Positions 1 through 64,000 of a DNA stretch of 64,000 nucleotides are shown here, one piece after another. Source of the DNA: Fibrobacter sp. UWEL (GTDB taxonomy: Bacteria > Fibrobacterota > Fibrobacteria > Fibrobacterales > Fibrobacteraceae); NCBI RefSeq assembly GCF_900142535.1, contig NZ_FRBE01000005.1:62001-126000 (forward strand), in the 5' to 3' direction. Made by a program: the position numbers and the translations under genes. How positions within the stretch are numbered: the first letter of the stretch is position 1; every line of letters starts with the position of its first letter. A model generated the notes under the pieces. The model made no database searches and was not told the DNA's origin. It worked only from the letters and a program-made list of their open reading frames with translations.

Positions 1-1
1 T

Positions 2-181
2 GGTGTATTCTATCTGAAATTCAGGAATTATCCTGCAAGCCATGACGAAATTTTTAGAAGTTTCCCTGGTATCAGCATTCCAGAACGAAGCAAAAACGTT
101 GACCAGTTCGTACAAAAAGTGGATGACTACATCAATGCAGTCACCCGTATTATTGACGAAGTGGATAAGCTAGACGTTTAA
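2..181 (+). CDS. C-terminal fragment of an unknown protein
   Basis: An open frame enters from the left edge and ends at a TAA at 179-181, giving 59 codons. The peptide is mixed and charged, with an acidic, probably helical end (VDDYINAVTRIIDEVDKLDV). No start lies inside the window and I recognise no family. It converges with the small minus-strand gene that follows; the two stop codons are one base apart and no terminator separates them. That it is a real gene is inferred from the open frame and codon pattern; its function cannot be told from this fragment. Confidence 0.6.
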   Translation, partial: GVFYLKFRNYPASHDEIFRSFPGISIPERSKNVDQFVQKVDDYINAVTRIIDEVDKLDV

Positions 182-182
182 T

Positions 183-428
183 CTAGAGAATCCGTTTTTT
201 CTTTTCCGGAAATTTCTCAACGGCCTTAACGGCGTAAACATAAAATTCATTTTCTGCAAGAATATCTCCGTCCTGCAATTCGCAGTCCAGACGGATATCT
301 AGCTCAACACCATCACGAGCCACTCTCATAAAGTTCTTGTCTCCAAGTTCCTTATTTTCAAAAAGGACATCAATGACTTTCTTGTATGTTCCGTGATGAG
401 TTGTTCCTAGAATTTCCGTGCAGAGCAT
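183..428 (-). CDS. Small protein resembling the UreE N-terminal domain
   Basis: The 81-residue protein reads like the N-terminal beta domain of urease accessory protein UreE: an opening MLCTEILG strand, a central DGVELDIRL strand and the turn LQDGDILAENEFYVYAVKA. The C-terminal metal-binding domain and His-rich tail of UreE are absent, because the frame stops soon after this domain. No urease subunit or other ure gene is visible in the window. It begins 26 bases after the stop of the DUF3300 gene on the same strand and may be cotranscribed with it. The family match is by eye, and a nickel role should not be assumed; it may be a stand-alone beta-barrel protein. Confidence 0.6.
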   Translation of the reverse strand: MLCTEILGTTHHGTYKKVIDVLFENKELGDKNFMRVARDGVELDIRLDCELQDGDILAENEFYVYAVKAVEKFPEKKKRIL

Positions 429-454
429 TATTTATCCATTTACGTTGTTAATGT

Positions 455-1633
455 TTAGCGTTTCACGCGAGTAAAGCCACCATTGCCGCCACTTGCAGGA
501 TTCTTTCTGGAAGGAGGCGTAGAGGTGTTTGTAGAAGTAAAGGGGCCGTTATCGTCCCTAGAGGACTGTCGAGTAAAGGTTGCCGGCTTTTCCTGGCGGC
601 GACTGTTCTGATCGTCGTGACGATTTTCCCAGCGGCGATCATCAGTTCGGTTACTTTCATATCGACGGTCTTCGGTACTGCGATCTTCAAATCTACGGTC
701 CTCAAACCTTCGATCATCATTGCGGCGGTCGACAAATCGACGGTCATCAATCCTTCGGTCATTCAAGCGGTGATCTTCCAGACGACGATCTTCTTTACGA
801 CTATCACGAATCCTGGCACTGATGCCGCCTTCATCTCGGCGAGCCGGTGCAGAGGGATGTACACTGCGAACCGGTTCCATACGGCGAGGAGGCGGATTAT
901 ATCGACGAGGATGACGAGGAATAGGTCTATGGTGATACCAGCGATAATCTCTCACGAAGATATTGTGATAATCCCATTCAAACCAGCAAGAACCCCAACC
1001 CCATTCTCCAAACCAAGATCCAAGCCAAGCGTGGTGATGGTAACGGATGGAAGGATAAGCGTCCGCATACACATAGAATACCACCCTAGGATCATACACC
1101 GGCACATAGACATATTCCGTACGAACCGGCTCAATGACTATGGTTGTACCCTTTTCCACCTTGACTTGATCGTTAGTCTTTAGCTGACCATAATCATAAG
1201 CCTTTGTACGCAAGCGCTGGACGGCATCCATCACTTCGTCTTTCTGAGCGGAAACAGCATCACCCAGCTGGTCGGACCAAGTTCTGTATTTTGCCATGAT
1301 TCCAAGAACTGTCGGGAACGGAATCAAAGCCTGAACGCTAGGATCATAAGGCAAATTTGCCTTTTCCATTTCCTGAGCAAGCTGTTCGCCCTTCATATCC
1401 TTATGAGCCTGAGCCCAGTTATTTGCTCCCGGGATTTGTTCTCCGTATGTAGATGCGGTAAGTACATGCACCAGAAGCGGATCCGGATACAACGCAATTG
1501 TAGATACTAGCGTATCCAATTCGCTGGAAGAAAAATTACGGGCGGCATTTGCTGACGTTGGTAAAATCACCAAGCAAACCAGCAAGACACCCATCATTTT
1601 AGGGAAAAAAGCTTTGAGAACATTTTTCATCAT
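455..1633 (-). CDS. DUF3300 family secreted protein with Arg/Asp repeat tail
   Basis: The frame opens at 1663, but the likely start is the ATG at 1633, preceded by AGGAGGT at 1637-1643; this gives 392 residues. A signal peptide (hydrophobic MMGVLLVCLVILPTSANA) is followed by a DUF3300 domain with typical segments: TIALYPDPLLVHVLTASTYG, PFPTVLGIMA and EYVYVPVYDPRVVFY. A Tyr/Trp/His-rich stretch then leads into a low-complexity tail built on a five-residue RR-x-x-D unit, for example RRFEDRRFED. The biochemical role of DUF3300 is unknown; export to the envelope is inferred. The charged tail could bind polyanions or cell-wall material. The UreE-N-like gene lies directly downstream. Confidence 0.85.
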   Translation of the reverse strand: MMKNVLKAFFPKMMGVLLVCLVILPTSANAARNFSSSELDTLVSTIALYPDPLLVHVLTASTYGEQIPGANNWAQAHKDMKGEQLAQEMEKANLPYDPSVQALIPFPTVLGIMAKYRTWSDQLGDAVSAQKDEVMDAVQRLRTKAYDYGQLKTNDQVKVEKGTTIVIEPVRTEYVYVPVYDPRVVFYVYADAYPSIRYHHHAWLGSWFGEWGWGSCWFEWDYHNIFVRDYRWYHHRPIPRHPRRYNPPPRRMEPVRSVHPSAPARRDEGGISARIRDSRKEDRRLEDHRLNDRRIDDRRFVDRRNDDRRFEDRRFEDRSTEDRRYESNRTDDRRWENRHDDQNSRRQEKPATFTRQSSRDDNGPFTSTNTSTPPSRKNPASGGNGGFTRVKR

Positions 1634-1736
1634 ACGACCTCCTATTTTAGTTAATGTACTCAATAGTTGGATTCCTAGACCAGTAAAAAGGATTCAATTT
1701 TGGGCAAATAAGTTCCGGAAAACAACGTGACATACA

Positions 1737-1760
1737 ACACGTAAACACAAATTAACGTGT
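1737..1760. promoter_or_regulatory. Possible operator: ACACGT/ACGTGT inverted repeat
   Basis: ACACGT (1737-1742) and ACGTGT (1755-1760) form an inverted repeat with a 12-base spacer, just upstream of the cotH promoter and between two divergent genes. Binding by a regulator is only inferred. Confidence 0.25.
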
Positions 1761-1774
1761 CTTTTGAACATCAT

Positions 1775-1783
1775 TGGTATAAT
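1775..1783 (+). promoter_or_regulatory. Extended -10 promoter for the CotH gene
   Basis: TGGTATAAT at 1775-1783 is an extended -10 element (TG, one base, TATAAT). It lies 21 bases before the ATG at 1805, leaving a short leader that contains the GGAG ribosome-binding site. No good -35 box is visible, as expected for an extended -10 promoter. Confidence 0.5.
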
Positions 1784-1804
1784 TTTCTAGTCACGGAGTG
1801 TTTT

Positions 1805-3616
1805 ATGAATAAAGATTTTTCCAAGCCGAAAAACCTAGTTTCGGCGATTTTATTGGGTGCTCTCGGGATTGGGGCTCAGAACCTCAACTCAAAAAGCATA
1901 GACTTACCCATCATCCTTGTGGACACAAAGCAACAGTGTCTAGACATGAATGTCAAGGAAAAAATTCCTGCCACTATGAGAGTGCTAGACGGAAAGACCA
2001 ACTCCTTAGCGGATAGTGCCAAGGGAACTCTCTACGACATTGGAATTAAAGTCAGAGGTCAGTCCTCCGCCACCTTCCCCAAGCCGGGCTATAGCGTGGA
2101 AGTACGCGACGAAGCAGGAGAAGGCATGGACGTGAAGATGCTGGGCCTCCCCCCTGCAGACGACTGGGTATTCCATGGTCCGTATGTGGACAAGACCATG
2201 ATGAGAAATTCCCTAGCCCATTGGCTCTTTAGGCAAGCGGGCAGATACAGTCCCCGCACCATGCACTTTGATTTATACATCAATGACGTATACCGCGGCG
2301 TATATGTGCTCATCGAAAAAATCAAGCGAGGCAAGTACCGTGTAGATGTGGCTAAGCTCAAAGAAGACGAGACTACTGGCGACGACGTTACCGGAGGCTA
2401 CATCTGGGCATTTGACAAGACTGGAACAAACTCTGGCGGCGGCGGCAACGGCAATATCGCAGACGAAGGCTTCAACACCTCCGATGGTTTAAATGTCATT
2501 CTTCACTATCCTAAAAAAGACAAGATTGCCAAGGAACAGGAAGACTACCTTAAGAACTATCTGAACGAACTTGAAGCCCTGTTCAAGAACGGAAAGAACG
2601 GAACCGGTTACGAAAAATATGTGAATGTAGAATCTGCAATCGACTACGTCCTCCATCAGGAAGTAACCAACAACGCAGACTCTTACTGGTGCAGCTTCTT
2701 CCTGCACAAGGATAAAGACAGCAAGGATGGTAAGGTAACCTTAGGTCCTCCCTGGGACTTCAATCTTGCTATGAGCAACGGTTCGTCCCCCGAAGGTCAG
2801 ACCAACAATAACAACGGCGGCTGGGGCGGCGGTTTCGGCTTTGGCGGCGGTGGCGGAATGGGTAGCTCAGGAACCACTGGCTGGCAAATTGAAAATTCAC
2901 AAAAGAGTGGCGGTGGCATGGGAAGTTCCCTGAAGGCCCCCAACTGGCTCATCCAGATGTGGAAAGACAACAACTACCAAAGCGAGCTGAAAAAGCGCTG
3001 GGCCGAACTGCGCAGTGGCGTGTGGCATACCAAGACCATGGATGTTTATTTGGACTCCATGAAGGTATATCTGAAGAATGCGGCCGACAGAAACTTTGAA
3101 CGTTGGCCCAACTTGGGCAAAGCTAGCGGAACGTACGATAGCGATCCGCAGCCGATGAAATACTGCAACAAGTCAAATAGCGGATTCGGTTTTACCATGG
3201 GCGGCTACAACGCAACCACCTGGGACGGCGAAGTGGAACATCTCCGCAAGAAGATGAAAGAACGTATGGCCTGGATGGACGAGCAGCTCGGTTTTACCGA
3301 ACCCGCCAATCCTATCGTCACAGAGCCGGTCATCCATATTCCTAATGTAGAGGAAAAGAAGGATTCTTCAGTAATTGCACCCCCAACAGAATTGGTGGAT
3401 TACACTAGACTTTCCCCCACAAATTACTTTGTAGAAAACGGTTCATATCTGGAAATTCAAACAGATATGGGCGGAACATTCGCCATCATTGACTTGAACG
3501 GATCCGTCCTGTACAAGACAAAGATTAAGGCAGGAAGAACTTCTATGAAGGTTCCCGCAAAGGCAATGAACAAACACTGGATTGCCACCCTTAACGGCAA
3601 AATGTTAAGTCGGTAA
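1805..3616 (+). CDS. CotH kinase family protein, secreted, with sorting domain
   Basis: The ATG at 1805 follows GGAG and fits better than the in-frame ATG at 1757; the product has 603 residues. An N-terminal hydrophobic segment suggests export. The CotH domain shows KVRGQSSATFPKPGYSVE, DWVFHGPYVDKTMMRN, LYINDVYRGVYVLIEKI and the catalytic-type strand GPPWDFNLAMSN. A Gly/Asn-rich loop separates parts of the domain. The last 75 or so residues (ATFAIIDLNGSVLY-like beta strands, AKAMNKHWIATLNGK) resemble the C-terminal sorting domain used by type IX secretion. CotH proteins are atypical kinases. The second Asp of the usual WD-x-D strand is Asn here, so a non-catalytic or binding role is possible. 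Confidence 0.85.
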   Translation: MNKDFSKPKNLVSAILLGALGIGAQNLNSKSIDLPIILVDTKQQCLDMNVKEKIPATMRVLDGKTNSLADSAKGTLYDIGIKVRGQSSATFPKPGYSVEVRDEAGEGMDVKMLGLPPADDWVFHGPYVDKTMMRNSLAHWLFRQAGRYSPRTMHFDLYINDVYRGVYVLIEKIKRGKYRVDVAKLKEDETTGDDVTGGYIWAFDKTGTNSGGGGNGNIADEGFNTSDGLNVILHYPKKDKIAKEQEDYLKNYLNELEALFKNGKNGTGYEKYVNVESAIDYVLHQEVTNNADSYWCSFFLHKDKDSKDGKVTLGPPWDFNLAMSNGSSPEGQTNNNNGGWGGGFGFGGGGGMGSSGTTGWQIENSQKSGGGMGSSLKAPNWLIQMWKDNNYQSELKKRWAELRSGVWHTKTMDVYLDSMKVYLKNAADRNFERWPNLGKASGTYDSDPQPMKYCNKSNSGFGFTMGGYNATTWDGEVEHLRKKMKERMAWMDEQLGFTEPANPIVTEPVIHIPNVEEKKDSSVIAPPTELVDYTRLSPTNYFVENGSYLEIQTDMGGTFAIIDLNGSVLYKTKIKAGRTSMKVPAKAMNKHWIATLNGKMLSR

Positions 3617-3648
3617 TTTCCAGTCAAGAGTCTCCTAAAAACCATACA

Positions 3649-3678
3649 AAAAGACCTCGTCTTACGACGAGGTCTTTT
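3649..3678. terminator. Bidirectional terminator between cotH and glnS
   Basis: AAAAGACCTCGTC (3649-3661), loop TTAC, and GACGAGGTCTTTT (3666-3678) form a perfect stem flanked by A and T runs. It can stop transcription from both convergent genes. Confidence 0.9.
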
Positions 3679-3692
3679 AACATCTAGCATTC

Positions 3693-3709
3693 GGCCGAGA
3701 GAACGCTCT
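3693..3709. repeat. Copy of the GAG-n-GTACGCTCT intergenic box
   Basis: GGCCGAGAGAACGCTCT lies between the glnS stop and the terminator. It matches boxes at 50936-50951, 60383-60397, 60411-60426 and 60488-60502. Here the companion GACCGGAGG hairpin is absent. Confidence 0.5.
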
Positions 3710-3722
3710 GTCATCCAGCGAA

Positions 3723-5390
3723 TTACTTCGCGGGATTGAAGCTGTCCTTCAGGCCAACAGTGCGGTTGAACACCAGCTTACCCGGCTTGGAATCGTCGGA
3801 ATCCAGGCAGAAGTAACCCAGGCGCAGGAACTGGAAGCGGTCTTCCATCTTGGCGTCGGCCAGGCTGGGTTCCAGCTTAGCCAGCTTCACCACCATGGAT
3901 TCAGGATTCAGGTAGTTGTGCCAGTCTTCACCTTCGGGAACATCGGAAGGATCTTCCAGTGTGAACAAATTATCGATGAGGCGGACCTCGGCGTCTACTG
4001 CGTGTGCAGCGCTTACCCAGTGGATAGTGCCCTTGACCTTACGACCATCGGGAGATTCGCCACCCTTGGACAGCGGGTCGTATTCGCAGTGGATCACAGT
4101 CACCTTGCCGTCGGCATCCTTTTCGACGCTCTTGCAGGTCACAAAGTATGCGCCCTTCAAGCGGACTTCGCCTTCCGGCTTTAGGCGGAAATACTTCTTG
4201 GGAGGTTCTTCCATGAAGTCTTCAGCTTCGATGTACAGCTCCTTGGAGAAGGGAACCTGACGAGTACCTGCATTGGGGTCGTTAGGATTGTTTTCCACTT
4301 CAACCATTTCAACCTTGCCGTCTTCCCAGTTGTCGATGACAACCTTCACCGGGTCAATAACGGCCATAGCACGCTTGGCGCTCTGGTTCAGTTCTTCGCG
4401 GATGCAGAAGTACAAGAGGTTCACGTCCACCATGGATTCAGCCTTGGAAACACCAATACGGCTGCAGAATTCACGGATGGAGCTGGGAGTAAAGCCACGA
4501 CGACGGAAACCGCATACCGTGGGCATACGGGGGTCGTTCCAGCCAAGAACTGCCTTGGTTTCCACCAGTTCAAGAAGCTTACGCTTACTCATCATGGTGT
4601 AGGTCAAGTTCAGGCGAGAGAATTCAATCTGCTGGGGGCGGTTCTCCAGGCCAAGTTCAATAAGGAACCAATCGTACAGCGGACGATGGGCTTCAAATTC
4701 CAAGGTACAGATGGAGTGAGTAATGCCTTCGATCCAGTCGCTAATGGGATGAGCAAAGTCGTACATCGGGTAGATGCACCACTTGTCTCCAGTGCGGTGG
4801 TGAGTGCAGTGCTTGGTACGGTAGATCACCGGGTCGCGCATGTTCATGTTGGGGCTAGCCAGATCAACCTTGGCGCGGAGGCACTTTTCGCCATCAGCAT
4901 ACTTGCCGTCACGCATTTCGCGGAACAGCTTCATATTTTCTTCAACACTACGGTCGCGGTAAGGGCTGGGCTTGGAGGGTTTACCAGCATCATTGCCGCG
5001 ATATTCCTGCATTTCGTCACGGGTCAGGTCTTCAACGTAGGCCTTGCCCATTTCGATCATCTTTTCTGCGAATGCATAAATCTGGTCGTAGTAGTCAGAT
5101 GCAAAGAATTCTTCCTTCCATTCAAAGCCGAGCCACTTCACGTCTTCGCGGATAGAATCCACATATTCCACGTCTTCCTTAGTAGGATTGGTGTCATCGA
5201 AACGGAGGTTGGTGAAACCGCCGAACTTCTTTGCGGTACCGAAGTTCAGGCAGATGGACTTTGCATGACCAATGTGGATGTAACCGTTGGGTTCCGGAGG
5301 GAAACGGGTCAACACCTTGTTGCGCTTGCCGGTCTGCAAATCATTGACAATGATGTCTTGAATAAAATTCGAAGATTCAGGAATATCCAT
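3723..5390 (-). CDS. glnS: Glutaminyl-tRNA synthetase
   Basis: The 555-residue product charges tRNA-Gln with glutamine in the cytoplasm. Class I signatures are present: HIGH at residues 39-42 ([15 protein letters not shown]) and the KMSKS-type loop MMSKRKL at 266-272. The N-terminal catalytic fold ([17 protein letters not shown]) and two C-terminal anticodon-binding beta barrels match the bacterial GlnRS layout, and the length equals that of E. coli GlnRS. The ATG at 5390 is preceded by a TTAAAAA stretch and an AAAGG sequence further back. It stands alone, divergent from the primase/ATPase gene, and ends at the bidirectional terminator shared with cotH. Its presence suggests direct Gln-tRNA formation rather than sole reliance on GatCAB. 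Confidence 0.97.
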
Positions 5391-5631
5391 TTTTTAACCT
5401 TTTGGCTTTTTGCCTTAATTTTACGTGAAAAATGTAGAAAAAATTCCATTTTCAACGATAAAACATCTGCTGTTTAGGGGAAAAACATACGTTTCGTGAC
5501 ATGCCGCGCCCAATTACAGACAAACTCTCTCGATTTTAAGGAAAATTACGTTTTTTTGCGTAATTTTCACACGGAATGTACAACCAAGAAATGCGATTGA
5601 ATGAAAATAATCTACATTATCTTTGGATAGA

Positions 5632-5637
5632 TATAAT
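5632..5637 (+). promoter_or_regulatory. TATAAT -10 box for the primase/ATPase gene
   Basis: TATAAT at 5632-5637 ends 13 bases before the ATG at 5651, implying a leader of only about seven bases. The 260-base gap between glnS and this gene holds nothing else that I can name. Confidence 0.4.
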
Positions 5638-5650
5638 ATGAGGCTGACCT

Positions 5651-7399
5651 ATGGAAAGCGCAAGAAAAACAATTAACCTGTTCTTGAAAGGCAAGTATAG
5701 CGGAAACGAATTAAAGGCTGAACTGTATAAGGCCGGTGTTGCCGCTATGGAAGAAGGCTGGACCTTTATGGACGCCAGCTTCCAGCTGGGCGGAAAAGCT
5801 CGCGATGACGGTATGGACGGAGACGAAGTGGAACAAACCCTTCGTCGAGCATTCTCCGCCGAAAAGAGATCAACCGAACGTAAGGAAGAAGCTCCTGCTC
5901 CAGCAGCGGCAGCACAACCAGCACCCGCTGCGGCACAACCCGTAGAAGGCGCGCCCACCATGGCCATGCCTATCATCTCCCCGCTTTCCGCCGGAATGAT
6001 TTCCATGGAACAGATGCTGGCCCTGGGTCTGGATACCCAGTCCCTGGAACTGTTGCAGAACTTCAAGATTGATCCGGAAGCTCTTTCTATTCCATGGCCC
6101 GCAGCAGACTGGCGTAAGGATTTGGCAAAACTTCTGGAAGCAACCTTCGAGCAAGATGAAACCATCGAGTTCAAGATTTCCAACACCCCCAACAGCACCG
6201 AAGAGCTGGTGGAAAACATTGTTGGCCAGGACGACTCCATCAAGAAGATCATGAAGGGTCTGGATAGTCCTGAAGGTGCATTGCTCTGCATCAACGCCAT
6301 TAAGGGCGGTCAGGATGCCACAGACGAAAGCTGGCATTACCGCTATGTGGTAGTGGACAACCCCAAGATGTCCTTGGCCAAGCAGTTGGCTTACTATAAG
6401 GCATTGAACCTCCCCTGCGCAGCTCTTGTAAATACTGGCGCAAACTCCGTGCAGGCCTGGATCAAGATTCTCGCCAACGACGAAGAAGAGTATAACGAAC
6501 GCGTAGACTTTTTGTTCAAGACCTTGGACTCCCAGGGTTTCAAGGTGGACCCGTCCAACCGCAACCCCCACATGATGGTCCGTATGCCGGGCGTGCTCCG
6601 TGGTGGTAAGCAACAGTACCTCATCGGTCTGGAACAGGGCGCTAAGAACTTTAAGGAATGGCAGGAATGGGTTGAATACTCCCTAGATGGCAAGCCCCTG
6701 ATTGAGCTGGCCAGCGATAGCGAAGAAGCACCCAAGAAGGACCAGACCATCGTGGAGAACATGCTTCGCGCTGGTGAATTCTTCCTGTTTACAGCACCTC
6801 CCAAAAGCGGTAAGTCTCTCGCCCTCATGGACCTGGGTCTTTCCATTTGCTACGGCGAAGACTGGTTCGGTAATTCCACCACCTCTAATGACGTTCTGTT
6901 TATCAACTTCGAACTGACGAAGTCCGTATTCCTAAACCGTCTACACCTGCTGGGTGCCAAGCGCGATCTGACGGCCAATACGCCGAAATTTGGTTTCCTG
7001 AATCTTCGAGGAACGGCACTGTCCCCCATCGAAACCGCACAGCTCATTGCAAAGCGAATCCAGGGTGCCAAGAAACTGGAAAACCACGACTATAAGGTGG
7101 TGGTCATCGACCCTATTTCCGCAGTGCTTCACAACCCCAAGTCTACCCGACTGAACGGCGCTCCCCACCAGATTTTGATGCAGATGATCGATACCATTAT
7201 TGCCCTTACCGGCTGTGCTGTGGTATCCTGCTGCAACCTGGATGAGTATCCCTATCTGGAAGCTCGTGCAGACTCTGTCATGACTCTCACCCCTGTGGAA
7301 GGCAGCCTGAACATGTATCAGATTAACGGAAACTTCCGTGAATTCCCCAAGATGCTGGCCCGCGAATGCTCCTGGATTTACCCCAGGTTCTACGTCTAA
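5651..7399 (+). CDS. Primase-like / RecA-like ATPase fusion protein
   Basis: A 582-residue protein. Residues 1-80 are helical, followed by an Ala/Pro linker. Residues 200-345 resemble the archaeo-eukaryotic primase domain of plasmid and phage replication proteins: YRYVVVDNPKMSLAKQLAY, LVNTGANSVQAWIKI and NRNPHMMVRMPGVLRGGKQQY. The usual catalytic His of SGGKS-x-HAW is Gln here (NSVQAW), so priming activity is doubtful. Residues 375-582 form a RepA-like RecA ATPase with an intact Walker A loop (APPKSGKS, 382-389) and Walker B (KVVVIDPIS, D487). No plasmid or phage genes adjoin it; glnS is divergent, and the TrmA-like gene follows after 22 bases in a probable operon. A repair or replication-restart role is conjecture. 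Confidence 0.75.
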   Translation: MESARKTINLFLKGKYSGNELKAELYKAGVAAMEEGWTFMDASFQLGGKARDDGMDGDEVEQTLRRAFSAEKRSTERKEEAPAPAAAAQPAPAAAQPVEGAPTMAMPIISPLSAGMISMEQMLALGLDTQSLELLQNFKIDPEALSIPWPAADWRKDLAKLLEATFEQDETIEFKISNTPNSTEELVENIVGQDDSIKKIMKGLDSPEGALLCINAIKGGQDATDESWHYRYVVVDNPKMSLAKQLAYYKALNLPCAALVNTGANSVQAWIKILANDEEEYNERVDFLFKTLDSQGFKVDPSNRNPHMMVRMPGVLRGGKQQYLIGLEQGAKNFKEWQEWVEYSLDGKPLIELASDSEEAPKKDQTIVENMLRAGEFFLFTAPPKSGKSLALMDLGLSICYGEDWFGNSTTSNDVLFINFELTKSVFLNRLHLLGAKRDLTANTPKFGFLNLRGTALSPIETAQLIAKRIQGAKKLENHDYKVVVIDPISAVLHNPKSTRLNGAPHQILMQMIDTIIALTGCAVVSCCNLDEYPYLEARADSVMTLTPVEGSLNMYQINGNFREFPKMLARECSWIYPRFYV

Positions 7400-7421
7400 T
7401 TTTTAAAACAAACTAAGTACT

Positions 7422-8765
7422 ATGTATAAGCCTAAGAAGAATTTTGCTCCGAGACGCCCCGCATCTGCACCCCAAAGAGATTTTCAAAGGGGAGCTCAGC
7501 GTGATTTTTCGAGAGAAAATCCCAGAGAGAAAGCCCCTGTAGAAAAAGTTCAGAAAGTGATTCCAACTTTCGAAGACATTAAGCAACAGCTTACTGCCTG
7601 GGCTGAAACAGAAAAGATTCCGGGCAAGATTCAAGCTTGGTTTACTGCGGAAGCAAGTGAAGAAAACTCCGACTGGAGAATTCTCAAGACCTACCGCGGC
7701 GAGCACGAAGTATTTACCATCGAAGCTCCTGCAGCAGACATGAAGGCTCCTGAAATCGTCGGCCGTATTATGGAACAGCTGAAGAAGGAACATCTCCATA
7801 TCTTCAAGAAGGCTCTTCGCCAGATTTGGTTCCGTGCAGCAGGTGACGGACGTTTCGCTCTGCTGATTCAGATTAACTTGAAGGGCCGTAACTCCGCTCA
7901 CGGATACAAGACTTTCGTGGACTTCCTGGAAAGGAATTGCCCCGAGGTCATTAGCTGTCACCATATTCAATGTATGCCCGACGGCTTATTCGACCCCGCA
8001 AGCGCAGTCGCCATGCGTGTGGAAACAAAGGCCGCATTTGGTAGCGATTTTCTCCCCATTGGAGATACCGGCATCCAGATGCATGTGATGGACTGGTCAC
8101 CCCGCATTAAAGACGCCTGGTACGATCTTCCCAAGCGCATCGAAAGTGCAATTCATCCCCATCCGGAAGATTGCTTCTTTGAATTCTACTCCGGCTCCAG
8201 CTTTGTGAGTGCGGCTCTTTCTGGACTTTTCAAGAGAGTGGATTCCCTGGATTGTAGAGAATTCGCCATGATTTCTTCCAGACTGAACGCTCGTAATGCC
8301 ATTAGCGAGAACATGAAATTCCACCGCGGCCATGTGGAAGCGGAATTTTTCAACAAGTTCTTCAACAAGCCGGAAAACGAAGGTCGATGGACATTCTATC
8401 TAAACCTGCCTACCGACGAAACTCTGGCTACAGGCGTAGAACAAGCCATTGCCTCGGCAAGACCGGAACGTATCTTGCTGCAGATCGGCAATCTTGAGGT
8501 TGCAGGAAAGGAAATCAAGCGATTCCGTAGTGAAGGATACATGCTCCGCAAGAGTATCCCCCTGTACTTGGAACCTGGCTCTGGCAAGTTTGAGGTTTTA
8601 TTCCTGCTGGTTCCCGACCGTGCAGGCATTTTGGGACTCAATCCGGCGAATAAGGCCCGTTCTAGAAACGTCCAGCGTCCTCAGGAACGTGTTTCTACCG
8701 CAAAAACGGCTCAGAAAACGATTTTCAGGCAGGATGTCCCGACTTTTAAGCAAAGAAAAGGTTAA
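7422..8765 (+). CDS. TrmA/RlmD-like methyltransferase fold lacking catalytic Cys
   Basis: The 447-residue product has a basic, Arg-rich N-terminal tail (ARRPASAPQRDFQRGAQRDF-like) suited to nucleic-acid binding. The C-terminal half follows the RNA m5U methyltransferase fold: a SAM-site-like strand FFEFYSGSSFVSAALSGLF and the N-rich helix ARNAISENMKFHRGHVEAEF. However, the DPPR motif of the family is replaced by NLPTDE (328-333), and the SCNP motif holding the catalytic Cys is QIGNLE (354-359). It therefore probably cannot methylate uridine by the usual mechanism. It sits 22 bases downstream of the primase/ATPase gene. It may be an RNA-binding pseudoenzyme; a different methyltransferase subfamily is the main alternative. 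Confidence 0.65.
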   Translation: MYKPKKNFAPRRPASAPQRDFQRGAQRDFSRENPREKAPVEKVQKVIPTFEDIKQQLTAWAETEKIPGKIQAWFTAEASEENSDWRILKTYRGEHEVFTIEAPAADMKAPEIVGRIMEQLKKEHLHIFKKALRQIWFRAAGDGRFALLIQINLKGRNSAHGYKTFVDFLERNCPEVISCHHIQCMPDGLFDPASAVAMRVETKAAFGSDFLPIGDTGIQMHVMDWSPRIKDAWYDLPKRIESAIHPHPEDCFFEFYSGSSFVSAALSGLFKRVDSLDCREFAMISSRLNARNAISENMKFHRGHVEAEFFNKFFNKPENEGRWTFYLNLPTDETLATGVEQAIASARPERILLQIGNLEVAGKEIKRFRSEGYMLRKSIPLYLEPGSGKFEVLFLLVPDRAGILGLNPANKARSRNVQRPQERVSTAKTAQKTIFRQDVPTFKQRKG

Positions 8766-8800
8766 ATTTCTCTATATCAGTCAACAACTTAGGGTTTACT

Positions 8801-9970
8801 ATGCATTTTTTGAAGAGTGCTTCCATTTGCCTCGGCCTAACCGCCCTGATTGCTTCCGCCTACATTATTAAGGAAGGCGATACCCTTTGGGATTTGAGCG
8901 ACGAATTCCTTAACGACCCCTTTGCCTGGCCTGACCTGTGGGAAAACAACCGCCACATTCAGGACCCCCACTGGATTTATCCGGGCGATTCTCTGTATAT
9001 GGGCGACAGCATCCGCGAAGAAAATGTTTTAAGAGCAGATCCTGCCAGAAAGAAGTACCCCTGCGATGCAGCTGTATCAGATTCCAACCTGCCCAAAGGT
9101 ATCAAGGCCGTTGGTTGCGACCAGGGTGATGGCAGAGACTCCGAATTTGAATCCATGCTGGGCGACCTTCGTTCCAAGGACAAGAAACCCAAGGCTCAAA
9201 AGGAAAAGGACTCCTATTTCTACATGCAGCGTCCGGCTCCCAAGATTTTCAACGGTTACTACCAGGTTCTCGCACCCGAAATTTACAGCATCGACTCCCT
9301 GCGTAAGGACAAGCGATTCTTCTCCATTCGTTCTGGAGAAAAACACGAACCTCTGATCCATATGCCCGAAAGCGAAATTGTAGTTGGTGTGGGCAAGAAG
9401 ACTAATAAAAATCTGAAAAAGGGCGACCTGGTGGACATCTATGAAGCAAAGTCCATAAACGTCCCCACCGAAAAAGACAATAACTTCGAAAAGAAAGCAT
9501 TGCTCCGCCTCTCCGGTGTTGCAAAGATTACTTCCATCGGCGACACCCTCTCACGAGCACAGGTGGTCCAGAGTTTCCGCGAAATCAAGATCAACCAGTC
9601 CAAGGCCAAGTTGAAGGAAGAACTGAACACGATCAATGTGAGCGGTTATGAACCTGAACAGAACGCCAAGGTGGACTCCATGGCAGCCATTAACTATGCC
9701 CTGGATCCTATGCTGATTATCGGTGCGTACTCTTACGTACTGATTAACCAGGGTTCCGCCAAGGGCTATAACACAGGTGACGCAGTGGCCGTTTGGGAAA
9801 TTGACGCTTCCGACCCGTCCATTCCGCCTCGTCTCCTTGGCCGTGGCGTTATTGTTCGTGCAAACGAAAACGAAGCCGCAGTCCTGATTCGCGAAGCCTA
9901 TTCCAACAGTCGTAGAATTGAAGTTGGCCACAAGGTTTCCGTGACCCATCAGGCAACCGTCGTCAAGTAA
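8801..9970 (+). CDS. LysM domain envelope protein
   Basis: A 389-residue exported protein. The signal segment (SICLGLTALIASA) is followed at once by a LysM domain at about residues 22-70 (YIIKEGDTLWDLSDEFLNDP, WPDLWENN, WIYPGDSLYM), which binds peptidoglycan glycan. The remaining 300 or so residues have mixed beta character (PKIFNGYYQVLAPEIYS, KGDLVDIYEAKS) and no family that I recognise. The layout resembles LysM proteins sitting near the cell wall. The ATG at 8801 follows AGGG. The sensor kinase begins 16 bases after its stop, so the LysM protein is probably cotranscribed with the two-component pair and may be part of the sensing path. Confidence 0.88.
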   Translation: MHFLKSASICLGLTALIASAYIIKEGDTLWDLSDEFLNDPFAWPDLWENNRHIQDPHWIYPGDSLYMGDSIREENVLRADPARKKYPCDAAVSDSNLPKGIKAVGCDQGDGRDSEFESMLGDLRSKDKKPKAQKEKDSYFYMQRPAPKIFNGYYQVLAPEIYSIDSLRKDKRFFSIRSGEKHEPLIHMPESEIVVGVGKKTNKNLKKGDLVDIYEAKSINVPTEKDNNFEKKALLRLSGVAKITSIGDTLSRAQVVQSFREIKINQSKAKLKEELNTINVSGYEPEQNAKVDSMAAINYALDPMLIIGAYSYVLINQGSAKGYNTGDAVAVWEIDASDPSIPPRLLGRGVIVRANENEAAVLIREAYSNSRRIEVGHKVSVTHQATVVK

Positions 9971-9985
9971 ACCTAACGGTCAAGC

Positions 9986-12046
9986 GTGCAGGTTTCCAGA
10001 AACAATCTGCTATTCATCCTCTTATTTGCGGGGGGCATTATCTTGCCCACCGCAATTCTTTCGTTTCTCAGTTTTAGAAACATCCAGAACGAAAAGTTCC
10101 TTGCCCAGAAGGATTTCGATGAAAGCCGGATTTCCTTTCAGGAAGAAATCGAGGATGCCATTGTAAGCGAGCAGAAAAAAATTTTTCAGGAAATCAAGAC
10201 TGCTTCATTATTCCTATACGAACAGCCCCAACACCTTCTTGACTTTGGCCACGAAACCGAATTCAAGTCCGTGGAAGGCATTGAAGCCATATTTCTCTTC
10301 AACAAGGGAAATCTGGTTTATCCGGATATTTCCTCCAAGAGATTCCACAAGCAGACAAACTTCGCCACATCCGTACCCACAACCATTGAGAAAGACTTAT
10401 TCCTTGTGGAACAGGAGAACGGTACAGACCCACGATTGGAAAGAGCCTATCTCAACAGATTTTCCAGATTTTTCCGCCCCACCGCCTTCCTCTTTGAAAG
10501 CAGTGACGACCAGGTGCAAGCCCTCTTAGGTCTAATCCGATTCTATTACCGCTCGAAAAAATACGATGAAGCCTTGAATCTTTTGCATGTTCTTGAAAAC
10601 AATCCTCATCAGCAGGGCTATCTAACTACGGACCTCACCCGTTCCGTAAACCTACTGCATTTTGACATTCTGGTAGAACAGAAAAAGCACCAGGAAGCAC
10701 AGGATTACTGTCTTGCGATTTTGAAGGATTTTCTTGAAAACGAAGACGTCGATGACATCTCCTCCTCTAGGTTTTTCTTCGAATCCGCCTTTACTCAAAT
10801 TCTTTCCTTTGAAAGCCTCACACAAGAAAAACGTGAGGCATTCTGGAACCTGCGAGAAAACTTCAATCGCCAGCTGGGATACATGGATATACTCTCCAGA
10901 AACAAGGGATTTTTCCAGGAAGTTCTGGAGGAACCCGTTTCCCCGAAGGATGGCATTCTCTTCCGCGGAAATGACGATATTATTCTGCTGAAAATCGCAT
11001 ACCCCTTCCTTTCCGGAGATCAACAAGTCCTTGCAAAACTGGACAAGGAAGCCTATAGAGCCCGCATAAGAACACGAGCAAGACTAGCAGCTAAGAGTTG
11101 GAAGAATATTCCCTTCGCTATTGTGGACAAGGACGACCGAAAGGTTCTTGGAACTATTCTAGACAGTGCCAATATTGTAAGCCAGGCAATCGTCAACGAA
11201 CCTCTTGGCTGGGAAATGACGTTGTACGAAAAAGACACGAAGGCCATCCAGAAAGAAACCCGACACAGAATGTTCTTGATGTATGGGCTGATGCTTTTCG
11301 CCCTCATCACCGTGATTTTCGGTTCCGTATTCATGTTCCGATTCATCACCCAGGAACGCAAGCTTCTATCCATGAAGGCAAACTTTCTTTCCAGCGTATC
11401 ACATGAATTGAAAACACCTCTTACGTCCATCAAGATGTTCTCTGAAATGATGGCGAGAGGACGCGTTCAAAAAGTGGAAAAGATTCAGGAATATTCTACA
11501 CTAATTGGCAAGGAAGCGTCTCGTCTAGAAAACCTGATTGGCGCCATTCTGAACTACACCCGAATGGAACATGGATCAGACGCTTTCAAATGGGAAAAGA
11601 TTGACTTTTCCATTTGCGCCCAAAAGGTATACGAAGCAGTTCAAAGCATCGGTACAGAAAAGGGCCTCAAGATGGAAGCCACATTCGAGCCCTGCTGTAT
11701 GGTCATGGGAGATTACACGGCACTCTACAGTCTAGCACAGAACTTGATTGAAAATGCCATCAAGTATACCAACGAAGGCGACATTTCCGTAAAGACCTAC
11801 AGCGAAGACAATCTAGTGGTCTTTTCAGTAACAGACTCCGGTGTTGGAATTGACACTTCAGAGCAAAAAAATATATTTAATGACTTCTATCGAGTAGGCG
11901 ACGAAATGACCCGAAGCACCAAGGGTTCTGGCCTAGGCCTAGCCATCGTCAAGAGAGTAGCTGAAACACACCGTGCAACCATTTCTCTGGTCAGCAAGCT
12001 GGGAAAGGGTTCCACATTTACGGTACGTTTTAAGAAGGCGGAGTAG
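9986..12046 (+). CDS. Membrane sensor histidine kinase
   Basis: A 686-residue kinase that starts at GTG (9986). A first membrane helix (residues 8-30) and a second (about 428-452, YGLMLFALITVIFGSVFMF) enclose a large periplasmic region of about 400 residues with helical, TPR-like stretches around 175-300. The cytoplasmic part has a HisKA domain with the phospho-accepting His473 in SSVSHELKTPLTS, then a HATPase domain: N box NLIENAIKY near 588, G1 DSGVGID and G2 GSGLGLAIVKR. No PAS domain is visible and HAMP is absent or very short. The response-regulator gene begins one base after the stop, so the two form a cognate pair. The input signal is unknown, but the LysM neighbour points to the envelope. 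Confidence 0.95.
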   Translation: MQVSRNNLLFILLFAGGIILPTAILSFLSFRNIQNEKFLAQKDFDESRISFQEEIEDAIVSEQKKIFQEIKTASLFLYEQPQHLLDFGHETEFKSVEGIEAIFLFNKGNLVYPDISSKRFHKQTNFATSVPTTIEKDLFLVEQENGTDPRLERAYLNRFSRFFRPTAFLFESSDDQVQALLGLIRFYYRSKKYDEALNLLHVLENNPHQQGYLTTDLTRSVNLLHFDILVEQKKHQEAQDYCLAILKDFLENEDVDDISSSRFFFESAFTQILSFESLTQEKREAFWNLRENFNRQLGYMDILSRNKGFFQEVLEEPVSPKDGILFRGNDDIILLKIAYPFLSGDQQVLAKLDKEAYRARIRTRARLAAKSWKNIPFAIVDKDDRKVLGTILDSANIVSQAIVNEPLGWEMTLYEKDTKAIQKETRHRMFLMYGLMLFALITVIFGSVFMFRFITQERKLLSMKANFLSSVSHELKTPLTSIKMFSEMMARGRVQKVEKIQEYSTLIGKEASRLENLIGAILNYTRMEHGSDAFKWEKIDFSICAQKVYEAVQSIGTEKGLKMEATFEPCCMVMGDYTALYSLAQNLIENAIKYTNEGDISVKTYSEDNLVVFSVTDSGVGIDTSEQKNIFNDFYRVGDEMTRSTKGSGLGLAIVKRVAETHRATISLVSKLGKGSTFTVRFKKAE

Positions 12047-12047
12047 A

Positions 12048-12746
12048 ATGCAGAACAAGATTCTAATTGTTGAAGATGAAGAAATTATCCGTTTGGGGTT
12101 GCAAGACAACTTCGAGTTGGAAAACTACATCGTGGAAACCGCTGCGGATGGTGACGAAGCCATCCAGAAGGTGGACGAATTCGAGCCTCACCTGATTCTT
12201 CTGGACTTGATGATTCCCAAGAAGAGCGGTTTCGAAGTATGCCGCTATATCAGGAATAAGCATCCGGAAACCCTCATCATCATGCTGACAGCAAAGACAG
12301 AAGAAGCCAGCAAGGTAGCCGGACTTGAAATCGGAGCAGATGACTACGTCACCAAGCCCTTCTCCATTCTGGAACTGTTAGCCCGCGTGAAAGCCTTCCT
12401 GAGAAGGCTTGACTTGCCCAAGACAAACGATGCCGACAATGGTCCTGGTGAAATTGACTTTTTGGACATTCACGTCGACTTCAAGAAGTATACCGCAACC
12501 AAGGGAGGCGTCTCTCTGGATTTGACAGCACGAGAATACCAGACTCTTAAGTACTTCTGGAATCATCGCGGCGAAGTAGTCATGCGAGAAGACATGCTCC
12601 GCGACATCTGGGGCTATTCCGACGACAGCATGCCCTCCACTCGCGTGGTGGACAATCATATTGTTGTACTCCGCAAGAAACTTTGTGATGAACAGTCCAA
12701 GATTATTCTTTCCGTTCGAGGAGCCGGTTACAAGTTCAATGTCTAG
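12048..12746 (+). CDS. OmpR/PhoB family response regulator
   Basis: A 232-residue regulator that receives phosphate from the adjacent kinase and binds DNA. The receiver domain (1-120) has the acidic pair EDEE near the start, phospho-acceptor Asp53 in LILLDLMIPKKSG and the conserved Lys in DDYVTKPF. The C-terminal winged helix (about 130-232) shows LTAREYQTLKYFWNHRGEVV and RVVDNHIVVLRKKL. The start at 12048 is chosen over an upstream in-frame ATG at 11973 because it follows GGCGGAG and avoids a long overlap with the kinase. The propeller gene starts at the stop codon. Targets cannot be read from the window. Confidence 0.96.
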   Translation: MQNKILIVEDEEIIRLGLQDNFELENYIVETAADGDEAIQKVDEFEPHLILLDLMIPKKSGFEVCRYIRNKHPETLIIMLTAKTEEASKVAGLEIGADDYVTKPFSILELLARVKAFLRRLDLPKTNDADNGPGEIDFLDIHVDFKKYTATKGGVSLDLTAREYQTLKYFWNHRGEVVMREDMLRDIWGYSDDSMPSTRVVDNHIVVLRKKLCDEQSKIILSVRGAGYKFNV

Positions 12747-12747
12747 A

Positions 12748-15267
12748 ATGATGAACATAGCAGCCTTACATACCAGCCAGTTCATGAAAGTTCTGGCTAG
12801 CGTTCTGCTATGTCTTGGAAGTGTTTTTGCAGGCAAGATGGATGCCTCCATCCAGGAAGCCCTCTACCTTTTTGAAATGAAGGGAGACTACGCCAACGCA
12901 ACCAGCCTCCTTGAAAGAATTTCAAAGGAAGGCGATCAAAGCGACAAGGAACAAGCTTTCTTCTATCTCGGTAAAATCCAGGAACTTTCCAATAACCGGC
13001 AATCGGCAAACTTCTACTACAACCAGAGTCTTGTCAACACCCACAAGACCAATATGGCTTACTGGCTTGCGGAACGAGAAGCGATTACCAGCAACCAGTC
13101 CGAAAGACTTCTCCAAAAGCCCCTAATGCTCCCCAGCCCTATTAGGAAGGTTTTCGGACAGTCCCCCACATACCTTCAGCTCAAGAATGGATCTATCAAA
13201 AGAATCGGAGCAGAAGGCCTTGAAAACATTTCTACCGATATCAAGGCAAATGCCGAGATATACCAGATTACATCCCAAGGAATTTGGCACAGAGCCGATG
13301 CGGAAGACAGTCTCCGCTTTACCTCTTTCCACTCGGGAAAACAGAGCCGAAACTACGACATTTTTGACATTACAGGATTTTTTGAACAAGACAATCGCGT
13401 TATCGTACAAGGTTCACAAAGCCTTTCTCTCATTAACCAAAATGGAGCCAAAATTACTATTCCAGAAAAGTATAATAGCTGTTCCATTGAAGGTTACCAC
13501 GGACCTACAAAAAGCTACGCACTTAACTGTCCCGACAATTCGCTTCATCTCATTTCTGCGGAAGCCGGAGTAGAGACCAAGACAATTTCTCAGTTTGATG
13601 CCATCTCCAAAGTTCTGGTAGAGAAGAAACTGATCTATCTTGTTTCGGGAAACAACTTCTATTGTTACGCCCCAAAGGGATCTAATACACCCCTCTGGAA
13701 GATTTCCGTAGGTACTGTAGAAGACATTATTACTTTCGAAAATAGCATAGCTATTTTGGAATCATCCGGTAGATTGAGTTTACTAGACAAGCGAAACGGA
13801 TTCGTGAAGGCATCCGTCCTTACAGAAACTGCAATCATGAGCCCGCTTGCACAAGGAACCCTCGGTCTCTTCTCATCGGAAGGAACCATCGTTGCTGTGG
13901 ATACCTTACTCCGTCCCATCTGGTTCTACAATTTTTTGAAATCCGTTGAAACAAAGCCCATCCATACGGAGGACGCCATCTACCTGAACTTTGGGGACAC
14001 TAGGCTTCAATCCATCTCACCCCGCTATTATGGCAAGAAAGCTCTTCTTTCTACCCAAATCGCGAAGAAAGCCTCCCTGCTTATGGAAAACGAGCAGTGG
14101 GATTCCCTAGAAGTAACCTTGGACACCCTTTTCAAAGTGGAACCCGGTAATGCTGAAGGCTGGTTTCTGCGAGCCGTATATCTTGAGCACAAGGACGCTA
14201 GCGAAAAATCCATACAGCAGGCCTGGGCGGAAGCAGTCCGACTCTCCACCAGCAACCCAAGAACAGCACACGTCATTCTGGAACGATACAGCAAGGCTAT
14301 TGGGGCTAAATTCGTAAGTCAGCTCCCGATTTCACCAAAGACAGTATATCCCCAATTCTTTGGCGGAAAGAAAAACCTCTATACGATCGATCCTGCTGCG
14401 GGACAAATATTCAATATCAATCCCGAAAACGGAGAGATTCGCTGGGCTAAAAACATCGGAAAGCTTGATTTCAATCCTGTAATTGGTCATGACGAAAACA
14501 CCATCGCCATTGCCACCAAGTACAACATGTCCCTTTTCGAGCTGAACAAGACTTCTACCGCAACAAACATCCAGCTTCCTGGCAAGGCTTTTGATATTAA
14601 AGTCTTTGACGACGCCATCTATGTATCCACCTGGAACGGATTCCTCCTCAAGGTCAATCGATCCGAGAATAAACAAGCCTGGTCGCGCAAGGTGTTTTCA
14701 GGGACCTTCCTGATGACCAAGGAGAATGGTAAAATTTACTTGTGCAGCCAAGAAGGAAATCTCCAGATGGTGGACGAAATTTCAGGGCTTACCGATGAAG
14801 GATTCTCCAAGAAAATCACGGGAAACATTACCCATATGGATCAAGGAGATTCCACCCTTGTTTTCGCCACCAGCGCAAACAAGCTTCTCATCTATAACAC
14901 CAAGCATCCCGAAGCAGCCCCTCTGCAGGTCTTGATGGACTCCCCAATATCATCCATGCAAATCGTCAACAACCATGGAGAAAAGAATATCCTAGTGAAC
15001 CTGGCCAATCAGTCCATGTTACTTTATTCTGAATCAGGCGCTCCCATCTGGAAGTTCAATGGTAAGGGATCCGTATTTTCAAAACCCTTTGCCAAGGGAA
15101 ATGAAATATGGCTCGATCAAGGATCCGAAATCATCTCCGTTGCTATGAAGGATGGGAAAATTACGAAACGCTACAGCACCCCTGGAGGCTCAGGAACCCC
15201 CTTCATTACGAACAACACCTTGTTCAGCGCCTCTCCAAAACGAATCCTCTACGGCTTTCCTCTCTAG
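12748..15267 (+). CDS. Exported TPR / PQQ-like beta-propeller protein
   Basis: About 839 residues. An N-terminal signal segment (MKVLASVLLCLGSVFAG) follows a short extension; ATG codons at 12739, 12748 and 12751 are all possible starts. Residues 35-110 look like TPR helices (EALYLFEMKGDYANATSLLE, EQAFFYLGKIQELSNNRQSA). The rest alternates short beta blades typical of a BamB or PQQ-type propeller (TPLWKISVGTVEDIITF, GEIRWAKNIGKLDFNPVIGH, GAPIWKFNGKGSVFSKPF), with a second TPR-like patch near 455-530. It is the last gene of the kinase-regulator unit and is followed by a strong terminator. A role as a periplasmic scaffold or signal sensor is inferred from context; no enzyme residues are evident. 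Confidence 0.75.
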   Translation: MMNIAALHTSQFMKVLASVLLCLGSVFAGKMDASIQEALYLFEMKGDYANATSLLERISKEGDQSDKEQAFFYLGKIQELSNNRQSANFYYNQSLVNTHKTNMAYWLAEREAITSNQSERLLQKPLMLPSPIRKVFGQSPTYLQLKNGSIKRIGAEGLENISTDIKANAEIYQITSQGIWHRADAEDSLRFTSFHSGKQSRNYDIFDITGFFEQDNRVIVQGSQSLSLINQNGAKITIPEKYNSCSIEGYHGPTKSYALNCPDNSLHLISAEAGVETKTISQFDAISKVLVEKKLIYLVSGNNFYCYAPKGSNTPLWKISVGTVEDIITFENSIAILESSGRLSLLDKRNGFVKASVLTETAIMSPLAQGTLGLFSSEGTIVAVDTLLRPIWFYNFLKSVETKPIHTEDAIYLNFGDTRLQSISPRYYGKKALLSTQIAKKASLLMENEQWDSLEVTLDTLFKVEPGNAEGWFLRAVYLEHKDASEKSIQQAWAEAVRLSTSNPRTAHVILERYSKAIGAKFVSQLPISPKTVYPQFFGGKKNLYTIDPAAGQIFNINPENGEIRWAKNIGKLDFNPVIGHDENTIAIATKYNMSLFELNKTSTATNIQLPGKAFDIKVFDDAIYVSTWNGFLLKVNRSENKQAWSRKVFSGTFLMTKENGKIYLCSQEGNLQMVDEISGLTDEGFSKKITGNITHMDQGDSTLVFATSANKLLIYNTKHPEAAPLQVLMDSPISSMQIVNNHGEKNILVNLANQSMLLYSESGAPIWKFNGKGSVFSKPFAKGNEIWLDQGSEIISVAMKDGKITKRYSTPGGSGTPFITNNTLFSASPKRILYGFPL

Positions 15268-15273
15268 AAGTCA

Positions 15274-15301
15274 AAAAAAGCACCGAAATTGGTGCTTTTT
15301 T
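15274..15301 (+). terminator. Terminator after the LysM-kinase-regulator-propeller unit
   Basis: AAAGCACC, loop GAAATT and GGTGCTTTTTT form a short stem with a T run directly after the propeller gene stop. Confidence 0.85.
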
Positions 15302-15379
15302 CGAGTTGTAAAGAAAATTTGTATGGTTATTTTACAAGAAACTCACTAAATTTCCTCTAGGTACCCCAACTGGGATAGG

Positions 15380-17155
15380 ATGATGAGCAAATTAACTGAA
15401 TATCTGAATTTTCTTGCCAAATGTGTTGTCACTGCAAGTGTTGCAATGGCTTTTACTGCGTGTGAAGAAGAAAAGAAAGAAGTGGCAGAGGAAATCAATC
15501 CTGATTATCCTCGTCAGGAAACTCTTTACATTGGCGGCTTTGACTGGGCCCCACCCACCACATTTAATCCCCTGGACTACGACCCGAACTTTCCCATTGA
15601 CGGAAACGTTCGCCTGATGTACGAATCCTTGCTGACTTACAACCAGCTTAATGGCGAATTGGAACCCATGCTGGCCGATAGCTATACCAGCAATGAAAAT
15701 TCAATCACAGTTCATCTGGACCCCCGTGCAAAGTGGAACAACGGTACTCCTGTAACCGTCGAAGATGTTATTTACACATTCCACATAGACTCCCTATTGC
15801 CTACTCCCCGTCACGGCAACTGGTATTTCCTGAGTAAGATTACTGCAGACAAGCAGAATAACGTGACCTTCCACTTTAGCAAGAATAAGAATCCGCTCAT
15901 CATTCTTAACGCTATTGCGGAAACCTCTATTTTGCCCAAGGCTGTATTCGAGCCCTTGATCCAGGGTGCCAAGTCCGGCAAGACTTATGACATGGCCAAG
16001 GTGATCGAATTCAAGAACGATTCTGTTCCTATGGTTTCAGGACCGTACAATATCAAGACTTATTCTCCGGACCAAATCGTTCTGGAACGTAACGACGATT
16101 ATTGGGGCAACGTTCGTCACAACGGTCAGAAGCCCGCACCTCGATTCATCATTCATTCTCTGTACAACGGAAACAACCATTTCAACAGCGCTATGACGAA
16201 GGGCAACCTGGACATCTCGTCCGTCTTCTTGCCCCGCATTTGGGAAAAGTCTAGAGACAGTATCCGTGCCTGGAGCAGAAACGAGCCCTATCATCAGCCC
16301 GGCTCCATTACCACACTGTTCATCGAGCATCAGACCGCCCCCTTCAACGATGTAGCATTCCGCCGAGCATTGGCTCATTCCATCAACTTCGAGAAGATCA
16401 AGTCTCGTGCAATCTCCAATTACTCACCCGCCATGCAGCCTGGGTTCATCCTCCCCTTCGGGACGGAATCCAAGTACTTCGTCAAGGCAGATGCGGAGGC
16501 CTTCGGTTACAGCTATGATGTAGAAAAGGCAAAGGCAATCCTCTCCAAGGCAGGCTATAGTTGGGATGAAACCGGTAAACTTCTTGACAAGGACGGCAAG
16601 CTTCTCCGCACCATTACCATCGAATGCCCCCAGGGTTGGACTGACTGGGAAGACGCGATCAAGGTGGTGGTTGAATCCTTCCACGAAATCGGTGTGACTG
16701 CAGAAGAAAAATTTGTGGACTACAGCGCCTGGGATAAAGACCTCCGACAGGGAACCTTCGATCTAGCCATGAAAACCCAGACGGCAGAACTGTCCCCAGC
16801 CTCTCCCTGGAACCGATTTGATCAAATTATGTCTGGAGGAAACTGCAAGCCCATCGGTGAAGAGGCCTTCTCCAACCAGGGTCGCTACAAGAACGACGAT
16901 GCAGATAAACTAATGGCCGTTATTCCAGCAATGACTAACGAAAAGGAATTGGCAGAAGCTTACCGCAAGCTGAACAAGATCTTTATGGAAACCATTCCTG
17001 TGTTGCCGGTCATGTACCGTCCTACCCAGTACTACCAGTTCTCCACCAAGCACTGGTCAAACTACCCCACCGAAGAAAATCCCTACGCACCTCCCCAGAA
17101 CCTGGTGGTAGCGGCAGGCATCAAGGCCCTCTGGGAAATCAAACCAGCTAAGTAA
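15380..17155 (+). CDS. Oligopeptide-type ABC transporter substrate-binding lipoprotein
   Basis: A 591-residue SBP_bac_5 family protein. The N-terminus carries a lipoprotein signal ending in AMAFTAC with Cys28 as the lipidation site, followed by an acidic Glu/Lys linker. Family features include LYESLLTY-like MYESLLTYNQL, ITVHLDPRAKWNNGTPVTVEDVIYTF-type strands, VSGPYNIKTYSPDQIVLERN and VAFRRALAHSINFEKI. Such proteins deliver peptides or other solutes to an ABC permease. No permease or ATPase gene adjoins it, so it is an orphan that must work with a transporter elsewhere. GGATAGG precedes two adjacent ATG codons (15380 and 15383), and both flanks have terminators, so it is monocistronic. The substrate is not predictable from sequence alone. 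Confidence 0.92.
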   Translation: MMSKLTEYLNFLAKCVVTASVAMAFTACEEEKKEVAEEINPDYPRQETLYIGGFDWAPPTTFNPLDYDPNFPIDGNVRLMYESLLTYNQLNGELEPMLADSYTSNENSITVHLDPRAKWNNGTPVTVEDVIYTFHIDSLLPTPRHGNWYFLSKITADKQNNVTFHFSKNKNPLIILNAIAETSILPKAVFEPLIQGAKSGKTYDMAKVIEFKNDSVPMVSGPYNIKTYSPDQIVLERNDDYWGNVRHNGQKPAPRFIIHSLYNGNNHFNSAMTKGNLDISSVFLPRIWEKSRDSIRAWSRNEPYHQPGSITTLFIEHQTAPFNDVAFRRALAHSINFEKIKSRAISNYSPAMQPGFILPFGTESKYFVKADAEAFGYSYDVEKAKAILSKAGYSWDETGKLLDKDGKLLRTITIECPQGWTDWEDAIKVVVESFHEIGVTAEEKFVDYSAWDKDLRQGTFDLAMKTQTAELSPASPWNRFDQIMSGGNCKPIGEEAFSNQGRYKNDDADKLMAVIPAMTNEKELAEAYRKLNKIFMETIPVLPVMYRPTQYYQFSTKHWSNYPTEENPYAPPQNLVVAAGIKALWEIKPAK

Positions 17156-17173
17156 GTAAAGCTAAATTTTCAG

Positions 17174-17200
17174 AAAAACGTCCCTTTGGGGCGTTTTTTT
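17174..17200 (+). terminator. Terminator after the substrate-binding protein gene
   Basis: AAAACGTCCC, TTTG and GGGGCGTTTTTTT form a GC-rich stem followed by seven T residues, 19 bases after the stop. Confidence 0.85.
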
Positions 17201-17258
17201 GTTCATTTAGCGTTAAATTATCTATTTTTACCCCGACATCTATTGATGGAGGTTTTCA

Positions 17259-18059
17259 ATGGGAAAGTCCCGCTTTATTTTGCCCAATGCATTCACTAGC
17301 ATGAATTTCTTGCTGGGTGTCTTCGCGATTTGCTGGGCAACAGGCGCTTTCAGTTCTTTCACCCAGGCAGACCCGATCCGCATGGGTTCCTACTTTATCG
17401 TTCTTTGCGTCCTGCTGGACAAGCTTGATGGCTTTGCCGCTCGACTGGTAAACGCCAGCTCCGAATTCGGCGCTCAGTTTGACAGCCTTGCCGACTTGAT
17501 TGCATTCGGTCTTGCACCGGCATTTACCGTCTTCTTCTGCTACCGCGGTCTTGCACCCCAGTGGTTTGGCGAGAACGGTGTGCTGTTGATCGTCACCTTC
17601 TCTATTTACGTGCTCTGCGCCGCAATGCGCCTGGCTAAGTACAACGCTTGCGACTCAGACACTTATCATCATCACTTCTCTGGTCTTCCTTCTACCTTTG
17701 CAGGTGCAATCAACGCAATCCTGATTGTTTTCCTCAAGAGCCATGGTCTCTTCGAAAACACTGATAGCCCCCTGATTTTCCTCCCGCTGCTGGTGATGCT
17801 GGTTACCGGTCTCCTGATGGTCAGCCCTCTGTTCTTGCCCAAGCTCCAGCCCCGCAAGAGCCAGGCCCTGAACATTTTCCAGGCAGTGCTGATCGTGATC
17901 ACTTACGTATCCGGCTTTATGTTCGTTTCTCCCAAGGTTCCGTTCATTACCGAATATCTCCTGCTCCTCATGGCTAGCTATCTGGGAATTGGCTTTACCA
18001 TTGGTCTTGTAAACCGCAAGAAGATTATTGCGGAAGCTCTGGAAGAACAGAAGAAGTAA
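17259..18059 (+). CDS. pssA: CDP-diacylglycerol-serine O-phosphatidyltransferase
   Basis: A 266-residue integral membrane enzyme of phosphatidylethanolamine synthesis. It transfers a phosphatidyl group from CDP-diacylglycerol to serine. The CDP-alcohol phosphotransferase motif D-x2-DG-x2-AR-x8-G-x3-D-x3-D is complete: D54, D57-G58, A61-R62, G71, D75 and D79. Several hydrophobic helices follow (SIYVLCAAMRLA, LIFLPLLVMLVTGLLMV, YLLLLMASYLGIGFTIGLV). The early asparagine-containing segment LPNAFTSMNFLLG fits the PssA subgroup rather than PgsA. GGAGG lies ahead of the ATG. It has its own terminator on each side and appears monocistronic. Confidence 0.93.
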   Translation: MGKSRFILPNAFTSMNFLLGVFAICWATGAFSSFTQADPIRMGSYFIVLCVLLDKLDGFAARLVNASSEFGAQFDSLADLIAFGLAPAFTVFFCYRGLAPQWFGENGVLLIVTFSIYVLCAAMRLAKYNACDSDTYHHHFSGLPSTFAGAINAILIVFLKSHGLFENTDSPLIFLPLLVMLVTGLLMVSPLFLPKLQPRKSQALNIFQAVLIVITYVSGFMFVSPKVPFITEYLLLLMASYLGIGFTIGLVNRKKIIAEALEEQKK

Positions 18060-18082
18060 AACCAGGCATTACGCTAAATTTT

Positions 18083-18113
18083 AAATCCCGAGTAGTCACT
18101 CGGGATTTTTTTT
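18083..18113. terminator. Terminator between pssA and the MpaA-like gene
   Basis: AATCCCGAGT, AGTC and ACTCGGGATT form a strong stem with a T8 run on the plus strand, between two convergent genes. Confidence 0.9.
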
Positions 18114-18129
18114 CGTCGTCTCAGCGGGA

Positions 18130-18819
18130 TTACGCTTGACGTAGGAAGTCGATGAAGGACGCTCCGTAGCGATCGAAGAGTGCTTCTAGAGACATTCTGG
18201 GCAGTTCCAGAGTGAGGCACTCGATCTTACGTTCCTTACACCAGGTGCCGAAGCTGCCCGGAGTGGGATAGCCTATATCGGGAATCCACGGGAGGTTGAA
18301 GGCCTCGCAAAGGCGCTCTACCAGCGGGGTGCGAGCAGGAGCGTCAACGCACCCGATGGGAGCGTGAATGGACAGGATGCTTTGAGGCTGGAGGGATTCT
18401 ACCAGACGCAGCAGGGCTGCAACTTCGGGCTCGGAACCGGGGCGGCAACCTGCGGACAAAGCCGTATCTCGAGGAGCCTCCAGGACAGAGCGTGAAAGGA
18501 CATTGCCCTCCTGCCAATTAGCGGTTGGGAAATTGCGGTTGAGGTCTACCCCATTGAAATTACCTCGAGTTCCAAGAGTCATGCCATCGGGATTGGCGCA
18601 GAGGATAAAGGCCACATCCTGAAACGGCTTATCAAAAGCACGTAAGCAACGGCTTAGCAGGAAGGTAGTCTCAGGTTCTTCCCCATGAATTCCAGCAAAT
18701 ACAAGCAGGCGACATTTCCCTATACAGGGAATATAACGTAATGCAGTTCCCTGCACCGATTCACCATACACTTCCAGTGGTAGGCGAAGGATTCCTCTTG
18801 TCTTTGTATCCAAATTCAT
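18130..18819 (-). CDS. mpaA: MpaA-like murein peptide amidase (peptidase M14)
   Basis: A 229-residue zinc carboxypeptidase-fold protein, close in length to E. coli MpaA. Zinc-site motif GIHGEEPE gives His45 and Glu48; the third ligand is likely in LSIHAPIG. The substrate-site signature NPDGMTLGTRGNFNGVDLNR is characteristic of MpaA, and TLELPR supplies a candidate catalytic Glu. MpaA cuts the gamma-D-Glu-meso-diaminopimelate bond of recycled murein tripeptide in the cytoplasm; there is no signal peptide here. It lies two bases downstream of the VanY-like gene on the same strand, so both cell-wall peptide enzymes are probably cotranscribed with ruvC. Confidence 0.85.
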   Translation of the reverse strand: MNLDTKTRGILRLPLEVYGESVQGTALRYIPCIGKCRLLVFAGIHGEEPETTFLLSRCLRAFDKPFQDVAFILCANPDGMTLGTRGNFNGVDLNRNFPTANWQEGNVLSRSVLEAPRDTALSAGCRPGSEPEVAALLRLVESLQPQSILSIHAPIGCVDAPARTPLVERLCEAFNLPWIPDIGYPTPGSFGTWCKERKIECLTLELPRMSLEALFDRYGASFIDFLRQA

Positions 18820-18821
18820 AG

Positions 18822-19499
18822 CTAGATAAAGTAGGGATAAATAAAGTCTTTTGCCAGCTGATCTAAGTTATCCAGCAGGGCCGATTTGCAGGCGATATCC
18901 GTCTGTTCGTAGATTTTGCGGAGACCCTCTATGGAGAAGTTCTCCAGATATTTTCTAGACGTAGGCAAATGAGCGATATGCCATTTTTCCGGCTGGATTT
19001 TTCCGCGACCGGGAACAAACACCCGACTAAATCCAAAAGCCTTATCGGCATCCATCAGTTCTGTTAATCTCTGATGGAAGGGAGCAAACATGCCATCACA
19101 TTCTGCGGGAGTCAGCTGGACTTCGTATCCTGCGGGGCAGGCGTTTCCATCCACCACATCCAAGTCCGTTCCCAGATGGTGGCGGCTAGCCCCAGGGAGC
19201 GCTGACCACGTCAAGATGGCATACATCAGCTGTTCTTCATCCTCTGGACGTTCCATAGGAATACCGGCAGCGTCCAGAAGTTTCAACTGGCCAGAAGCCT
19301 TTCGGTTCCAGATACTCAGCTGCTTTTCAAAATTGCGATAGGCAGACTCCAGCCTGAGAGAGAAACCGTCTTTTGCAAGAGATTCCTTTAGCTTGATATA
19401 GGCGGGAACCACCGCACGATCCACAACATATCCGTCAATACAGACAAATTCATCTGAATCAACAGAACGTAAACCAAAGCAGATTTCTGCATTCATCAT
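18822..19499 (-). CDS. VanY-like D-Ala-D-Ala carboxypeptidase (peptidase M15B)
   Basis: A 225-residue zinc peptidase of the VanY/DacB family. The recognisable parts are LRLESAYRNFEKQ, the zinc motif PGASRHHLGTDLDVVDG (H-x6-D type) and the second zinc segment EKWHIAHL with the catalytic Glu and a His ligand. These enzymes trim the terminal D-Ala from murein peptides. No signal peptide is evident, which suits work on recycled peptides in the cytoplasm beside MpaA, though non-classical location cannot be excluded. The ATG at 19499 overlaps the ruvC stop by four bases (ATGA), indicating translational coupling; a second ATG lies at 19496. Confidence 0.85.
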   Translation of the reverse strand: MMNAEICFGLRSVDSDEFVCIDGYVVDRAVVPAYIKLKESLAKDGFSLRLESAYRNFEKQLSIWNRKASGQLKLLDAAGIPMERPEDEEQLMYAILTWSALPGASRHHLGTDLDVVDGNACPAGYEVQLTPAECDGMFAPFHQRLTELMDADKAFGFSRVFVPGRGKIQPEKWHIAHLPTSRKYLENFSIEGLRKIYEQTDIACKSALLDNLDQLAKDFIYPYFI

Positions 19500-20104
19500 T
19501 GGATGGTACCTCCCATCTTTTCAATCAAGTCCATCCACTGCTTTGTAGTGGCTTTTTTCTTTCGAGTGGTCAAGGAAACGGTCTTCTTCACGCCGTTCTT
19601 TTTAATACTAGCAGATACCGATAACGCCACCGAAAGAGGAGATGGATTGGCGTGAGTCCAGGCAATGGCAAGAGCATCGGAAGCATCCAAGGGCAAATCC
19701 CCCTGAGCAATTCCAAGTCTTGCAAAAATCATATTTGCCACCTGTTCCTTGGCGGCAGCACCATTACCCGTAACAGCCTGTTTTACCACCTTCGGAGGAT
19801 ACTCATTAAAAGTCATTCCCCGCTTACGGCAAGCCACCAGCACAGCACCACGAATATGTCCAAGAACAAGGGCGCTCTTGGCATTCTTGGCAAAGAACAC
19901 CCCTTCCATACTTAACGCACTGGGATGATAGCGGTCCAGCAGTTTTTCCAGTTCCGTAATAATGTGGAGGAGACGGTCCTCGAGAATATGGTCTGCAGGG
20001 GCATGGATTACCCCATATTCAAGAACTTTCAAGTCATTTCCGTTCTTGTCTAAAAATGCATAGCCCGTAGTGATAGAACCGGGGTCAATTCCGAGGATGA
20101 TCAT
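19496..20104 (-). CDS. ruvC: Holliday junction endonuclease RuvC
   Basis: A 202-residue enzyme that cleaves Holliday junctions during recombination. The catalytic acids are recognisable: Asp7 in MIILGIDPGS, Glu in LSMEGVFFAKNAKSALVLG and the C-terminal pair in LDASDALAIAW. The sequence between is typical (EYPPKVVKQAVTGNGAAAKEQV). E. coli RuvC has 173 residues; here an extra basic tail of about 40 residues (KKNGVKKTVSLTTRKKKATT) follows the catalytic core. No ruvA or ruvB lies nearby. The upstream TAATTT box sits seven bases before the ATG with no ribosome-binding site. It is the first gene of a three-gene minus-strand unit with the two murein peptidases. Confidence 0.95.
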   Translation of the reverse strand: MIILGIDPGSITTGYAFLDKNGNDLKVLEYGVIHAPADHILEDRLLHIITELEKLLDRYHPSALSMEGVFFAKNAKSALVLGHIRGAVLVACRKRGMTFNEYPPKVVKQAVTGNGAAAKEQVANMIFARLGIAQGDLPLDASDALAIAWTHANPSPLSVALSVSASIKKNGVKKTVSLTTRKKKATTKQWMDLIEKMGGTIQ

Positions 20105-20111
20105 ACTTTGA

Positions 20112-20117
20112 AAATTA
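20112..20117 (-). promoter_or_regulatory. TAATTT -10 box, candidate leaderless promoter of ruvC
   Basis: On the minus strand TAATTT is followed by seven bases (TCAAAGT) and the ruvC ATG. A start of transcription at or next to the A of ATG is predicted. No Shine-Dalgarno sequence is present. Confidence 0.45.
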
Positions 20118-20158
20118 AAAAAAATCTAGATTTCAAAAGAGAAAAAACGAGGCTTATT

Positions 20159-22045
20159 ATGCTTATCGATCAAGAACACGCTGGCATTATCATGCGGGCA
20201 AAAACCCACCCGCGTCAATTGGGAGTACCTCTTTCACGTTGGGGAAGAAACCTCATTGCTTGTTGTCCTTTCCACTCTCCCGAGGAAACGTCCCTATTCT
20301 TCTATGACGCCCTGGGATACTGGCGTTACCGTTGCTTGCAGTGCGGTAGCGAAGGCGACCTGGTTGAATTTGTAATGCGCAGCCGTTTCAACGGATTGGA
20401 TGAAGCCGCCGCTCGTGTGGAGGCCCTGGATTTTTTGGGCACCCAGGACACAGAAAAGGACAACCTACCCGATGAACATCCCTGGATTAAGGAATTGGGT
20501 GGAGAAAAGACGAAGGTCCTAGAAAACTTCGTACGCTACTGCCACTGGGCTGCTTGCAAGAGCCCGTCCTCTGCAGAGTTCCTTGCCTCCCGTGGTTGGA
20601 GCATCGGCCAGGCACAGCTTTATGGTATCGGCTACTACAGCGGCGATCCGGAACCCTTTGTCAGCTACTGCATGATGTCCGGTATCGAACGCCACCAGAT
20701 TAGTTTCTACCTAGACAATCTGGAAGCCTATCACGAACCGAGAATCACCATTCCCGCTCGTAATTCCAAGGGATTGATCCATTCCGTCTATGGACGTCTC
20801 ATCGACGAAGCGGATGGTCCTAACACTTACATCTCCTACGCATCCGGTCCTGCAGATATTCCTTTCAATATGCAGCTTGAAAATACCAAGCCTCTCATTG
20901 TGGAAGGATTCTTCGACGCACTGACAGCAGACCTTTCCGGTATTCCCGGCGTAGTTTCCACGTTGTATCAGGAACTGACCTTAAGCCACCTTCTGAAGCT
21001 GAAGGCTTGCGGTGCAGAATCCGTCACGGTGGTTCTCCGTAGAGAACAGGATCGCCGCGAACAGGAATTTCGCATTCAGCGTTACTTGAAAATGGCCCAG
21101 GAACTGAACTTGAAGTTCAAGTCCATCGTGCTTCCTAAGGGCGAAACCGTGGACCAGGTGGTTCGCAAGAACGGCGCTGACCAGTTGATTTCCCTGGTAG
21201 AACAGACTGAAGTGGATACGGTCCATACCCACCGCCGTTCCATGCTTCTCCAGGATATTAAGGAAAACTTTGACACCGCCATGGGTTGTCCTCCGGATGT
21301 GAGCGTCGGCTATTCCCTGAGCACCTTCCCCAAGCTTACTCAGGAAATCGACGGCATCCAGTCCGGTTGCTTCTACGTGTCTTCCAAGCCCTTTGGTTTA
21401 AAGACCACCCTGCTTTCTAGCATGGCCCTGGATTTGATTCAGAGCAATCCCAAGCTGAAGTTGATTTACGTTGCACTGGAAACTCCCCGCCGCCAGATTT
21501 TTGATAGACTGGTGGCCATGATGATTGGGGAATCCGTACTCACCGTCCGTAAGCAAAGCGATGACGAAGGCGTGAACCAGAAGATTCTGGAAGCCACCCG
21601 CGAACTCATGGGCTATGTACGTACCAACCGTCTGGAAATTTGGGAAGACTCCCCCCTGTTCGACAACACCGAAATACTGAGCACACTGAAGGACGAAGTC
21701 AAGGAACATCCTAACCTGGTTGTCATGATTGACGGAATCGATCACCTGAAGGTGACGGACCATCCGGAATTAAGCGACATTTGCGAACGCCGCGCTGCGG
21801 TGATTCTGGATTTGTATAAGGCTCTGGATATTCCCTTCTTCCTGGGCGGCGAACTGATTGATTCCGAACAAGGTTTGATCGGTCCTCGCGCTTACCTCCG
21901 CGATTCTGACGCTATTTACTGGTTGGAATCTAAGGGTGGCAATTTGTTCTTGAATGTGGACTCCAAGCGTCTGGGCAGCAACAAACTGTATCAGGGTAAC
22001 CTGACGATTGACCCGCTATCTAACAAGATGCAGGAAGATCGTTAA
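20159..22045 (+). CDS. DnaG/DnaB-like fusion with degenerate active sites
   Basis: The start at 20159 follows AACGAGG and is preferred to a TTG at 20108; 628 residues. Residues 25-75 form a CHC2 zinc finger with Cys36, His39, Cys59 and Cys62 (ACCPFHSPEETS, YRCLQCGSEGDLVEF). A primase core and TOPRIM-like region follow: Glu249 in IVEGFFDAL is kept, but the expected D-x-D strand reads VVLRREQDRR. Residues 385-628 resemble the DnaB RecA fold, yet the Walker A loop is SSKPFGLKTT (408-417), lacking the Gly of GKT; Walker B is VVMIDGIDHL (D525), and RAYLRDSDAIYWLES mimics the end of DnaB. It is divergent from ruvC and overlaps the next gene by one base. It is probably not a working primase-helicase; a structural or regulatory role is inferred. 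Confidence 0.75.
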   Translation: MLIDQEHAGIIMRAKTHPRQLGVPLSRWGRNLIACCPFHSPEETSLFFYDALGYWRYRCLQCGSEGDLVEFVMRSRFNGLDEAAARVEALDFLGTQDTEKDNLPDEHPWIKELGGEKTKVLENFVRYCHWAACKSPSSAEFLASRGWSIGQAQLYGIGYYSGDPEPFVSYCMMSGIERHQISFYLDNLEAYHEPRITIPARNSKGLIHSVYGRLIDEADGPNTYISYASGPADIPFNMQLENTKPLIVEGFFDALTADLSGIPGVVSTLYQELTLSHLLKLKACGAESVTVVLRREQDRREQEFRIQRYLKMAQELNLKFKSIVLPKGETVDQVVRKNGADQLISLVEQTEVDTVHTHRRSMLLQDIKENFDTAMGCPPDVSVGYSLSTFPKLTQEIDGIQSGCFYVSSKPFGLKTTLLSSMALDLIQSNPKLKLIYVALETPRRQIFDRLVAMMIGESVLTVRKQSDDEGVNQKILEATRELMGYVRTNRLEIWEDSPLFDNTEILSTLKDEVKEHPNLVVMIDGIDHLKVTDHPELSDICERRAAVILDLYKALDIPFFLGGELIDSEQGLIGPRAYLRDSDAIYWLESKGGNLFLNVDSKRLGSNKLYQGNLTIDPLSNKMQEDR

Positions 22046-23232
22046 TGCTAACCATCGTTGACTTTAACAACTTCTGGAGTCCTTCGGGAGGCGGCGTCCG
22101 TCGCTACCATCTCCAGAAGATGGACTTCTACAAAAGTCAGAAAGACGTACTATCCGTCTTCGTGATGGCCGATTCAAAGACCTACACGGAGAAGGTAAGC
22201 GATAGCCTGATTATCGAGCATGTGGAAGCATTCCGCTTTCCAGGCAATTGGGAATACCGCTTCATCTGGAAGCAGTCCCAAATTCGTCCAGTGCTTAAGA
22301 AGTACAAGCCCGATGTAATTGAAGTAGGCTCCCCCTACATTCTTCCCACGGTCGTGCGTATAGCTGCAAAGAAGATTGTCCCCCATGCAGCGATCCTCAG
22401 TTTCTGGCATGCAGACTTCCCCATCACTTACGTGGAACGTCCTGTAGCAAACAAGCTAGGCAAGGCGATTGGTGCATTCTGCAGAAAGGCGGCCTTCTGG
22501 TACGCTAAGCAAGAGTTTAAGCGTTACGACGGGATTCAGGTTTCCTGTAAGGAAGTCATGAATCGTCTGGATAAAAATGGTCTTCCCAAGTCCCACTGGA
22601 TTCCTCTGGGTTGCGACATCCAGATGTTCAATCCTACAAAGCGAGACGAAGAACTGGTCCAGAAACTGAAGGATGGAAATCCTGACCGTCTGACCATATT
22701 CTTCCCCCACCGTTTCTGTGAGGAAAAAGGCATCGAGCTTTTGCTGGGGGCCTACCCCATCCTTGCGAAGAAATTGAACTGCGAGCCGGCTCTTGTTCTT
22801 GCGGGAACAGGACCTTGCCTCCCTCAGGTAAAAGCGGCTGTGGAAAAGAATTCCCATATGCAGTACGCAGGCTTTATTAAGTCCGCTGATGAAATGGCCC
22901 GTTATTATTCTAGCGTTGATCTGGGACTTGCCCTATCTGGATGGGAAACCTTTGGACTTTCCATTCTGGAAAGCATGGCCTGCGGAAACGCCCAGGTGGG
23001 TGCCGCTACAGGCGCCGCCGCTGAACACGTAACAGAATCAGGTGCAGGCACCCTTCTTAAAAAGCGCACCGCACAGAGTTTGGCAGACGCCATTATCGAA
23101 CTTTACCACTCCGACTTGAAGCAAAAAAAATTGAACGCTCGTACTTACGCAGAAAAGTTCAGCTGGAACGATTGTTTCAAACGTCAGTTAGATCTTTACA
23201 TACAAATTTCAAACAACAAGAGGAAAAAATGA
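22045..23232 (+). CDS. Glycosyltransferase family 4 (GT-B fold)
   Basis: A 395-residue glycosyltransferase of the GT4 type. The N-terminal domain has the usual nucleotide-sugar transferase opening FWSPSGGGVRRYH. The C-terminal domain shows IFFPHRFCEEKGIELLLGAY, ALVLAGTGP and the E-x7-E signature in SGWETFGLSILESMACGNAQ. These enzymes add sugars to lipid or polysaccharide acceptors at the membrane; the donor and acceptor are not predictable. Its ATG overlaps the stop of the DnaG/DnaB-like gene (TAATG), and its stop overlaps the ATG of the Dabb gene, so translation of all three is coupled despite unrelated functions. Confidence 0.9.
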   Translation: MLTIVDFNNFWSPSGGGVRRYHLQKMDFYKSQKDVLSVFVMADSKTYTEKVSDSLIIEHVEAFRFPGNWEYRFIWKQSQIRPVLKKYKPDVIEVGSPYILPTVVRIAAKKIVPHAAILSFWHADFPITYVERPVANKLGKAIGAFCRKAAFWYAKQEFKRYDGIQVSCKEVMNRLDKNGLPKSHWIPLGCDIQMFNPTKRDEELVQKLKDGNPDRLTIFFPHRFCEEKGIELLLGAYPILAKKLNCEPALVLAGTGPCLPQVKAAVEKNSHMQYAGFIKSADEMARYYSSVDLGLALSGWETFGLSILESMACGNAQVGAATGAAAEHVTESGAGTLLKKRTAQSLADAIIELYHSDLKQKKLNARTYAEKFSWNDCFKRQLDLYIQISNNKRKK

Positions 23233-23546
23233 TTCGTCATATCGTATATTGGAAGTTGAAGGCAGAAGCAGAAGGCAATACCGCTAAGGTCAATGGTCAG
23301 AAGATGGTAGACGCATTCCACGCTCTGGAAGGCAAGATTCCCGGTCTCGTAAGCATTGAATCCGGTCTGAACTTCAACAAGACTGAACTGGGTAACGGCG
23401 ACATCGAATTTGACATTGCTCTGGACACCACCTTCCGTACCAAGGAAGCTCTGGACGTTTACCAGAATCATCCGGAACACCAGGCAATCGTCTCCTTCGT
23501 AAAGAAGGTTGTGACCGAACGTCGCGCTGTGGATTTTGAATTCTAA
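23229..23546 (+). CDS. Dabb (stress-responsive A/B barrel) protein
   Basis: A 105-residue protein of the dimeric alpha-beta barrel family. MIRHIVYWKLK at the start, a central helix (KMVDAFHALEGKIPGLVSIE) and the ending LDVYQNHPEHQAIVSFVKKV with the paired His residues are characteristic. The start at 23229 follows GAGG and overlaps the preceding stop as ATGA; the in-frame ATG at 23172 would intrude into the glycosyltransferase gene. Dabb proteins have varied, mostly undefined roles, from small-molecule binding to stress response. Here it sits between two glycosyltransferases. Confidence 0.9.
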   Translation: MIRHIVYWKLKAEAEGNTAKVNGQKMVDAFHALEGKIPGLVSIESGLNFNKTELGNGDIEFDIALDTTFRTKEALDVYQNHPEHQAIVSFVKKVVTERRAVDFEF

Positions 23547-23586
23547 GATTCACTTTTCCATAACCACTTTCAACCGCTAGATTTCC

Positions 23587-24525
23587 ATGATCCCTAATCG
23601 CCTTATTTTCATCTGGCTGGGCCCCAAGTTTCCTTGGAGCGGAGGCCTTGCAATTCGTTCCGCATACAATGTCCAGAAACCGCAATCCATCTGGCTTGTT
23701 CACGAAGGTCTAAAGCAGGAAGGTGACGGTTGGGATCTGATCAAGGACATTCCCGGTCTGGAAGTAATCCCCGTGAACGATGGACATTTCGAAGGTTTAG
23801 GTGATGACGGCTTGTGCGGTAAGCTGTTCCATACCCTAACCGCCCCCGCAAGCCGCGCAAACCTTTTGCGTCTCGCCCTGTTGTTTAAATATGGCGGAGT
23901 CTATCTGGACACGGACATCATCATGACAAAGCCCTTCGGGGAAATGATGGAGCTAAGAGGCTTCGTTGGGACAGAGCCTGTTGCGCTTCCCGCAAGCCTT
24001 TTCAAGAGCATCAATCCCTTCCGTTGGGCGTTCTGCGGCATGCAGTTCGCCTTCCGCGAACTTTGCGCCAGAATGCCTGGTGGATATGGTCTCTTCCGTT
24101 CTTTCGAAGGCTTATTTACCGCAGCAGTAAACAACGCCGTTATTGGAGCAGAACCAGGCAACGAAACCATCGTGAAGGCCTTTGAATACATAAAGACCAT
24201 GCCCGAGGAAGAACGCCTAAAACGTTTCCGTCTGGGCACCCGCCTCTTGCAGAATGTAACAGGCAACAAGAGCAGCGATTCTATGGAAGTTGTTCCCGCC
24301 CCCTACTTCTACCCCCTGGGTCCCGAAGTCAGCGCACATTGGTTCAAGAACAACACCCATAAGAAGGTTCAAAAGCTGGTATTACCCGAAACCCGAGTTG
24401 TTCATTGGTACAATTCCGTGGAAGGTCGTTTCTTAAAGACAAAGTTGTCCAAGGAATGGGTAGACAGCCACCCCAATACTGCATTCTCTGAACTTGCACG
24501 TATTGCTTTAGAACAAGCAAATTAA
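23587..24525 (+). CDS. Glycosyltransferase with DXD motif (GT32 type)
   Basis: A 312-residue GT-A fold transferase. The N-terminus IPNRLIFIWLGPKFPWSG matches the I-P-k-x-I-h-x-x-W start of GT32 proteins. The donor and metal site is FKYGGVYLDTDIIMTKPF, with the SRANLLRLALL helix before it. A later VVHWYNSVEGRF segment matches the conserved H-x-W near the end of these enzymes. It probably extends surface polysaccharide or lipopolysaccharide in the cytoplasm. It lies 40 bases after the Dabb gene without a terminator, so it is likely in the same transcript as the GT4 enzyme. Sugar specificity is unknown. Confidence 0.88.
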   Translation: MIPNRLIFIWLGPKFPWSGGLAIRSAYNVQKPQSIWLVHEGLKQEGDGWDLIKDIPGLEVIPVNDGHFEGLGDDGLCGKLFHTLTAPASRANLLRLALLFKYGGVYLDTDIIMTKPFGEMMELRGFVGTEPVALPASLFKSINPFRWAFCGMQFAFRELCARMPGGYGLFRSFEGLFTAAVNNAVIGAEPGNETIVKAFEYIKTMPEEERLKRFRLGTRLLQNVTGNKSSDSMEVVPAPYFYPLGPEVSAHWFKNNTHKKVQKLVLPETRVVHWYNSVEGRFLKTKLSKEWVDSHPNTAFSELARIALEQAN

Positions 24526-24549
24526 TCGAACCACTGTTCAAATTTTTAC

Positions 24550-24555
24550 TATATT
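24550..24555 (+). promoter_or_regulatory. TATATT -10 box, candidate leaderless promoter
   Basis: TATATT ends eight bases before the ATG at 24564 of the SRPBCC gene. The intervening TCAAGCGT contains no ribosome-binding site. Confidence 0.4.
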
Positions 24556-24563
24556 TCAAGCGT

Positions 24564-25058
24564 ATGGTTCAATTTAGTCAAACTTCATGGCAGGAATACT
24601 CTCTGGCAAATGTGCTGGAGACTCTTCGCTTTGCCCCCATGAGCTTGGCCGTAAGCAAGAATCCCATTATCCACTACACTCTTCCCAAGTCCCTGGACCA
24701 GGGTGAAATCGTGAAGTATACCGTGGTGGCTGGATTCAAGAAAATTTCCTGGACTGGTATCATTGCCGCATCCTCCGAGAACAAGGTCACTGTCCGTCTG
24801 GATAAGGGTCCTTTCCGCGGATTCAATGCAACCCACCTGTTCTCTTCCGAAGGCAATCTGACTAGCTGCAGTGATTCGTTCTCTTTCCAGGGCATCACCG
24901 GCATCGACGAAGACTCCTTCAGAAGCCTGATGGAACAGGCCGGCGTCGTTTACGCCATCGAAAGCAGAAAGGACGCTCGAAGCATCATTCTGGCTGTAGA
25001 ATCCAAGAAGCAGACTCAGAGTTTCGAAGCATTGGACAACGCCGCTACCGCCGGTTAA
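24564..25058 (+). CDS. SRPBCC (START-like) ligand-binding protein
   Basis: A 164-residue protein that matches the helix-grip SRPBCC superfamily, in the form often labelled as cyclase/dehydrase-like. The clues are LRFAPMSLAV, IHYTLPKSLDQGEIVKYTVV, SWTGIIAASSENKVTVRLDK, GPFRGFNATHLF and a closing helix region. These proteins bind hydrophobic ligands in a deep pocket, and some have hydrolase or cyclase activity; no catalytic residues can be named here. It lies three bases upstream of the UbiD-type gene and is probably cotranscribed with it and the metalloprotease. A link to quinone chemistry is possible through UbiD, but is inference. Confidence 0.75.
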   Translation: MVQFSQTSWQEYSLANVLETLRFAPMSLAVSKNPIIHYTLPKSLDQGEIVKYTVVAGFKKISWTGIIAASSENKVTVRLDKGPFRGFNATHLFSSEGNLTSCSDSFSFQGITGIDEDSFRSLMEQAGVVYAIESRKDARSIILAVESKKQTQSFEALDNAATAG

Positions 25059-25061
25059 ATC

Positions 25062-26939
25062 ATGTACAAAACCCTTGAACAGGCACTGCTGGACTTAGAA
25101 AAAGCAGGTATGCTGAAGCGTGTCCACCAGGAGGTGGACCCCAATCTGGAGATGGCAGAAATTGCCCGCCAGGTTTTTGAGGCAAATGGCCCTGCACTGC
25201 TGTTCGAAAAAATCAAGGGAAGTCCTTTCCGTGGGGCCTGCAACATTTTCGGCAGTGAAGAACGTCTCCAGTTTCTGTTCCGCAAGAGTATGAAAGGAAC
25301 TCAGACTGCAGTTCTTTTCAAGTCCAACCCGGTAGAGTTTTTCAAGCATCCCAATCCTTTCAAGCTGCTGACCGCAGCCAAGGCGGGCATTTGCGCGCTC
25401 CCCCGCAGGAGCGGATCTATCAAGGATTTCCAGGAATGCAGCCTGAAGGATTTGCCCCAGTTGAAAAGCTGGCCTATGGATGGCGGCGCCTTTGTGACGC
25501 TTCCCCAGGTGGCAACACGGCCCGGCGAAAAGTCAAGCATCATGACCACCAACGTGGGCATGTACCGCATACAGATGTCTGGAAACGATTACCAGCAGGG
25601 AAAGGAATGCGGTCTCCATTACCAGATCAAGCGAGACATCGCAAGGCATCACCGCAAGGCCATCGAAGAAGGCCGTCCCCTGAAGGTGAGTGTCTTTATT
25701 GGCGGTCCTCCCTCCCATACAGTTGCAGCCGTAATGCCCATGCCCGAGAACCTCTCCGAGCTGGTATTTGCGGGAATGTTGGGCGGTCGCCGATTCAATT
25801 ACTTTATCCATAATGGATATCTAGTCTCCAGCGATGCGGACTTCTGCATTCTAGGAGAAGTGGGCCCCAGTTTAAAACCGGAAGGTCCCTTCGGCGATCA
25901 CATCGGTTATTATTCCGACAAGCACAACTTCCCCTACATGAGAATCGAGAAGGTTCTTTGCAAGAAGAACGCCATCTATCCTTTTACAGTTGTAGGAAGG
26001 CCCCCTCAGGAAGACACCCTCTTTGGAAGTTTTATCCATCAGGTCACAAAGCCTATGGTTCCTGCTTCCATTCCGGGATTGCACGCGGTTCACGCTGTAG
26101 ATCCTGCGGGAGTTCATCCCCTCTGTCTTGCTCTTGCCAGTGAACGTTTCCTGCCCTACGCCAAGCCCGAAGATCGAGAACCAATGGAAATTCTCAAGAC
26201 GGCAAACGCCCTGTTGGGATTTAATCAGGCGAGTCTCAGCAAGTACCTGATCATCGCGGCGAAGGAAGACGAAATGGAATCCGGCAGAAAAATTGACGTT
26301 AACGACGTGCCGGGATTTTTCGCTCACGTTCTGGAGCGCATGGACTTCAAGCGAGATTTACATTTCCAGACAGCCACCACCATCGATACGCTGGACTATT
26401 CCGGTAGCAGCCTAAATCATGGTTCCAAGCTGGTGATGGCCGCAGCGGGCATCAAACGTCGCGATCTCCGCTGCGACATGACGGATCTGCAATCCCTCAC
26501 GCTGCCGGAGGAATTTACCGCAGGTGGAGATCTTCGCGCTTACATCCCTATGGCAGGCGTCCTTGTGATTGAAGGCCCCGCATTCAACGCAGAAAAACGC
26601 AAAGACCTTATGGAAAAACTTGCAGGCGCCATCGCCCAATGGAAATACCGGGACAACTATCCTCTGGTATCTCTCATTGATAGCAGGCCTGTTCTGGATG
26701 AATCCCTCAAGGGCGACAACTTGAATGATTTTCTCTGGCTAACCTTCACACGTTCCGATCCTGCCCAGGACATTTTTGGATGGAATGAACATGTGGAGAA
26801 TAAGCACTGGAGCGCAGAAGCACCCATCATTATCGATGCACGTATAAAGCCGCACCACCAAAAGGCATTGACCATTCCCGAAGAAATCAAGACTCGCGCA
26901 CGAGCTATTCTGAAGGAAGAGGGTATTTTAGGAGGATAA
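25062..26939 (+). CDS. ubiD: UbiD family decarboxylase
   Basis: A 625-residue prenyl-FMN-dependent decarboxylase. Family landmarks include the N-terminal EVDPNLEMAEIARQVFEANG, the cofactor region NVGMYRIQMSGNDYQQGKEC with HYQIKRDIARHH, and the active-site segment KPEGPFGDHIGYYSDKHNFP. It is longer than E. coli UbiD (about 497 residues), with a C-terminal extension seen in the longer UbiD forms. In a menaquinone-using anaerobe such an enzyme may decarboxylate a naphthoate or hydroxybenzoate precursor; the substrate is not defined by sequence. No ubiX flavin prenyltransferase gene lies in the window. The following gene starts two bases after its stop, with GGAGG embedded in its last codons. Confidence 0.9.
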   Translation: MYKTLEQALLDLEKAGMLKRVHQEVDPNLEMAEIARQVFEANGPALLFEKIKGSPFRGACNIFGSEERLQFLFRKSMKGTQTAVLFKSNPVEFFKHPNPFKLLTAAKAGICALPRRSGSIKDFQECSLKDLPQLKSWPMDGGAFVTLPQVATRPGEKSSIMTTNVGMYRIQMSGNDYQQGKECGLHYQIKRDIARHHRKAIEEGRPLKVSVFIGGPPSHTVAAVMPMPENLSELVFAGMLGGRRFNYFIHNGYLVSSDADFCILGEVGPSLKPEGPFGDHIGYYSDKHNFPYMRIEKVLCKKNAIYPFTVVGRPPQEDTLFGSFIHQVTKPMVPASIPGLHAVHAVDPAGVHPLCLALASERFLPYAKPEDREPMEILKTANALLGFNQASLSKYLIIAAKEDEMESGRKIDVNDVPGFFAHVLERMDFKRDLHFQTATTIDTLDYSGSSLNHGSKLVMAAAGIKRRDLRCDMTDLQSLTLPEEFTAGGDLRAYIPMAGVLVIEGPAFNAEKRKDLMEKLAGAIAQWKYRDNYPLVSLIDSRPVLDESLKGDNLNDFLWLTFTRSDPAQDIFGWNEHVENKHWSAEAPIIIDARIKPHHQKALTIPEEIKTRARAILKEEGILGG

Positions 26940-26940
26940 A

Positions 26941-28602
26941 ATGTCTTTTAAAAAAAGGATGTCCCTGCTTGCTGTTGTGCTGGCAGCGCTATTTCTGACA
27001 GAACCAATTTCTGCACGAACCTGCGGAACCAACATCATCGGGCGACATCAGCAGGATTTACGAACTAAGCAAGCCAACCATCAGAAGCCAGCCGCAAGAC
27101 GAAAAGCTTATTCCGGATGTGAAGCCTCCGCTTATTACGATACAGTTCTTACCCAGAAGACAGAACACTTCCAGATTTTCTACACACTGAACGGGCCTCA
27201 CCAGACTACGCCTGCATATGTGGATACCGTCGCAAAGATTGCGGAATACGCGTACCAGTTTTATACAGCCCAAATGGGGATGTTGCCTCCCTTGGGAGAT
27301 GAAGTATCCTTCCATTACCAACAGAACGTAGGGAAAGGGCTATACCCCATTGAAATCATTGACGTGGACCTCATGCGAGCAACGGACTTCTACTTGAACG
27401 GATCCTGCTTTGGTTGCTACGGCGTTACTATTTCTGAAGACTATTCCGACGGAACCACCACTCTCGTTGTAGAAAATGACTTTCGCTATGTACCGGAATA
27501 TAAAAGCGAAAAAGACACAATAAAAGTCGACGGCAAGGATTGCATTTATGACATCGCCAGTCTAGAGTTCGCCAACGAAGCCCATAAGTATTCCTATGTA
27601 GACCAGTGGCAAAACGGCATCCGAGTGACTCTCGTCCACGAGCTCTATCATGCGGTACAGTTGCGCTATATCGATTTCAATGAATATTGGGATTTCTGGT
27701 TCGAAGCATCGGCTTCAGGCGTGGAGGAAGTTGCAGCCCCGGATATCGACGACTACTTTGCCTATCTTCCCACCATGTCCAAGTTAGAGAATACTCCTCT
27801 AGACGAAATGATCGAAGATTATGGAGCAGGAATCCTTTTCCTTTATCTCTATAATCATGTATCCCCCACTACAGACAAATTTATTTGGGAAGGAAAATCA
27901 AAAACACCAGACTATTCGTTCTGGCGGATTCTAAACAACTATGCCCAAAAGAATAAACTTTCCGCAGATAGTCTATTCCAGGATTTTTCTGTAAAGCTGT
28001 CCTTTGCAGGAAAACGCACGAACCTTCTGGATACAGCACAGTGGATTTCCTCCGACGAAAATCGCTGGCCAGAATTCAAGCACATCCATCACGATAATGC
28101 ACTGGACGAATTTTCCCCTAGCATGAAGGAACATGCTTATCAGTTCCATAATGGGGGCAAGCCCGTCGTTACTGACTACCATGGCAAAGCAACCGCAATC
28201 GCCTATATGTCGGGTGAATCCCAGATTAAGTCCATCAAGACCACCAAAATGGCAGATTCCCTGTACACCGTCTGGAACAACAATCCCTCCATAGATTCTA
28301 TCATCTGGGTATTTAGCAGGTACAACGACAGCACCGCAATCCCCGTCGAAATAGATGAAAGGCCCACACGAGCATACCCCTCCCCCTGGAGAGAAGGAAA
28401 CCTTTGTTTTGCCTCTCTCCCTCAGAGCAAGAAATTCATCGAAATTAGAACGCGCCGTGGAGACCTGATCGTTAGGGAACCCTACAATTCCCAAACCCAT
28501 TGTATCGACGAAAACCGCGTCAAAAAATTAATGGTCCCCGGAGTCTACCGTTTTAGAGCAGGTAGCAGCGGAAAGACCAAAGATTTTATCGTGATTTATT
28601 AG
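26941..28602 (+). CDS. Secreted zinc metalloprotease-like protein (MXAN_6640 type)
   Basis: A 553-residue exported protein. A signal peptide (LLAVVLAALFLTEPISA) precedes a Lys/Arg-rich segment and a protease-like domain. The zinc site is HELYH at residues 233-237 in VTLVHELYHAVQLRYI, followed by WFEASASGVEEVAAPDIDDY, which supplies the downstream Glu and the D-Y-x-x-Y-L type ending of MXAN_6640-like proteases. Two or more Cys pairs near the N-terminus could form disulfides. The last 90 residues form a beta-rich domain (TRAYPSPWREGNLCFASLPQ, IEIRTRRGDLIV) resembling a type IX sorting domain. Its natural substrate is unknown. It is the third gene after SRPBCC and UbiD, with GGAGG five bases before the ATG. 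Confidence 0.8.
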   Translation: MSFKKRMSLLAVVLAALFLTEPISARTCGTNIIGRHQQDLRTKQANHQKPAARRKAYSGCEASAYYDTVLTQKTEHFQIFYTLNGPHQTTPAYVDTVAKIAEYAYQFYTAQMGMLPPLGDEVSFHYQQNVGKGLYPIEIIDVDLMRATDFYLNGSCFGCYGVTISEDYSDGTTTLVVENDFRYVPEYKSEKDTIKVDGKDCIYDIASLEFANEAHKYSYVDQWQNGIRVTLVHELYHAVQLRYIDFNEYWDFWFEASASGVEEVAAPDIDDYFAYLPTMSKLENTPLDEMIEDYGAGILFLYLYNHVSPTTDKFIWEGKSKTPDYSFWRILNNYAQKNKLSADSLFQDFSVKLSFAGKRTNLLDTAQWISSDENRWPEFKHIHHDNALDEFSPSMKEHAYQFHNGGKPVVTDYHGKATAIAYMSGESQIKSIKTTKMADSLYTVWNNNPSIDSIIWVFSRYNDSTAIPVEIDERPTRAYPSPWREGNLCFASLPQSKKFIEIRTRRGDLIVREPYNSQTHCIDENRVKKLMVPGVYRFRAGSSGKTKDFIVIY

Positions 28603-28606
28603 AATC

Positions 28607-30202
28607 TTAAAGCCAACTGAAAATGCTGTTGGCTTTTTCCAAAGACGGCAAAATGGAATTTGCCGCAGGCTTGTCCGAATTTTTTAGAAAGGACTTGCAG
28701 GCCTCTGCAAACAGGGCGTGGCCATTGGAATAATGGTCATCCAGGCGACGCTTGGCATAACCTTCTGCAGAATGATTGTGGATCATGAAAGCCCAGTCAG
28801 AAGACTGGAACAGCATCAGTTCACGTTCCATCTGCTTAATATAGCGATCCATCAGCTTGGAAGACTTCTGGGTAGGCAGCATACGATCCTTCACCGATTT
28901 CAGGTGCTGGATCATGGCTCTCAGGCGATAAGACTGAGGATAGTACTGGTCTGTCTCGCCGTTAATCCAGACAGAACCAAAGCCACCTTCGCCCCAGCTG
29001 GAGAACGCAGGTTCATGAGCTTCAGGATCTGCAGAAGAAGTCATGATTTCATCTGCACCCGCAAATTCAATCACGGAGGAGGATGCAGCACGTTCCAAGA
29101 GGGATTCCAGGAACAGGGGCCCTTCAAACCACCAGTGGCCAAAAAGTTCTGCATCGTAAGGGCAAAGCAGGCAAGCCTTGTTCCCTTCCATATTCACCAG
29201 CAATTCAGAAACGGTCGCTTCACGATTGACCACAAAGAGATGGGCATGATCGTTCGCCAGACGCATGGCGTTCCAAGGACGGTAAAGTTCCTTGTTTTCA
29301 CTACCCGTAATGCGGTAATACTTAAAGCCGGAATCAATGGGAGTATCTCCAGAGAAGAAGTACTCGCCTAGATAATCCCTGGGACGTTCCTGGGAAATAT
29401 CCTTAAAGAATTCACGATATTCAGGATGGCCCGGATAACCCGTGCGGCGGCTCCACACTTCCATGGAACTTTTCTGTTCACGACCCATGCAGAACAAGCC
29501 CTGCTTGGTACGCATAGGTGTAAAGACGCCGTATTTAGGAGTGGGATTTGCAAGCAATACGCCATGGGTTTCCAGGAAGAAGTACTGCAACCCAAATTCA
29601 GCCAAGTACTTATCAAGACCGGTGAAGTAACCACATTCCGGCAACCACACACCCTTGGGCTTACGTCCAAAGGCTCGTTCAAAACAACGAACCGTCACAT
29701 CCAACTGCATTCGGATGGAATCGGGATCGCTCTGGTAAGCGGGCAAGAAAGGATGAGTTCCCACGCAAGTGAGAAGATTCAACTTCCCCGCTTTTTCAAG
29801 AGCAAGGAATTCGCCAAGAAGATCATGATTGATTCGGTTTTCCCAAGTATCAATCAAAGTCTTCTGACGGTCCAAATAAAATTTGGAAAGGGATTCCTGA
29901 GGTTTTCCCTCGTTTTGACGCACTTCCTTTTCAATCAGCTTCATCTGTTGCTTCAAGTGTTCCGTGAACTTATCCTGAAGGCGAGTATCAGAAAGCATTT
30001 CAATCAAGGGAGCAGAAACACTCAGGTTGTAGACACCCGGTACACCCTTTTCCAACAAGCGACGCATGGCCTGCACCAAAGGCAGGTATGTTTCAGCAAT
30101 AGCCTCGAACAGCCAGTTTTCTTCAAAGAAACGGGCGTGCTCAGGATGATGCACAAACGGCAAATGAGCGTGTAGTAAGAAAAGGACTTTACCAGGAGCC
30201 AT
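28607..30202 (-). CDS. GH57 1,4-alpha-glucan branching enzyme (with DUF1957)
   Basis: A 531-residue cytoplasmic glycoside hydrolase family 57 protein. The start VLFLLHAHLPFVHHPEH is the family's first conserved region; GVWLPECGYFTGLDKYL carries the likely nucleophile Glu, and LLCPYDAELFGHWWFEG carries the acid/base Asp. The C-terminal DUF1957 part (SDWAFMIHNHSAEGYAKRR, LDDHYSNG) is typical of the GH57 branching enzymes, which form alpha-1,6 branches in glycogen-like alpha-glucan. The DUF4912 gene lies upstream on the same strand, separated by a 135-base AT-rich spacer with heptanucleotide arrays. Glycogen storage is known in Fibrobacter, which fits. Amylase activity is the main alternative. 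Confidence 0.92.
   Translation of the reverse strand: MAPGKVLFLLHAHLPFVHHPEHARFFEENWLFEAIAETYLPLVQAMRRLLEKGVPGVYNLSVSAPLIEMLSDTRLQDKFTEHLKQQMKLIEKEVRQNEGKPQESLSKFYLDRQKTLIDTWENRINHDLLGEFLALEKAGKLNLLTCVGTHPFLPAYQSDPDSIRMQLDVTVRCFERAFGRKPKGVWLPECGYFTGLDKYLAEFGLQYFFLETHGVLLANPTPKYGVFTPMRTKQGLFCMGREQKSSMEVWSRRTGYPGHPEYREFFKDISQERPRDYLGEYFFSGDTPIDSGFKYYRITGSENKELYRPWNAMRLANDHAHLFVVNREATVSELLVNMEGNKACLLCPYDAELFGHWWFEGPLFLESLLERAASSSVIEFAGADEIMTSSADPEAHEPAFSSWGEGGFGSVWINGETDQYYPQSYRLRAMIQHLKSVKDRMLPTQKSSKLMDRYIKQMERELMLFQSSDWAFMIHNHSAEGYAKRRLDDHYSNGHALFAEACKSFLKNSDKPAANSILPSLEKANSIFSWL
28609..28638 (+). terminator. Terminator of the metalloprotease gene inside the GH57 3' end
   Basis: AAAGCCAAC, a ten-base loop and GTTGGCTTTTT form a stem with a T run. 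The stem lies within the last codons of the convergent GH57 gene, so one sequence serves as coding end and terminator. Confidence 0.7.
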
Positions 30203-30206
30203 ATAG

Positions 30207-30238
30207 CAATTAATAATTATGAATTATGAGTTAACAAT
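30207..30238. repeat. Heptanucleotide repeat array (left)
   Basis: Seven-base units CAATTAA, TAATTAT, GAATTAT, GAGTTAA and CAATAA follow one another directly upstream of the GH57 start codon. Confidence 0.6.
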
Positions 30239-30291
30239 AAAAAGTGTGTATTGACGCTGTCGAAAAAGCAATGAACAAAGAATAAAAACTA

Positions 30292-30333
30292 TTCATTGTT
30301 CATTGTTAATTGTTCATTGTTAATTATTCATTG
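30292..30333. repeat. Heptanucleotide repeat array (right)
   Basis: Six perfect-phase seven-base units: TTCATTG, TTCATTG, TTAATTG, TTCATTG, TTAATTA and TTCATTG. It ends just outside the DUF4912 stop codon. Its complement resembles the units of the left array, so the two arrays face each other across the spacer. Confidence 0.75.
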
Positions 30334-30337
30334 ATTA

Positions 30338-31531
30338 TTACTCAGTGCGCTTTACAACGATAGGAACGATTGTCGTGGGGAAATCGCCATCCTTATCAGT
30401 AGCAAAGACGGGGATAACCTTCGTTACATCCGGCAGATCTTCTTCAAAGCTGAAGGTGCCATCCGGATTCAGCGGGAAGTCTTCACCACGAACCTGGAGA
30501 TGAGCGTCGGGACGAGTACCACCGTAAACGATGAGACGAGTCTTAACCCACAGGAAGAAATCCTTACCGTAGTTCACGGAATCCTTAGAGGATTCAATCA
30601 CGTTGTTGCCCAAAGCCTGGAGAGCGGCGCTGGATAGAGCTCCAGAGAACATAGATTCGGAAGAACTACCGAAGCTACCACCCAGGCTGTTCAGCCAGGA
30701 TTCTGCAGTCTGGCTGGTAAAGCCAGAACTCATGAAGTTGCCCAGGGTGTTACCACCAAGAGAAGCCTTTGCAAATGCGTCATCAGCAGCAGGAGCGGCG
30801 GCGTTCTTGTCAAACACTGCAACCGGAGCAGATTCAACGATGGGTTCGAAGTTCTTGCCCTGAACAGAGCCGAGAACAGCAACCACAGCCTGACCAGCGG
30901 TATTTTCTACATACCAGCTACGAGCATCTGCGGGGACTTCGATGTCACGGAACTTCTGCTTTTTCTTGTTGCGCTGAACAGTGAGGTCAGAAGCAATATC
31001 GAACAAGCGGAGCACCAGCTTCTTCTTGCCCTTCTTAGCCTGCTTAACACGGTTTTCGGAAACTTCCCAGAAGGCATGCATCCAGTTAGGATCCTTCTGC
31101 ATGAGAACCAAGTATTCAGCGTCAAAGGACTGTGCGAGAGTAGCAACTTCTTCGGTCTTTGCCTTAGAAGCAACCTTGGCCACCGGCTTTTCTTCTGCCT
31201 TAACAGCCTTAGTAGCAGTCTTAGCGGAAGCCTTCTTTGCAGGAGCCTTGACCGCAGCGGTCTTCTTTGCTGCGACCTTCTTTTCAGCAGGTTCTGCAGT
31301 CTTTGCAGTTGCCTTTGCTGCTGCCTTAGGAGCAGCCTTTGCGGCAACCTTCTTTGCAGGAGCCTTAGCCACCTTCTCGGCCTTTTCCACCTTTTCAGCC
31401 TTAGCCTTTACTTCCTTAGCAGGCTTTTCTGCTACGGCGGGCTTTACGGCCTTTGTGGCGGCCTTAGTCGTTCCCTTAGCGACTGCGGCTACCTTTGTTT
31501 CTTTCTTTTCGGTTTCTTTCTTAGCTGCCAT
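30338..31531 (-). CDS. DUF4912 protein with histone H1-like Ala/Lys tail
   Basis: A 397-residue protein. Residues 1-130 are almost entirely Ala, Lys, Val, Thr and Glu in H1-like patterns (AKAPAKKVAAKAAPKAAAKA). Residues 140-260 hold a DUF4912 domain: YLVLMQKDPNWMHAFWEVSE, KLVLRLFDIASD and DIEVPADARSWYVENTAGQ, as in carbohydrate-binding-like modules often encoded beside GH57/DUF1957 enzymes. A flexible Gly/Ser region and a final beta segment (LIVYGGTRPDAHLQVRGEDF) follow. AAGGAGG lies ahead of the ATG. The GH57 gene is next downstream, and a role in alpha-glucan metabolism is inferred. The basic tail may bind nucleic acid or acidic polymers. Confidence 0.85.
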   Translation of the reverse strand: MAAKKETEKKETKVAAVAKGTTKAATKAVKPAVAEKPAKEVKAKAEKVEKAEKVAKAPAKKVAAKAAPKAAAKATAKTAEPAEKKVAAKKTAAVKAPAKKASAKTATKAVKAEEKPVAKVASKAKTEEVATLAQSFDAEYLVLMQKDPNWMHAFWEVSENRVKQAKKGKKKLVLRLFDIASDLTVQRNKKKQKFRDIEVPADARSWYVENTAGQAVVAVLGSVQGKNFEPIVESAPVAVFDKNAAAPAADDAFAKASLGGNTLGNFMSSGFTSQTAESWLNSLGGSFGSSSESMFSGALSSAALQALGNNVIESSKDSVNYGKDFFLWVKTRLIVYGGTRPDAHLQVRGEDFPLNPDGTFSFEEDLPDVTKVIPVFATDKDGDFPTTIVPIVVKRTE

Positions 31532-31558
31532 TTTCAGCCTCCTTAAAAAATCCTAATC

Positions 31559-32791
31559 CTATCTGCGGCTCTGACCCCAGGAACCAATTCCTGTAAGTCC
31601 GATACGGATCGCAAAGAATGCTTCATCCCATTCTTGATTGGTATCAGCAAATCTCATGCCACCCTGCAGTGCAACATCTATAGTCGTTCCTTTACGACCA
31701 AGAGGGAATCCTGCACCGATAGAGCCACCGACTTCGTAAACATCCTCAATATACCAATTCCTGTACCAGGCACCGGCACGATAGTTAATCTGCTTCCAGT
31801 ATGAATCATAGAAAAGACCACTTCCATCACACTGGTAACCCAGAGAAGCCATAAAGTCACTCTGAGTCTTTGTAAAGCTTTCCATTTCCCAGCTACCGGC
31901 AATGTTCTGAACATCACTATCCCAGGCTCGCCAGCTCAAGTCCATCATCACGTTATGTTTCTTGTTGAAACGATAACTGATACCCGTTGCAAACATCGCA
32001 GGAATATCGATATAGCGGGTGCCGCGAGTCGTTTCCATGGAGTCCAGTTCACTGACACGCAGATCATACTTTAGATCGTTCTGCAAGGTATATCCAGTGG
32101 TGTAAGAGAAGTAATAAGAAGCGTTCTTTCCACGATACTGGAGAGCACCCGTGTAATACATGGGATGATCCTTGATTTCCCAAGTGCCACTTACATAGTC
32201 TGTAAGGGTATAATCAGCGGCACCCCACTTTTCATCGGATTCCAACTCTTCCAAGTTATTCTGCAAGGAAATACTGCGAGTATTGCTTCCCAGAACATAA
32301 TGACCAGAAACGCCCAAGGAGAATGATCTCAGATAAGGAATGCGGATTGCGTAGGTGGGAACCAGTTCATAAACACTGCCTGCATATTCCACCTTCATCT
32401 GAGATTCACCATCAGATTCATCATCGATGGTGGAAGCATAGTGCTGCCACAAGGACAAGCCCATCGCACCAAAGTCACCCATAGGGAAAGACAAGTTGAA
32501 GGACGGCATGGAGATGTTCATGGTGGAGAAGCTCTCTCCATCATCAGATGCCAAATCCGTTTCCAGCAAGAAGTTCAAGTTGAATACGACTTTCTTGTCA
32601 AAAGCAAGACGTGCCGGATTCAGGACAGAAAGACCTTCTGCATCGCCTGTTTTTGCATTACCTGCAAAACCACGACCAGCAGCGGAGGCTGTGCCCCCCA
32701 TGACATGCTCTTCACCAAGAGCATCCAGACCGATGGTAGAACCGAAGGACAAACCAGAAGCAATAGCAAGTGCGCTTAAAATCTTTTTCAT
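31559..32791 (-). CDS. Outer-membrane beta-barrel protein, FadL/OMPP1-like
   Basis: A 410-residue exported protein with a signal peptide (ILSALAIASGLSFGS). The N-terminal plug-like region GGTASAAGRGFAGNAKTGDAEGLSVLNPA-type residues recalls the FadL/OMPP1 group, where N-P-A is conserved. Most of the rest alternates polar and hydrophobic residues with aromatic girdles (FSLGVSGHYVLGSN, YYFSYTTGYTLQNDLKYDL, VMMDLSWRAWDSD), as expected for antiparallel membrane strands. It probably forms an outer-membrane channel; the cargo is unknown. It begins two bases after the lipoprotein gene ends, so the pair is coupled, and DUF4912 follows after 27 bases. Confidence 0.78.
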   Translation of the reverse strand: MKKILSALAIASGLSFGSTIGLDALGEEHVMGGTASAAGRGFAGNAKTGDAEGLSVLNPARLAFDKKVVFNLNFLLETDLASDDGESFSTMNISMPSFNLSFPMGDFGAMGLSLWQHYASTIDDESDGESQMKVEYAGSVYELVPTYAIRIPYLRSFSLGVSGHYVLGSNTRSISLQNNLEELESDEKWGAADYTLTDYVSGTWEIKDHPMYYTGALQYRGKNASYYFSYTTGYTLQNDLKYDLRVSELDSMETTRGTRYIDIPAMFATGISYRFNKKHNVMMDLSWRAWDSDVQNIAGSWEMESFTKTQSDFMASLGYQCDGSGLFYDSYWKQINYRAGAWYRNWYIEDVYEVGGSIGAGFPLGRKGTTIDVALQGGMRFADTNQEWDEAFFAIRIGLTGIGSWGQSRR

Positions 32792-32793
32792 CT

Positions 32794-34218
32794 CTAATCC
32801 TCCTTATCTCTCTTGGATGCAAGCCAGAGTTTGAGGGTCATGGGACTTTCCAATATAGAGGAGAAGTCATAGCGGGCGTAGTCGAAATAATCCAAACGCA
32901 GACGCACCGTATCACCATCGTCGTTAATATACGTTTCGTAGGTTGCATCCTTTTCCTGCAGGAACGGCCAACCCAAACGAACAATGAACTTAAGGCCACG
33001 ACCATCCCGAGCTCGATTCAGGAAATCGCGAACACCGTAAGTCAGCTGAAGGGACAAGGAATCGCCTTCGTGGAAAATCAAATTCTGATGGCCGTCTTCG
33101 ACAACCGTAACAGAATCTACACGGTAGAATTCCATACGGCGAATTTCAGAACCAGCGCTGTCGATGAACGAACCAGTCAAAACCTGGATAGGCAGTCCAA
33201 GTTCGCTGGAACCCTTGGAATCATCGCGAGGCATAGTCAACTGAGCAAGCATCACATACTGACGAACATCAAACTTTTCATCGGCACTTACCGGGAAATC
33301 ATCCCCGTAAAAATCGGATAGTGCCTTTAAAATTTTTTCAGGAGGAATTTCCACCACCAGAGAGTCAAAAATACCGCCATGAATCACCAGACATTCCCTA
33401 CAGTCTTCCTTGTTTTCAAGCAAGTTTGCCATACGGGCAGGAGACCTACTGGAGTAGTAAATAGAATCCTTCTCCATATCCCTACGCCAGAACTTCAAGA
33501 AAGGCGGGAAGTTCGTATCTTCACCGTAGAGTTGATAAGCCTTCGTAGCATTGGGCAAGGAAAGCTTCAGCTGGATACGAGCATACCTCTTCAGATTCAT
33601 CAAATCATCATACAAGGCAGACGGCAAATCAATATAGAGCAGGGAATCTTTCTTTGCAGCCACATTAGCAAGAGAAATCTTGAAAGTGGTATCGGCAGTG
33701 GATGCAGTTTCCCAATCCGTCAAGGACTCATACCAAATGGAGTCCGTCACATCGCTCAGGCTGTCCGCAAACTTCTTTGAAGTAGACGTTTCAATAATCC
33801 AACTCAAAGTCACATCCACTTCTTCTTCATCGGTCAAGGCTTCTGCAGGAAATTCCTTATCCCTGTAAAGTCCCTTCAGCAGGGAAAGCTGCAAAAAAGC
33901 GCCCGAAGAATCAGAATTTTTCATCTTCTTTATGAAGTTGGTATCAGCCTTGATGGCGAAATCAAAAGCCAAATCATGCTTCAAGTTGGAAACGTTCCCC
34001 AGAATGCCGCGAGTATCAGCAGATCTAGGCAAAGTATCCATGAAAGCTTCCGCAGATGAAACCTTCAAATCACTGACGGTTACAGAATGAACCTTGTAGG
34101 TGGACGGGACGCCCTTGGAGTTTGCCCAGCTGTCCATACCAGTTTCACTAGATTCAAATAAACATGACGTAAGAAGGAACGTCAATACAAGCAAGAAGCC
34201 TAAATTTTTCTTTTTCAC
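32794..34218 (-). CDS. Lipoprotein of unknown function
   Basis: A 474-residue protein with a clear lipobox: FLLVLTFLLTSC, lipid-modified Cys19. The mature part is rich in Ser, Asp and Leu and reads like a beta-sandwich or fibre-associated lipoprotein (VSDLKVSSAEAFMDTLP, LLYIDLPSALYDDLMNLKRY, RIQLKLSLPNATKAYQLYG). A CRECLVIHG segment near residue 270 has a Cys pair. No named family is evident. It is the first gene of a probable minus-strand operon with the outer-membrane barrel two bases downstream, so it may be an accessory lipoprotein of that barrel. The 242-base AT-rich spacer to thrC likely holds its promoter. Confidence 0.75.
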   Translation of the reverse strand: MKKKNLGFLLVLTFLLTSCLFESSETGMDSWANSKGVPSTYKVHSVTVSDLKVSSAEAFMDTLPRSADTRGILGNVSNLKHDLAFDFAIKADTNFIKKMKNSDSSGAFLQLSLLKGLYRDKEFPAEALTDEEEVDVTLSWIIETSTSKKFADSLSDVTDSIWYESLTDWETASTADTTFKISLANVAAKKDSLLYIDLPSALYDDLMNLKRYARIQLKLSLPNATKAYQLYGEDTNFPPFLKFWRRDMEKDSIYYSSRSPARMANLLENKEDCRECLVIHGGIFDSLVVEIPPEKILKALSDFYGDDFPVSADEKFDVRQYVMLAQLTMPRDDSKGSSELGLPIQVLTGSFIDSAGSEIRRMEFYRVDSVTVVEDGHQNLIFHEGDSLSLQLTYGVRDFLNRARDGRGLKFIVRLGWPFLQEKDATYETYINDDGDTVRLRLDYFDYARYDFSSILESPMTLKLWLASKRDKED

Positions 34219-34441
34219 TCAGATCTCCGAGTCACTATGTAAAATTCCGGCTTTAATATAGAAAGTTTAAATCTACCAAATTACTTTAAAACACCTAATT
34301 TTCGCAATTTCGGACTCATATTTAGACTAGACTAATTTTCAGAATAAATCACCCCAGAAATGTGATAACCACTAAAAAACAACACCTATACCCGTCAAAA
34401 TTCTACTAGCTACAATTAGTTTTTTTCTAAATTTCAGCCCG

Positions 34442-34447
34442 TAAAAT
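34442..34447 (+). promoter_or_regulatory. TAAAAT -10 box for thrC
   Basis: TAAAAT ends 13 bases before the thrC ATG at 34461, and AGAGGAT lies between as ribosome-binding site. The rest of the AT-rich spacer (34219-34441) shows no leader peptide or terminator that would suggest attenuation. Confidence 0.4.
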
Positions 34448-34460
34448 TTTAGAGGATAAT

Positions 34461-35801
34461 ATGACTCAGTTCAATGCTCATTTTAGAAACATCAACGGCG
34501 ACGATACCTACCCGGTAACCGACGTTATTTACCGTTCCAAAGTCGACAACAGCCTGCTGGAAGTGGAACACGACCGCAAGGCCCTGGCTGAACGCAGCCC
34601 CGAAGAATGGAAGAAGCTGTTTGCCGAACGCCGCATGAGCTTTGAACCGGCTGACCAGAGTGGTATCTGGAGCAAGCGCGAAATGGTTCTCCCCGACATG
34701 CCGGTGGAAGACATCGTTACCATGCGCGAAGGTTGGAGCCCCCTGTTTGACGCAGCTCCCATCGCCAAGGAACTGGGCATCAAGAGCCTGAAGGTGAAGC
34801 TTTGCGGCAACTCCCACACCGGTTCTTTCAAGGACCTGGGCATGACCGTTCTGGTGAGCCAGGTGAACCACATTATCAAGAAGAACATTCACCCGATTGA
34901 CGCCGTTGCTTGCGCTTCTACCGGTGATACTTCTGCAGCTCTTTCCGCATACTGCGCCAAGGCAGGCATTCCTTCTATCGTGTTCCTGCCCGCCGGCAAG
35001 ACCAGCGTTGCTCAGCTGATCCAGCCCATCTCTAACGGCAGCATCGTGCTGGCCCTGGACACCGACTTTGACGGTTGCATGAAGATCGTTCAGGAAGTCA
35101 CCAAGGATAATCGCATTTATCTCGCCAACTCCATGAACAGCCTCCGCGTGGAAGGTCAGAAGACCATCTCTCCGGAAATCTGCCAGGAAATGGGTTGGAA
35201 GGTTCCCGACACCGTGATTATTCCGGGCGGCAACCTGGGTAACGTTTCTGCTCTGGCCAAGGGTTTCGAAGACTGCAAGGCCATGGGCCTCATCGACCGC
35301 ATTCCTCGCATTATCGTGGCACAGGCCGAAAACGCAAACCCCTTCTACCAGGCTTACGAACGCGGCTTCGACCAGCTGGTTCCCATGCAGGCCAAGAAGA
35401 CTCTGGCATCTGCAATCCAGATCGGCAACCCCGTCAGCTACCCCAAGGCAGTTCGCGCCATCCAGAAGACTAACGGCATGGTGGTTAGCGTTTCTGAAGA
35501 AGAACTGGCAAACGCAGCACACCGCGGCGACCGCATCGGTCTGTACTGCTGCCCCCACACTGGCGTGGCCCTCGGCGCTCTCGAAAAGCTCTGCGCTGCA
35601 GGCAAGATCGACAAGGACGAAAACGTTGTTGTGATCAGCACCGCTCACGGTCTGAAGTTCACCGAATTCAAGGTGGGCTACCACGAACAGAAGCTGGAAG
35701 GCATTTGCAGCAAGTACGCTAACCCCATCTTCAAGGCACCTGCCGAAATCGGTCCTGTCATGGATATTCTTAAGAAAGAGATGGCTGCAAGAAAGCGCTA
35801 A
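34461..35801 (+). CDS. thrC: Threonine synthase
   Basis: A 446-residue PLP enzyme that turns O-phosphohomoserine into threonine. The PLP lysine is Lys124 in NSHTGSFKDLGM; the phosphate-binding loop GGNLGNVSALAKG and the segment ACASTGDTSAALSAYCAKAG are conserved. The N-terminal part (VYPVTDVIYRSKVDNSLLE-like) and the length match the shorter bacterial threonine synthases. No hom or thrB gene lies in the window. A single ribosome-binding site (AGAGGAT) and a strong terminator after the stop suggest a monocistronic unit. Codon use is strongly biased (AAG, GAA, CTG), as in highly expressed neighbours such as pheT. Confidence 0.95.
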   Translation: MTQFNAHFRNINGDDTYPVTDVIYRSKVDNSLLEVEHDRKALAERSPEEWKKLFAERRMSFEPADQSGIWSKREMVLPDMPVEDIVTMREGWSPLFDAAPIAKELGIKSLKVKLCGNSHTGSFKDLGMTVLVSQVNHIIKKNIHPIDAVACASTGDTSAALSAYCAKAGIPSIVFLPAGKTSVAQLIQPISNGSIVLALDTDFDGCMKIVQEVTKDNRIYLANSMNSLRVEGQKTISPEICQEMGWKVPDTVIIPGGNLGNVSALAKGFEDCKAMGLIDRIPRIIVAQAENANPFYQAYERGFDQLVPMQAKKTLASAIQIGNPVSYPKAVRAIQKTNGMVVSVSEEELANAAHRGDRIGLYCCPHTGVALGALEKLCAAGKIDKDENVVVISTAHGLKFTEFKVGYHEQKLEGICSKYANPIFKAPAEIGPVMDILKKEMAARKR

Positions 35802-35825
35802 TTAAACAGCCAACCAAAATTGAAG

Positions 35826-35852
35826 AAGCCTCGGGTCAATCCGAGGCTTTTT
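35826..35852. terminator. Bidirectional terminator after thrC
   Basis: AAGCCTCGG, loop GTCAAT and CCGAGGCTTTTT form a stem between thrC and the convergent M15 peptidase gene. Confidence 0.88.
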
Positions 35853-35853
35853 C

Positions 35854-36489
35854 TTATTTACCGTTATACTGAATGTGGAGATGTTCCGCAGCCTTTCCAG
35901 GGGACTCATACAGAACAACATAACGCTTGTCCAGCTTTGCACGGACCTTGTTCACAATCAACTTGCGATTTTCCTTAGAAATCCGTTCATCCTTCAACCT
36001 GAAATCCAGCGCCGCATTGCGATAATGCTTGGAGTTCCACTTATGACCAAAATGGTCGTTTCCGCTCGTGACCACCGGAACAAAGTCATTCCCTAGAACT
36101 TCCCAGTAAACCTTCACCACTTCTACTAGGGCAGTATCCATCTGCGGTTTAAGCCGCCGGACATTTACGTTCTGGTCTTTTAATTTCACCTGGGATAAAG
36201 CCTCCTGATGTAAAGGAGACTGGTTCACCATATCAAATTCTGTAAAGCGGGCTCCATTGTATTCAATGAAGCGTTTGACATCGCTAGAGAAAACCTTCAT
36301 CTCCTTCGTAATAGAAGGAGCCTTCTCCCTAATGGTCTGGGCAATCTCCCCCACCGCTTCCACGCCCGTATCCAGCATCTTTTTGGCAGCAGGATCCATG
36401 GAAACTTCTTGACGCCAATTGGGAAAGGCGAAATAAATCACCCCTACAGTCAAAAGAATTCCAAGTAATACTGCGCAACCAAACTTCAT
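35854..36489 (-). CDS. Membrane-anchored M15-like peptidase
   Basis: A 211-residue protein with one N-terminal membrane helix (FGCAVLLGILLTVGVIYFAF). The C-terminal domain has a D-Ala-D-Ala carboxypeptidase/endolysin zinc pattern: VTSGNDHFGH, SKHYRNAALDFRL with the H-x6-D ligand pair, and EHLHIQYNGK with the last His. This places it with M15A/C-like peptidases acting on murein peptides outside the membrane. The middle is a helical spacer. It lies 26 bases downstream of the small membrane protein gene on the same strand and ends at the thrC terminator. Whether it trims septal or lateral wall is not determined. Confidence 0.75.
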   Translation of the reverse strand: MKFGCAVLLGILLTVGVIYFAFPNWRQEVSMDPAAKKMLDTGVEAVGEIAQTIREKAPSITKEMKVFSSDVKRFIEYNGARFTEFDMVNQSPLHQEALSQVKLKDQNVNVRRLKPQMDTALVEVVKVYWEVLGNDFVPVVTSGNDHFGHKWNSKHYRNAALDFRLKDERISKENRKLIVNKVRAKLDKRYVVLYESPGKAAEHLHIQYNGK

Positions 36490-36514
36490 AAGGATGCGTT
36501 AAATATAACTCAAA

Positions 36515-37108
36515 TTAGAACGTCACCATCAAATTCATTCCACCACCAGCATGGGCATAATCAATGGTAGGAACGATACTGATATTAACCGCATTGGGAT
36601 TTCCTGCAGCCCTACGACGGTTGTAGGCATTTTCCGCCTTCAAGTACTCATCTCGCTGCCGAGCATGAGCCCGATGATCGTTTAGGTAATAGATATTATA
36701 CCCTAGAATCGGAAGACCAACAGCCAAAAGCGGGACTGAAATAATCGTACACATTACAGAAGAAAAGCCATCGACAACAGCTTCCATACCATTTGAACCT
36801 GTATTGGCATAATAAATTCCGATACCCAAATAAAAAGAGCCTGCAGCAGTAAGGAGCCCTCCGACTGTGATTCCAAAAACATTCTGGCCATAATGGGATT
36901 CAGACTCTTCCTTCAAAACTAGCTGATGGTAAATTTCAGTACTATCAACGCTCCAGTCCATCGGAGGAAGTTGAGCTAGTTGCTCATCCGTCAAAGTATC
37001 TTGAATCGAAGGATAAACGATCGCCGTATCGCTATTACCCCATATAGCATTCTGCTCTTGAGCAAAAACCAGCGAAACAAAAAGAAACGCGAACAAAAGA
37101 ATACGCAT
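36515..37108 (-). CDS. Small exported membrane protein of unknown function
   Basis: A 197-residue protein. A signal peptide (MRILLFAFLFVSLVFA) is followed by an acidic soluble stretch and two membrane-like segments (VFGITVGGLLTAAGSFYLGI and VMCTIISVPLLAVGLPILGY). A charged helix with Arg/Glu follows (RAHARQRDEYLKAENAYNRR), then a beta strand ending in aromatic F, as in small outer-membrane-associated proteins. I do not recognise a family. AGGAGG precedes the ATG. The M15-like peptidase gene follows on the same strand, suggesting a shared transcript and a cell-envelope setting. Confidence 0.7.
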   Translation of the reverse strand: MRILLFAFLFVSLVFAQEQNAIWGNSDTAIVYPSIQDTLTDEQLAQLPPMDWSVDSTEIYHQLVLKEESESHYGQNVFGITVGGLLTAAGSFYLGIGIYYANTGSNGMEAVVDGFSSVMCTIISVPLLAVGLPILGYNIYYLNDHRAHARQRDEYLKAENAYNRRRAAGNPNAVNISIVPTIDYAHAGGGMNLMVTF

Positions 37109-37203
37109 ATAAGCCTCCTATACGCCCCAAAATATATTCATTACAGAAAAACGATTCAAAAAAGAAAAGGTATTCTCGACTTCAGAGCCCCTGACCACAA
37201 AAA

Positions 37204-37231
37204 GAACGGGCCCCTCAAGAGGGACCCGTTC
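37204..37231 (-). terminator. Strong hairpin, minus-strand terminator orientation
   Basis: GAACGGGCCCCTC (37204-37216) pairs with GAGGGACCCGTTC (37219-37231) with one mismatch. Read on the minus strand it is followed by TTTTTG, so it probably ends the transcript of the 37427-38734 gene. On the plus strand it sits 16 bases ahead of a small ORF's ATG. Confidence 0.6.
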
Positions 37232-37247
37232 CTAAGAAGGAGAAAAT

Positions 37248-37487
37248 ATGAGCGATTTGTGGAACCTTGAACCTATCAGGAGGGGAGCAATGATAGTGTT
37301 GTTTGAGGATTTACCCTTCAATCGTTCACGTTGTGAAATATATCCTTTAAAAACAAAAGTGAAACTACCAAAAAACTTATTTTTAATTGCTTCTTTTTGT
37401 TATTTAGGAGTTATATCTACAAAAGTTTACTCTTCGTGGAAAATAATCTTACACTTCGGAACAAAACGGAAACCACCGCGACGATGA
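37248..37487 (+). CDS. Possible small protein after a hairpin (uncertain)
   Basis: An open frame of 79 codons with AAGGAG five bases before its ATG, and a second in-frame ATG at 37290 preceded by AGGAGG. The shorter product would be 65 residues with a hydrophobic stretch (NLFLIASFCYLGVIST) and a basic end. The last 61 bases overlap the 3' end of the minus-strand gene. AT-rich codon use differs from neighbours. It could be a small membrane peptide or a chance frame in a 318-base intergenic region that otherwise holds only the hairpin and AT-rich sequence. Confidence 0.3.
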   Translation: MSDLWNLEPIRRGAMIVLFEDLPFNRSRCEIYPLKTKVKLPKNLFLIASFCYLGVISTKVYSSWKIILHFGTKRKPPRR

Positions 37488-38734
37488 CGTTCGATTTCGA
37501 AGAATTTCTTCACACCTTCGGTAGGTCTTTCCGGGTCATCAGAGCCATTGATATGGGCGATCACACGGTTTAAGCGGCTTTCGAAGTTGGGACGCAGCGG
37601 ATCCATGCAAATAGACGGATCGCGCTTGAATTCACGGTTTTCGTATTCTTCACGACCAGTAGCGGAATATTCACGAAGCAAGTTTCTTAAAATTCGAGCA
37701 GGAACATTTCGCATCAAGTGTTTGTTGTTCACAGAAATAGAGTCATCGCTCTTGTAGTAAACAATATTCACAGAGTCGTTCATGGCTTCCAGGAGCTGGT
37801 TCTGAGCCTTCTGGATGGGTTCCCATGCATCGAATTCCTGTTTCACCACAGCACTCATGAGCTTGTTGAACGGTTCCGGTGCAACCACGTTGGCTTTGTA
37901 ATCAAAGTAGACCACGCTAGCCGGTGCGCCGTAGTAGCAACCCTTATGGATAAGAACGGCACCCGTCTTTTCATCCACCACATCTTCCAGAGCCTTGATA
38001 CAAGCCATCTTCTTTTCGGCTTCAACGTCCCATTCCACACCGAACTCGGACAGGCAGTCGCCGAAGGTAGAATAGCGACCCACCTGGCGGCTATTTACGT
38101 AGATGAAACCATCTTCACGCATTTCTGCATTCACGCGGTTTTCCAGAGCTTCGATAAAGGAGGTCTGAGCAGCGCGGAAGGAGATATGTTCGTAGGCCGG
38201 AGTATTCAGAAGAATCGGGCCCACCTGAACCAGGCCGATGAACCAACGCATGGGGTTGGTAACCAAAACACCCGGAGAATCAAAACGGAAAGTAAAGTAT
38301 TCCTGGCGATTTTCGCCAACCAGTTCACGCTTCAGGAACTTGGGGTTGTTGAGAAGCGGATAACGCTTGGGGATAATGTCCAGGCAAAGCTGGCGAACAT
38401 CCTCAGTTGCATAGAACTGGGAGATGTAGGGAAGGTAGGAGCGAAGCACGCTACGAGCAGGAATAGCTTCGAAAGCGGCACAGCGATCAATGATACGCTG
38501 AACAAAGGCATCCGGATTTTCGCCGCGATCATACAGCCAGTTCACCACGCAGTTCATCACAAGGCGGTGGGCACTTTCGTCTACGACGGAATCTTCAAAG
38601 TAGAGGTCGTTCAACAGCTTGATGTTGAATCGGGAGTCACGCTTTACCAAGGTAAGGATATCCTTAACAGGGTAAGAAATCAGCAATTCAATATGAGTTA
38701 ACTGCAGAAAGAGATTTGATAACACTTTTAACAC
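37427..38734 (-). CDS. Conserved-looking protein of unknown function
   Basis: A 435-residue cytoplasmic protein without signal or membrane helix. It starts at GTG (38734) after TTTGAG; no good ATG is available nearby. The N-terminal half is helical (LTLVKRDSRFNIKLLNDLYF, IIDRCAAFEAIPARSVLRSY); the middle has mixed strands (EYFTFRFDSPGVLVTNPMRW, VGPILLNTPAYEHISFRAAQ), and the C-terminus is rich in Arg and Glu (RILRNLLREYSATGREEYEN). No family or catalytic motif is recognised. Its divergent neighbour is mutL. The normal codon bias supports a real gene; antisense frames on this stretch are shadows. Confidence 0.75.
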   Translation of the reverse strand: MLKVLSNLFLQLTHIELLISYPVKDILTLVKRDSRFNIKLLNDLYFEDSVVDESAHRLVMNCVVNWLYDRGENPDAFVQRIIDRCAAFEAIPARSVLRSYLPYISQFYATEDVRQLCLDIIPKRYPLLNNPKFLKRELVGENRQEYFTFRFDSPGVLVTNPMRWFIGLVQVGPILLNTPAYEHISFRAAQTSFIEALENRVNAEMREDGFIYVNSRQVGRYSTFGDCLSEFGVEWDVEAEKKMACIKALEDVVDEKTGAVLIHKGCYYGAPASVVYFDYKANVVAPEPFNKLMSAVVKQEFDAWEPIQKAQNQLLEAMNDSVNIVYYKSDDSISVNNKHLMRNVPARILRNLLREYSATGREEYENREFKRDPSICMDPLRPNFESRLNRVIAHINGSDDPERPTEGVKKFFEIERHRRGGFRFVPKCKIIFHEE

Positions 38735-38825
38735 CTCAAATTATACCAATAGGTTTGATGAACAACCCAACCTTCCGGTTACAATAAAAGTAGCATTTTT
38801 TTCTTTTGGGTGTAAACAAATTGTC

Positions 38826-38831
38826 TATATT
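38826..38831 (+). promoter_or_regulatory. TATATT -10 box, candidate leaderless promoter of mutL
   Basis: TATATT is followed by six bases (TTGCCC) and the mutL ATG at 38838. The expected transcription start coincides with the ATG, and no ribosome-binding site is present. Confidence 0.5.
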
Positions 38832-38837
38832 TTGCCC

Positions 38838-40766
38838 ATGAAATCAGCAGAAATTCACGTTTTATCCGATGAAGTTATCAATAAAATAGCCGCAGGGGAA
38901 GTTATTGAACGCCCCTGTTCCGCTGTAAAAGAACTTATCGAAAACGCAATTGATGCTGGAGCCACCCGCATCCAAGTATCCATTGAACAGGGCGGCAAAA
39001 AGAAAATCCAGGTTACAGACAACGGAAAAGGCATGGGTGCCGCGGATTTAGACTTATGTTATCTGCGACATACAACGTCCAAGCTGTTCAATGCCGACGA
39101 TTTATTTCACTTACAGACAAACGGATTCCGCGGGGAAGCCGTAGCATCCATCGCAGCAGTATCGAAGCTGACCATTACCAGCGCAACCGACGATGGAGAA
39201 AGCGGCCGCATCATCATCCACGGCGGAAACGTCATAGAAAAGCAGGATGTGCAAGCAAGTCGCGGAACCACCTTTCTGGTGGAAGACCTTTTTTACAACA
39301 CGCCTGTTCGCAGGACCTTCCTGAGTAGCGAAACTGCAGAAGGCACTCGAATTTTTGATGTTATTCTAAAAACCGCAATTGCCCATCCTGAAATCCGTTT
39401 TGATTACAAAGTAAATGACAAGACCGTATTTACAGGCGTTCCCGGAGAATTGCGTAGCCGACTTGCAGAAGCCATCGGTTCCAAAATCGCCAAAGTGCTC
39501 CTACCTGTAGATTATACGGAAGCAGGAATTCATGTTTCCGGCTTTATCTCCCCCACAACAGAGACCAACGGCAAACGCAACCATCAATTTCTGTACATTC
39601 GAAACCGTCCCATCGAAAATAAGATGGTAAGCCGTGCGGTGACTCAGTCCTACGAACCTTACGGCGCTCAATGCAAGCCCGTTTCCGTCTTGTTCCTGGA
39701 CATGCCCGATGTGGAATTTGACGTGAACGTCCATCCCGCAAAGCGAGAAGTTCGTTTCGCCAACGGCAACCTGATTTTTACGGTAGTTCTTCACGCCATT
39801 CGTGAAACTTTCCGCGCCGATCTGGAAGGAAACGCACCCTTCATTGACTTGAGCGATGAATTGGCCGGAGGGAACGAACCTCCCATAAATAATCCCGTAA
39901 ATAATTTGAGCGATACACGTTCCGCAGGTGACTACAATCCATTTGTGTCACCAATGGCACCGGTCATGCCAAGTTTCTCCAAGGAAACTTCCGAAATACC
40001 AGTCCCCACACAAGAGTGGAATGGCGGAGCTCCTGTAATGTCCACTACCCCGTGGACTGCACCGAAGAAGCCGGTTTCTAGAAGGCCTGAAAACGATCTG
40101 GCTCAGGATTTATTCAGCCAGCCGGAAGCGGGAAAAATCATTTCTCTGGAAGGGGAACAGAAAGCGGCACCAGTTCAGGAACCAGCCTGGATTCCTCCGA
40201 CATTTTTCCAGATTGCAAGAACCTACATTGCAGGGGAAGACGTTAATGGTCTCTTGATTATTGACCAGCACGCAGCTCATTCCCGAATTCTTTACGAGCA
40301 GGCTCTGGAGACGCTTCGGAATGGCAACGCCCTAGACAGTCAAGAATTGCTCTTCCCCGAAATGATGGAATTGACAAAGCTGGAAGCAGGCGTCCTTCAT
40401 TCTGTTGAAGACCAGTTTAAGCGATTAGGCTTCTTCATCGAGCCTTTTGGCGGGGACACTTACCAAATCCGAGCTATCCCTAGCGCACTTCCCCTTTCTC
40501 GTGCGGTCAAGGCGGTCAAGGATTTCCTTGAAAGTATTGGTACTGACGGAAACGATGGTGGGGATATGGTCAAGGTCCAGGACATTATCGCCAAGGCATG
40601 GGCAAAGACCAACGCTTACCAGGCTGGTGATCAGCTGAAGCCCGAGGAAATGGCCACGCTGGTTGGCCAGCTCATGATTACAGAAGACCCCTTGAAATCT
40701 CCCTATGGTCACCCCACGCTGATGCGATTGACCCTAGAGGAACTGAGCAAGAAATTCAGACATTAA
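38838..40766 (+). CDS. mutL: DNA mismatch repair protein MutL
   Basis: A 642-residue mismatch-repair ATPase. The N-terminal GHKL motifs are complete: NKIAAGEVIERPCSAVKELI, DNGKGM, TNGFRGEAVASIAAVSKL and RGTTFLVEDLFYNTPVRR. After a Pro/Ser linker (about 335-445), the C-terminal dimerisation domain contains DQHAAHSRILYEQ at 476-488, in which the first Glu of the endonuclease motif DQHA-x2-E-x4-E is Ser482. The partner CPHGRP motif is SPYGHP (621-626). Nicking activity is therefore doubtful. The ATG at 38838 is preferred to an upstream TTG. The 3' end overlaps the convergent lpxB by 33 bases. No mutS lies in the window. Confidence 0.95.
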   Translation: MKSAEIHVLSDEVINKIAAGEVIERPCSAVKELIENAIDAGATRIQVSIEQGGKKKIQVTDNGKGMGAADLDLCYLRHTTSKLFNADDLFHLQTNGFRGEAVASIAAVSKLTITSATDDGESGRIIIHGGNVIEKQDVQASRGTTFLVEDLFYNTPVRRTFLSSETAEGTRIFDVILKTAIAHPEIRFDYKVNDKTVFTGVPGELRSRLAEAIGSKIAKVLLPVDYTEAGIHVSGFISPTTETNGKRNHQFLYIRNRPIENKMVSRAVTQSYEPYGAQCKPVSVLFLDMPDVEFDVNVHPAKREVRFANGNLIFTVVLHAIRETFRADLEGNAPFIDLSDELAGGNEPPINNPVNNLSDTRSAGDYNPFVSPMAPVMPSFSKETSEIPVPTQEWNGGAPVMSTTPWTAPKKPVSRRPENDLAQDLFSQPEAGKIISLEGEQKAAPVQEPAWIPPTFFQIARTYIAGEDVNGLLIIDQHAAHSRILYEQALETLRNGNALDSQELLFPEMMELTKLEAGVLHSVEDQFKRLGFFIEPFGGDTYQIRAIPSALPLSRAVKAVKDFLESIGTDGNDGGDMVKVQDIIAKAWAKTNAYQAGDQLKPEEMATLVGQLMITEDPLKSPYGHPTLMRLTLEELSKKFRH

Positions 40767-41942
40767 CTGGTGGGAATCCTTCCCCACGTTCAGTTTAGCT
40801 TTAAGCTGATTTACATCGGAAACATCCAGCGGGCTCTTGACGTTTTCAAGAAGGGCATTAGCCACATTCCCGATGGATTTCCGCCCGCGATTCCAGAGGA
40901 TGAATTCCGGATAGATTTCCTTCCCGAGAATTAAATTCGGGAGAGAGAACCAGTTGGTTTTCACCAGACGTTTACCGATGGCATAAGTAAGACAATCCGG
41001 ACAGGTGCAGACCACGCAGCGGCTTCCGGAAAGAGCTAGCTCCAGGGTAGAGGTTCCCGGAGTGGTCAAGACCATCGTTGCCATTCTATAGCGATTAAAT
41101 CTTTCAAGAGCCGACTTGGGGGAAAGTTCTACCCGAATCCAGGCGGGAACATTTCCTCGGAATTTGCGCTCCAGTTCCTTCTGGAAACGGTCCTGCAACG
41201 ATTCTCTAGAAGCGAGAACAACCACATCGGGCAAATCCGTCAAGGAATATTCCCCGCTAATTTCATCGCGAAGGCGCTGGGCACAATCTAGAAACAGATT
41301 CATGTTCCTGTGAGCTTGACTAGCTCTACTACCAGGAAGCAGCAAAACGGATTTCTTTACAGGTACATTCTGAGGAGGGACGAATTTTTCTGCAACGTTT
41401 ACCAAGGGATGTTGCATTCTGACCATATTGCAACCTGCGTCTCGGTAAGGTTTTTCCTCGAAGTCAAAGAACAAGGCAAGTCTGTTCTGCGGATTCGTAA
41501 GTTTTTTCACCCGCTTTGCTTTCCAAGCCCAAGCCTGTGGAGGAGCCACATACAATACTGGCTTATTTAGCCTGTTGGCCAAAATCGTAAGCTTCATATT
41601 GTAACCGGGATAGTCGATGGCAACAAGGCCCATGCACAAAGGATTCGCCAATGCCTCGGCCAAAACTTTATAGTTCTTTTTCAGCTTGAAATATTTAGGA
41701 AGGACGTCACCAAAGCCAGAAACGGGCAACACATCGTAATCCACCACAGGCTTAAGGCCCGCTGTAGCCATGCGACCACCACCAGCGCCCACAAGATCTA
41801 GACGGTCCTGGAGGATTTGATGGGCTGACGTCACAAGGGATTCGCCAAGGCAATCCCCGGAATCTTCACCTGCACAAAAAAGGATGTATGGTTTACCGCT
41901 TTTCACGGTTGGAGACCCAAACCTTAGTTGCGCCCAATTCAT
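40734..41942 (-). CDS. lpxB: Lipid-A-disaccharide synthase
   Basis: A 402-residue GT19 enzyme that joins UDP-2,3-diacylglucosamine to lipid X, forming the lipid A disaccharide at the inner membrane. The signature ILFCAGEDSGDCLGESLV and the segments VGAGGGRMATAGLKPVVDYD, VAIDYPGYNMKLT, YVAPPQAWAWKAKRVKKL and LLLPGSRASQAHRNMNLFLDC are characteristic. It supports a Gram-negative outer membrane with lipopolysaccharide. The ATG at 41942 lies inside the dnaE 3' end (50-base overlap); a GTG at 41906 is an alternative start nearer the dnaE stop. The tail overlaps the convergent mutL. Confidence 0.93.
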   Translation of the reverse strand: MNWAQLRFGSPTVKSGKPYILFCAGEDSGDCLGESLVTSAHQILQDRLDLVGAGGGRMATAGLKPVVDYDVLPVSGFGDVLPKYFKLKKNYKVLAEALANPLCMGLVAIDYPGYNMKLTILANRLNKPVLYVAPPQAWAWKAKRVKKLTNPQNRLALFFDFEEKPYRDAGCNMVRMQHPLVNVAEKFVPPQNVPVKKSVLLLPGSRASQAHRNMNLFLDCAQRLRDEISGEYSLTDLPDVVVLASRESLQDRFQKELERKFRGNVPAWIRVELSPKSALERFNRYRMATMVLTTPGTSTLELALSGSRCVVCTCPDCLTYAIGKRLVKTNWFSLPNLILGKEIYPEFILWNRGRKSIGNVANALLENVKSPLDVSDVNQLKAKLNVGKDSHQLMSEFLAQFL

Positions 41943-44900
41943 TTCGCAGGCTCTGAAGCAATTCAGGTGTGTACACCACCTTATTTTTCTTCAGGTTCAG
42001 CACATGAATAAAGCCGGAATCCGCTTCCACATGAAGCACCAGATTACAGCCCTTCTGCATTTCGTCGTAGGGGCTGTTCTCATTCAGAAGATTCTGCAGT
42101 TTCTCCATAAATTCATCATCAAAGGAATTGGAGAAAATGTTCATATGAATGAAGGAAACCATATCGGAACGGACTCGATCCAACTGGATTACTTCCATCA
42201 CCACCAGCTGAACTTCATCGCTATCGCGCTTGTGCTCCAGCATGCCCTTTACAAGAACCTGGTCATCCTGAGAGATGGTATCGCGGAACTTTTCCCACAC
42301 GTCCTTCTTGAAGAAGATTTCCAGTTCTCCCTGGAAGTCCTGAATGGAACCCACGCCGATGTTGTCACCGCGCTTGGTTTCCAGAGAACGAACCTTAGTG
42401 ACCACGCCACCTACAATAATCGGGTCGCCACTATCGGCTCTGCCAGCCAGTTCTTCAATAGCAAGGCTGCAGGACGTAAAGCCCTGAAGTTCCGGGCGGA
42501 AAGCATCCAGAGGATGGCCCGACAGGAACAGGCCAAGGATGTCCTTTTCCTTACCCAGCATTTCCATGGTAGTCCATTCTTCCGCTTCTTCCAGCGTTTC
42601 TGCGTCGGAGTCCATGGCAGGAGCGGCACCGCCCATATCAAAGAGGGACATTTGGCCGCGGTCCTTATCCTCCTGGAAGCGGGCGGCCACAGTGAGAGCC
42701 TTATCCACGGAAGCCATCAAGGAAGCGCGACTTCCCGGGAATTCATCCAAGGCACCAGCCATGATCAAGCTTTCCACAAAGCGCTTATTCATGGGGGCGC
42801 GTTTTTCCTTCTGTTCACCCTGGTATTCAGCCACACGCTTGGTGAAATCAAAAAGATCCTTGAACTTTCCACGACGTTCACGTTCTGCAATAATGTCTTC
42901 CACAACCCCAAGGCCCACACCGCGGATACCCGCAAGACCAAAGAGAATCTTGTGATCCTTGGTAGCGGAGAACACACCCAGGGAGGCGTTAATGTTGGGA
43001 GAAAGAACAGGTATATTCAGGCGCTTACATTCCAGAATGATGGTCACGATATCTTCCGTCTTTCCCATCTTGGAAGTCATGGAAGCGGCCATATATTCAG
43101 GACCGTAGTGAGTCTTCAGGTAAGCGGTCTGGTAAGCAACGTATGCGTAAGCTGCAGCGTGACTCTTGTTAAATGCGTATCCGCAGAAGGGAAGCACCGC
43201 ATCCCACACCTTCTTGATTAGGTCGTGAGAGTAGCCGCGAGCTTCACACTTGGCAAAGAATTCCGGAGTAAGCTTTTCCATCTTTTCCGGCATCTTCTTA
43301 GCCATAATACGACGAATGTTATCAGCACCACCCAGAGAATAACCACCCAGAATCTGAGCAAGTTTCATCACCTGTTCCTGATACACAATCACACCGTAAG
43401 TTTCACCCAGCACCTGTTCCAGGTCCGGATGGTAGCAGTCCACTTCTTCGGTACCCAGCTTACGGGCAATAAAGTGAGGAATCTGATCGATAGGGCCCGG
43501 ACGGTACAGGGCGTTCATAGCGATCAAGTCCGTAATTCGAGACGGTTTCAGTTCGCGGAGGTACTTCTGCATACCCGGAGATTCGAACTGGAACACCGTG
43601 GTGGTCATGCCCTTACTTAAAAGTCCAAAGGTTTCCGCGTCATCCAGAGGAATGTGGGCCATATCCACATCAATCTGACGATTCTGCTTTACCATTCGAA
43701 CCGTATCCTGAATGATGGACAAGTTGATAAGACCCAGGAAGTCCATCTTCAGAAGGCCAATGTCTTCTGCGTAATGCTTGTCGTACATCACCACCGGGGT
43801 ATCTTCCGGAGCGGCACGGTACAAGGGAGCCAGATTGTAAATGGGAGTCGGCGTAATAACCACACCACAAGCATGAACGCCCGTCTGGCGGGGCAAATCT
43901 TCCAGAGTCAAGGCTGTATCCCAAAGAGTCTGATACATGGCTCGGGAATTAATCATTGCCTGCAAAGGTTCCGGGCTGTAACCATCTTCCAGGTTGTTAC
44001 CCTTCTTATCCTTACCAGTCCAAGCCTGCTTCAAACTGAAGTTCAGCGTACGCTGGGGGAACAACTTAGTGATCATCTTGGCTTCGCCAGGAGGAATGCC
44101 AAGCACACGAGCCACGTCCGTAATGACCGCCTTGGATTTCAACATGCCGTAGGTAATGATCTGGCCCACGCATTCCTTGCCGTATTTTTGCGTCACATAA
44201 TCAATCACACGACCGCGGTCTCTATCCGCAAAGTCAGTATCAATATCAGGCATGGACACACGTTCCGGATTCAGGAATCGTTCGAAAAGCAAGTCAAACT
44301 TGAGCGGGTCAATGTCCGTAATACCAATGATGTAGGTAACCAAAGAACCAGCAGCAGAACCACGTCCCGGTCCCACGGGAATACCATTGTTACGAGCCCA
44401 GTTAATGAAGTCCCACACAATGAGCAGATAACCCGCAACGTTCATATTACGGATACAGTTCAGCTCCTTGTACATGCGCTTGCCCACGTCGGTTTCATGT
44501 TCAGGGAACTTGAAATTTTCCTCGGGGAAGCGCCACTTCAGGAAGTCGTTACAAAGGTGGATGATATAGATATCGGAATCAGAACCCGGCTTACACCAGC
44601 GATGGACCGCCTTTTCCCAAGCCTTCTGGTCGTTTTCATCAAAGAGTTCGGGAGACGCCAGGCGGTCAATTTCAGCCTTGTCTTCATCGGTGAGGGCATC
44701 CGGTTCAATGCCTTTATCGGCACACATCTGGGCCTGAAGCTTTTTCTTCTTATCCTTGATGACGCCACCCAGTTCACGTTCTTTCACCACCGGGTATTCC
44801 GCATCATATTCAGCCTTCATGATGGCTTTAATCTTCTGGTATTCTTCACCTTCCAGGAAGTCCTTGGGAATGGCGAAACGAGGCCAGAATTCATCACCGA

Positions 44901-45762
44901 TACCGGTTTTCACCGTATAGCTACAGCGTTCAGCAATCTTAACCGTATTTTCGATGGCTCCGGGAATATGACCAAACTTCGCCACCATTTCTTCTTCGGA
45001 ACGGAAGTAAAAACCTTCGGAGGGGAAACGCTTATCCACGAAGCCATTTAAGGTTTCCTTCACGGCAATGCAGCGAAGAATCTTATGGGACTGGGCATCT
45101 GACTTCTTGATGTAATGAACATCTCCTACAGCAACGATTTCACGGCCCAATTCATTAGCCAACTGTACGTTAAAATCGTTCAGCAGATTCTGCTGAGGCA
45201 CATCATTATCACAGACGGAAATATACAGATGATCGTGATCGAAAATCTTGTCCAGACGATCCATGTACTCACGAGCTACCGTATTTCTTCCGGCGGCCAC
45301 ACTTTGACCATATTTACTGAAGAAATCACCTGCAATGGCGATGATACCATCCTTAAACTGAGCCACGGTATCCAGAGGCACAGAAGGAATTTCAGCCCAG
45401 CGTTCTCCATCTTCGTAACGGTAACTGACAATACGGAGCAGGTTGTAATAGCCCACTTCATTTTCCACCAGAAGGGTCAATCGCTCGTAAGAGATCGGAT
45501 CCTTGCTGGTAGCGCTGGGGGTGTCAATATAAACGTGACAGCCGTAAACAGTCTTCAGAGGCGGCAGGCCCTTTTCCTTGCGTTTCTTGTTGAGGCCCTG
45601 GCCGCGGGTCTGGAATTCAAGGATGCCAAACATAGCACCATGGTCAGTCAGCGCAATTGCAGGAGCATTGTTATCGGCAGCAGCCGCTAGAATGTCATCA
45701 AGACGGGCAGAAGCCTGCAATACAGAAAATTCGGAATGAGTCTGAAGGTGTACAAAAGCCAT
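41893..45762 (-). CDS. dnaE: DNA polymerase III alpha subunit
   Basis: The 1289-residue catalytic subunit of the replicative polymerase. The PHP domain begins FVHLQTHSEFSVLQASARL. The polymerase core has GPGRGSAAGSLVTYIIGITD and the catalytic acids of MPDIDTDFADRDRGRVIDYV (about residues 500-520), plus NKSHAAAYAYVAYQTAYLKT. An OB-fold and the C-terminal tau-binding region follow. Compared with E. coli DnaE (1160 residues) there is an extra Lys/Asp-rich insertion at about 330-390 (KDKKKKLQAQMCADKGIEPD). A TAAATT box six bases before the ATG suggests a leaderless message. lpxB is translationally overlapped at the 3' end. Confidence 0.97.
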   Translation of the reverse strand: MAFVHLQTHSEFSVLQASARLDDILAAAADNNAPAIALTDHGAMFGILEFQTRGQGLNKKRKEKGLPPLKTVYGCHVYIDTPSATSKDPISYERLTLLVENEVGYYNLLRIVSYRYEDGERWAEIPSVPLDTVAQFKDGIIAIAGDFFSKYGQSVAAGRNTVAREYMDRLDKIFDHDHLYISVCDNDVPQQNLLNDFNVQLANELGREIVAVGDVHYIKKSDAQSHKILRCIAVKETLNGFVDKRFPSEGFYFRSEEEMVAKFGHIPGAIENTVKIAERCSYTVKTGIGDEFWPRFAIPKDFLEGEEYQKIKAIMKAEYDAEYPVVKERELGGVIKDKKKKLQAQMCADKGIEPDALTDEDKAEIDRLASPELFDENDQKAWEKAVHRWCKPGSDSDIYIIHLCNDFLKWRFPEENFKFPEHETDVGKRMYKELNCIRNMNVAGYLLIVWDFINWARNNGIPVGPGRGSAAGSLVTYIIGITDIDPLKFDLLFERFLNPERVSMPDIDTDFADRDRGRVIDYVTQKYGKECVGQIITYGMLKSKAVITDVARVLGIPPGEAKMITKLFPQRTLNFSLKQAWTGKDKKGNNLEDGYSPEPLQAMINSRAMYQTLWDTALTLEDLPRQTGVHACGVVITPTPIYNLAPLYRAAPEDTPVVMYDKHYAEDIGLLKMDFLGLINLSIIQDTVRMVKQNRQIDVDMAHIPLDDAETFGLLSKGMTTTVFQFESPGMQKYLRELKPSRITDLIAMNALYRPGPIDQIPHFIARKLGTEEVDCYHPDLEQVLGETYGVIVYQEQVMKLAQILGGYSLGGADNIRRIMAKKMPEKMEKLTPEFFAKCEARGYSHDLIKKVWDAVLPFCGYAFNKSHAAAYAYVAYQTAYLKTHYGPEYMAASMTSKMGKTEDIVTIILECKRLNIPVLSPNINASLGVFSATKDHKILFGLAGIRGVGLGVVEDIIAERERRGKFKDLFDFTKRVAEYQGEQKEKRAPMNKRFVESLIMAGALDEFPGSRASLMASVDKALTVAARFQEDKDRGQMSLFDMGGAAPAMDSDAETLEEAEEWTTMEMLGKEKDILGLFLSGHPLDAFRPELQGFTSCSLAIEELAGRADSGDPIIVGGVVTKVRSLETKRGDNIGVGSIQDFQGELEIFFKKDVWEKFRDTISQDDQVLVKGMLEHKRDSDEVQLVVMEVIQLDRVRSDMVSFIHMNIFSNSFDDEFMEKLQNLLNENSPYDEMQKGCNLVLHVEADSGFIHVLNLKKNKVVYTPELLQSLRNELGATKVWVSNREKR

Positions 45763-45768
45763 AGTTCA

Positions 45769-45774
45769 AATTTA
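45769..45774 (-). promoter_or_regulatory. TAAATT -10 box, candidate leaderless promoter of dnaE
   Basis: On the minus strand TAAATT is followed by six bases (TGAACT) and the dnaE ATG. No Shine-Dalgarno sequence is present. Confidence 0.5.
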
Positions 45775-45837
45775 AAAAATGAAAAAAAGATGATGGTCTA
45801 TAGCTATATCACCACACCTTTTCAATTTGTCAAATTT

Positions 45838-45868
45838 TAGGATCTAGGGAATAGGGGCTAGGATCTAG
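45838..45868. repeat. Heptanucleotide repeat array overlapping a gene end
   Basis: TAGGATC, TAGGGAA, TAGGGGC, TAGGATC and TAG follow in phase. The unit boundary at 45858-45860 supplies the TAG stop, and the next bases the last codons, of the minus-strand membrane protein gene. Confidence 0.7.
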
Positions 45869-46802
45869 TCGATTTATAGCGAGCAAGAACGACGGCACCC
45901 TGGGCAGCCTGGAAAAGCATGGGAATATACCCAATGAGAGCGGCAGCCAGTACGATATCCGCAGGGATTCCAAGCAGTCCCGTAAAGAGACTAACGTTCA
46001 GATTCTCACGTAACCCTATGCCATTTATGGAGATAGGCAACATGGTAATGGTAATGGTGATGGTCATGAACACCGTAATGGTGGCAAGATCCACAGGAAC
46101 ACCTACCGCCTGGAAATAAGAATAATGAATCAGGATGGAAGAAATCTGGAGCCAGATGGAATCTACTCCCGACATAAGGAACGCTTTCTTGTAGCCTCGA
46201 TAGATGGAGAAGGCATCCTGAAGTTTCAGGAGGAATGGCACCCGACGGGTCAATGCCCCCGGCAACTTTAATTTATCCGAAAAGAGTCCTGCAACAATAA
46301 TCAAGACGCTCAGGAGAGCCACTCCACATACAGCTCCTGTATAAACCGCTGGAATATCCAGACGCGTAATAACAAAAGGCAGCATGATAAAGAAGCAAAT
46401 GAACATGGCTATCAATCCCATCACTCGGGAGATTGCCACTGCAGCTACAGAATTTGCGGTATTGCCAAACTTTTTTCCGAAGGCAATGGTCTTTACCGCG
46501 TCTCCCCCGAAACCGCTGGGAAGGAGATTGTTAAAGAAGTAACCTAAGGCGATATAGGCATAAAAAGTCTTGAAGGGAACCTTCTTGCCTTCGTCCAAAA
46601 GCAGGCCACGCCAACGGTTCGCTTGAATAGTCATGCTGAACACGGTGCAGAGCAAAATGACGCCCACCCAAGGGAGGGCTGTAGAGGTCCAGTGACTGCT
46701 GACTTCACCGAAGGGGACCTTATAGAAGATATAGCCCAAGCCGCCCAAACTGATGGCGACTTTCAGGAAAGTGGAAAGAAACTTTTTCACCCTGGCGTTC
46801 AT
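45858..46802 (-). CDS. LPG-synthase transmembrane-domain (YbhN/UPF0104) protein
   Basis: A 314-residue membrane protein with about eight hydrophobic helices. Typical family segments are ISLGGLGYIFYKV, the conserved NRWRGLLLDEG, YIALGYFFNNLLPSGFGGDAV and the late motif TITMLPISINGIGLREN. This is the flippase-like domain of MprF without the synthase part. Members are thought to move or transfer lipid-linked groups; the substrate is unknown. It lies eight bases after the GT4 gene on the same strand, so the pair may act together on a surface lipid or glycan. Its stop codon and last three residues come from a heptanucleotide array. Confidence 0.88.
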   Translation of the reverse strand: MNARVKKFLSTFLKVAISLGGLGYIFYKVPFGEVSSHWTSTALPWVGVILLCTVFSMTIQANRWRGLLLDEGKKVPFKTFYAYIALGYFFNNLLPSGFGGDAVKTIAFGKKFGNTANSVAAVAISRVMGLIAMFICFFIMLPFVITRLDIPAVYTGAVCGVALLSVLIIVAGLFSDKLKLPGALTRRVPFLLKLQDAFSIYRGYKKAFLMSGVDSIWLQISSILIHYSYFQAVGVPVDLATITVFMTITITITMLPISINGIGLRENLNVSLFTGLLGIPADIVLAAALIGYIPMLFQAAQGAVVLARYKSTRS

Positions 46803-46810
46803 CTTCTACC

Positions 46811-47902
46811 CTACTTTTCTGCGCAAAGGCTTTCTGCGATTTCGCGAATTTTCCTGGAGCAGTTTTCCCAAGAGAAACGGCTCACCCAGGCTTCAATTTC
46901 AGCGTCCTGAGTTCCCTTGCGATGGATGGACTGTTCCAAAGCATGGGCAATACTTTCCGGATTTTGCGGGTCGAAATAAGTGGCCAGCTGACCGCCCACT
47001 TCCGGCATGGAGGAAGTATTGGAGCAAGCCACCGGCGTGCCACAGGCAAACGCTTCCAGAATAGGCAGGCCAAAGCCTTCATAAAGAGAGGGCAGCACGA
47101 ATAAATCCGCCAGATTGTAGAAGTTCACCAGGTCTTCCTGGCTGACCATTCCGGCGCGAATCAGCAAGTGTTCTATACCAAGTTCAGATTCGATGGTCTG
47201 AGTGGTTCGTCCATCAAATGCTTTTCCCACCATGACGATTCTGCAATCCTCACGGTCCTTCATCTGGGCAAAGCCTTTCAATAGCCCATTTAGATTCTTA
47301 TGAGGAAGCAAATTCCCTACGTAGAGTATAATCTTCTTATCCCTAGGAATGCTGTACTTTTCATAAAGGTATTCTATCTCAGGCTTAGACTTCTTGACGA
47401 ATTCCTTGCCAACGCCCAGGGGCGTTACGGTAATCTTGTCGGGATTTACCTTGTAGAAACGAAGCAAGTCTTTTTTGGTGCTTTCAGAAACTACGTTGAT
47501 TCGATCCGCACGCTTGCAGACGAACCAGAAAATAAACTTGAAATACCAATGCACCAGCTTCATGGGAAGAAATTCCGGATACACCAAATGAGTCAAGTCA
47601 TGAATGGTGGCCATCATTTTCCCGCGATAAAGCAAGGGAATATTGCAATGAGGCACATGCAACACATCGGGAGCGGATTTCTTCAGTTTCCTGTAAGGGA
47701 ATTTCAGCTGTTCCTTGTAGCCGTAAATGCTACTGATGAAGGGTATCTGGGTCTGGAAACAATCCTTGTATTCCTCCAGTTCCTTCGGGTCACCTAAGGC
47801 GATGCTATAGCCCACATCCTTAAGCCAATGCTGGATGCAAGTTCCAATACCGGACTTGTGCACCATGCGGGCATCTATAGCAATTCTAGGTGTGGTTTTC
47901 AT
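46811..47902 (-). CDS. Glycosyltransferase family 4 (GT-B fold)
   Basis: A 363-residue glycosyltransferase. The start IAIDARMVHKSGIGTCIQHW matches the GT4 subgroup that includes mannosyl- and rhamnosyl-transferases. The hinge KKIILYVGNLLPHKNLNGLL, the strand CRIVMVGKAFDG and the donor-site motif PSLYEGFGLPILEAFACGTP (E-x7-E) are conserved, followed by SSMPEVGGQLATYFDP. It is cytoplasmic, builds surface glycans and is encoded immediately upstream of the flippase-like membrane protein. A TATCTT box seven bases before the ATG and no ribosome-binding site point to a leaderless message. Specific sugars cannot be assigned. Confidence 0.92.
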   Translation of the reverse strand: MKTTPRIAIDARMVHKSGIGTCIQHWLKDVGYSIALGDPKELEEYKDCFQTQIPFISSIYGYKEQLKFPYRKLKKSAPDVLHVPHCNIPLLYRGKMMATIHDLTHLVYPEFLPMKLVHWYFKFIFWFVCKRADRINVVSESTKKDLLRFYKVNPDKITVTPLGVGKEFVKKSKPEIEYLYEKYSIPRDKKIILYVGNLLPHKNLNGLLKGFAQMKDREDCRIVMVGKAFDGRTTQTIESELGIEHLLIRAGMVSQEDLVNFYNLADLFVLPSLYEGFGLPILEAFACGTPVACSNTSSMPEVGGQLATYFDPQNPESIAHALEQSIHRKGTQDAEIEAWVSRFSWENCSRKIREIAESLCAEK

Positions 47903-47909
47903 TAACTAA

Positions 47910-47915
47910 AAGATA
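47910..47915 (-). promoter_or_regulatory. TATCTT -10 box, candidate leaderless promoter of GT4 gene
   Basis: On the minus strand TATCTT is followed by seven bases (TTAGTTA) and the ATG at 47902, without a ribosome-binding site. Confidence 0.4.
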
Positions 47916-47966
47916 AATTTTTTCAAAGTTTCTAACTTTACCTCGGTTTTAAAAAAAGGACAAAAA

Positions 47967-50402
47967 ATGAAAGTCTCTTTAAGTTGGCTGAAGCGTCATG
48001 TGGATCTGCCTGAATCTGTGGCAGATATCGAAAAGGCATTGACTTCCATCGGTTTGGAAGTGGAAGGCATTGAAGAACCGGGTAAGGTATATGACAAGCT
48101 GGTGGTGGCAAAGGTCCTCACCTGCGAAAACCATCCGGATAGCGATCATCTCCACATCACTACAGTCGATAACGGTAAGGAAGTTGTCCAAGTGGTTTGC
48201 GGCGCACCTAACGTTGCTGCAGGCCAGACCGTCTGTCTCGCTCCCATCGGTGCAGAACTTCCCATGAGCGACGGCACCGTCCTCAAGATGAAGAAGTCCA
48301 AGATCCGCGGCGTGGAAAGCTTCGGTATGATTTGCGCCGAAGACGAAATCGGCCTTTCTGACGACCACGGTGGCATCATGGTTCTGGATGATTCCATTCC
48401 CGCCGGCACTCCTTTCGTAAGCCTGGGCCTGTACGATGTTTGCTTCGAACTGAACGTCACCCCCAACCGTCCGGACGCACTTTGCCATCGCGGTGTTGCC
48501 CGCGAACTGGCAGCCAAGTTTAACCGCCCCCTGAAGCCTCTCACCTACAACCTGGTGGAAGAAGCCGAGGCCGCAAGCACCGCCGCTACCGTCGAAGTTG
48601 TTCCCGGCTGCGGTTGCTCCCGCTACACTGCTCGCGTCATCAAGGGCGTAGAAGTCAAGCAGAGCCCCAGCTGGCTCGCCAAGCTTTTGCACACCGTTGG
48701 CATGAACTCCATCAACAACGTTGTGGACATCACCAACTTCATCCTCATGGACGTGGGTCAGCCTCTCCATAGCTTCGATATGGACCAGCTGAAGGGTTCC
48801 ATGATCAAGGTTCGCCGCGCTGTGAAGGGCGAAAAGATCCAGACCATCGACCACACTGACCACGAACTGACCGAAGCCGAACTGGTTATCTGCGACGGCG
48901 ACCGTCCCGTAGCTGTGGCTGGCACCATGGGTGGTGTAGAATCCGAAATTGTGGACTCCACCAAGAACGTTCTCTTGGAAAGCGCCTACTTCAACCCCAC
49001 CATCGTTCGTAAGCAGGCCAAGCGCCTTGGCATCGGTTCTGATTCCAGCTACCGTTTCGAACGTGGCATCGACACCACTACCCAGGACGAATACAGCAAG
49101 TACGCTTGCGCCATGATCCAGGAAGTGGCTGGCGGCAAGGTTCTAAAGGGCTGCGTGGAATACACCGGCGAAGACCACCAGAAGGAATTGCTGAAGGTAG
49201 ACCTCCGCGTTAGCCGCGTCGCAAAGATCATCGGCATGGAAGTTCCTGCCGAACAGATCAAGAGCCTCCTCACCGGCATCAACCTGAAGCTCTCTGCAGA
49301 GAATGGCGAAACCATGACCTTCGAAATTCCGGGCAACCGTCCGGACCTGGAACGTGAAGTGGACCTGATTGAAGAAGTGGCACGCCTCGTGGGCTTCGAC
49401 AACATCCCCTACACCATGCCCAAGTTCACCATGCAGCCCAACGAACTCCCGGCTGTGGAAGTGATGAACCGCAAGATCCGCAGAACCCTTTCTGCTATGG
49501 GTCTCCATGAATGTTTGAACCTGCGCTTTACCAGCAAGGCTCGCACGGAAGCTCTCTTTGGCGCAGAATCTGATGACCGCCGTTCCAAGCCGGCAGCCCT
49601 CCTGAACCCCCTGTCCGAAGAACTGGGCGTTGTTCCCACCAGCCTTTTGCCCAACCTGCTGAAGAACGTTGCCGAAAACGAAAAGAACCGTCCGGGTTCC
49701 GTTCGCTTGTTCGAAGTAGCTAAGGGTCAGTTCAAGCGTGAACGTGCTGACGTCCGCGACAACGGCTTTGATGAATCCAACCTGATTGCCCTGGTGGTTG
49801 CTGGTGCATTTGATGCAAACCCGCTGAACGACAAGCCCGCACAGATTGACTTCACCGCCTTCAAGGGTTTGGTTCAGTCCTTCTTCAAGCGCTGCGGCGT
49901 TGTGGTTGAATTCCGCGTTCCCGAAAAGCTGGAAGCCTTTATGCATCCGGGCAAGCAGACCGAAATCGTCTGCGGCAAGACCGTTCTTGGCACCATGGGT
50001 GCTCTCCACCCGTCTGTAGCAAAGTCCTTTGACATCGGTTACGAAACCTACGTCATGGAAGCTGACCTGGACAAGATGATTGTGGCAAGCCAGAAGAAGA
50101 TTATCTTCCAGGCATTCAGCCGTCAGGTTCCTTCTACCCGCGACATTTCCATTGAAGTGGCAAAGGGAATGACTCACGAAGAAATCGTTGCACGCATTAA
50201 GGGACTCAACCCCAAGAATCTTGCAAAGATCACTCTCAAGAGCATTTACGAAGGCGACAAGATCGAAGCCGGTAAGAAGAACATGGTTTACGGCCTTGTC
50301 TACCAGGCAATGGATCGCACCTTGACCGACGACGAAGTCAGCAAGGCACACAACAAGCTTCGCGACAAGCTGGTTGCAAACGGCGACATTGTATTGCGCT
50401 AA
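47967..50402 (+). CDS. pheT: Phenylalanyl-tRNA synthetase beta subunit
   Basis: The 811-residue beta subunit of the alpha2-beta2 enzyme that charges tRNA-Phe. The N-terminal B1 and OB (EMAP-like) region shows MKVSLSWLKRHVDLPES, NHPDSDHLHITTVDNGKEVV and KKSKIRGVESFGMICAEDEI. The B3/B4 editing domain and B5 follow (GNRPDLEREVDLIEEVARL), then the catalytic-like core and a C-terminal anticodon-binding domain (FQAFSRQVPSTRDISIEVAK). AAAGGA precedes the ATG. pheS is not adjacent, which is less common than the pheST pair. Codon bias is strong. It ends at a perfect terminator. Confidence 0.97.
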   Translation: MKVSLSWLKRHVDLPESVADIEKALTSIGLEVEGIEEPGKVYDKLVVAKVLTCENHPDSDHLHITTVDNGKEVVQVVCGAPNVAAGQTVCLAPIGAELPMSDGTVLKMKKSKIRGVESFGMICAEDEIGLSDDHGGIMVLDDSIPAGTPFVSLGLYDVCFELNVTPNRPDALCHRGVARELAAKFNRPLKPLTYNLVEEAEAASTAATVEVVPGCGCSRYTARVIKGVEVKQSPSWLAKLLHTVGMNSINNVVDITNFILMDVGQPLHSFDMDQLKGSMIKVRRAVKGEKIQTIDHTDHELTEAELVICDGDRPVAVAGTMGGVESEIVDSTKNVLLESAYFNPTIVRKQAKRLGIGSDSSYRFERGIDTTTQDEYSKYACAMIQEVAGGKVLKGCVEYTGEDHQKELLKVDLRVSRVAKIIGMEVPAEQIKSLLTGINLKLSAENGETMTFEIPGNRPDLEREVDLIEEVARLVGFDNIPYTMPKFTMQPNELPAVEVMNRKIRRTLSAMGLHECLNLRFTSKARTEALFGAESDDRRSKPAALLNPLSEELGVVPTSLLPNLLKNVAENEKNRPGSVRLFEVAKGQFKRERADVRDNGFDESNLIALVVAGAFDANPLNDKPAQIDFTAFKGLVQSFFKRCGVVVEFRVPEKLEAFMHPGKQTEIVCGKTVLGTMGALHPSVAKSFDIGYETYVMEADLDKMIVASQKKIIFQAFSRQVPSTRDISIEVAKGMTHEEIVARIKGLNPKNLAKITLKSIYEGDKIEAGKKNMVYGLVYQAMDRTLTDDEVSKAHNKLRDKLVANGDIVLR

Positions 50403-50420
50403 TTGAGCCCGTCAAAACGG

Positions 50421-50453
50421 AAAAAGCCTCGCAGTTGAACTGCGAGGCTTTTT
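50421..50453. terminator. Bidirectional terminator after pheT
   Basis: AAAAAGCCTCGCAG, loop TTGAA and CTGCGAGGCTTTTT form a long perfect stem between pheT and the convergent small gene. Confidence 0.92.
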
Positions 50454-50474
50454 CATATCCAGTATTTGAAAAAA

Positions 50475-50855
50475 CTATCCGATAAGAGCAGCCTTTACCT
50501 GCTGGACAAAGCTCATTTCCTCGGGAGAGATATTGGTTTCATTATCATCTTCCTTAGAAGCGGCAGCTACTCGGAGCATGGCTTCCAAAACCTTGCTCTT
50601 GAATTCAGCGGACTCATTCTTAAGAGCTGCAATGCAAGCGTCTGTACGAGCCTTGGCATTGGAGAAACCTCCATACACCATGTTAAAATCGTCCCAGTCC
50701 ACATCCGGGGTCAGTTCGTCATGAATCTTGTCCAGTTCATCGCTTTCGGCTTCCGTTGCACTGGCTGATCCCGGCAAAAGCTTTTCGGTTTCCGTTTCAT
50801 GGAAAAGGCAAGCCACCTGCCAAGAGAGAATCAAAAGAGCAAGATTTGGTTTCAT
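50475..50855 (-). CDS. Small exported protein, possibly TerB-like
   Basis: A 126-residue protein. The N-terminus has a short hydrophobic stretch ending in Cys (NLALLILSWQVACLF), which may be a lipoprotein signal. An acidic linker follows, then two or three helices ending EEMSFVQQVKAALIG. The acid-rich loop before the last helix (KEDDNETNISPEE) recalls the C-terminal part of TerB-fold proteins, but the match is weak. GAGGT lies five bases before the ATG. It stands alone between the pheT terminator and the serA terminator. Confidence 0.6.
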   Translation of the reverse strand: MKPNLALLILSWQVACLFHETETEKLLPGSASATEAESDELDKIHDELTPDVDWDDFNMVYGGFSNAKARTDACIAALKNESAEFKSKVLEAMLRVAAASKEDDNETNISPEEMSFVQQVKAALIG

Positions 50856-50886
50856 GAATACCTCAGTTGTTTTAACGAAAGATATA

Positions 50887-50923
50887 AAAAAAAGCCCAAC
50901 GAAATAATTCGTCGAGCTTTTTT
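50887..50923 (-). terminator. Terminator downstream of serA
   Basis: AAAAAAGCCCAACGAA, ATAA and TTCGTCGAGCTTTTTT form an imperfect stem with T runs on both strands, about 90 bases beyond the serA stop. Confidence 0.75.
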
Positions 50924-50935
50924 CCTTTGAATCAT

Positions 50936-51009
50936 CCTGAAAGAACGCTCTCCTATCCCCAGCATAGCGCTGATGACCGGAGGTTACTTATCTAACGAAC
51001 GATCAGCGC
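50936..51009. repeat. Intergenic box plus hairpin with constant loop (serA copy)
   Basis: The box CCTGAAAGAACGCTCT (50936-50951) is followed by arms GCGCTGAT (50967-50974) and ATCAGCGC (51002-51009) enclosing a 27-base loop starting GACCGGAGGTT and ending TCTAACGAACG. The hairpin begins two bases beyond the serA stop. Confidence 0.7.
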
Positions 51010-51011
51010 GG

Positions 51012-52178
51012 TTAAAAGTGAATCACGCGGACCTTAACGACCTTGTCCAGCTGGGCAAGCTTGTCCTTGATGGAGTCGTCGATGGTGGATTCGATGTCGA
51101 TCAGGTTGTAACCAATCTTGCCGTTGCTCTTGTTGGAGAAGGAAGCAATGTTGATGTTTTCTGCACCGAACACCTTGGTGATTTCAGCGATCATGTTGGG
51201 AACGTCCTGGTTGATCACCACAACGCGGGTCTTGATGCCCATGTGGGGCTTGTCGTTCAGAGCCGGGAAGTTCACGGAATTACGGACGCAACCGAATTCG
51301 ATGTAGTCCTTCAGTTCTTCAACAGCCATCACTGCGCAGTTTTCTTCAGCTTCTTCGGTAGAAGCGCCCAGGTGCGGGAAGCACTGGATCTTGTCGTGCT
51401 GGATCTGCTTTGCATCCGGGAAGTCGCTGAGGTAACCCTGGAGAGTACCGTTGTCCAGCATTTCGTAAATCGGGTCCATTTCAACCAGACCGTTACGAGC
51501 GAAGTTAAGGATATGAGTACCCTTGAAGTTAGCCAAGTTCTTGCGGTTCAGGAGGTTTTCAGTAACACCCTTGATGAACGGAACGTGAACGGTGAGGAAG
51601 TCGGAGTTTGCGATCACGGTGTCGAGATCAGCAATTTCAACCTTGTTGGAAAGTTCGTGCATGTTGAGAGCGTTAGGATACGGTTCGTAAGCGATAACGC
51701 GCATGTTCTTCCAACGAGCATAGTTAGCAACCAGAACGCCGATCTTGCCAAGGCCGATAACGCCGAGAGTCTTGCCAGCCAGTTCGGAACCAGCAAACTT
51801 CTTCTTGCCGCTTTCAACAGTCTTAGCCATATCCGGATCGTTGATGTCCAGAGCCTTGACCCAGTTTGCAGCCTGACCAACGTTACGAACAGCCATACCG
51901 AGAACGGTCATGACCAGTTCTGCAACAGCGTTAGCATTGGCACCCGGAGTATTGAACACGCAAACACCCTTAGCGGAAGCCTTGTCGATGGTGATGTTGT
52001 TCACACCAGCGCCTGCACGAGCTACAGCCAGAAGGCCATCGAAGTTGTCAGTATCCACCTGAGCGGAACGGACCAGGATTGCATCCGGATTTTCGATGGT
52101 ATCAGAAACCTGATAGTATGCTCCAAACAGGCTAAGGCCCTTCTTGGAGATGTTGTTCATAGTCTTAATAGTTGCCAT
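51012..52178 (-). CDS. serA: D-3-phosphoglycerate dehydrogenase
   Basis: A 388-residue NAD-dependent enzyme making phosphohydroxypyruvate, the first step of serine synthesis. The nucleotide-binding loop GKTLGVIGLGKIGVLVANYA, the sequence AVARAGAGVNNITIDKASAK and the catalytic His region CFPHLGASTEEAEENCA are typical. The last 75 residues form an ACT domain (DVPNMIAEITKVFGAENINI) that commonly binds serine for feedback control. The length matches the short bacterial form. AAGGA precedes the ATG. It is flanked by its own 3' repeat and terminator, and by ispG upstream on the same strand 55 bases away. Confidence 0.95.
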   Translation of the reverse strand: MATIKTMNNISKKGLSLFGAYYQVSDTIENPDAILVRSAQVDTDNFDGLLAVARAGAGVNNITIDKASAKGVCVFNTPGANANAVAELVMTVLGMAVRNVGQAANWVKALDINDPDMAKTVESGKKKFAGSELAGKTLGVIGLGKIGVLVANYARWKNMRVIAYEPYPNALNMHELSNKVEIADLDTVIANSDFLTVHVPFIKGVTENLLNRKNLANFKGTHILNFARNGLVEMDPIYEMLDNGTLQGYLSDFPDAKQIQHDKIQCFPHLGASTEEAEENCAVMAVEELKDYIEFGCVRNSVNFPALNDKPHMGIKTRVVVINQDVPNMIAEITKVFGAENINIASFSNKSNGKIGYNLIDIESTIDDSIKDKLAQLDKVVKVRVIHF

Positions 52179-52233
52179 GATTTATTCCTTTATTTGAGTT
52201 TTATTTCCAAAATCTTTTTGTTCCGCACAAAGC

Positions 52234-53973
52234 CTACGGTTCTACCCAGCGACCACGATCCTTGATGAGAGCAACCAATTCTTCGATAGCGTCTTCTTCA
52301 GGGATGTTCTTCTTAACAGCGGTCTTGCCTTCGAACAGGGTAATGCGGCCAGGGCCACCACCCACATAACCAAAGTCTGCATCAGCCATTTCGCCCGGAC
52401 CATTCACGATACAGCCCATAATGCCGATGGACAAATCCTTCAGGTGACCAAAGCGAGCCTTGATTTTACCCATCACTTCCTGGATGTTGTACAAAGTACG
52501 GCCGCAGCTGGGGCAGCTGATGAAGTTGGTCTTACTGCGACGGCAGTAGGCAGCCTGGAGAATATCGAAAGCCAGTTCCACAGATTCCTTGGGGCTCTTG
52601 TAACCTTCGATGCAGACAGCATCACCAATACCATCGGTCACCAAACTACCGATATCAGCGGAAACGCGGAGCATGTCCTTTTCGGTGCTACCGATGTTGG
52701 CATAAAGCAAAATGGGATCCTTACGACCTGCAGCCTCCAAAGCAGAAGCCATAGCACGAACGCCAGCCACCATATTCTCACCGGTATAGCAGAAGATGGA
52801 TCCTTCCGGGACGGAAATGGGGTTAGCAGCAAAGCCCGCAATATCCATGGCGTCATCGAAAGCAACCACAGGCTTATCGCCAAGGCTTGCCACTGCAAAT
52901 TCAGGACCGCGGCTCGCACCTTCAATGCTTGCGGCACTTGCGCGAACGCCAACCATCACCGGACGTGCACCGCCAATTTCTACACCATTCAAGACAACGG
53001 GAGTGGTTTCACGACGTTCATAGTGATACGGGTCCTTTTCAAGAACGGGCACTGCATAGCTTACAGGAGCAGAAGGCAGAGCACAGGCCTTGATCAATTC
53101 ATGAGCCACAGGAACTTCGGCCACAGGATCTTCGGTCAAGGAAACGCGAATCGTATCAGCAAGGCCATCCAGAAGGAGAGCACCAATACCAGCAGCGGAC
53201 TTCATACGTCCATCCGCACCGGCACCAGCTTCCGTCACACCAACGTGGAACGGATAGGGCTTAAAGCCTTCCTGCTTAATGCGGGCTGCAAGCATACGAT
53301 AGGCTGCAATTGCCACACGAGGATTGCTGGACTTAAGGCTGAGGACCACCTGGTCAAAATGTTCAGCTTCGCAAACAGCCAAGTATTCAATGGCACTTTC
53401 CACCATGCCTTCCACGGTGTCGCCATAGCGGTAAATCATACGGGCAGAAAGAGAACCGTGGTTCACGCCAATACGGATCACACGACCCAGGCGCTTTGCT
53501 TCCTGAACGAAAGGCGTAAACTGTTCGGCAACCTTTTCCTTGCCTTCGTCAAACATAGCATCGGTCTGCTGTTCCAGGGTCAGGATACCAGTATCCACGA
53601 AGTTACCCGGATTGATGCGAACCTTTTCAACCCACTTAAGGGCTTCGAAAGCGGCCTTAGGCTGGAAGTGGATGTCGGCGGAAACCGGAACCTTGCAACC
53701 AGCGGCGCGGATACGCTTCATGACTTCTTCCAAGCCAGCTGCGTCTGCAAAAGTGGGAGTAGTAATACGGACAAGACCGCAGCCCACCTTGGCAAGATCC
53801 AAAGTTTCCTGGACGGTCTTTTCCACGTCCTTGGGCTTGGTGGTTGTCATGGACTGAACTAAAATGGGGGCACCGCCCCCAATCAATGCATCGCCAACAC
53901 GAACCTGTACAGTTTCTCTACGGACTGCATTAAAGCGGTCAGCTACATACGGAAATTCAGAAAACTTAGTCAT
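52234..53973 (-). CDS. ispG: HMB-PP synthase, long form (IspG/GcpE)
   Basis: A 579-residue iron-sulfur enzyme of the methylerythritol phosphate isoprenoid pathway. The TIM-barrel part begins with PILVQSMTTTKPKDVEKTVQ and VPVSADIHFQPKAAFEALK. A large central insertion, as in plant, chlamydial and Bacteroidetes/Chlorobi forms, accounts for the length over E. coli IspG (372). The C-terminal cluster ligands are the two Cys of ISCPSCGRTLYNIQEV and the Cys of GIMGCIVNGPGEMADADFGY. A TACATT box six bases before the ATG suggests a leaderless message. It precedes serA on the same strand. Confidence 0.95.
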   Translation of the reverse strand: MTKFSEFPYVADRFNAVRRETVQVRVGDALIGGGAPILVQSMTTTKPKDVEKTVQETLDLAKVGCGLVRITTPTFADAAGLEEVMKRIRAAGCKVPVSADIHFQPKAAFEALKWVEKVRINPGNFVDTGILTLEQQTDAMFDEGKEKVAEQFTPFVQEAKRLGRVIRIGVNHGSLSARMIYRYGDTVEGMVESAIEYLAVCEAEHFDQVVLSLKSSNPRVAIAAYRMLAARIKQEGFKPYPFHVGVTEAGAGADGRMKSAAGIGALLLDGLADTIRVSLTEDPVAEVPVAHELIKACALPSAPVSYAVPVLEKDPYHYERRETTPVVLNGVEIGGARPVMVGVRASAASIEGASRGPEFAVASLGDKPVVAFDDAMDIAGFAANPISVPEGSIFCYTGENMVAGVRAMASALEAAGRKDPILLYANIGSTEKDMLRVSADIGSLVTDGIGDAVCIEGYKSPKESVELAFDILQAAYCRRSKTNFISCPSCGRTLYNIQEVMGKIKARFGHLKDLSIGIMGCIVNGPGEMADADFGYVGGGPGRITLFEGKTAVKKNIPEEDAIEELVALIKDRGRWVEP

Positions 53974-53979
53974 GCCCCA

Positions 53980-53985
53980 AATGTA
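53980..53985 (-). promoter_or_regulatory. TACATT -10 box, candidate leaderless promoter of ispG
   Basis: On the minus strand TACATT is followed by six bases (TGGGGC) and the ispG ATG. TGGGGC is not a convincing ribosome-binding site. Confidence 0.4.
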
Positions 53986-53997
53986 AAAAATTAAGCG

Positions 53998-54034
53998 AAA
54001 AAAAAGAGCCCCCGACCATGCAGTCGAGGGCTTT
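53998..54034 (-). terminator. Terminator downstream of putP
   Basis: On the minus strand AAGCCCTCGAC, TGCATG and GTCGGGGGCTCTTTTTTTT form a stem with a T run, 24 bases beyond the putP stop. Confidence 0.85.
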
Positions 54035-54057
54035 AAATCCGTATTTAAAACTCTTGA

Positions 54058-55602
54058 TTAGAGCTTCATGTCAGAAAGGCGAGTGTGTTCCACTGCGTCA
54101 AATTCGTCCTGGATTTCCTTGCTGGGCTGCTTGGTCAAGAGGCTAACCACAACGATGGTGGCAAAGCTAAAGACAAAGCCCGGAACCAGTTCGTAAATCT
54201 GGAAAATTTCGCCGCTAAGGCCAGAGAGATAGAACTTCCAGACGAAGGTGGTGATACCGCCCACCAGCATACCAGCAATGGCAGCAGGCAGAGTGGTGCG
54301 CTTCCAGAAGAGGGCGAGCAGAACCAGAGGACCGAAGGTAGCACCAAAGCCACCCCAGGCGAAGCTCACCAGGCTCATAACCACATCCAGGAAGCTCTTG
54401 CCTTCCTTAGCAACACCGTCTGCGGAAGGTGCGCCCTGGAGAGCGACGAGAACTGCGATAATTGCGATGACTGCCACAACCACACGGCTCACCCACATCA
54501 GTTCCTTATTGGAAGCATTCTTGCGGAACAGGTGCTTGTACATGTCGTTACTGAAAGCGGAAGCAGAAACCAGGAGCTGGGAGTCAGCAGTACTCATGAT
54601 AGCGGCAAGAATTGCTGCCATCAGGATAGAAGCGATTGCCGGATGGCAGAGAGCCTGGCAGAGAACCATGAAGATACGTTCCGGATCCTGGAGGGTAAGG
54701 CCGTTAGCACTTACATAGTAGCGACCCAGCAAACCAATCATGATCACAGCGCCCAGGCAGATAATGACCCATGTCATGGCAATACGGCGAGAGTGCTTGA
54801 TTTCTTCGGCATTCTTGATGGACATAAAACGCACCAGGATGTGGGGCATACCGAAGTAGCCAAGACCCCAGGAAAGGCTGGAAATCAAAGCAACAAAGCC
54901 GATAGCCTTACCGCTAGAAGCATTGGTAAAGAGGCTCATGAGGTAGGGATTCTGACCGTTCACGGCATCCATAGTAGCAGCAAAGCCGCCACCGGAAACG
55001 CAGATGATGGTAGGAATCACAAGTACTGCAACAAGCATCATGGAAGCCTGAATAAAGTCAGTCCAGCAAACGGCGAAGAAGCCGCCCATAAAGGTATAGC
55101 TCACCACCACCACAGCACCGATGATCAAGCCGGTAGTGTAATCCAAACCGAAGATGGTACCGAAGAGCTTTGCACTAGCAACGAAGCCAGAAACGGTGTA
55201 GAACAGGAAGAATGCCAAAATGAAGAAGGATGCAATCACGCGGATGACGCCCTTATTGTCGCGGAAACGGTTAGAGAGGAAGTCCGGCAAGGTAATGGAA
55301 TCGCCACAGAAGTGAGAGTACTTACGGAGACGACGACCCACAATCTTCCAGTTGAAGTAGGTACCAATCACCAGACCGATACCAATCCAAGCTTCAGAGA
55401 AACCGCTGAGATAGATAGCGCCAGGAAGGCCCATCAGCATCCAGCCACTCATATCGGAAGCCTGGGCGGACATAGCCACCACCCACTTATTCATGCCACG
55501 ATCGCCCAGATAGTAGGCGTTCAGGCTGTTTGCCTTTTTGGAGAAGTAGGCACCAATGCCCAGCATCATCAGGAGGTAAAGAATAAAGACTACAACAGTC
55601 AT
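54058..55602 (-). CDS. putP: Sodium/proline symporter
   Basis: A 514-residue sodium:solute symporter of the SSS family with about 13 membrane helices. PutP hallmarks are YYLGDRGMNKWVVAMSAQAS, DMSGWMLMGLPGAIYLSGFS, GDSITLPDFLSNRFRDNKGV and the sodium-site helix LAAIMSTADSQLLVSASAFS. It imports proline with sodium ions. The start at 55602 follows GAGGAAC and is preferred to a frame opening at 55674. It is monocistronic, divergent from trmO and ended by a terminator. Substrate assignment rests on overall likeness; other sodium-coupled solutes are possible. Confidence 0.92.
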   Translation of the reverse strand: MTVVVFILYLLMMLGIGAYFSKKANSLNAYYLGDRGMNKWVVAMSAQASDMSGWMLMGLPGAIYLSGFSEAWIGIGLVIGTYFNWKIVGRRLRKYSHFCGDSITLPDFLSNRFRDNKGVIRVIASFFILAFFLFYTVSGFVASAKLFGTIFGLDYTTGLIIGAVVVVSYTFMGGFFAVCWTDFIQASMMLVAVLVIPTIICVSGGGFAATMDAVNGQNPYLMSLFTNASSGKAIGFVALISSLSWGLGYFGMPHILVRFMSIKNAEEIKHSRRIAMTWVIICLGAVIMIGLLGRYYVSANGLTLQDPERIFMVLCQALCHPAIASILMAAILAAIMSTADSQLLVSASAFSNDMYKHLFRKNASNKELMWVSRVVVAVIAIIAVLVALQGAPSADGVAKEGKSFLDVVMSLVSFAWGGFGATFGPLVLLALFWKRTTLPAAIAGMLVGGITTFVWKFYLSGLSGEIFQIYELVPGFVFSFATIVVVSLLTKQPSKEIQDEFDAVEHTRLSDMKL

Positions 55603-55690
55603 TTGTTCCTCTTCATTGTTATGGCGGATTCCCTTGGGGGAACACCCACCGATGTTAAAAATTCCACGCCCCAAGATAGAAATTTTTATA

Positions 55691-55696
55691 TATGGT
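55691..55696 (+). promoter_or_regulatory. TATGGT -10-like box ahead of trmO
   Basis: TATGGT within a TATATATGGT stretch is followed by six bases (CATACC) and the ATG at 55703. No ribosome-binding site is present. Overlapping TATATA boxes make the exact element uncertain. Confidence 0.3.
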
Positions 55697-55702
55697 CATA
55701 CC

Positions 55703-56440
55703 ATGACAAATCCCGCTGAATACAATTTCAAGGTCATCGCAAAAATCAAGAGCGACTTTCCCGACAAGTTCGGCATTCCCCGCCAAAGCGGGATTCTCAA
55801 GGGCTTGCGTTCCGCCATCCGTTTTGAACCCGAATACAGAATTGCAGATGCGCTCCGCGGCCTTGAAGGCTTCAGCCATCTATGGATTCTCTGGATTTTT
55901 TCAGAAAATGTAAGACTTGACGAAAACGGAAAAAACAGTTGGAGTCCTACCGTACGCCCGCCCCGTCTAGGAGGAAACAAGCGCCTGGGTGTTTTTGCAA
56001 CCCGCAGTAGTTTCCGCCCTAATCCTCTGGCCATGAGCTGCGTAAAAATCGAAGAAATTCATCTGAGCGTTACCGACGGAGATTACAGCGGTCCCGAAAT
56101 TATTGTGAGCGGCGCAGATTTGATGGACGGCACTCCCATCATCGACATAAAGCCCTACCTGCCCTACGCCGACAGCATTGAAAATGCCACAGGCGGATTC
56201 GCTCACGAAGTCCTGAATAAAGGCGTCCAGGTGGAAATTCCCGACGAACTGCGCCAGAAACTTCAAGACGAAGGCGCACTCACCCAAGAGCAAATGAACG
56301 CGCTGATCCAGATTCTAGCGCAAGACCCGAGACCCGCCTATCAGAAGGATCCCCAACGAGTCTACGGTTTTGGATTTGCCGGCTATGAAATCAAATTTAA
56401 GGTCGAGAACGATATTCTGACCGTTCTGGATATTTCATAA
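55703..56440 (+). CDS. trmO: tRNA t6A37 N6-methyltransferase TrmO
   Basis: A 245-residue member of the TsaA/TrmO family, which methylates N6 of threonylcarbamoyladenosine at position 37 of tRNA-Thr using SAM. Typical parts are VIAKIKSDFPDKFGIPRQSG, ALRGLEGFSHLWILWIFSE, RPPRLGGNKRLGVFATRSSF and RPNPLAMSCVKIEEI; a C-terminal domain with VYGFGFAGYEIKF closes the protein. The ATG at 55703 is chosen because the family's first strand begins a few residues later. It is divergent from putP; the last 44 bases overlap the convergent radical SAM gene. Confidence 0.9.
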   Translation: MTNPAEYNFKVIAKIKSDFPDKFGIPRQSGILKGLRSAIRFEPEYRIADALRGLEGFSHLWILWIFSENVRLDENGKNSWSPTVRPPRLGGNKRLGVFATRSSFRPNPLAMSCVKIEEIHLSVTDGDYSGPEIIVSGADLMDGTPIIDIKPYLPYADSIENATGGFAHEVLNKGVQVEIPDELRQKLQDEGALTQEQMNALIQILAQDPRPAYQKDPQRVYGFGFAGYEIKFKVENDILTVLDIS

Positions 56441-57281
56441 AGCAGTGAGCGCACTGGGCAGCAGGTGCATCAGGATTTCCAAATCGTCTTTCCGGATTGG
56501 GACATTTCTGTTCGCTCCCATCAGGCAAGATCCATATTTCCCCATCAAAGGGGCACTCCCCCGCGGCACCATCCGCCGTTGAACCTGCAGGGTTCTGCGG
56601 GAAATACAAGCTCCCCCCGCATTTCAATTTCGTAGAGGTTAACGTTTCCCGCAGGATCTCGACGTCCCCCTCTTTCAAGCCATATTCCGCCACCAGCGAT
56701 GGAGGCGCTACACTCAGGAATACAACCGGATTCCACTTAATGCGGTGAACGCCAACCGCTTCCGCCCAATGTAATAAGCCAGCAGCCTCAGAAACATTCT
56801 TCCCGTGAAGTGTAACCTGCAGGGAAACTGAGGAAAGGTCCCGCATTCCTTGGGATTCCAACATCCGGCGGCAATTCAGCAATCGCTCCACGTTCAATTT
56901 CCATTGGGCTTTATTCAAGTTCACGTTCTCTTCAAATGCTAGAGCGCTTATCTTGATGTCACTGCAAGAACAAAGAAGCAATTCCATTCCAGAATCAGTT
57001 TTCCACTTTCCAGGAAACGTTCCGTTGGTGGTCAAGTTCAGGCGAACGCCCTTCCCCCGACAAAAGTCAAGAAGATTATCAAATTGAGAATAAAGTAATG
57101 GTTCACCCATGGTAGAAGGAATCACTTCCTTCAATCCATCGCCGTACTTTTCAATAGCTGCGATTGCAACATCTAGGGGCATCTCTCCCCTATCCAGAGA
57201 ATGTCCTCTCTGCTGTAAGAAGCAAAGAGGACATTTCAAGTTACACTTGTCCGGATTGGTCAGGAGCGTAATGCGACGCAC
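56397..57281 (-). CDS. Radical SAM protein with Cys-rich C-terminus
   Basis: A 294-residue radical SAM enzyme. The cluster motif C-x3-C-x2-C is in NPDKCNLKCPLCFLQQ, and the SAM-binding strand STMGEPLLYSQFDNLLDF has the usual GEP. A C-terminal SPASM-like set of Cys (GECPFDGEIW, QKCPNPERRF, AAQCAHCFMKYP) may bind a second iron-sulfur cluster. Such proteins often modify peptides or guide enzyme maturation; no precursor peptide is apparent nearby. It overlaps the end of trmO on the opposite strand and lies 17 bases after the thioredoxin-reductase-like gene on the same strand, so a redox partnership is possible but unproven. Confidence 0.85.
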   Translation of the reverse strand: MRRITLLTNPDKCNLKCPLCFLQQRGHSLDRGEMPLDVAIAAIEKYGDGLKEVIPSTMGEPLLYSQFDNLLDFCRGKGVRLNLTTNGTFPGKWKTDSGMELLLCSCSDIKISALAFEENVNLNKAQWKLNVERLLNCRRMLESQGMRDLSSVSLQVTLHGKNVSEAAGLLHWAEAVGVHRIKWNPVVFLSVAPPSLVAEYGLKEGDVEILRETLTSTKLKCGGSLYFPQNPAGSTADGAAGECPFDGEIWILPDGSEQKCPNPERRFGNPDAPAAQCAHCFMKYPERSEYRSRP

Positions 57282-57298
57282 GGGGCTTACACCAAAAA

Positions 57299-58165
57299 TT
57301 ATTCGCGATGTTCGCGCAAGTACTTAATGGCAGCAAGGCCTGCACGAGCACCTTCACCAACCGCTACAGAAATCTGCAAGGTACCGCCGGTGCAATCCCC
57401 AGCAGCGTAAAGACCCGGAATGGTAGACTGCAGGTCACCATCCAAAACAAGCTTACCTTGGTCAAATGCAGCACCAGCCTTCAGGGCAAGATCCGTTGCA
57501 TTGGCACTACCAAGAGCAACGAACAAACCATCAAAATTCTGTTCAGCGCCATCTTCGAACTGGACGCCCTTAAATGCGCCCTCACCCACCAGGCCCTTCA
57601 GCTTGCGGGTTTCAATCTTAATGCTTTCCGGGAAAGCAGCAGTCAAAGGAGCACCGTTGGTCAGAAGGGTAACACTATTCACCACCTGCAAAAGTTCAGT
57701 AGCCTCGTGAAGGGCATATTCACCAGAACCCATCACAGCCACGTCCTTCTGCCTGTAGAAGAAGGCGTCGCAAACGGCACAATAGCTCACACCGTGACCT
57801 TCCATTTCTGCCATACCAGCAAGAGGCTGTTTCTTTCGAGCGGCACCTGTAGCCATAACGCAAGTCTTTCCGCGGTAGACGCCCTTCAAGCCTGTAGCCA
57901 CAAAGCCGGTTCCATCAAACATCAGGTCCGTCACTTCGTCATCTACAATCTGGGCGCCAAGCTTCGCTGCCTGTTTCCTACCCACTTCCATCAGCTGTTC
58001 GCCTGTGAGGGGCGTTTCCAGACCATAATAATTTTCAATGAGATGTGCTTTCTGCAATGCACCCCCATCCTTACCAATCAAGGTAACCTTTAATCCTGCG
58101 CGCAAACCGTACAACGCAGCAGAAACACCTGCAGGACCATAACCTAAAATCAACATATCATTCAT
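57299..58165 (-). CDS. Thioredoxin reductase-like FAD/NAD(P) oxidoreductase
   Basis: A 288-residue flavoprotein of the thioredoxin reductase fold. The FAD-binding opening MLILGYGPAGVSAALYGLRA, the redox pair Cys-x2-Cys in YCAVCDAFFY, the NAD(P)-binding strand DVAVMGSGEYALHEATELL and the closing TIPGLYAAGDCTGG are all present. It probably passes electrons from NAD(P)H to thioredoxin or a related disulfide protein. It is slightly shorter than E. coli TrxB (321). GAGG precedes the ATG. The radical SAM gene follows directly downstream; no trxA lies in the window. Confidence 0.9.
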   Translation of the reverse strand: MNDMLILGYGPAGVSAALYGLRAGLKVTLIGKDGGALQKAHLIENYYGLETPLTGEQLMEVGRKQAAKLGAQIVDDEVTDLMFDGTGFVATGLKGVYRGKTCVMATGAARKKQPLAGMAEMEGHGVSYCAVCDAFFYRQKDVAVMGSGEYALHEATELLQVVNSVTLLTNGAPLTAAFPESIKIETRKLKGLVGEGAFKGVQFEDGAEQNFDGLFVALGSANATDLALKAGAAFDQGKLVLDGDLQSTIPGLYAAGDCTGGTLQISVAVGEGARAGLAAIKYLREHRE

Positions 58166-58242
58166 ATAAACCTCACTACAAAGATACGAAAAAAGTTATC
58201 TTAAAAAAGGGTTGTGTGAAGCATCTAGTTTGAGGTTATTCT

Positions 58243-59355
58243 ATGGAACGATATAAACCAAGGGATCTTTTCGTCGAAGTTGGGTACGGTCCCAATTTTG
58301 CACGTCAGCTTATACAGAATGGCTATAACAAGCTATTTGAAGGAGACCCCATCGACGACCGCGTCTGCTTCGATGCATCGGACGACATGTCCTACATCAT
58401 CGACATCGGTCACGACGATATCCGTTCCGAAGGCATGAGCTACGGCATGTACATCACCGCACTCATGGGTAAGGAAAAACAGTTCGACAAGCTGTGGAAT
58501 TTTTCCAAGCGTTACCTCCGTAACGACGACGGCCTCCATCAAGGTTATTTCGCCTGGCAGGTTTCCACCGCAGACTTTTCCAAGATGGATCCCGGTGCAG
58601 CTCCCGATGGAGAAGAATACTTCGCCATAGCCCTTCTCATTGCCGCAGAAAAATTTGGACGCCCCGACCTGAAGAAGGAAGCCATAGACCTTATCAACCT
58701 CATGCGTCACAAGCCCGAGAACGAACTGGTCGTCCCCATTATCGATCCAGAACGACTGGCCGTCCGCTTCTCCCCCGTAAGAGGCAACGACTTTACCGAC
58801 CCCAGCTATCACACCATTGCTTTCTATCGCGCCTTTGCAGAAGCAACTGGCGATGAAACATGGAATACCATTGCTGACAACAGCGTAAAATACTTGAACA
58901 AGGCTGCTCATTACGAAACGGGCCTTTGCGGGGACTACTCCGAATTTGACGGTACACCCAAACGCATGGAATGGAACAAGGAAAGTGATTACTTCAGCGG
59001 CGACGCCTGGCGAGTCGCCTTGAATCTGAGCCTAGACTACACCCTGTTCCGCGGCGACGAAAGTGAAAAGGCCATTTGCGAACGTCTGCTGTTCTTCTTT
59101 GAAAGCCGCCGACCCTACCTATCCGACTACGCCGTAGATGGCGGTCCCTTCCCCAGACCAGGACGTGAAGCAACCCCGGGCATAATAGCCATGAACGCAG
59201 CCGCCACCCAGGTTCTGCCTCCGGGCGATTCCCTCATTAAGCCCTTCGTCAAGGACTTGGCCGGTCTTTCCGTACCCAACCGCCTGTGGCGCTACTACGA
59301 CGGCATGCTGTATATGATTGGTCTTTTGGCCACCGCCGGAAAAATAACCTTCTAG
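58243..59355 (+). CDS. GH8 reducing-end xylose-releasing exo-oligoxylanase
   Basis: A 370-residue glycoside hydrolase family 8 protein with no signal peptide, as expected for a cytoplasmic Rex enzyme that releases xylose from the reducing end of xylo-oligosaccharides. The catalytic acid is likely Glu63 in DIRSEGMSYGMYITALMGK; Asp in GAAPDGEEYFAIALLIAAE and Asp near 253 in SDYFSGDAWRVALNLSLDY correspond to the other active-site acids. It would finish xylan breakdown begun by secreted enzymes. GAGG lies ahead of the ATG. The FISUMP lipoprotein gene follows 17 bases later. A GH8 endoxylanase or chitosanase is less likely given the missing secretion signal. Confidence 0.88.
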   Translation: MERYKPRDLFVEVGYGPNFARQLIQNGYNKLFEGDPIDDRVCFDASDDMSYIIDIGHDDIRSEGMSYGMYITALMGKEKQFDKLWNFSKRYLRNDDGLHQGYFAWQVSTADFSKMDPGAAPDGEEYFAIALLIAAEKFGRPDLKKEAIDLINLMRHKPENELVVPIIDPERLAVRFSPVRGNDFTDPSYHTIAFYRAFAEATGDETWNTIADNSVKYLNKAAHYETGLCGDYSEFDGTPKRMEWNKESDYFSGDAWRVALNLSLDYTLFRGDESEKAICERLLFFFESRRPYLSDYAVDGGPFPRPGREATPGIIAMNAAATQVLPPGDSLIKPFVKDLAGLSVPNRLWRYYDGMLYMIGLLATAGKITF

Positions 59356-59372
59356 TATTTTTGAGAAACATT

Positions 59373-60287
59373 ATGAAGAAAATTCATCTTGTAGCAGGGG
59401 CAGTTCTTTCTACCCTCCTGTTCTGCGGTTGTGAAGACATCCGCACCGAGAAATATCCCAACGGGAATGTCCGTTTCGAGACCACCTACGTGGATAACCT
59501 TAAGAATGGCATAGAACGGGAATACTACGACAACGGAACACTCAAGAGAGAGACCAACTACGTAAACGACAAGCGCCAGGGTCTTTCCAAGGAATTCTAC
59601 AAGGACGGAACTCCTGAATCCGAAATCAATTACGAAAACGGATTGATGGAAGGCACCATCATCCGTTATCACAAGAACGGCAAGATGGCATCTAAGGTTC
59701 CCTACAAGCAGAACAAGCAGGCTGCCTTCGGCGAATACTTCGATGAAAGTGGCGAACCTGCCACCAGCGGCGGCTACAAGGACCCTCGCGACAATTACGC
59801 CTACGAATGGATTCGCATTGGAGAACAGCTCTGGATTGCAGAAAACCTGAACTACGCAACCGCCAGCGGTTCCGTTTGCCAGCAGTGCAACAACTGGGGC
59901 AGACTCTACAATTTTGAAAATGCCCAGAAGGCCTGTATGGAAGGATTCCACATGCCCTCCAAGGCAGAATGGCAAACCCTTCTCAACTTCGTAGGAGACA
60001 AGCCCGGCGTAAAGCTGAAAGCAGGCTTTGGCTGGGATCCTCTGAAAAATTCCCTGCAATTCGGTAACGGCAAGGATGACTTCGGCTTTGGAGTCAAGGC
60101 TGGTGGAGCCCACTTCGCCAAGAGCGACGTTGCCTTAAAGGACCGCAAGTTCGATGGCGCCGGCCAGAAAGCCTACCTCTGGACCTCCGAAGGCGAAGTA
60201 CTGGTATTCTTCTACGACAAGAACACAGTCAAGTTCGAGAAATTCAATCCCGAACACGGCGCAAGCCTCCGCTGCCTAAAAGACTAA
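59373..60287 (+). CDS. FISUMP-domain lipoprotein with MORN-like repeats
   Basis: A 304-residue lipoprotein with lipobox LLFCGC (Cys20). Residues 35-130 are MORN_2/YwqK-type repeats (NGNVRFETTY, NGTLKRETNYVNDKRQGLSK, NYENGLMEGTIIRYHKNGKM). Residues 150-304 form the FISUMP domain: YEWIRIGEQLWIAENLNYAT, VCQQCNNWGRLYNFENAQKA, CMEGFHMPSKAEWQTLLNFV and a final SLRCLKD. The start at 59373 is chosen because the signal peptide begins there; an upstream in-frame ATG lies inside the GH8 gene. FISUMP proteins are abundant in Fibrobacter and of unknown function, so this strongly supports the lineage. It ends at a bidirectional-type terminator. Confidence 0.88.
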   Translation: MKKIHLVAGAVLSTLLFCGCEDIRTEKYPNGNVRFETTYVDNLKNGIEREYYDNGTLKRETNYVNDKRQGLSKEFYKDGTPESEINYENGLMEGTIIRYHKNGKMASKVPYKQNKQAAFGEYFDESGEPATSGGYKDPRDNYAYEWIRIGEQLWIAENLNYATASGSVCQQCNNWGRLYNFENAQKACMEGFHMPSKAEWQTLLNFVGDKPGVKLKAGFGWDPLKNSLQFGNGKDDFGFGVKAGGAHFAKSDVALKDRKFDGAGQKAYLWTSEGEVLVFFYDKNTVKFEKFNPEHGASLRCLKD

Positions 60288-60314
60288 CAGCAACCCCTAC
60301 AAGCTTATACAAAC

Positions 60315-60348
60315 AAAAAGACCTCGGCTATAAACCGAGGTCTTTTTT
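60315..60348. terminator. Bidirectional terminator between FISUMP gene and argJ
   Basis: AAAAAGACCTCGG, loop CTATAAA and CCGAGGTCTTTTTT form a perfect stem in the convergent spacer. Confidence 0.9.
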
Positions 60349-60382
60349 CACCTTCAATCACCCGAGATTTGCGCAACGCCAC

Positions 60383-60564
60383 CCGAGTGTACGCTCTAAC
60401 AACAAAGCATCCTGAGAGTACGCGCTGTATTCCTGCTTGTAATCCGAGCGACCGGAGGTTTTATGTTCCAACGAACAACAAATACTCCCGAGTGTACGCT
60501 CTGTTCTCTCGATGGTAATTTTTGTGACCGGAGGTTTTACGTTCTAACGAACGACAAAAATTAC
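60383..60564. repeat. Tandem intergenic repeat with hairpins (argJ copies)
   Basis: Three boxes (60383-60397, 60411-60426, 60488-60502) alternate with two GACCGGAGGTTTTA cores (60450-60476 and 60526-60553). The second core is enclosed by arms GTAATTTTTGT (60515-60525) and ACAAAAATTAC (60554-60564), the latter covering the argJ stop codon. The first core has only imperfect arms. The same unit occurs beside serA. Confidence 0.7.
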
Positions 60565-61778
60565 GTTGTATACTCAGCGTTGATCTTCACGTAGTCATAG
60601 CTCAAGTCGCAGGTGAATGCGCTAGCGCTTGCATGACCAATGTTCAGAACTAGAGTCACCTTGTATTCGCGCTGGCGAACAACAGCGTGAAGAGCATCCT
60701 GCTTTTCCTTGGAAAGAATCACCGGGCGACCGCCATCCAGAACCTGAACGTCACCGAAGAACAGGTCCGTATGTTCAGCAATCATGTTGCAGCCACTGGA
60801 ACCAGCGGAACTCAGGATACGACCCCAGTTAGGATCTTCACCGAACATAGCGCACTTGGCCAAGTTACTAGTACCAATGAAGCGAGCCATCTTCAGAGCT
60901 TCTTCGTGAGTTTCAGCCTTTTCGATGGAAAGCTCAATAAGCTTAGTAGCACCTTCACCATCGCGGACGATGTCCTTAGCAAGTTCCTTCATCACGAGCA
61001 TCAAGGCGGCGCGGAATTCACCCTGTTCAGACAAGGTCAAGTCTTCGTACTTAATGCCACTCATGCCGTTTGCCAGCATGATGCAAGTGTCGTTGGTGCT
61101 GGTATCGCCATCAACGGTAATTGCGTTGAAGGAGTCTGCGATGTTAGCGCGGAATTCAGCAAAGAAGTCAATGGGCAAAGCCAAGTCAGTGGTAATGAAA
61201 GCCAGCATGGTAGCCATGTTGGGATGAATCATGCCACTACCCTTGCAGGCGCCACCAATAGTGACAATACCCTTTTCGGTCTGGATTTCAACAGCGTGAG
61301 ACTTCAAAGCAAGGTCGGTAGTAAGAATTGCACGGCCAAATTCTTCGGAAGCATCTGCATGGAGGCCTTCCACCAGGCGAGGAATACCAGCTTCAATCTT
61401 GTCCATAGGCATCAAGTGGCCAATCACACCGGTGCTGCAAACCAGGACACTCTTGGGAGTCAGCTTCAAGGCTTCTTCGGTAAGGGTAGCCATGCGTTCT
61501 GCATCGGCCAGGCCCTGTTCACCCGTACAGGCGTTTGCGTTACCACTGTTGACCACAACAGCGGTTGCAAAATGAGCGTGTTCCAGGGCAGCCTTATCGT
61601 ACTGAACCGGAGCAGCCTTCACCTTATTGGTGGTAAATACAGCAAAGCAACGTGCAGCCTTTTCGCTCTTGAGCAAAGCCATATCAGCATTGCCACTAGC
61701 CTTGATGCCAGCACAGATACCGGAAGCGGTAAAGCCCTTAGGAGAGCAAACGCCGCCTTTTTCCAACACAGTGTACAT
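60561..61778 (-). CDS. argJ: Bifunctional ornithine acetyltransferase/N-acetylglutamate synthase
   Basis: A 405-residue enzyme of arginine synthesis that recycles acetyl groups from N-acetylornithine to glutamate. The autoprocessing site is within GSGMIHPNMATMLAFITTD, where the second Thr or first Thr of the ATML segment becomes the nucleophile. Other conserved stretches are VVVNSGNANACTGEQGLADA, VLVCSTGVIGHLMPMDKI and AITVDGDTSTNDTCIML. It is monocistronic here, with AGGAG ahead of the ATG and a TATATT box further upstream, divergent from greA. Other arg genes are not in the window. Confidence 0.95.
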   Translation of the reverse strand: MYTVLEKGGVCSPKGFTASGICAGIKASGNADMALLKSEKAARCFAVFTTNKVKAAPVQYDKAALEHAHFATAVVVNSGNANACTGEQGLADAERMATLTEEALKLTPKSVLVCSTGVIGHLMPMDKIEAGIPRLVEGLHADASEEFGRAILTTDLALKSHAVEIQTEKGIVTIGGACKGSGMIHPNMATMLAFITTDLALPIDFFAEFRANIADSFNAITVDGDTSTNDTCIMLANGMSGIKYEDLTLSEQGEFRAALMLVMKELAKDIVRDGEGATKLIELSIEKAETHEEALKMARFIGTSNLAKCAMFGEDPNWGRILSSAGSSGCNMIAEHTDLFFGDVQVLDGGRPVILSKEKQDALHAVVRQREYKVTLVLNIGHASASAFTCDLSYDYVKINAEYTT

Positions 61779-61806
61779 ATTAACTCCTATTGTTTTTTAC
61801 GCGCTA

Positions 61807-61812
61807 AATATA
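61807..61812 (-). promoter_or_regulatory. TATATT -10 box for argJ
   Basis: On the minus strand TATATT lies 28 bases before the argJ ATG, leaving a leader with AGGAG. It contrasts with the leaderless arrangement of the divergent greA. Confidence 0.4.
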
Positions 61813-61867
61813 CAACAAAAAAAGCGACTAAGCCACCCCATTCCTAATTTAGTCCCCCAAAAAATTC

Positions 61868-61873
61868 TAATTT
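61868..61873 (+). promoter_or_regulatory. TAATTT -10 box, candidate leaderless promoter of greA
   Basis: TAATTT is followed by six bases (AAGGCC) and the greA ATG at 61880. AAGG could act as a weak ribosome-binding site if transcription begins upstream. Confidence 0.4.
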
Positions 61874-61879
61874 AAGGCC

Positions 61880-62344
61880 ATGGCAAAAACACCCTGTACT
61901 CAAGAAACTTACGACAAGCTGGTTGAACGCTACAACTTCCTCAAGAAGATTGAACGTCCCCGCGTAGTCGACGAAATGGAAGAAGCCCGCAAGCAGGGCG
62001 ACTTAAGCGAAAACGCTGAATATCACGCCGCAAAGGAAATGCTGGCACACATTGACTTGGAACTGCCCAAGCTGGAAGACCAGATTTCCAATGCTATCAT
62101 CGTAGAATTTGATGCAAATTCCGACACCGTCCGTTTTGGCGCCACCGTTACTGCAAAGAACCTGGCCACCAAGAAGGAAGTGGTTTACCAGCTGGTAAGC
62201 CCCGAAGGTGTGGATCCCATGAACGGAAAGATCAGCTTCAAGAGCCCCATGGGCGCTGCATTCATGGGCAAGAAGAGAGGCGAAACCGTAGAAGTTGTTA
62301 CCCCCAGGGGCAAGAACAAGTTCGAAATCGTCGACTTCAAGTAA
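61880..62344 (+). CDS. greA: Transcription elongation factor GreA
   Basis: A 154-residue factor that rescues backtracked RNA polymerase by stimulating transcript cleavage. The coiled-coil N-terminus carries the catalytic acids in ARKQGDLSENAEYHAAKE, and the C-terminal FKBP-like domain has VRFGATVTAKNLATKKEVVY, MGAAFMGKKRGETVEVVTPR and the final KNKFEIVDF. The length is the family norm. holA begins nine bases after its stop with no terminator between, so the two are probably cotranscribed. Confidence 0.95.
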   Translation: MAKTPCTQETYDKLVERYNFLKKIERPRVVDEMEEARKQGDLSENAEYHAAKEMLAHIDLELPKLEDQISNAIIVEFDANSDTVRFGATVTAKNLATKKEVVYQLVSPEGVDPMNGKISFKSPMGAAFMGKKRGETVEVVTPRGKNKFEIVDFK

Positions 62345-62353
62345 GCACTCTCT

Positions 62354-63319
62354 ATGATTCTCGCCACCGTCGGTAAAGACCAGTTCACCAAGGACAGGAT
62401 TACTGAAAAGTTCCTGAAGGATTCCCTAGGTGACCGCATTGACGACCCGCTGTCCAAGCAGGTGGTCTTTGCCAGCGATACGAACATTCCGTCCATTGCA
62501 GGTTTCATTATGGAAAGCTGTGGGTCGGTCTCCATGTTCGCACCGGAACAGGTGGTTGTGGTCCACAAGGCCGATGCAATCAAGGCTGACGAAGCCAAGG
62601 CTCTGGCTCGCTGGCTGAAGGACGCCCCCGATTGCAAGCTCCTGCTGGAATTCGATGAACTTCGCGCTACCTCGGAACTGTACAAGGTTCTGGCCAAGGT
62701 GGGCAAAATTGAAAAGTGCGAGGAACCTAAATCTTACAAGATGGCAGACTGGATTTCCGCCATGGTTCCCTCACACTTCCATAAGGCAATCGAAGCAGAA
62801 GCAAGCTTCTATCTGGCAGATGCTTTAGGAACCAACACCCGCCTGGTAGCTGAGGAAGTGGAAAAGGTCATCCTCTACAATCCCCAGTGCACAAAGATTA
62901 CCAACGAACTGGTAAGATCCCTGGTGGTTCCCCAGCGAGAAATCCCGCCTTACGAAATTTGCAATTCCTTCGGCATGCGAGACGCAAACACTTACACCCG
63001 CATCCTCCATAACATTCTCTATGGTGGCGGTGAAGCAATTTCCTTGACCAACGCGCTCTACAATCATGCGGTAGACTTGCTGAACTTCAAGTCTCTCACC
63101 TCCAAGGGCATGGGCGCCGAAGAAGCCTGTCAAAAGCTGGGTAAGAACTTCTTCCTCTTCTGCAAGCAAGGCAACGCAGCCAAGTGCTGTACTCTCTGGC
63201 CCACACCGGTTCTCTGCCGAGTCATCCGTAGACTTGCAGACTTGAACTACGAATTCAAGAGTTCCTCCTGGAGTGTTACAAGCCAGGAACTCGCTCTCGC
63301 CGCACTGGTAGTGCGATAA
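62354..63319 (+). CDS. holA: DNA polymerase III delta subunit
   Basis: A 321-residue clamp-loader subunit. The N-terminal AAA+-like fold lacks a Walker A loop, as in HolA. Typical pieces are MFAPEQVVVVHKADAIKADE, LLLEFDELRATSELYKVLAK, the helix GTNTRLVAEEVEKVILYNPQ and the C-terminal collar helices (EEACQKLGKNFFLFCKQGNA, VIRRLADLNYEFKSS). E. coli HolA has 343 residues. It works with dnaX and holB products, not in this window, to load the sliding clamp. It follows greA and ends at a terminator. Confidence 0.9.
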   Translation: MILATVGKDQFTKDRITEKFLKDSLGDRIDDPLSKQVVFASDTNIPSIAGFIMESCGSVSMFAPEQVVVVHKADAIKADEAKALARWLKDAPDCKLLLEFDELRATSELYKVLAKVGKIEKCEEPKSYKMADWISAMVPSHFHKAIEAEASFYLADALGTNTRLVAEEVEKVILYNPQCTKITNELVRSLVVPQREIPPYEICNSFGMRDANTYTRILHNILYGGGEAISLTNALYNHAVDLLNFKSLTSKGMGAEEACQKLGKNFFLFCKQGNAAKCCTLWPTPVLCRVIRRLADLNYEFKSSSWSVTSQELALAALVVR

Positions 63320-63335
63320 CTCCATCCTATTTCTG

Positions 63336-63360
63336 GAATAAACGCACTTTGAGTTTATTC
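63336..63360. other. Small inverted repeat after holA
   Basis: GAATAAAC (63336-63343) and GTTTATTC (63353-63360) form an eight-base stem with a nine-base loop between the holA stop and the terminator. Confidence 0.5.
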
Positions 63361-63367
63361 TGCATAT

Positions 63368-63396
63368 AAAAAGACCTTGCTTTCGCAAGGCCTTTT
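63368..63396. terminator. Bidirectional terminator between holA and the secretin gene
   Basis: AAAAAGACCTTGC, loop TTTC and GCAAGGCCTTTT form a stem with one mismatch in the convergent spacer. Confidence 0.87.
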
Positions 63397-63417
63397 AAAC
63401 ATTCGGTATTTAACGAA

Positions 63418-64000
63418 TTACCATTCGTCGTCTTCGCTTGCATCCGGTACGGGAGGAGCTGCAGGAGCTTCTTCTTCAGCAGGAGCAGAGTATGCCGGTT
63501 CCTCTGCTGGTTCTTCATAAGCAGGTTCTGCAGGCTGAGCCACGGGTTCTGCAGCGGGTTCTGCAGCAACAGGCTGTGCTTCAGGAGCAGATTCAGACTT
63601 CTTGGCTTCGGGAGCTTCATCAGTAGACTGTTCGCGAGTCGGTTCGGAAATGTTCACGTTACCGATGTAGTTGCGGATAATACGCGGGGTAACGAAGATA
63701 ACCAGGTCCTTCTTCACCACAGACTTACGAGTATACTTGAAGAGGTTACCCAGCAGGGGAATATCCTTCAGGAAAGGAATACCACTTTCGGATTCCTGAG
63801 TTTCATTACGGGTAAGGCCACCGATCACCACAGTTTCACCATCAGCCACAACAGCCTTGGTTTCTGCTTCCTGCTTACTAATCACGATTTCACCCTTGGA
63901 GTCGTAATCGTAAGAGTTGTTTTCCGGATGGAGATCCAGTAAGATGCGGTTGTCGCCAGAAACGTGCGGAGTAACAGTCAGCTTAATACCAGTTTCCACC
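63418..64000 (-). CDS. Secretin (PilQ/GspD family), C-terminal part
   Basis: The frame runs off the right edge; at least 194 residues are visible and the apparent GTG at 63999 is internal. It is the beta-barrel end of a secretin, the outer-membrane ring for type IV pili or type II secretion. The signature VVIGGLTRNETQESESGIPF, LKDIPLLGNLFKYTRKSVVK and DLVIFVTPRII are clear. After the barrel comes an unusual tail of about 85 residues rich in Ala, Pro and Glu (AEPAAEPVAQPAEPAYEEPA) ending in an acidic SEDDEW. PilQ is favoured over GspD by the EVGIKLTVTPHV-like strand, but pilot and pilus genes are outside the window. Confidence 0.88.
   Translation of the reverse strand, partial: VETGIKLTVTPHVSGDNRILLDLHPENNSYDYDSKGEIVISKQEAETKAVVADGETVVIGGLTRNETQESESGIPFLKDIPLLGNLFKYTRKSVVKKDLVIFVTPRIIRNYIGNVNISEPTREQSTDEAPEAKKSESAPEAQPVAAEPAAEPVAQPAEPAYEEPAEEPAYSAPAEEEAPAAPPVPDASEDDEW

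Follow-up and report, generated by a model that had tools for sequence, protein, structure and literature searches.

A Conserved Primase-Helicase-Like Protein of the Fibrobacteraceae with Altered Primase and ATPase Sites

Introduction

Few enzymes are better conserved than replicative primases and helicases and, to our knowledge, naturally inactive forms of them that are under strong selection have rarely been described outside mitochondrial Twinkle. The closest described systems carry both folds in one polypeptide. In gp4 of phage T7 a zinc ribbon, a primase core with its TOPRIM fold and an SF4 helicase fold share a single chain, and both active sites function. Twinkle, the mitochondrial replicative helicase, has a working motor and a mutated zinc-binding domain. 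In metazoans its primase function was lost in evolution while DNA binding by the N-terminal part was retained, and in the human protein the N-terminal domain, which no longer primes, still binds DNA and stabilizes the oligomer (PMC9860392).

Here we describe a chromosomal gene of this type from Fibrobacter sp. UWEL, found in a stretch of 64,000 nucleotides of contig NZ_FRBE01000005.1 (hereafter the window) that belongs to a genome of 3.53 Mb with 99.98% completeness. A literature search of partial coverage returned no account of the protein.

Domain Architecture

The gene and its recognizable parts are as follows.

20159..22045, plus strand: coding sequence of the 628-aa primase-helicase-like protein, a gp4/Twinkle-type homolog with altered active sites
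20225..20413, plus strand: CHC2 zinc ribbon, residues 23-85 (PF01807, 2.4e-9, above cut-off)
20471..20878, plus strand: N-terminal part of the DnaG RNA-polymerase core, residues ~105-240 (TIGR01391 and 2au3 profile)
20879..21214, plus strand: TOPRIM-like fold, residues ~241-352, with Glu249 variable and Asp253 invariant
21038..21046, plus strand: R294-R295-E296 in place of the primase D-x-D (DnaG profile alignment and family survey)
21317..21967, plus strand: DnaB/SF4 RecA-like fold, residues ~387-603, with Walker B Asp525 kept (DnaB_C match and structural Z score)
21386..21409, plus strand: altered Walker A, K410-P-F-G-L-K-T-T417, in which GKT has become LKT (profile alignment and family survey)

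A first-pass annotation of this DNA had read the gene as a primase-helicase fusion, citing Cys36, His39, Cys59, Cys62 and Glu249, the motifs VVLRREQDRR (residues 291-300) and SSKPFGLKTT (residues 408-417) and a DnaB-like end, RAYLRDSDAIYWLE; its coordinates, residues and motifs are accurate, and Pfam, NCBIfam, PDB profile searches, Foldseek and structural alignment agree on the fusion order. The window protein matches the Pfam CHC2 family with 37.3 bits (gathering cut-off 24.9), followed by weaker matches to DnaB_C (0.0011), Toprim_4 (0.011) and DNAG_N (0.13), the DnaB_C score (PF03796) being 18.9 bits against a cut-off of 27. Among NCBIfam models, the DnaG model TIGR01391 aligns with residues 23-361 (E 2.4e-26) at 92.5 bits, below its equivalog-domain cut-off of 283.6, and the DnaB model TIGR00665 scores 18.4 bits against a cut-off of 385. 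In 17 diverse members of the family the zinc ribbon was matched in all 17 and DnaB_C in 15, at best with 3.9e-9. When the family profile was compared by sequence with the PDB, DnaG structures ranked first and DnaB structures next, 2au3 being aligned over residues 23-351.

Structure prediction gives the same picture. Foldseek matched the AlphaFold model (mean pLDDT 74.9) best with Twinkle, T7 gp4, DnaG and DnaB structures, led by metazoan Twinkle 7t8c (1.2e-15), with the T7 gp4 structures 1q57 and 5ikn at E values of about 1e-14. VIA-align superposed the model on DnaB over 246 residues (Z 26.6, rmsd 2.7) and on the Aquifex primase over 250 residues (Z 22.6, rmsd 3.4). Given a pTM of 0.45, which is low, the model does not fix the relative placement of the two halves or the formation of a ring. 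One polypeptide carries a zinc ribbon, an RNA-polymerase core and a TOPRIM fold followed by an SF4 RecA domain, in the same order as in gp4 of phage T7 and in Twinkle.

Active-Site Residues

Residue correspondences were set by profile alignment with 26 DnaG and 26 DnaB sequences of the Fibrobacterota, and residues were counted over the 69 distinct orthologous sequences of the family, across which the altered positions proved to be shared. On the primase side, the L-V-F-D-G-D of DnaG corresponds to V-V-L-R-R-E in the window protein, so that D-G-D falls on R294-R295-E296; EGYFD corresponds to E249-G-F-F-D253 and DPD to T-V-D332. Residues 294-296 read RRE in 54 sequences, RRD in five, RKE in five and RRQ, SRE, RRT, ERG or DKH in one each. 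D-x-D occurs at 294/296 in none of the 69, and the reported loss of the primase acidic pair therefore extends to the whole family. Glu249, which had been put forward as a TOPRIM-like residue, is present here but is not fixed (E in 60, Q in 7, S in 1, P in 1); the invariant TOPRIM residue is Asp253. The zinc ligands Cys36, His39, Cys59 and Cys62 (C-H-C-C) are found in 69/69, and T197, P199, R201, N202, K204 and G205 are invariant in the DnaG-type core.

On the helicase side, A-R-P-G-V-G-K-T of DnaB corresponds to S-K-P-F-G-L-K-T, SLEM to ALET and the Walker B segment IIDYLQL to MIDGIDHL. Glycine precedes the Walker lysine in none of the 69 sequences, position 414 being L, F, H, Y or D. Lys415 is nevertheless kept in 68 and Thr/Ser416 in 67, a single member having L-S-S at Walker A; calling Walker A lost was right about the glycine but too strong for the site as a whole. 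Walker B Asp525 is present in all 69 sequences, Glu441 at the catalytic-glutamate position in 64 (D or K in the other five) and S-K-R near the C-terminus in 59, and an arginine-finger-like K-x-R segment is not conserved in the deeper members.

The two centers differ in how far they have changed. Since the acidic pair never takes the form D-x-D in 69 sequences, priming activity has very likely been lost. The ATPase site has changed as well, but as the Walker A Lys/Thr, the Walker B Asp and the catalytic-Glu position mostly remain, it may still bind a nucleotide and work in full or in part; the description of the protein as catalytically silent is supported for the primase half only. Judged by sequence, the protein has the known gp4/Twinkle architecture, yet it lacks the catalytic signatures of that type, namely a canonical Walker A GK[ST] (L-K-T in the window) and the TOPRIM acids of active primases (Glu, then D-x-D).

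DnaG and DnaB in the Same Cells

The genome that carries the gene also encodes a 710-aa DnaG with CPFH, CFACG, VEGYFD and DGD and a 471-aa DnaB with ARPGVGKT, DYLQL and SLEM. Among 28 genomes checked, DnaB was found in 28 and DnaG in 27, the exception being 71% complete, and where the gene is present the motifs of both are intact, the one exception being a second zinc motif (L170), which our pattern did not match. The earlier annotation held that absence of intact dnaG and dnaB elsewhere would make this protein the working enzyme; this genome has separate intact copies, as do nearly all of the relatives checked, and we reject the idea that the gene replaces them. A recent duplication of the host dnaG also seems unlikely, as the protein matches host DnaG with only 36.7 bits, no better than it matches DnaGs of phages and plasmids.

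A second small protein with CHC2 and TOPRIM domains, 386 aa long, is encoded at L099:3302-4462 (G000 C3, about 83.3 kb) between murB-like and argG-like genes. Its D-x-D is apparently intact (LDHDEAG), and it may be a separate small primase.

Distribution and Selection

The gene is present in 97 of 111 Fibrobacteraceae genomes and in 52 of the 56 of good quality, the remaining four all belonging to genus g4; the 57 other genomes searched within the phylum gave no match at 1e-12. It is a single-copy core gene, with a frame free of stops in the 97 genomes. In a tree of DnaG and DnaB, the two most divergent carriers (G002 and G104) are the first to branch off within the family, and the non-carriers (g2/g4) are nested inside it. 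This placement fits an ancestor of the family that had the gene and, apparently, one loss in the g2/g4 clade, under a root that is moderately supported because the outgroup consists of three genomes only.

Identity to the window sequence is higher for the protein than for RuvC at 52 of 54 loci and than for the adjacent GT4 glycosyltransferase at 48 of 54. The median dN/dS is about 0.05 over the whole gene; it falls to 0.02 in the zinc ribbon (the most conserved part) and to 0.03 near Walker A, and is 0.08 where the D-x-D used to be. These values are approximate since dS is near saturation (median 1.6), and strong constraint is a safer conclusion than the figures themselves. The long chromosomal retention proposed earlier is thus well founded: this is an old, vertically inherited chromosomal gene under strong purifying selection.

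A phage source, by contrast with that retention, found no backing, as viral, phage and plasmid collections yielded no close viral relative. IMG/VR, searched with the family alignment, held no relative. A tblastn search of phages and plasmids gave matches of ~21-25% among those listed, mostly to the DnaG-like half and none with at least 80% coverage. The widest of them (H1, MT835875) has no long standard-code ORF at the matched region. A viral structure search matched phage primase-helicases, none of them close.

Genomic Surroundings

The following features flank the gene.

19496..20104, minus strand: ruvC, divergent, 54 bp from the primase-helicase-like gene
20127..20133, plus strand: TAGATTT box, promoter-like, 5' of the start codon
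22043..22047, plus strand: TAATG, in which the stop codon overlaps the start of the GT4 gene
22045..23232, plus strand: GT4 glycosyltransferase, nearest to the NCBIfam model of GlcNAc-phosphatidylglycerol (GlcNAc-PG) synthase, below cut-off

The divergent arrangement with ruvC that had been noted holds for the window, for Fibrobacter and for near genera, where the ruvC/vanY synteny is kept, but G002 and G104, the two most divergent lineages, lack the pairing. Coupling to a glycosyltransferase gene is the firmer part of that description, for a GT4 gene lies directly 3' wherever the flank is long enough to tell, also at loci whose upstream side is entirely different. Its start overlaps the stop codon by one base in 42/69 and otherwise, where located, is offset by -13 to +24. 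The GT4 gene also occurs without the primase-helicase-like gene, in genus g4 and in one class-level relative. At the three g4 loci examined an RNase HI-like gene (L119:2656-3252, L120:3246-4157 and L123:3352-3945) directly precedes GT4, one of these genes having a long Lys-rich repeat tail.

The GlcNAc-PG synthase model is the best NCBIfam match of the GT4 protein (9.3e-54), and such a synthase has been characterized in Pseudomonas (PMC12713373). A CDP-alcohol phosphatidyltransferase, phosphatidylserine-synthase-like by eye, is encoded at 17259-18059, and the two genes point to possible glyco-phospholipid synthesis in Fibrobacter.

TAGATTT lies 23-33 nt 5' of most starts and is present in 49/66 distinct upstream regions, against a mean of 0.86 in simple shuffles; as the shuffles ignore kinship, the count speaks for a conserved promoter-like element and not for independent origins. 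In the window the site falls within AAATCTAGATTT, a perfect palindrome, and the only other plus-strand YTAGATTT is at 23577, just 5' of a GT32-like gene at 23587. Scans for sigma-70 promoters and terminators stayed at chance level, and an Rfam scan of the window gave no matches. At 24564-25058 the window encodes a 164-aa protein that is conserved beside a UbiD-like gene and has no Pfam match above cut-off.

Possible Functions

We propose, with a probability of roughly one in two, that the protein is a gp4/Twinkle-like pseudo-primase that acts as a non-priming, probably oligomeric factor binding single-stranded DNA, and that it modulates the primosome or protects or marks single-stranded DNA. 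We favor a non-catalytic role of this kind by analogy with the N-terminal domain of Twinkle. Primer synthesis would have been lost and the normal helicase cycle would not be run, the zinc ribbon and basic core would still read or hold single-stranded DNA, and the RecA domains would still oligomerize, perhaps with bound nucleotide and with slow or no hydrolysis. Such a platform might act on the DnaB-DnaG primosome or shield or label exposed strands. The constraint, strongest on the zinc ribbon and the T-x-P-x-R-N-x-K-G core segment, appears to fit template reading, and the protein probably grips single-stranded DNA rather than working as an enzyme. The weakest step is the one that links DNA binding to a target in the cell, and the constant partner of the gene, a glycosyltransferase gene and not a replication gene, counts against this reading. 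The fuller claim, that both centers are inactive and that the protein is a core non-catalytic component of replication or repair in the Fibrobacteraceae beside intact DnaG and DnaB, we hold more tentatively.

Against the non-catalytic reading stand the Walker A Lys and Thr/Ser, the Walker B Asp and Glu441, which are mostly kept. Together with the C-terminal S-K-R and with best PDB fold matches that are active enzymes (DnaB, Twinkle and T7 gp4), they make the chief rival an accessory ring helicase resembling Twinkle, in which priming was lost and NTP is bound and hydrolyzed through a residual, non-canonical P-loop, F-G-L-K-T. We consider this rather unlikely, given that the glycine before the lysine is replaced in every member, one of which has L-S-S, that five members have D or K at 441 and that the deeper ones do not keep the K-x-R segment.

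The neighborhood suggests a different reading, in which the protein serves the adjacent glycosyltransferase as a DNA- or nucleotide-sensing regulator or a scaffold tying glyco-phospholipid synthesis to the state of replication. The unbroken linkage, often with overlapping stop and start, and the resemblance of GT4 to GlcNAc-PG synthase speak for it; linkage alone may mean co-transcription, however, GT4 occurs without the gene, and the protein shows no sign of membrane or glycosyltransferase contact, all of which leaves this role improbable. That phage primase families match the protein would suit an anti-phage decoy that, though inactive as a primase-helicase, poisons the replisomes of phages, and here the odds seem to us very long indeed: the gene is single-copy, core and vertically inherited with very low dN/dS, no defence neighbors were seen, and PADLOC returned no full-length match to a defence model, its matches being partial, confined to the N-terminal part and to DRT models (RT_UG29, RTasDnaG-like). 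Altered catalytic residues might finally indicate a decaying pseudogene or a chance ORF, a reading that is refuted by the conservation data, in particular the frame that is open in 97 genomes, the low dN/dS and a conservation exceeding that of RuvC.

If the non-catalytic, DNA-binding role is correct, the protein would be a slowly evolving core pseudo-primase of a culturable bacterial genus. What a primase/helicase scaffold does without catalysis could then be tested directly, as could the question whether replication or repair in Fibrobacter departs from the standard DnaB-DnaG scheme.

Comparison with Known Systems

The protein resembles bacterial DnaG over the region aligned with TIGR01391, but it lacks D-x-D, has a RecA fold instead of the C-terminal region of DnaG and is distinct from the intact DnaG of its host. 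With bacterial DnaB it shares the RecA fold and, for the most part, the Walker B and catalytic-Glu positions, whereas a primase-like half takes the place of the DnaB N-terminal domain and GKT has become LKT. T7 gp4 has the same three parts in one chain, yet gp4 is viral with both sites active, and here the gene is chromosomal with the D-x-D and the P-loop glycine replaced. Twinkle, the top structural match, offers the parallel of a lost primase function, but the changes are distributed differently: the Fibrobacter protein has kept its zinc site better than any other part, has an altered P-loop and shares its cell with a DnaB.
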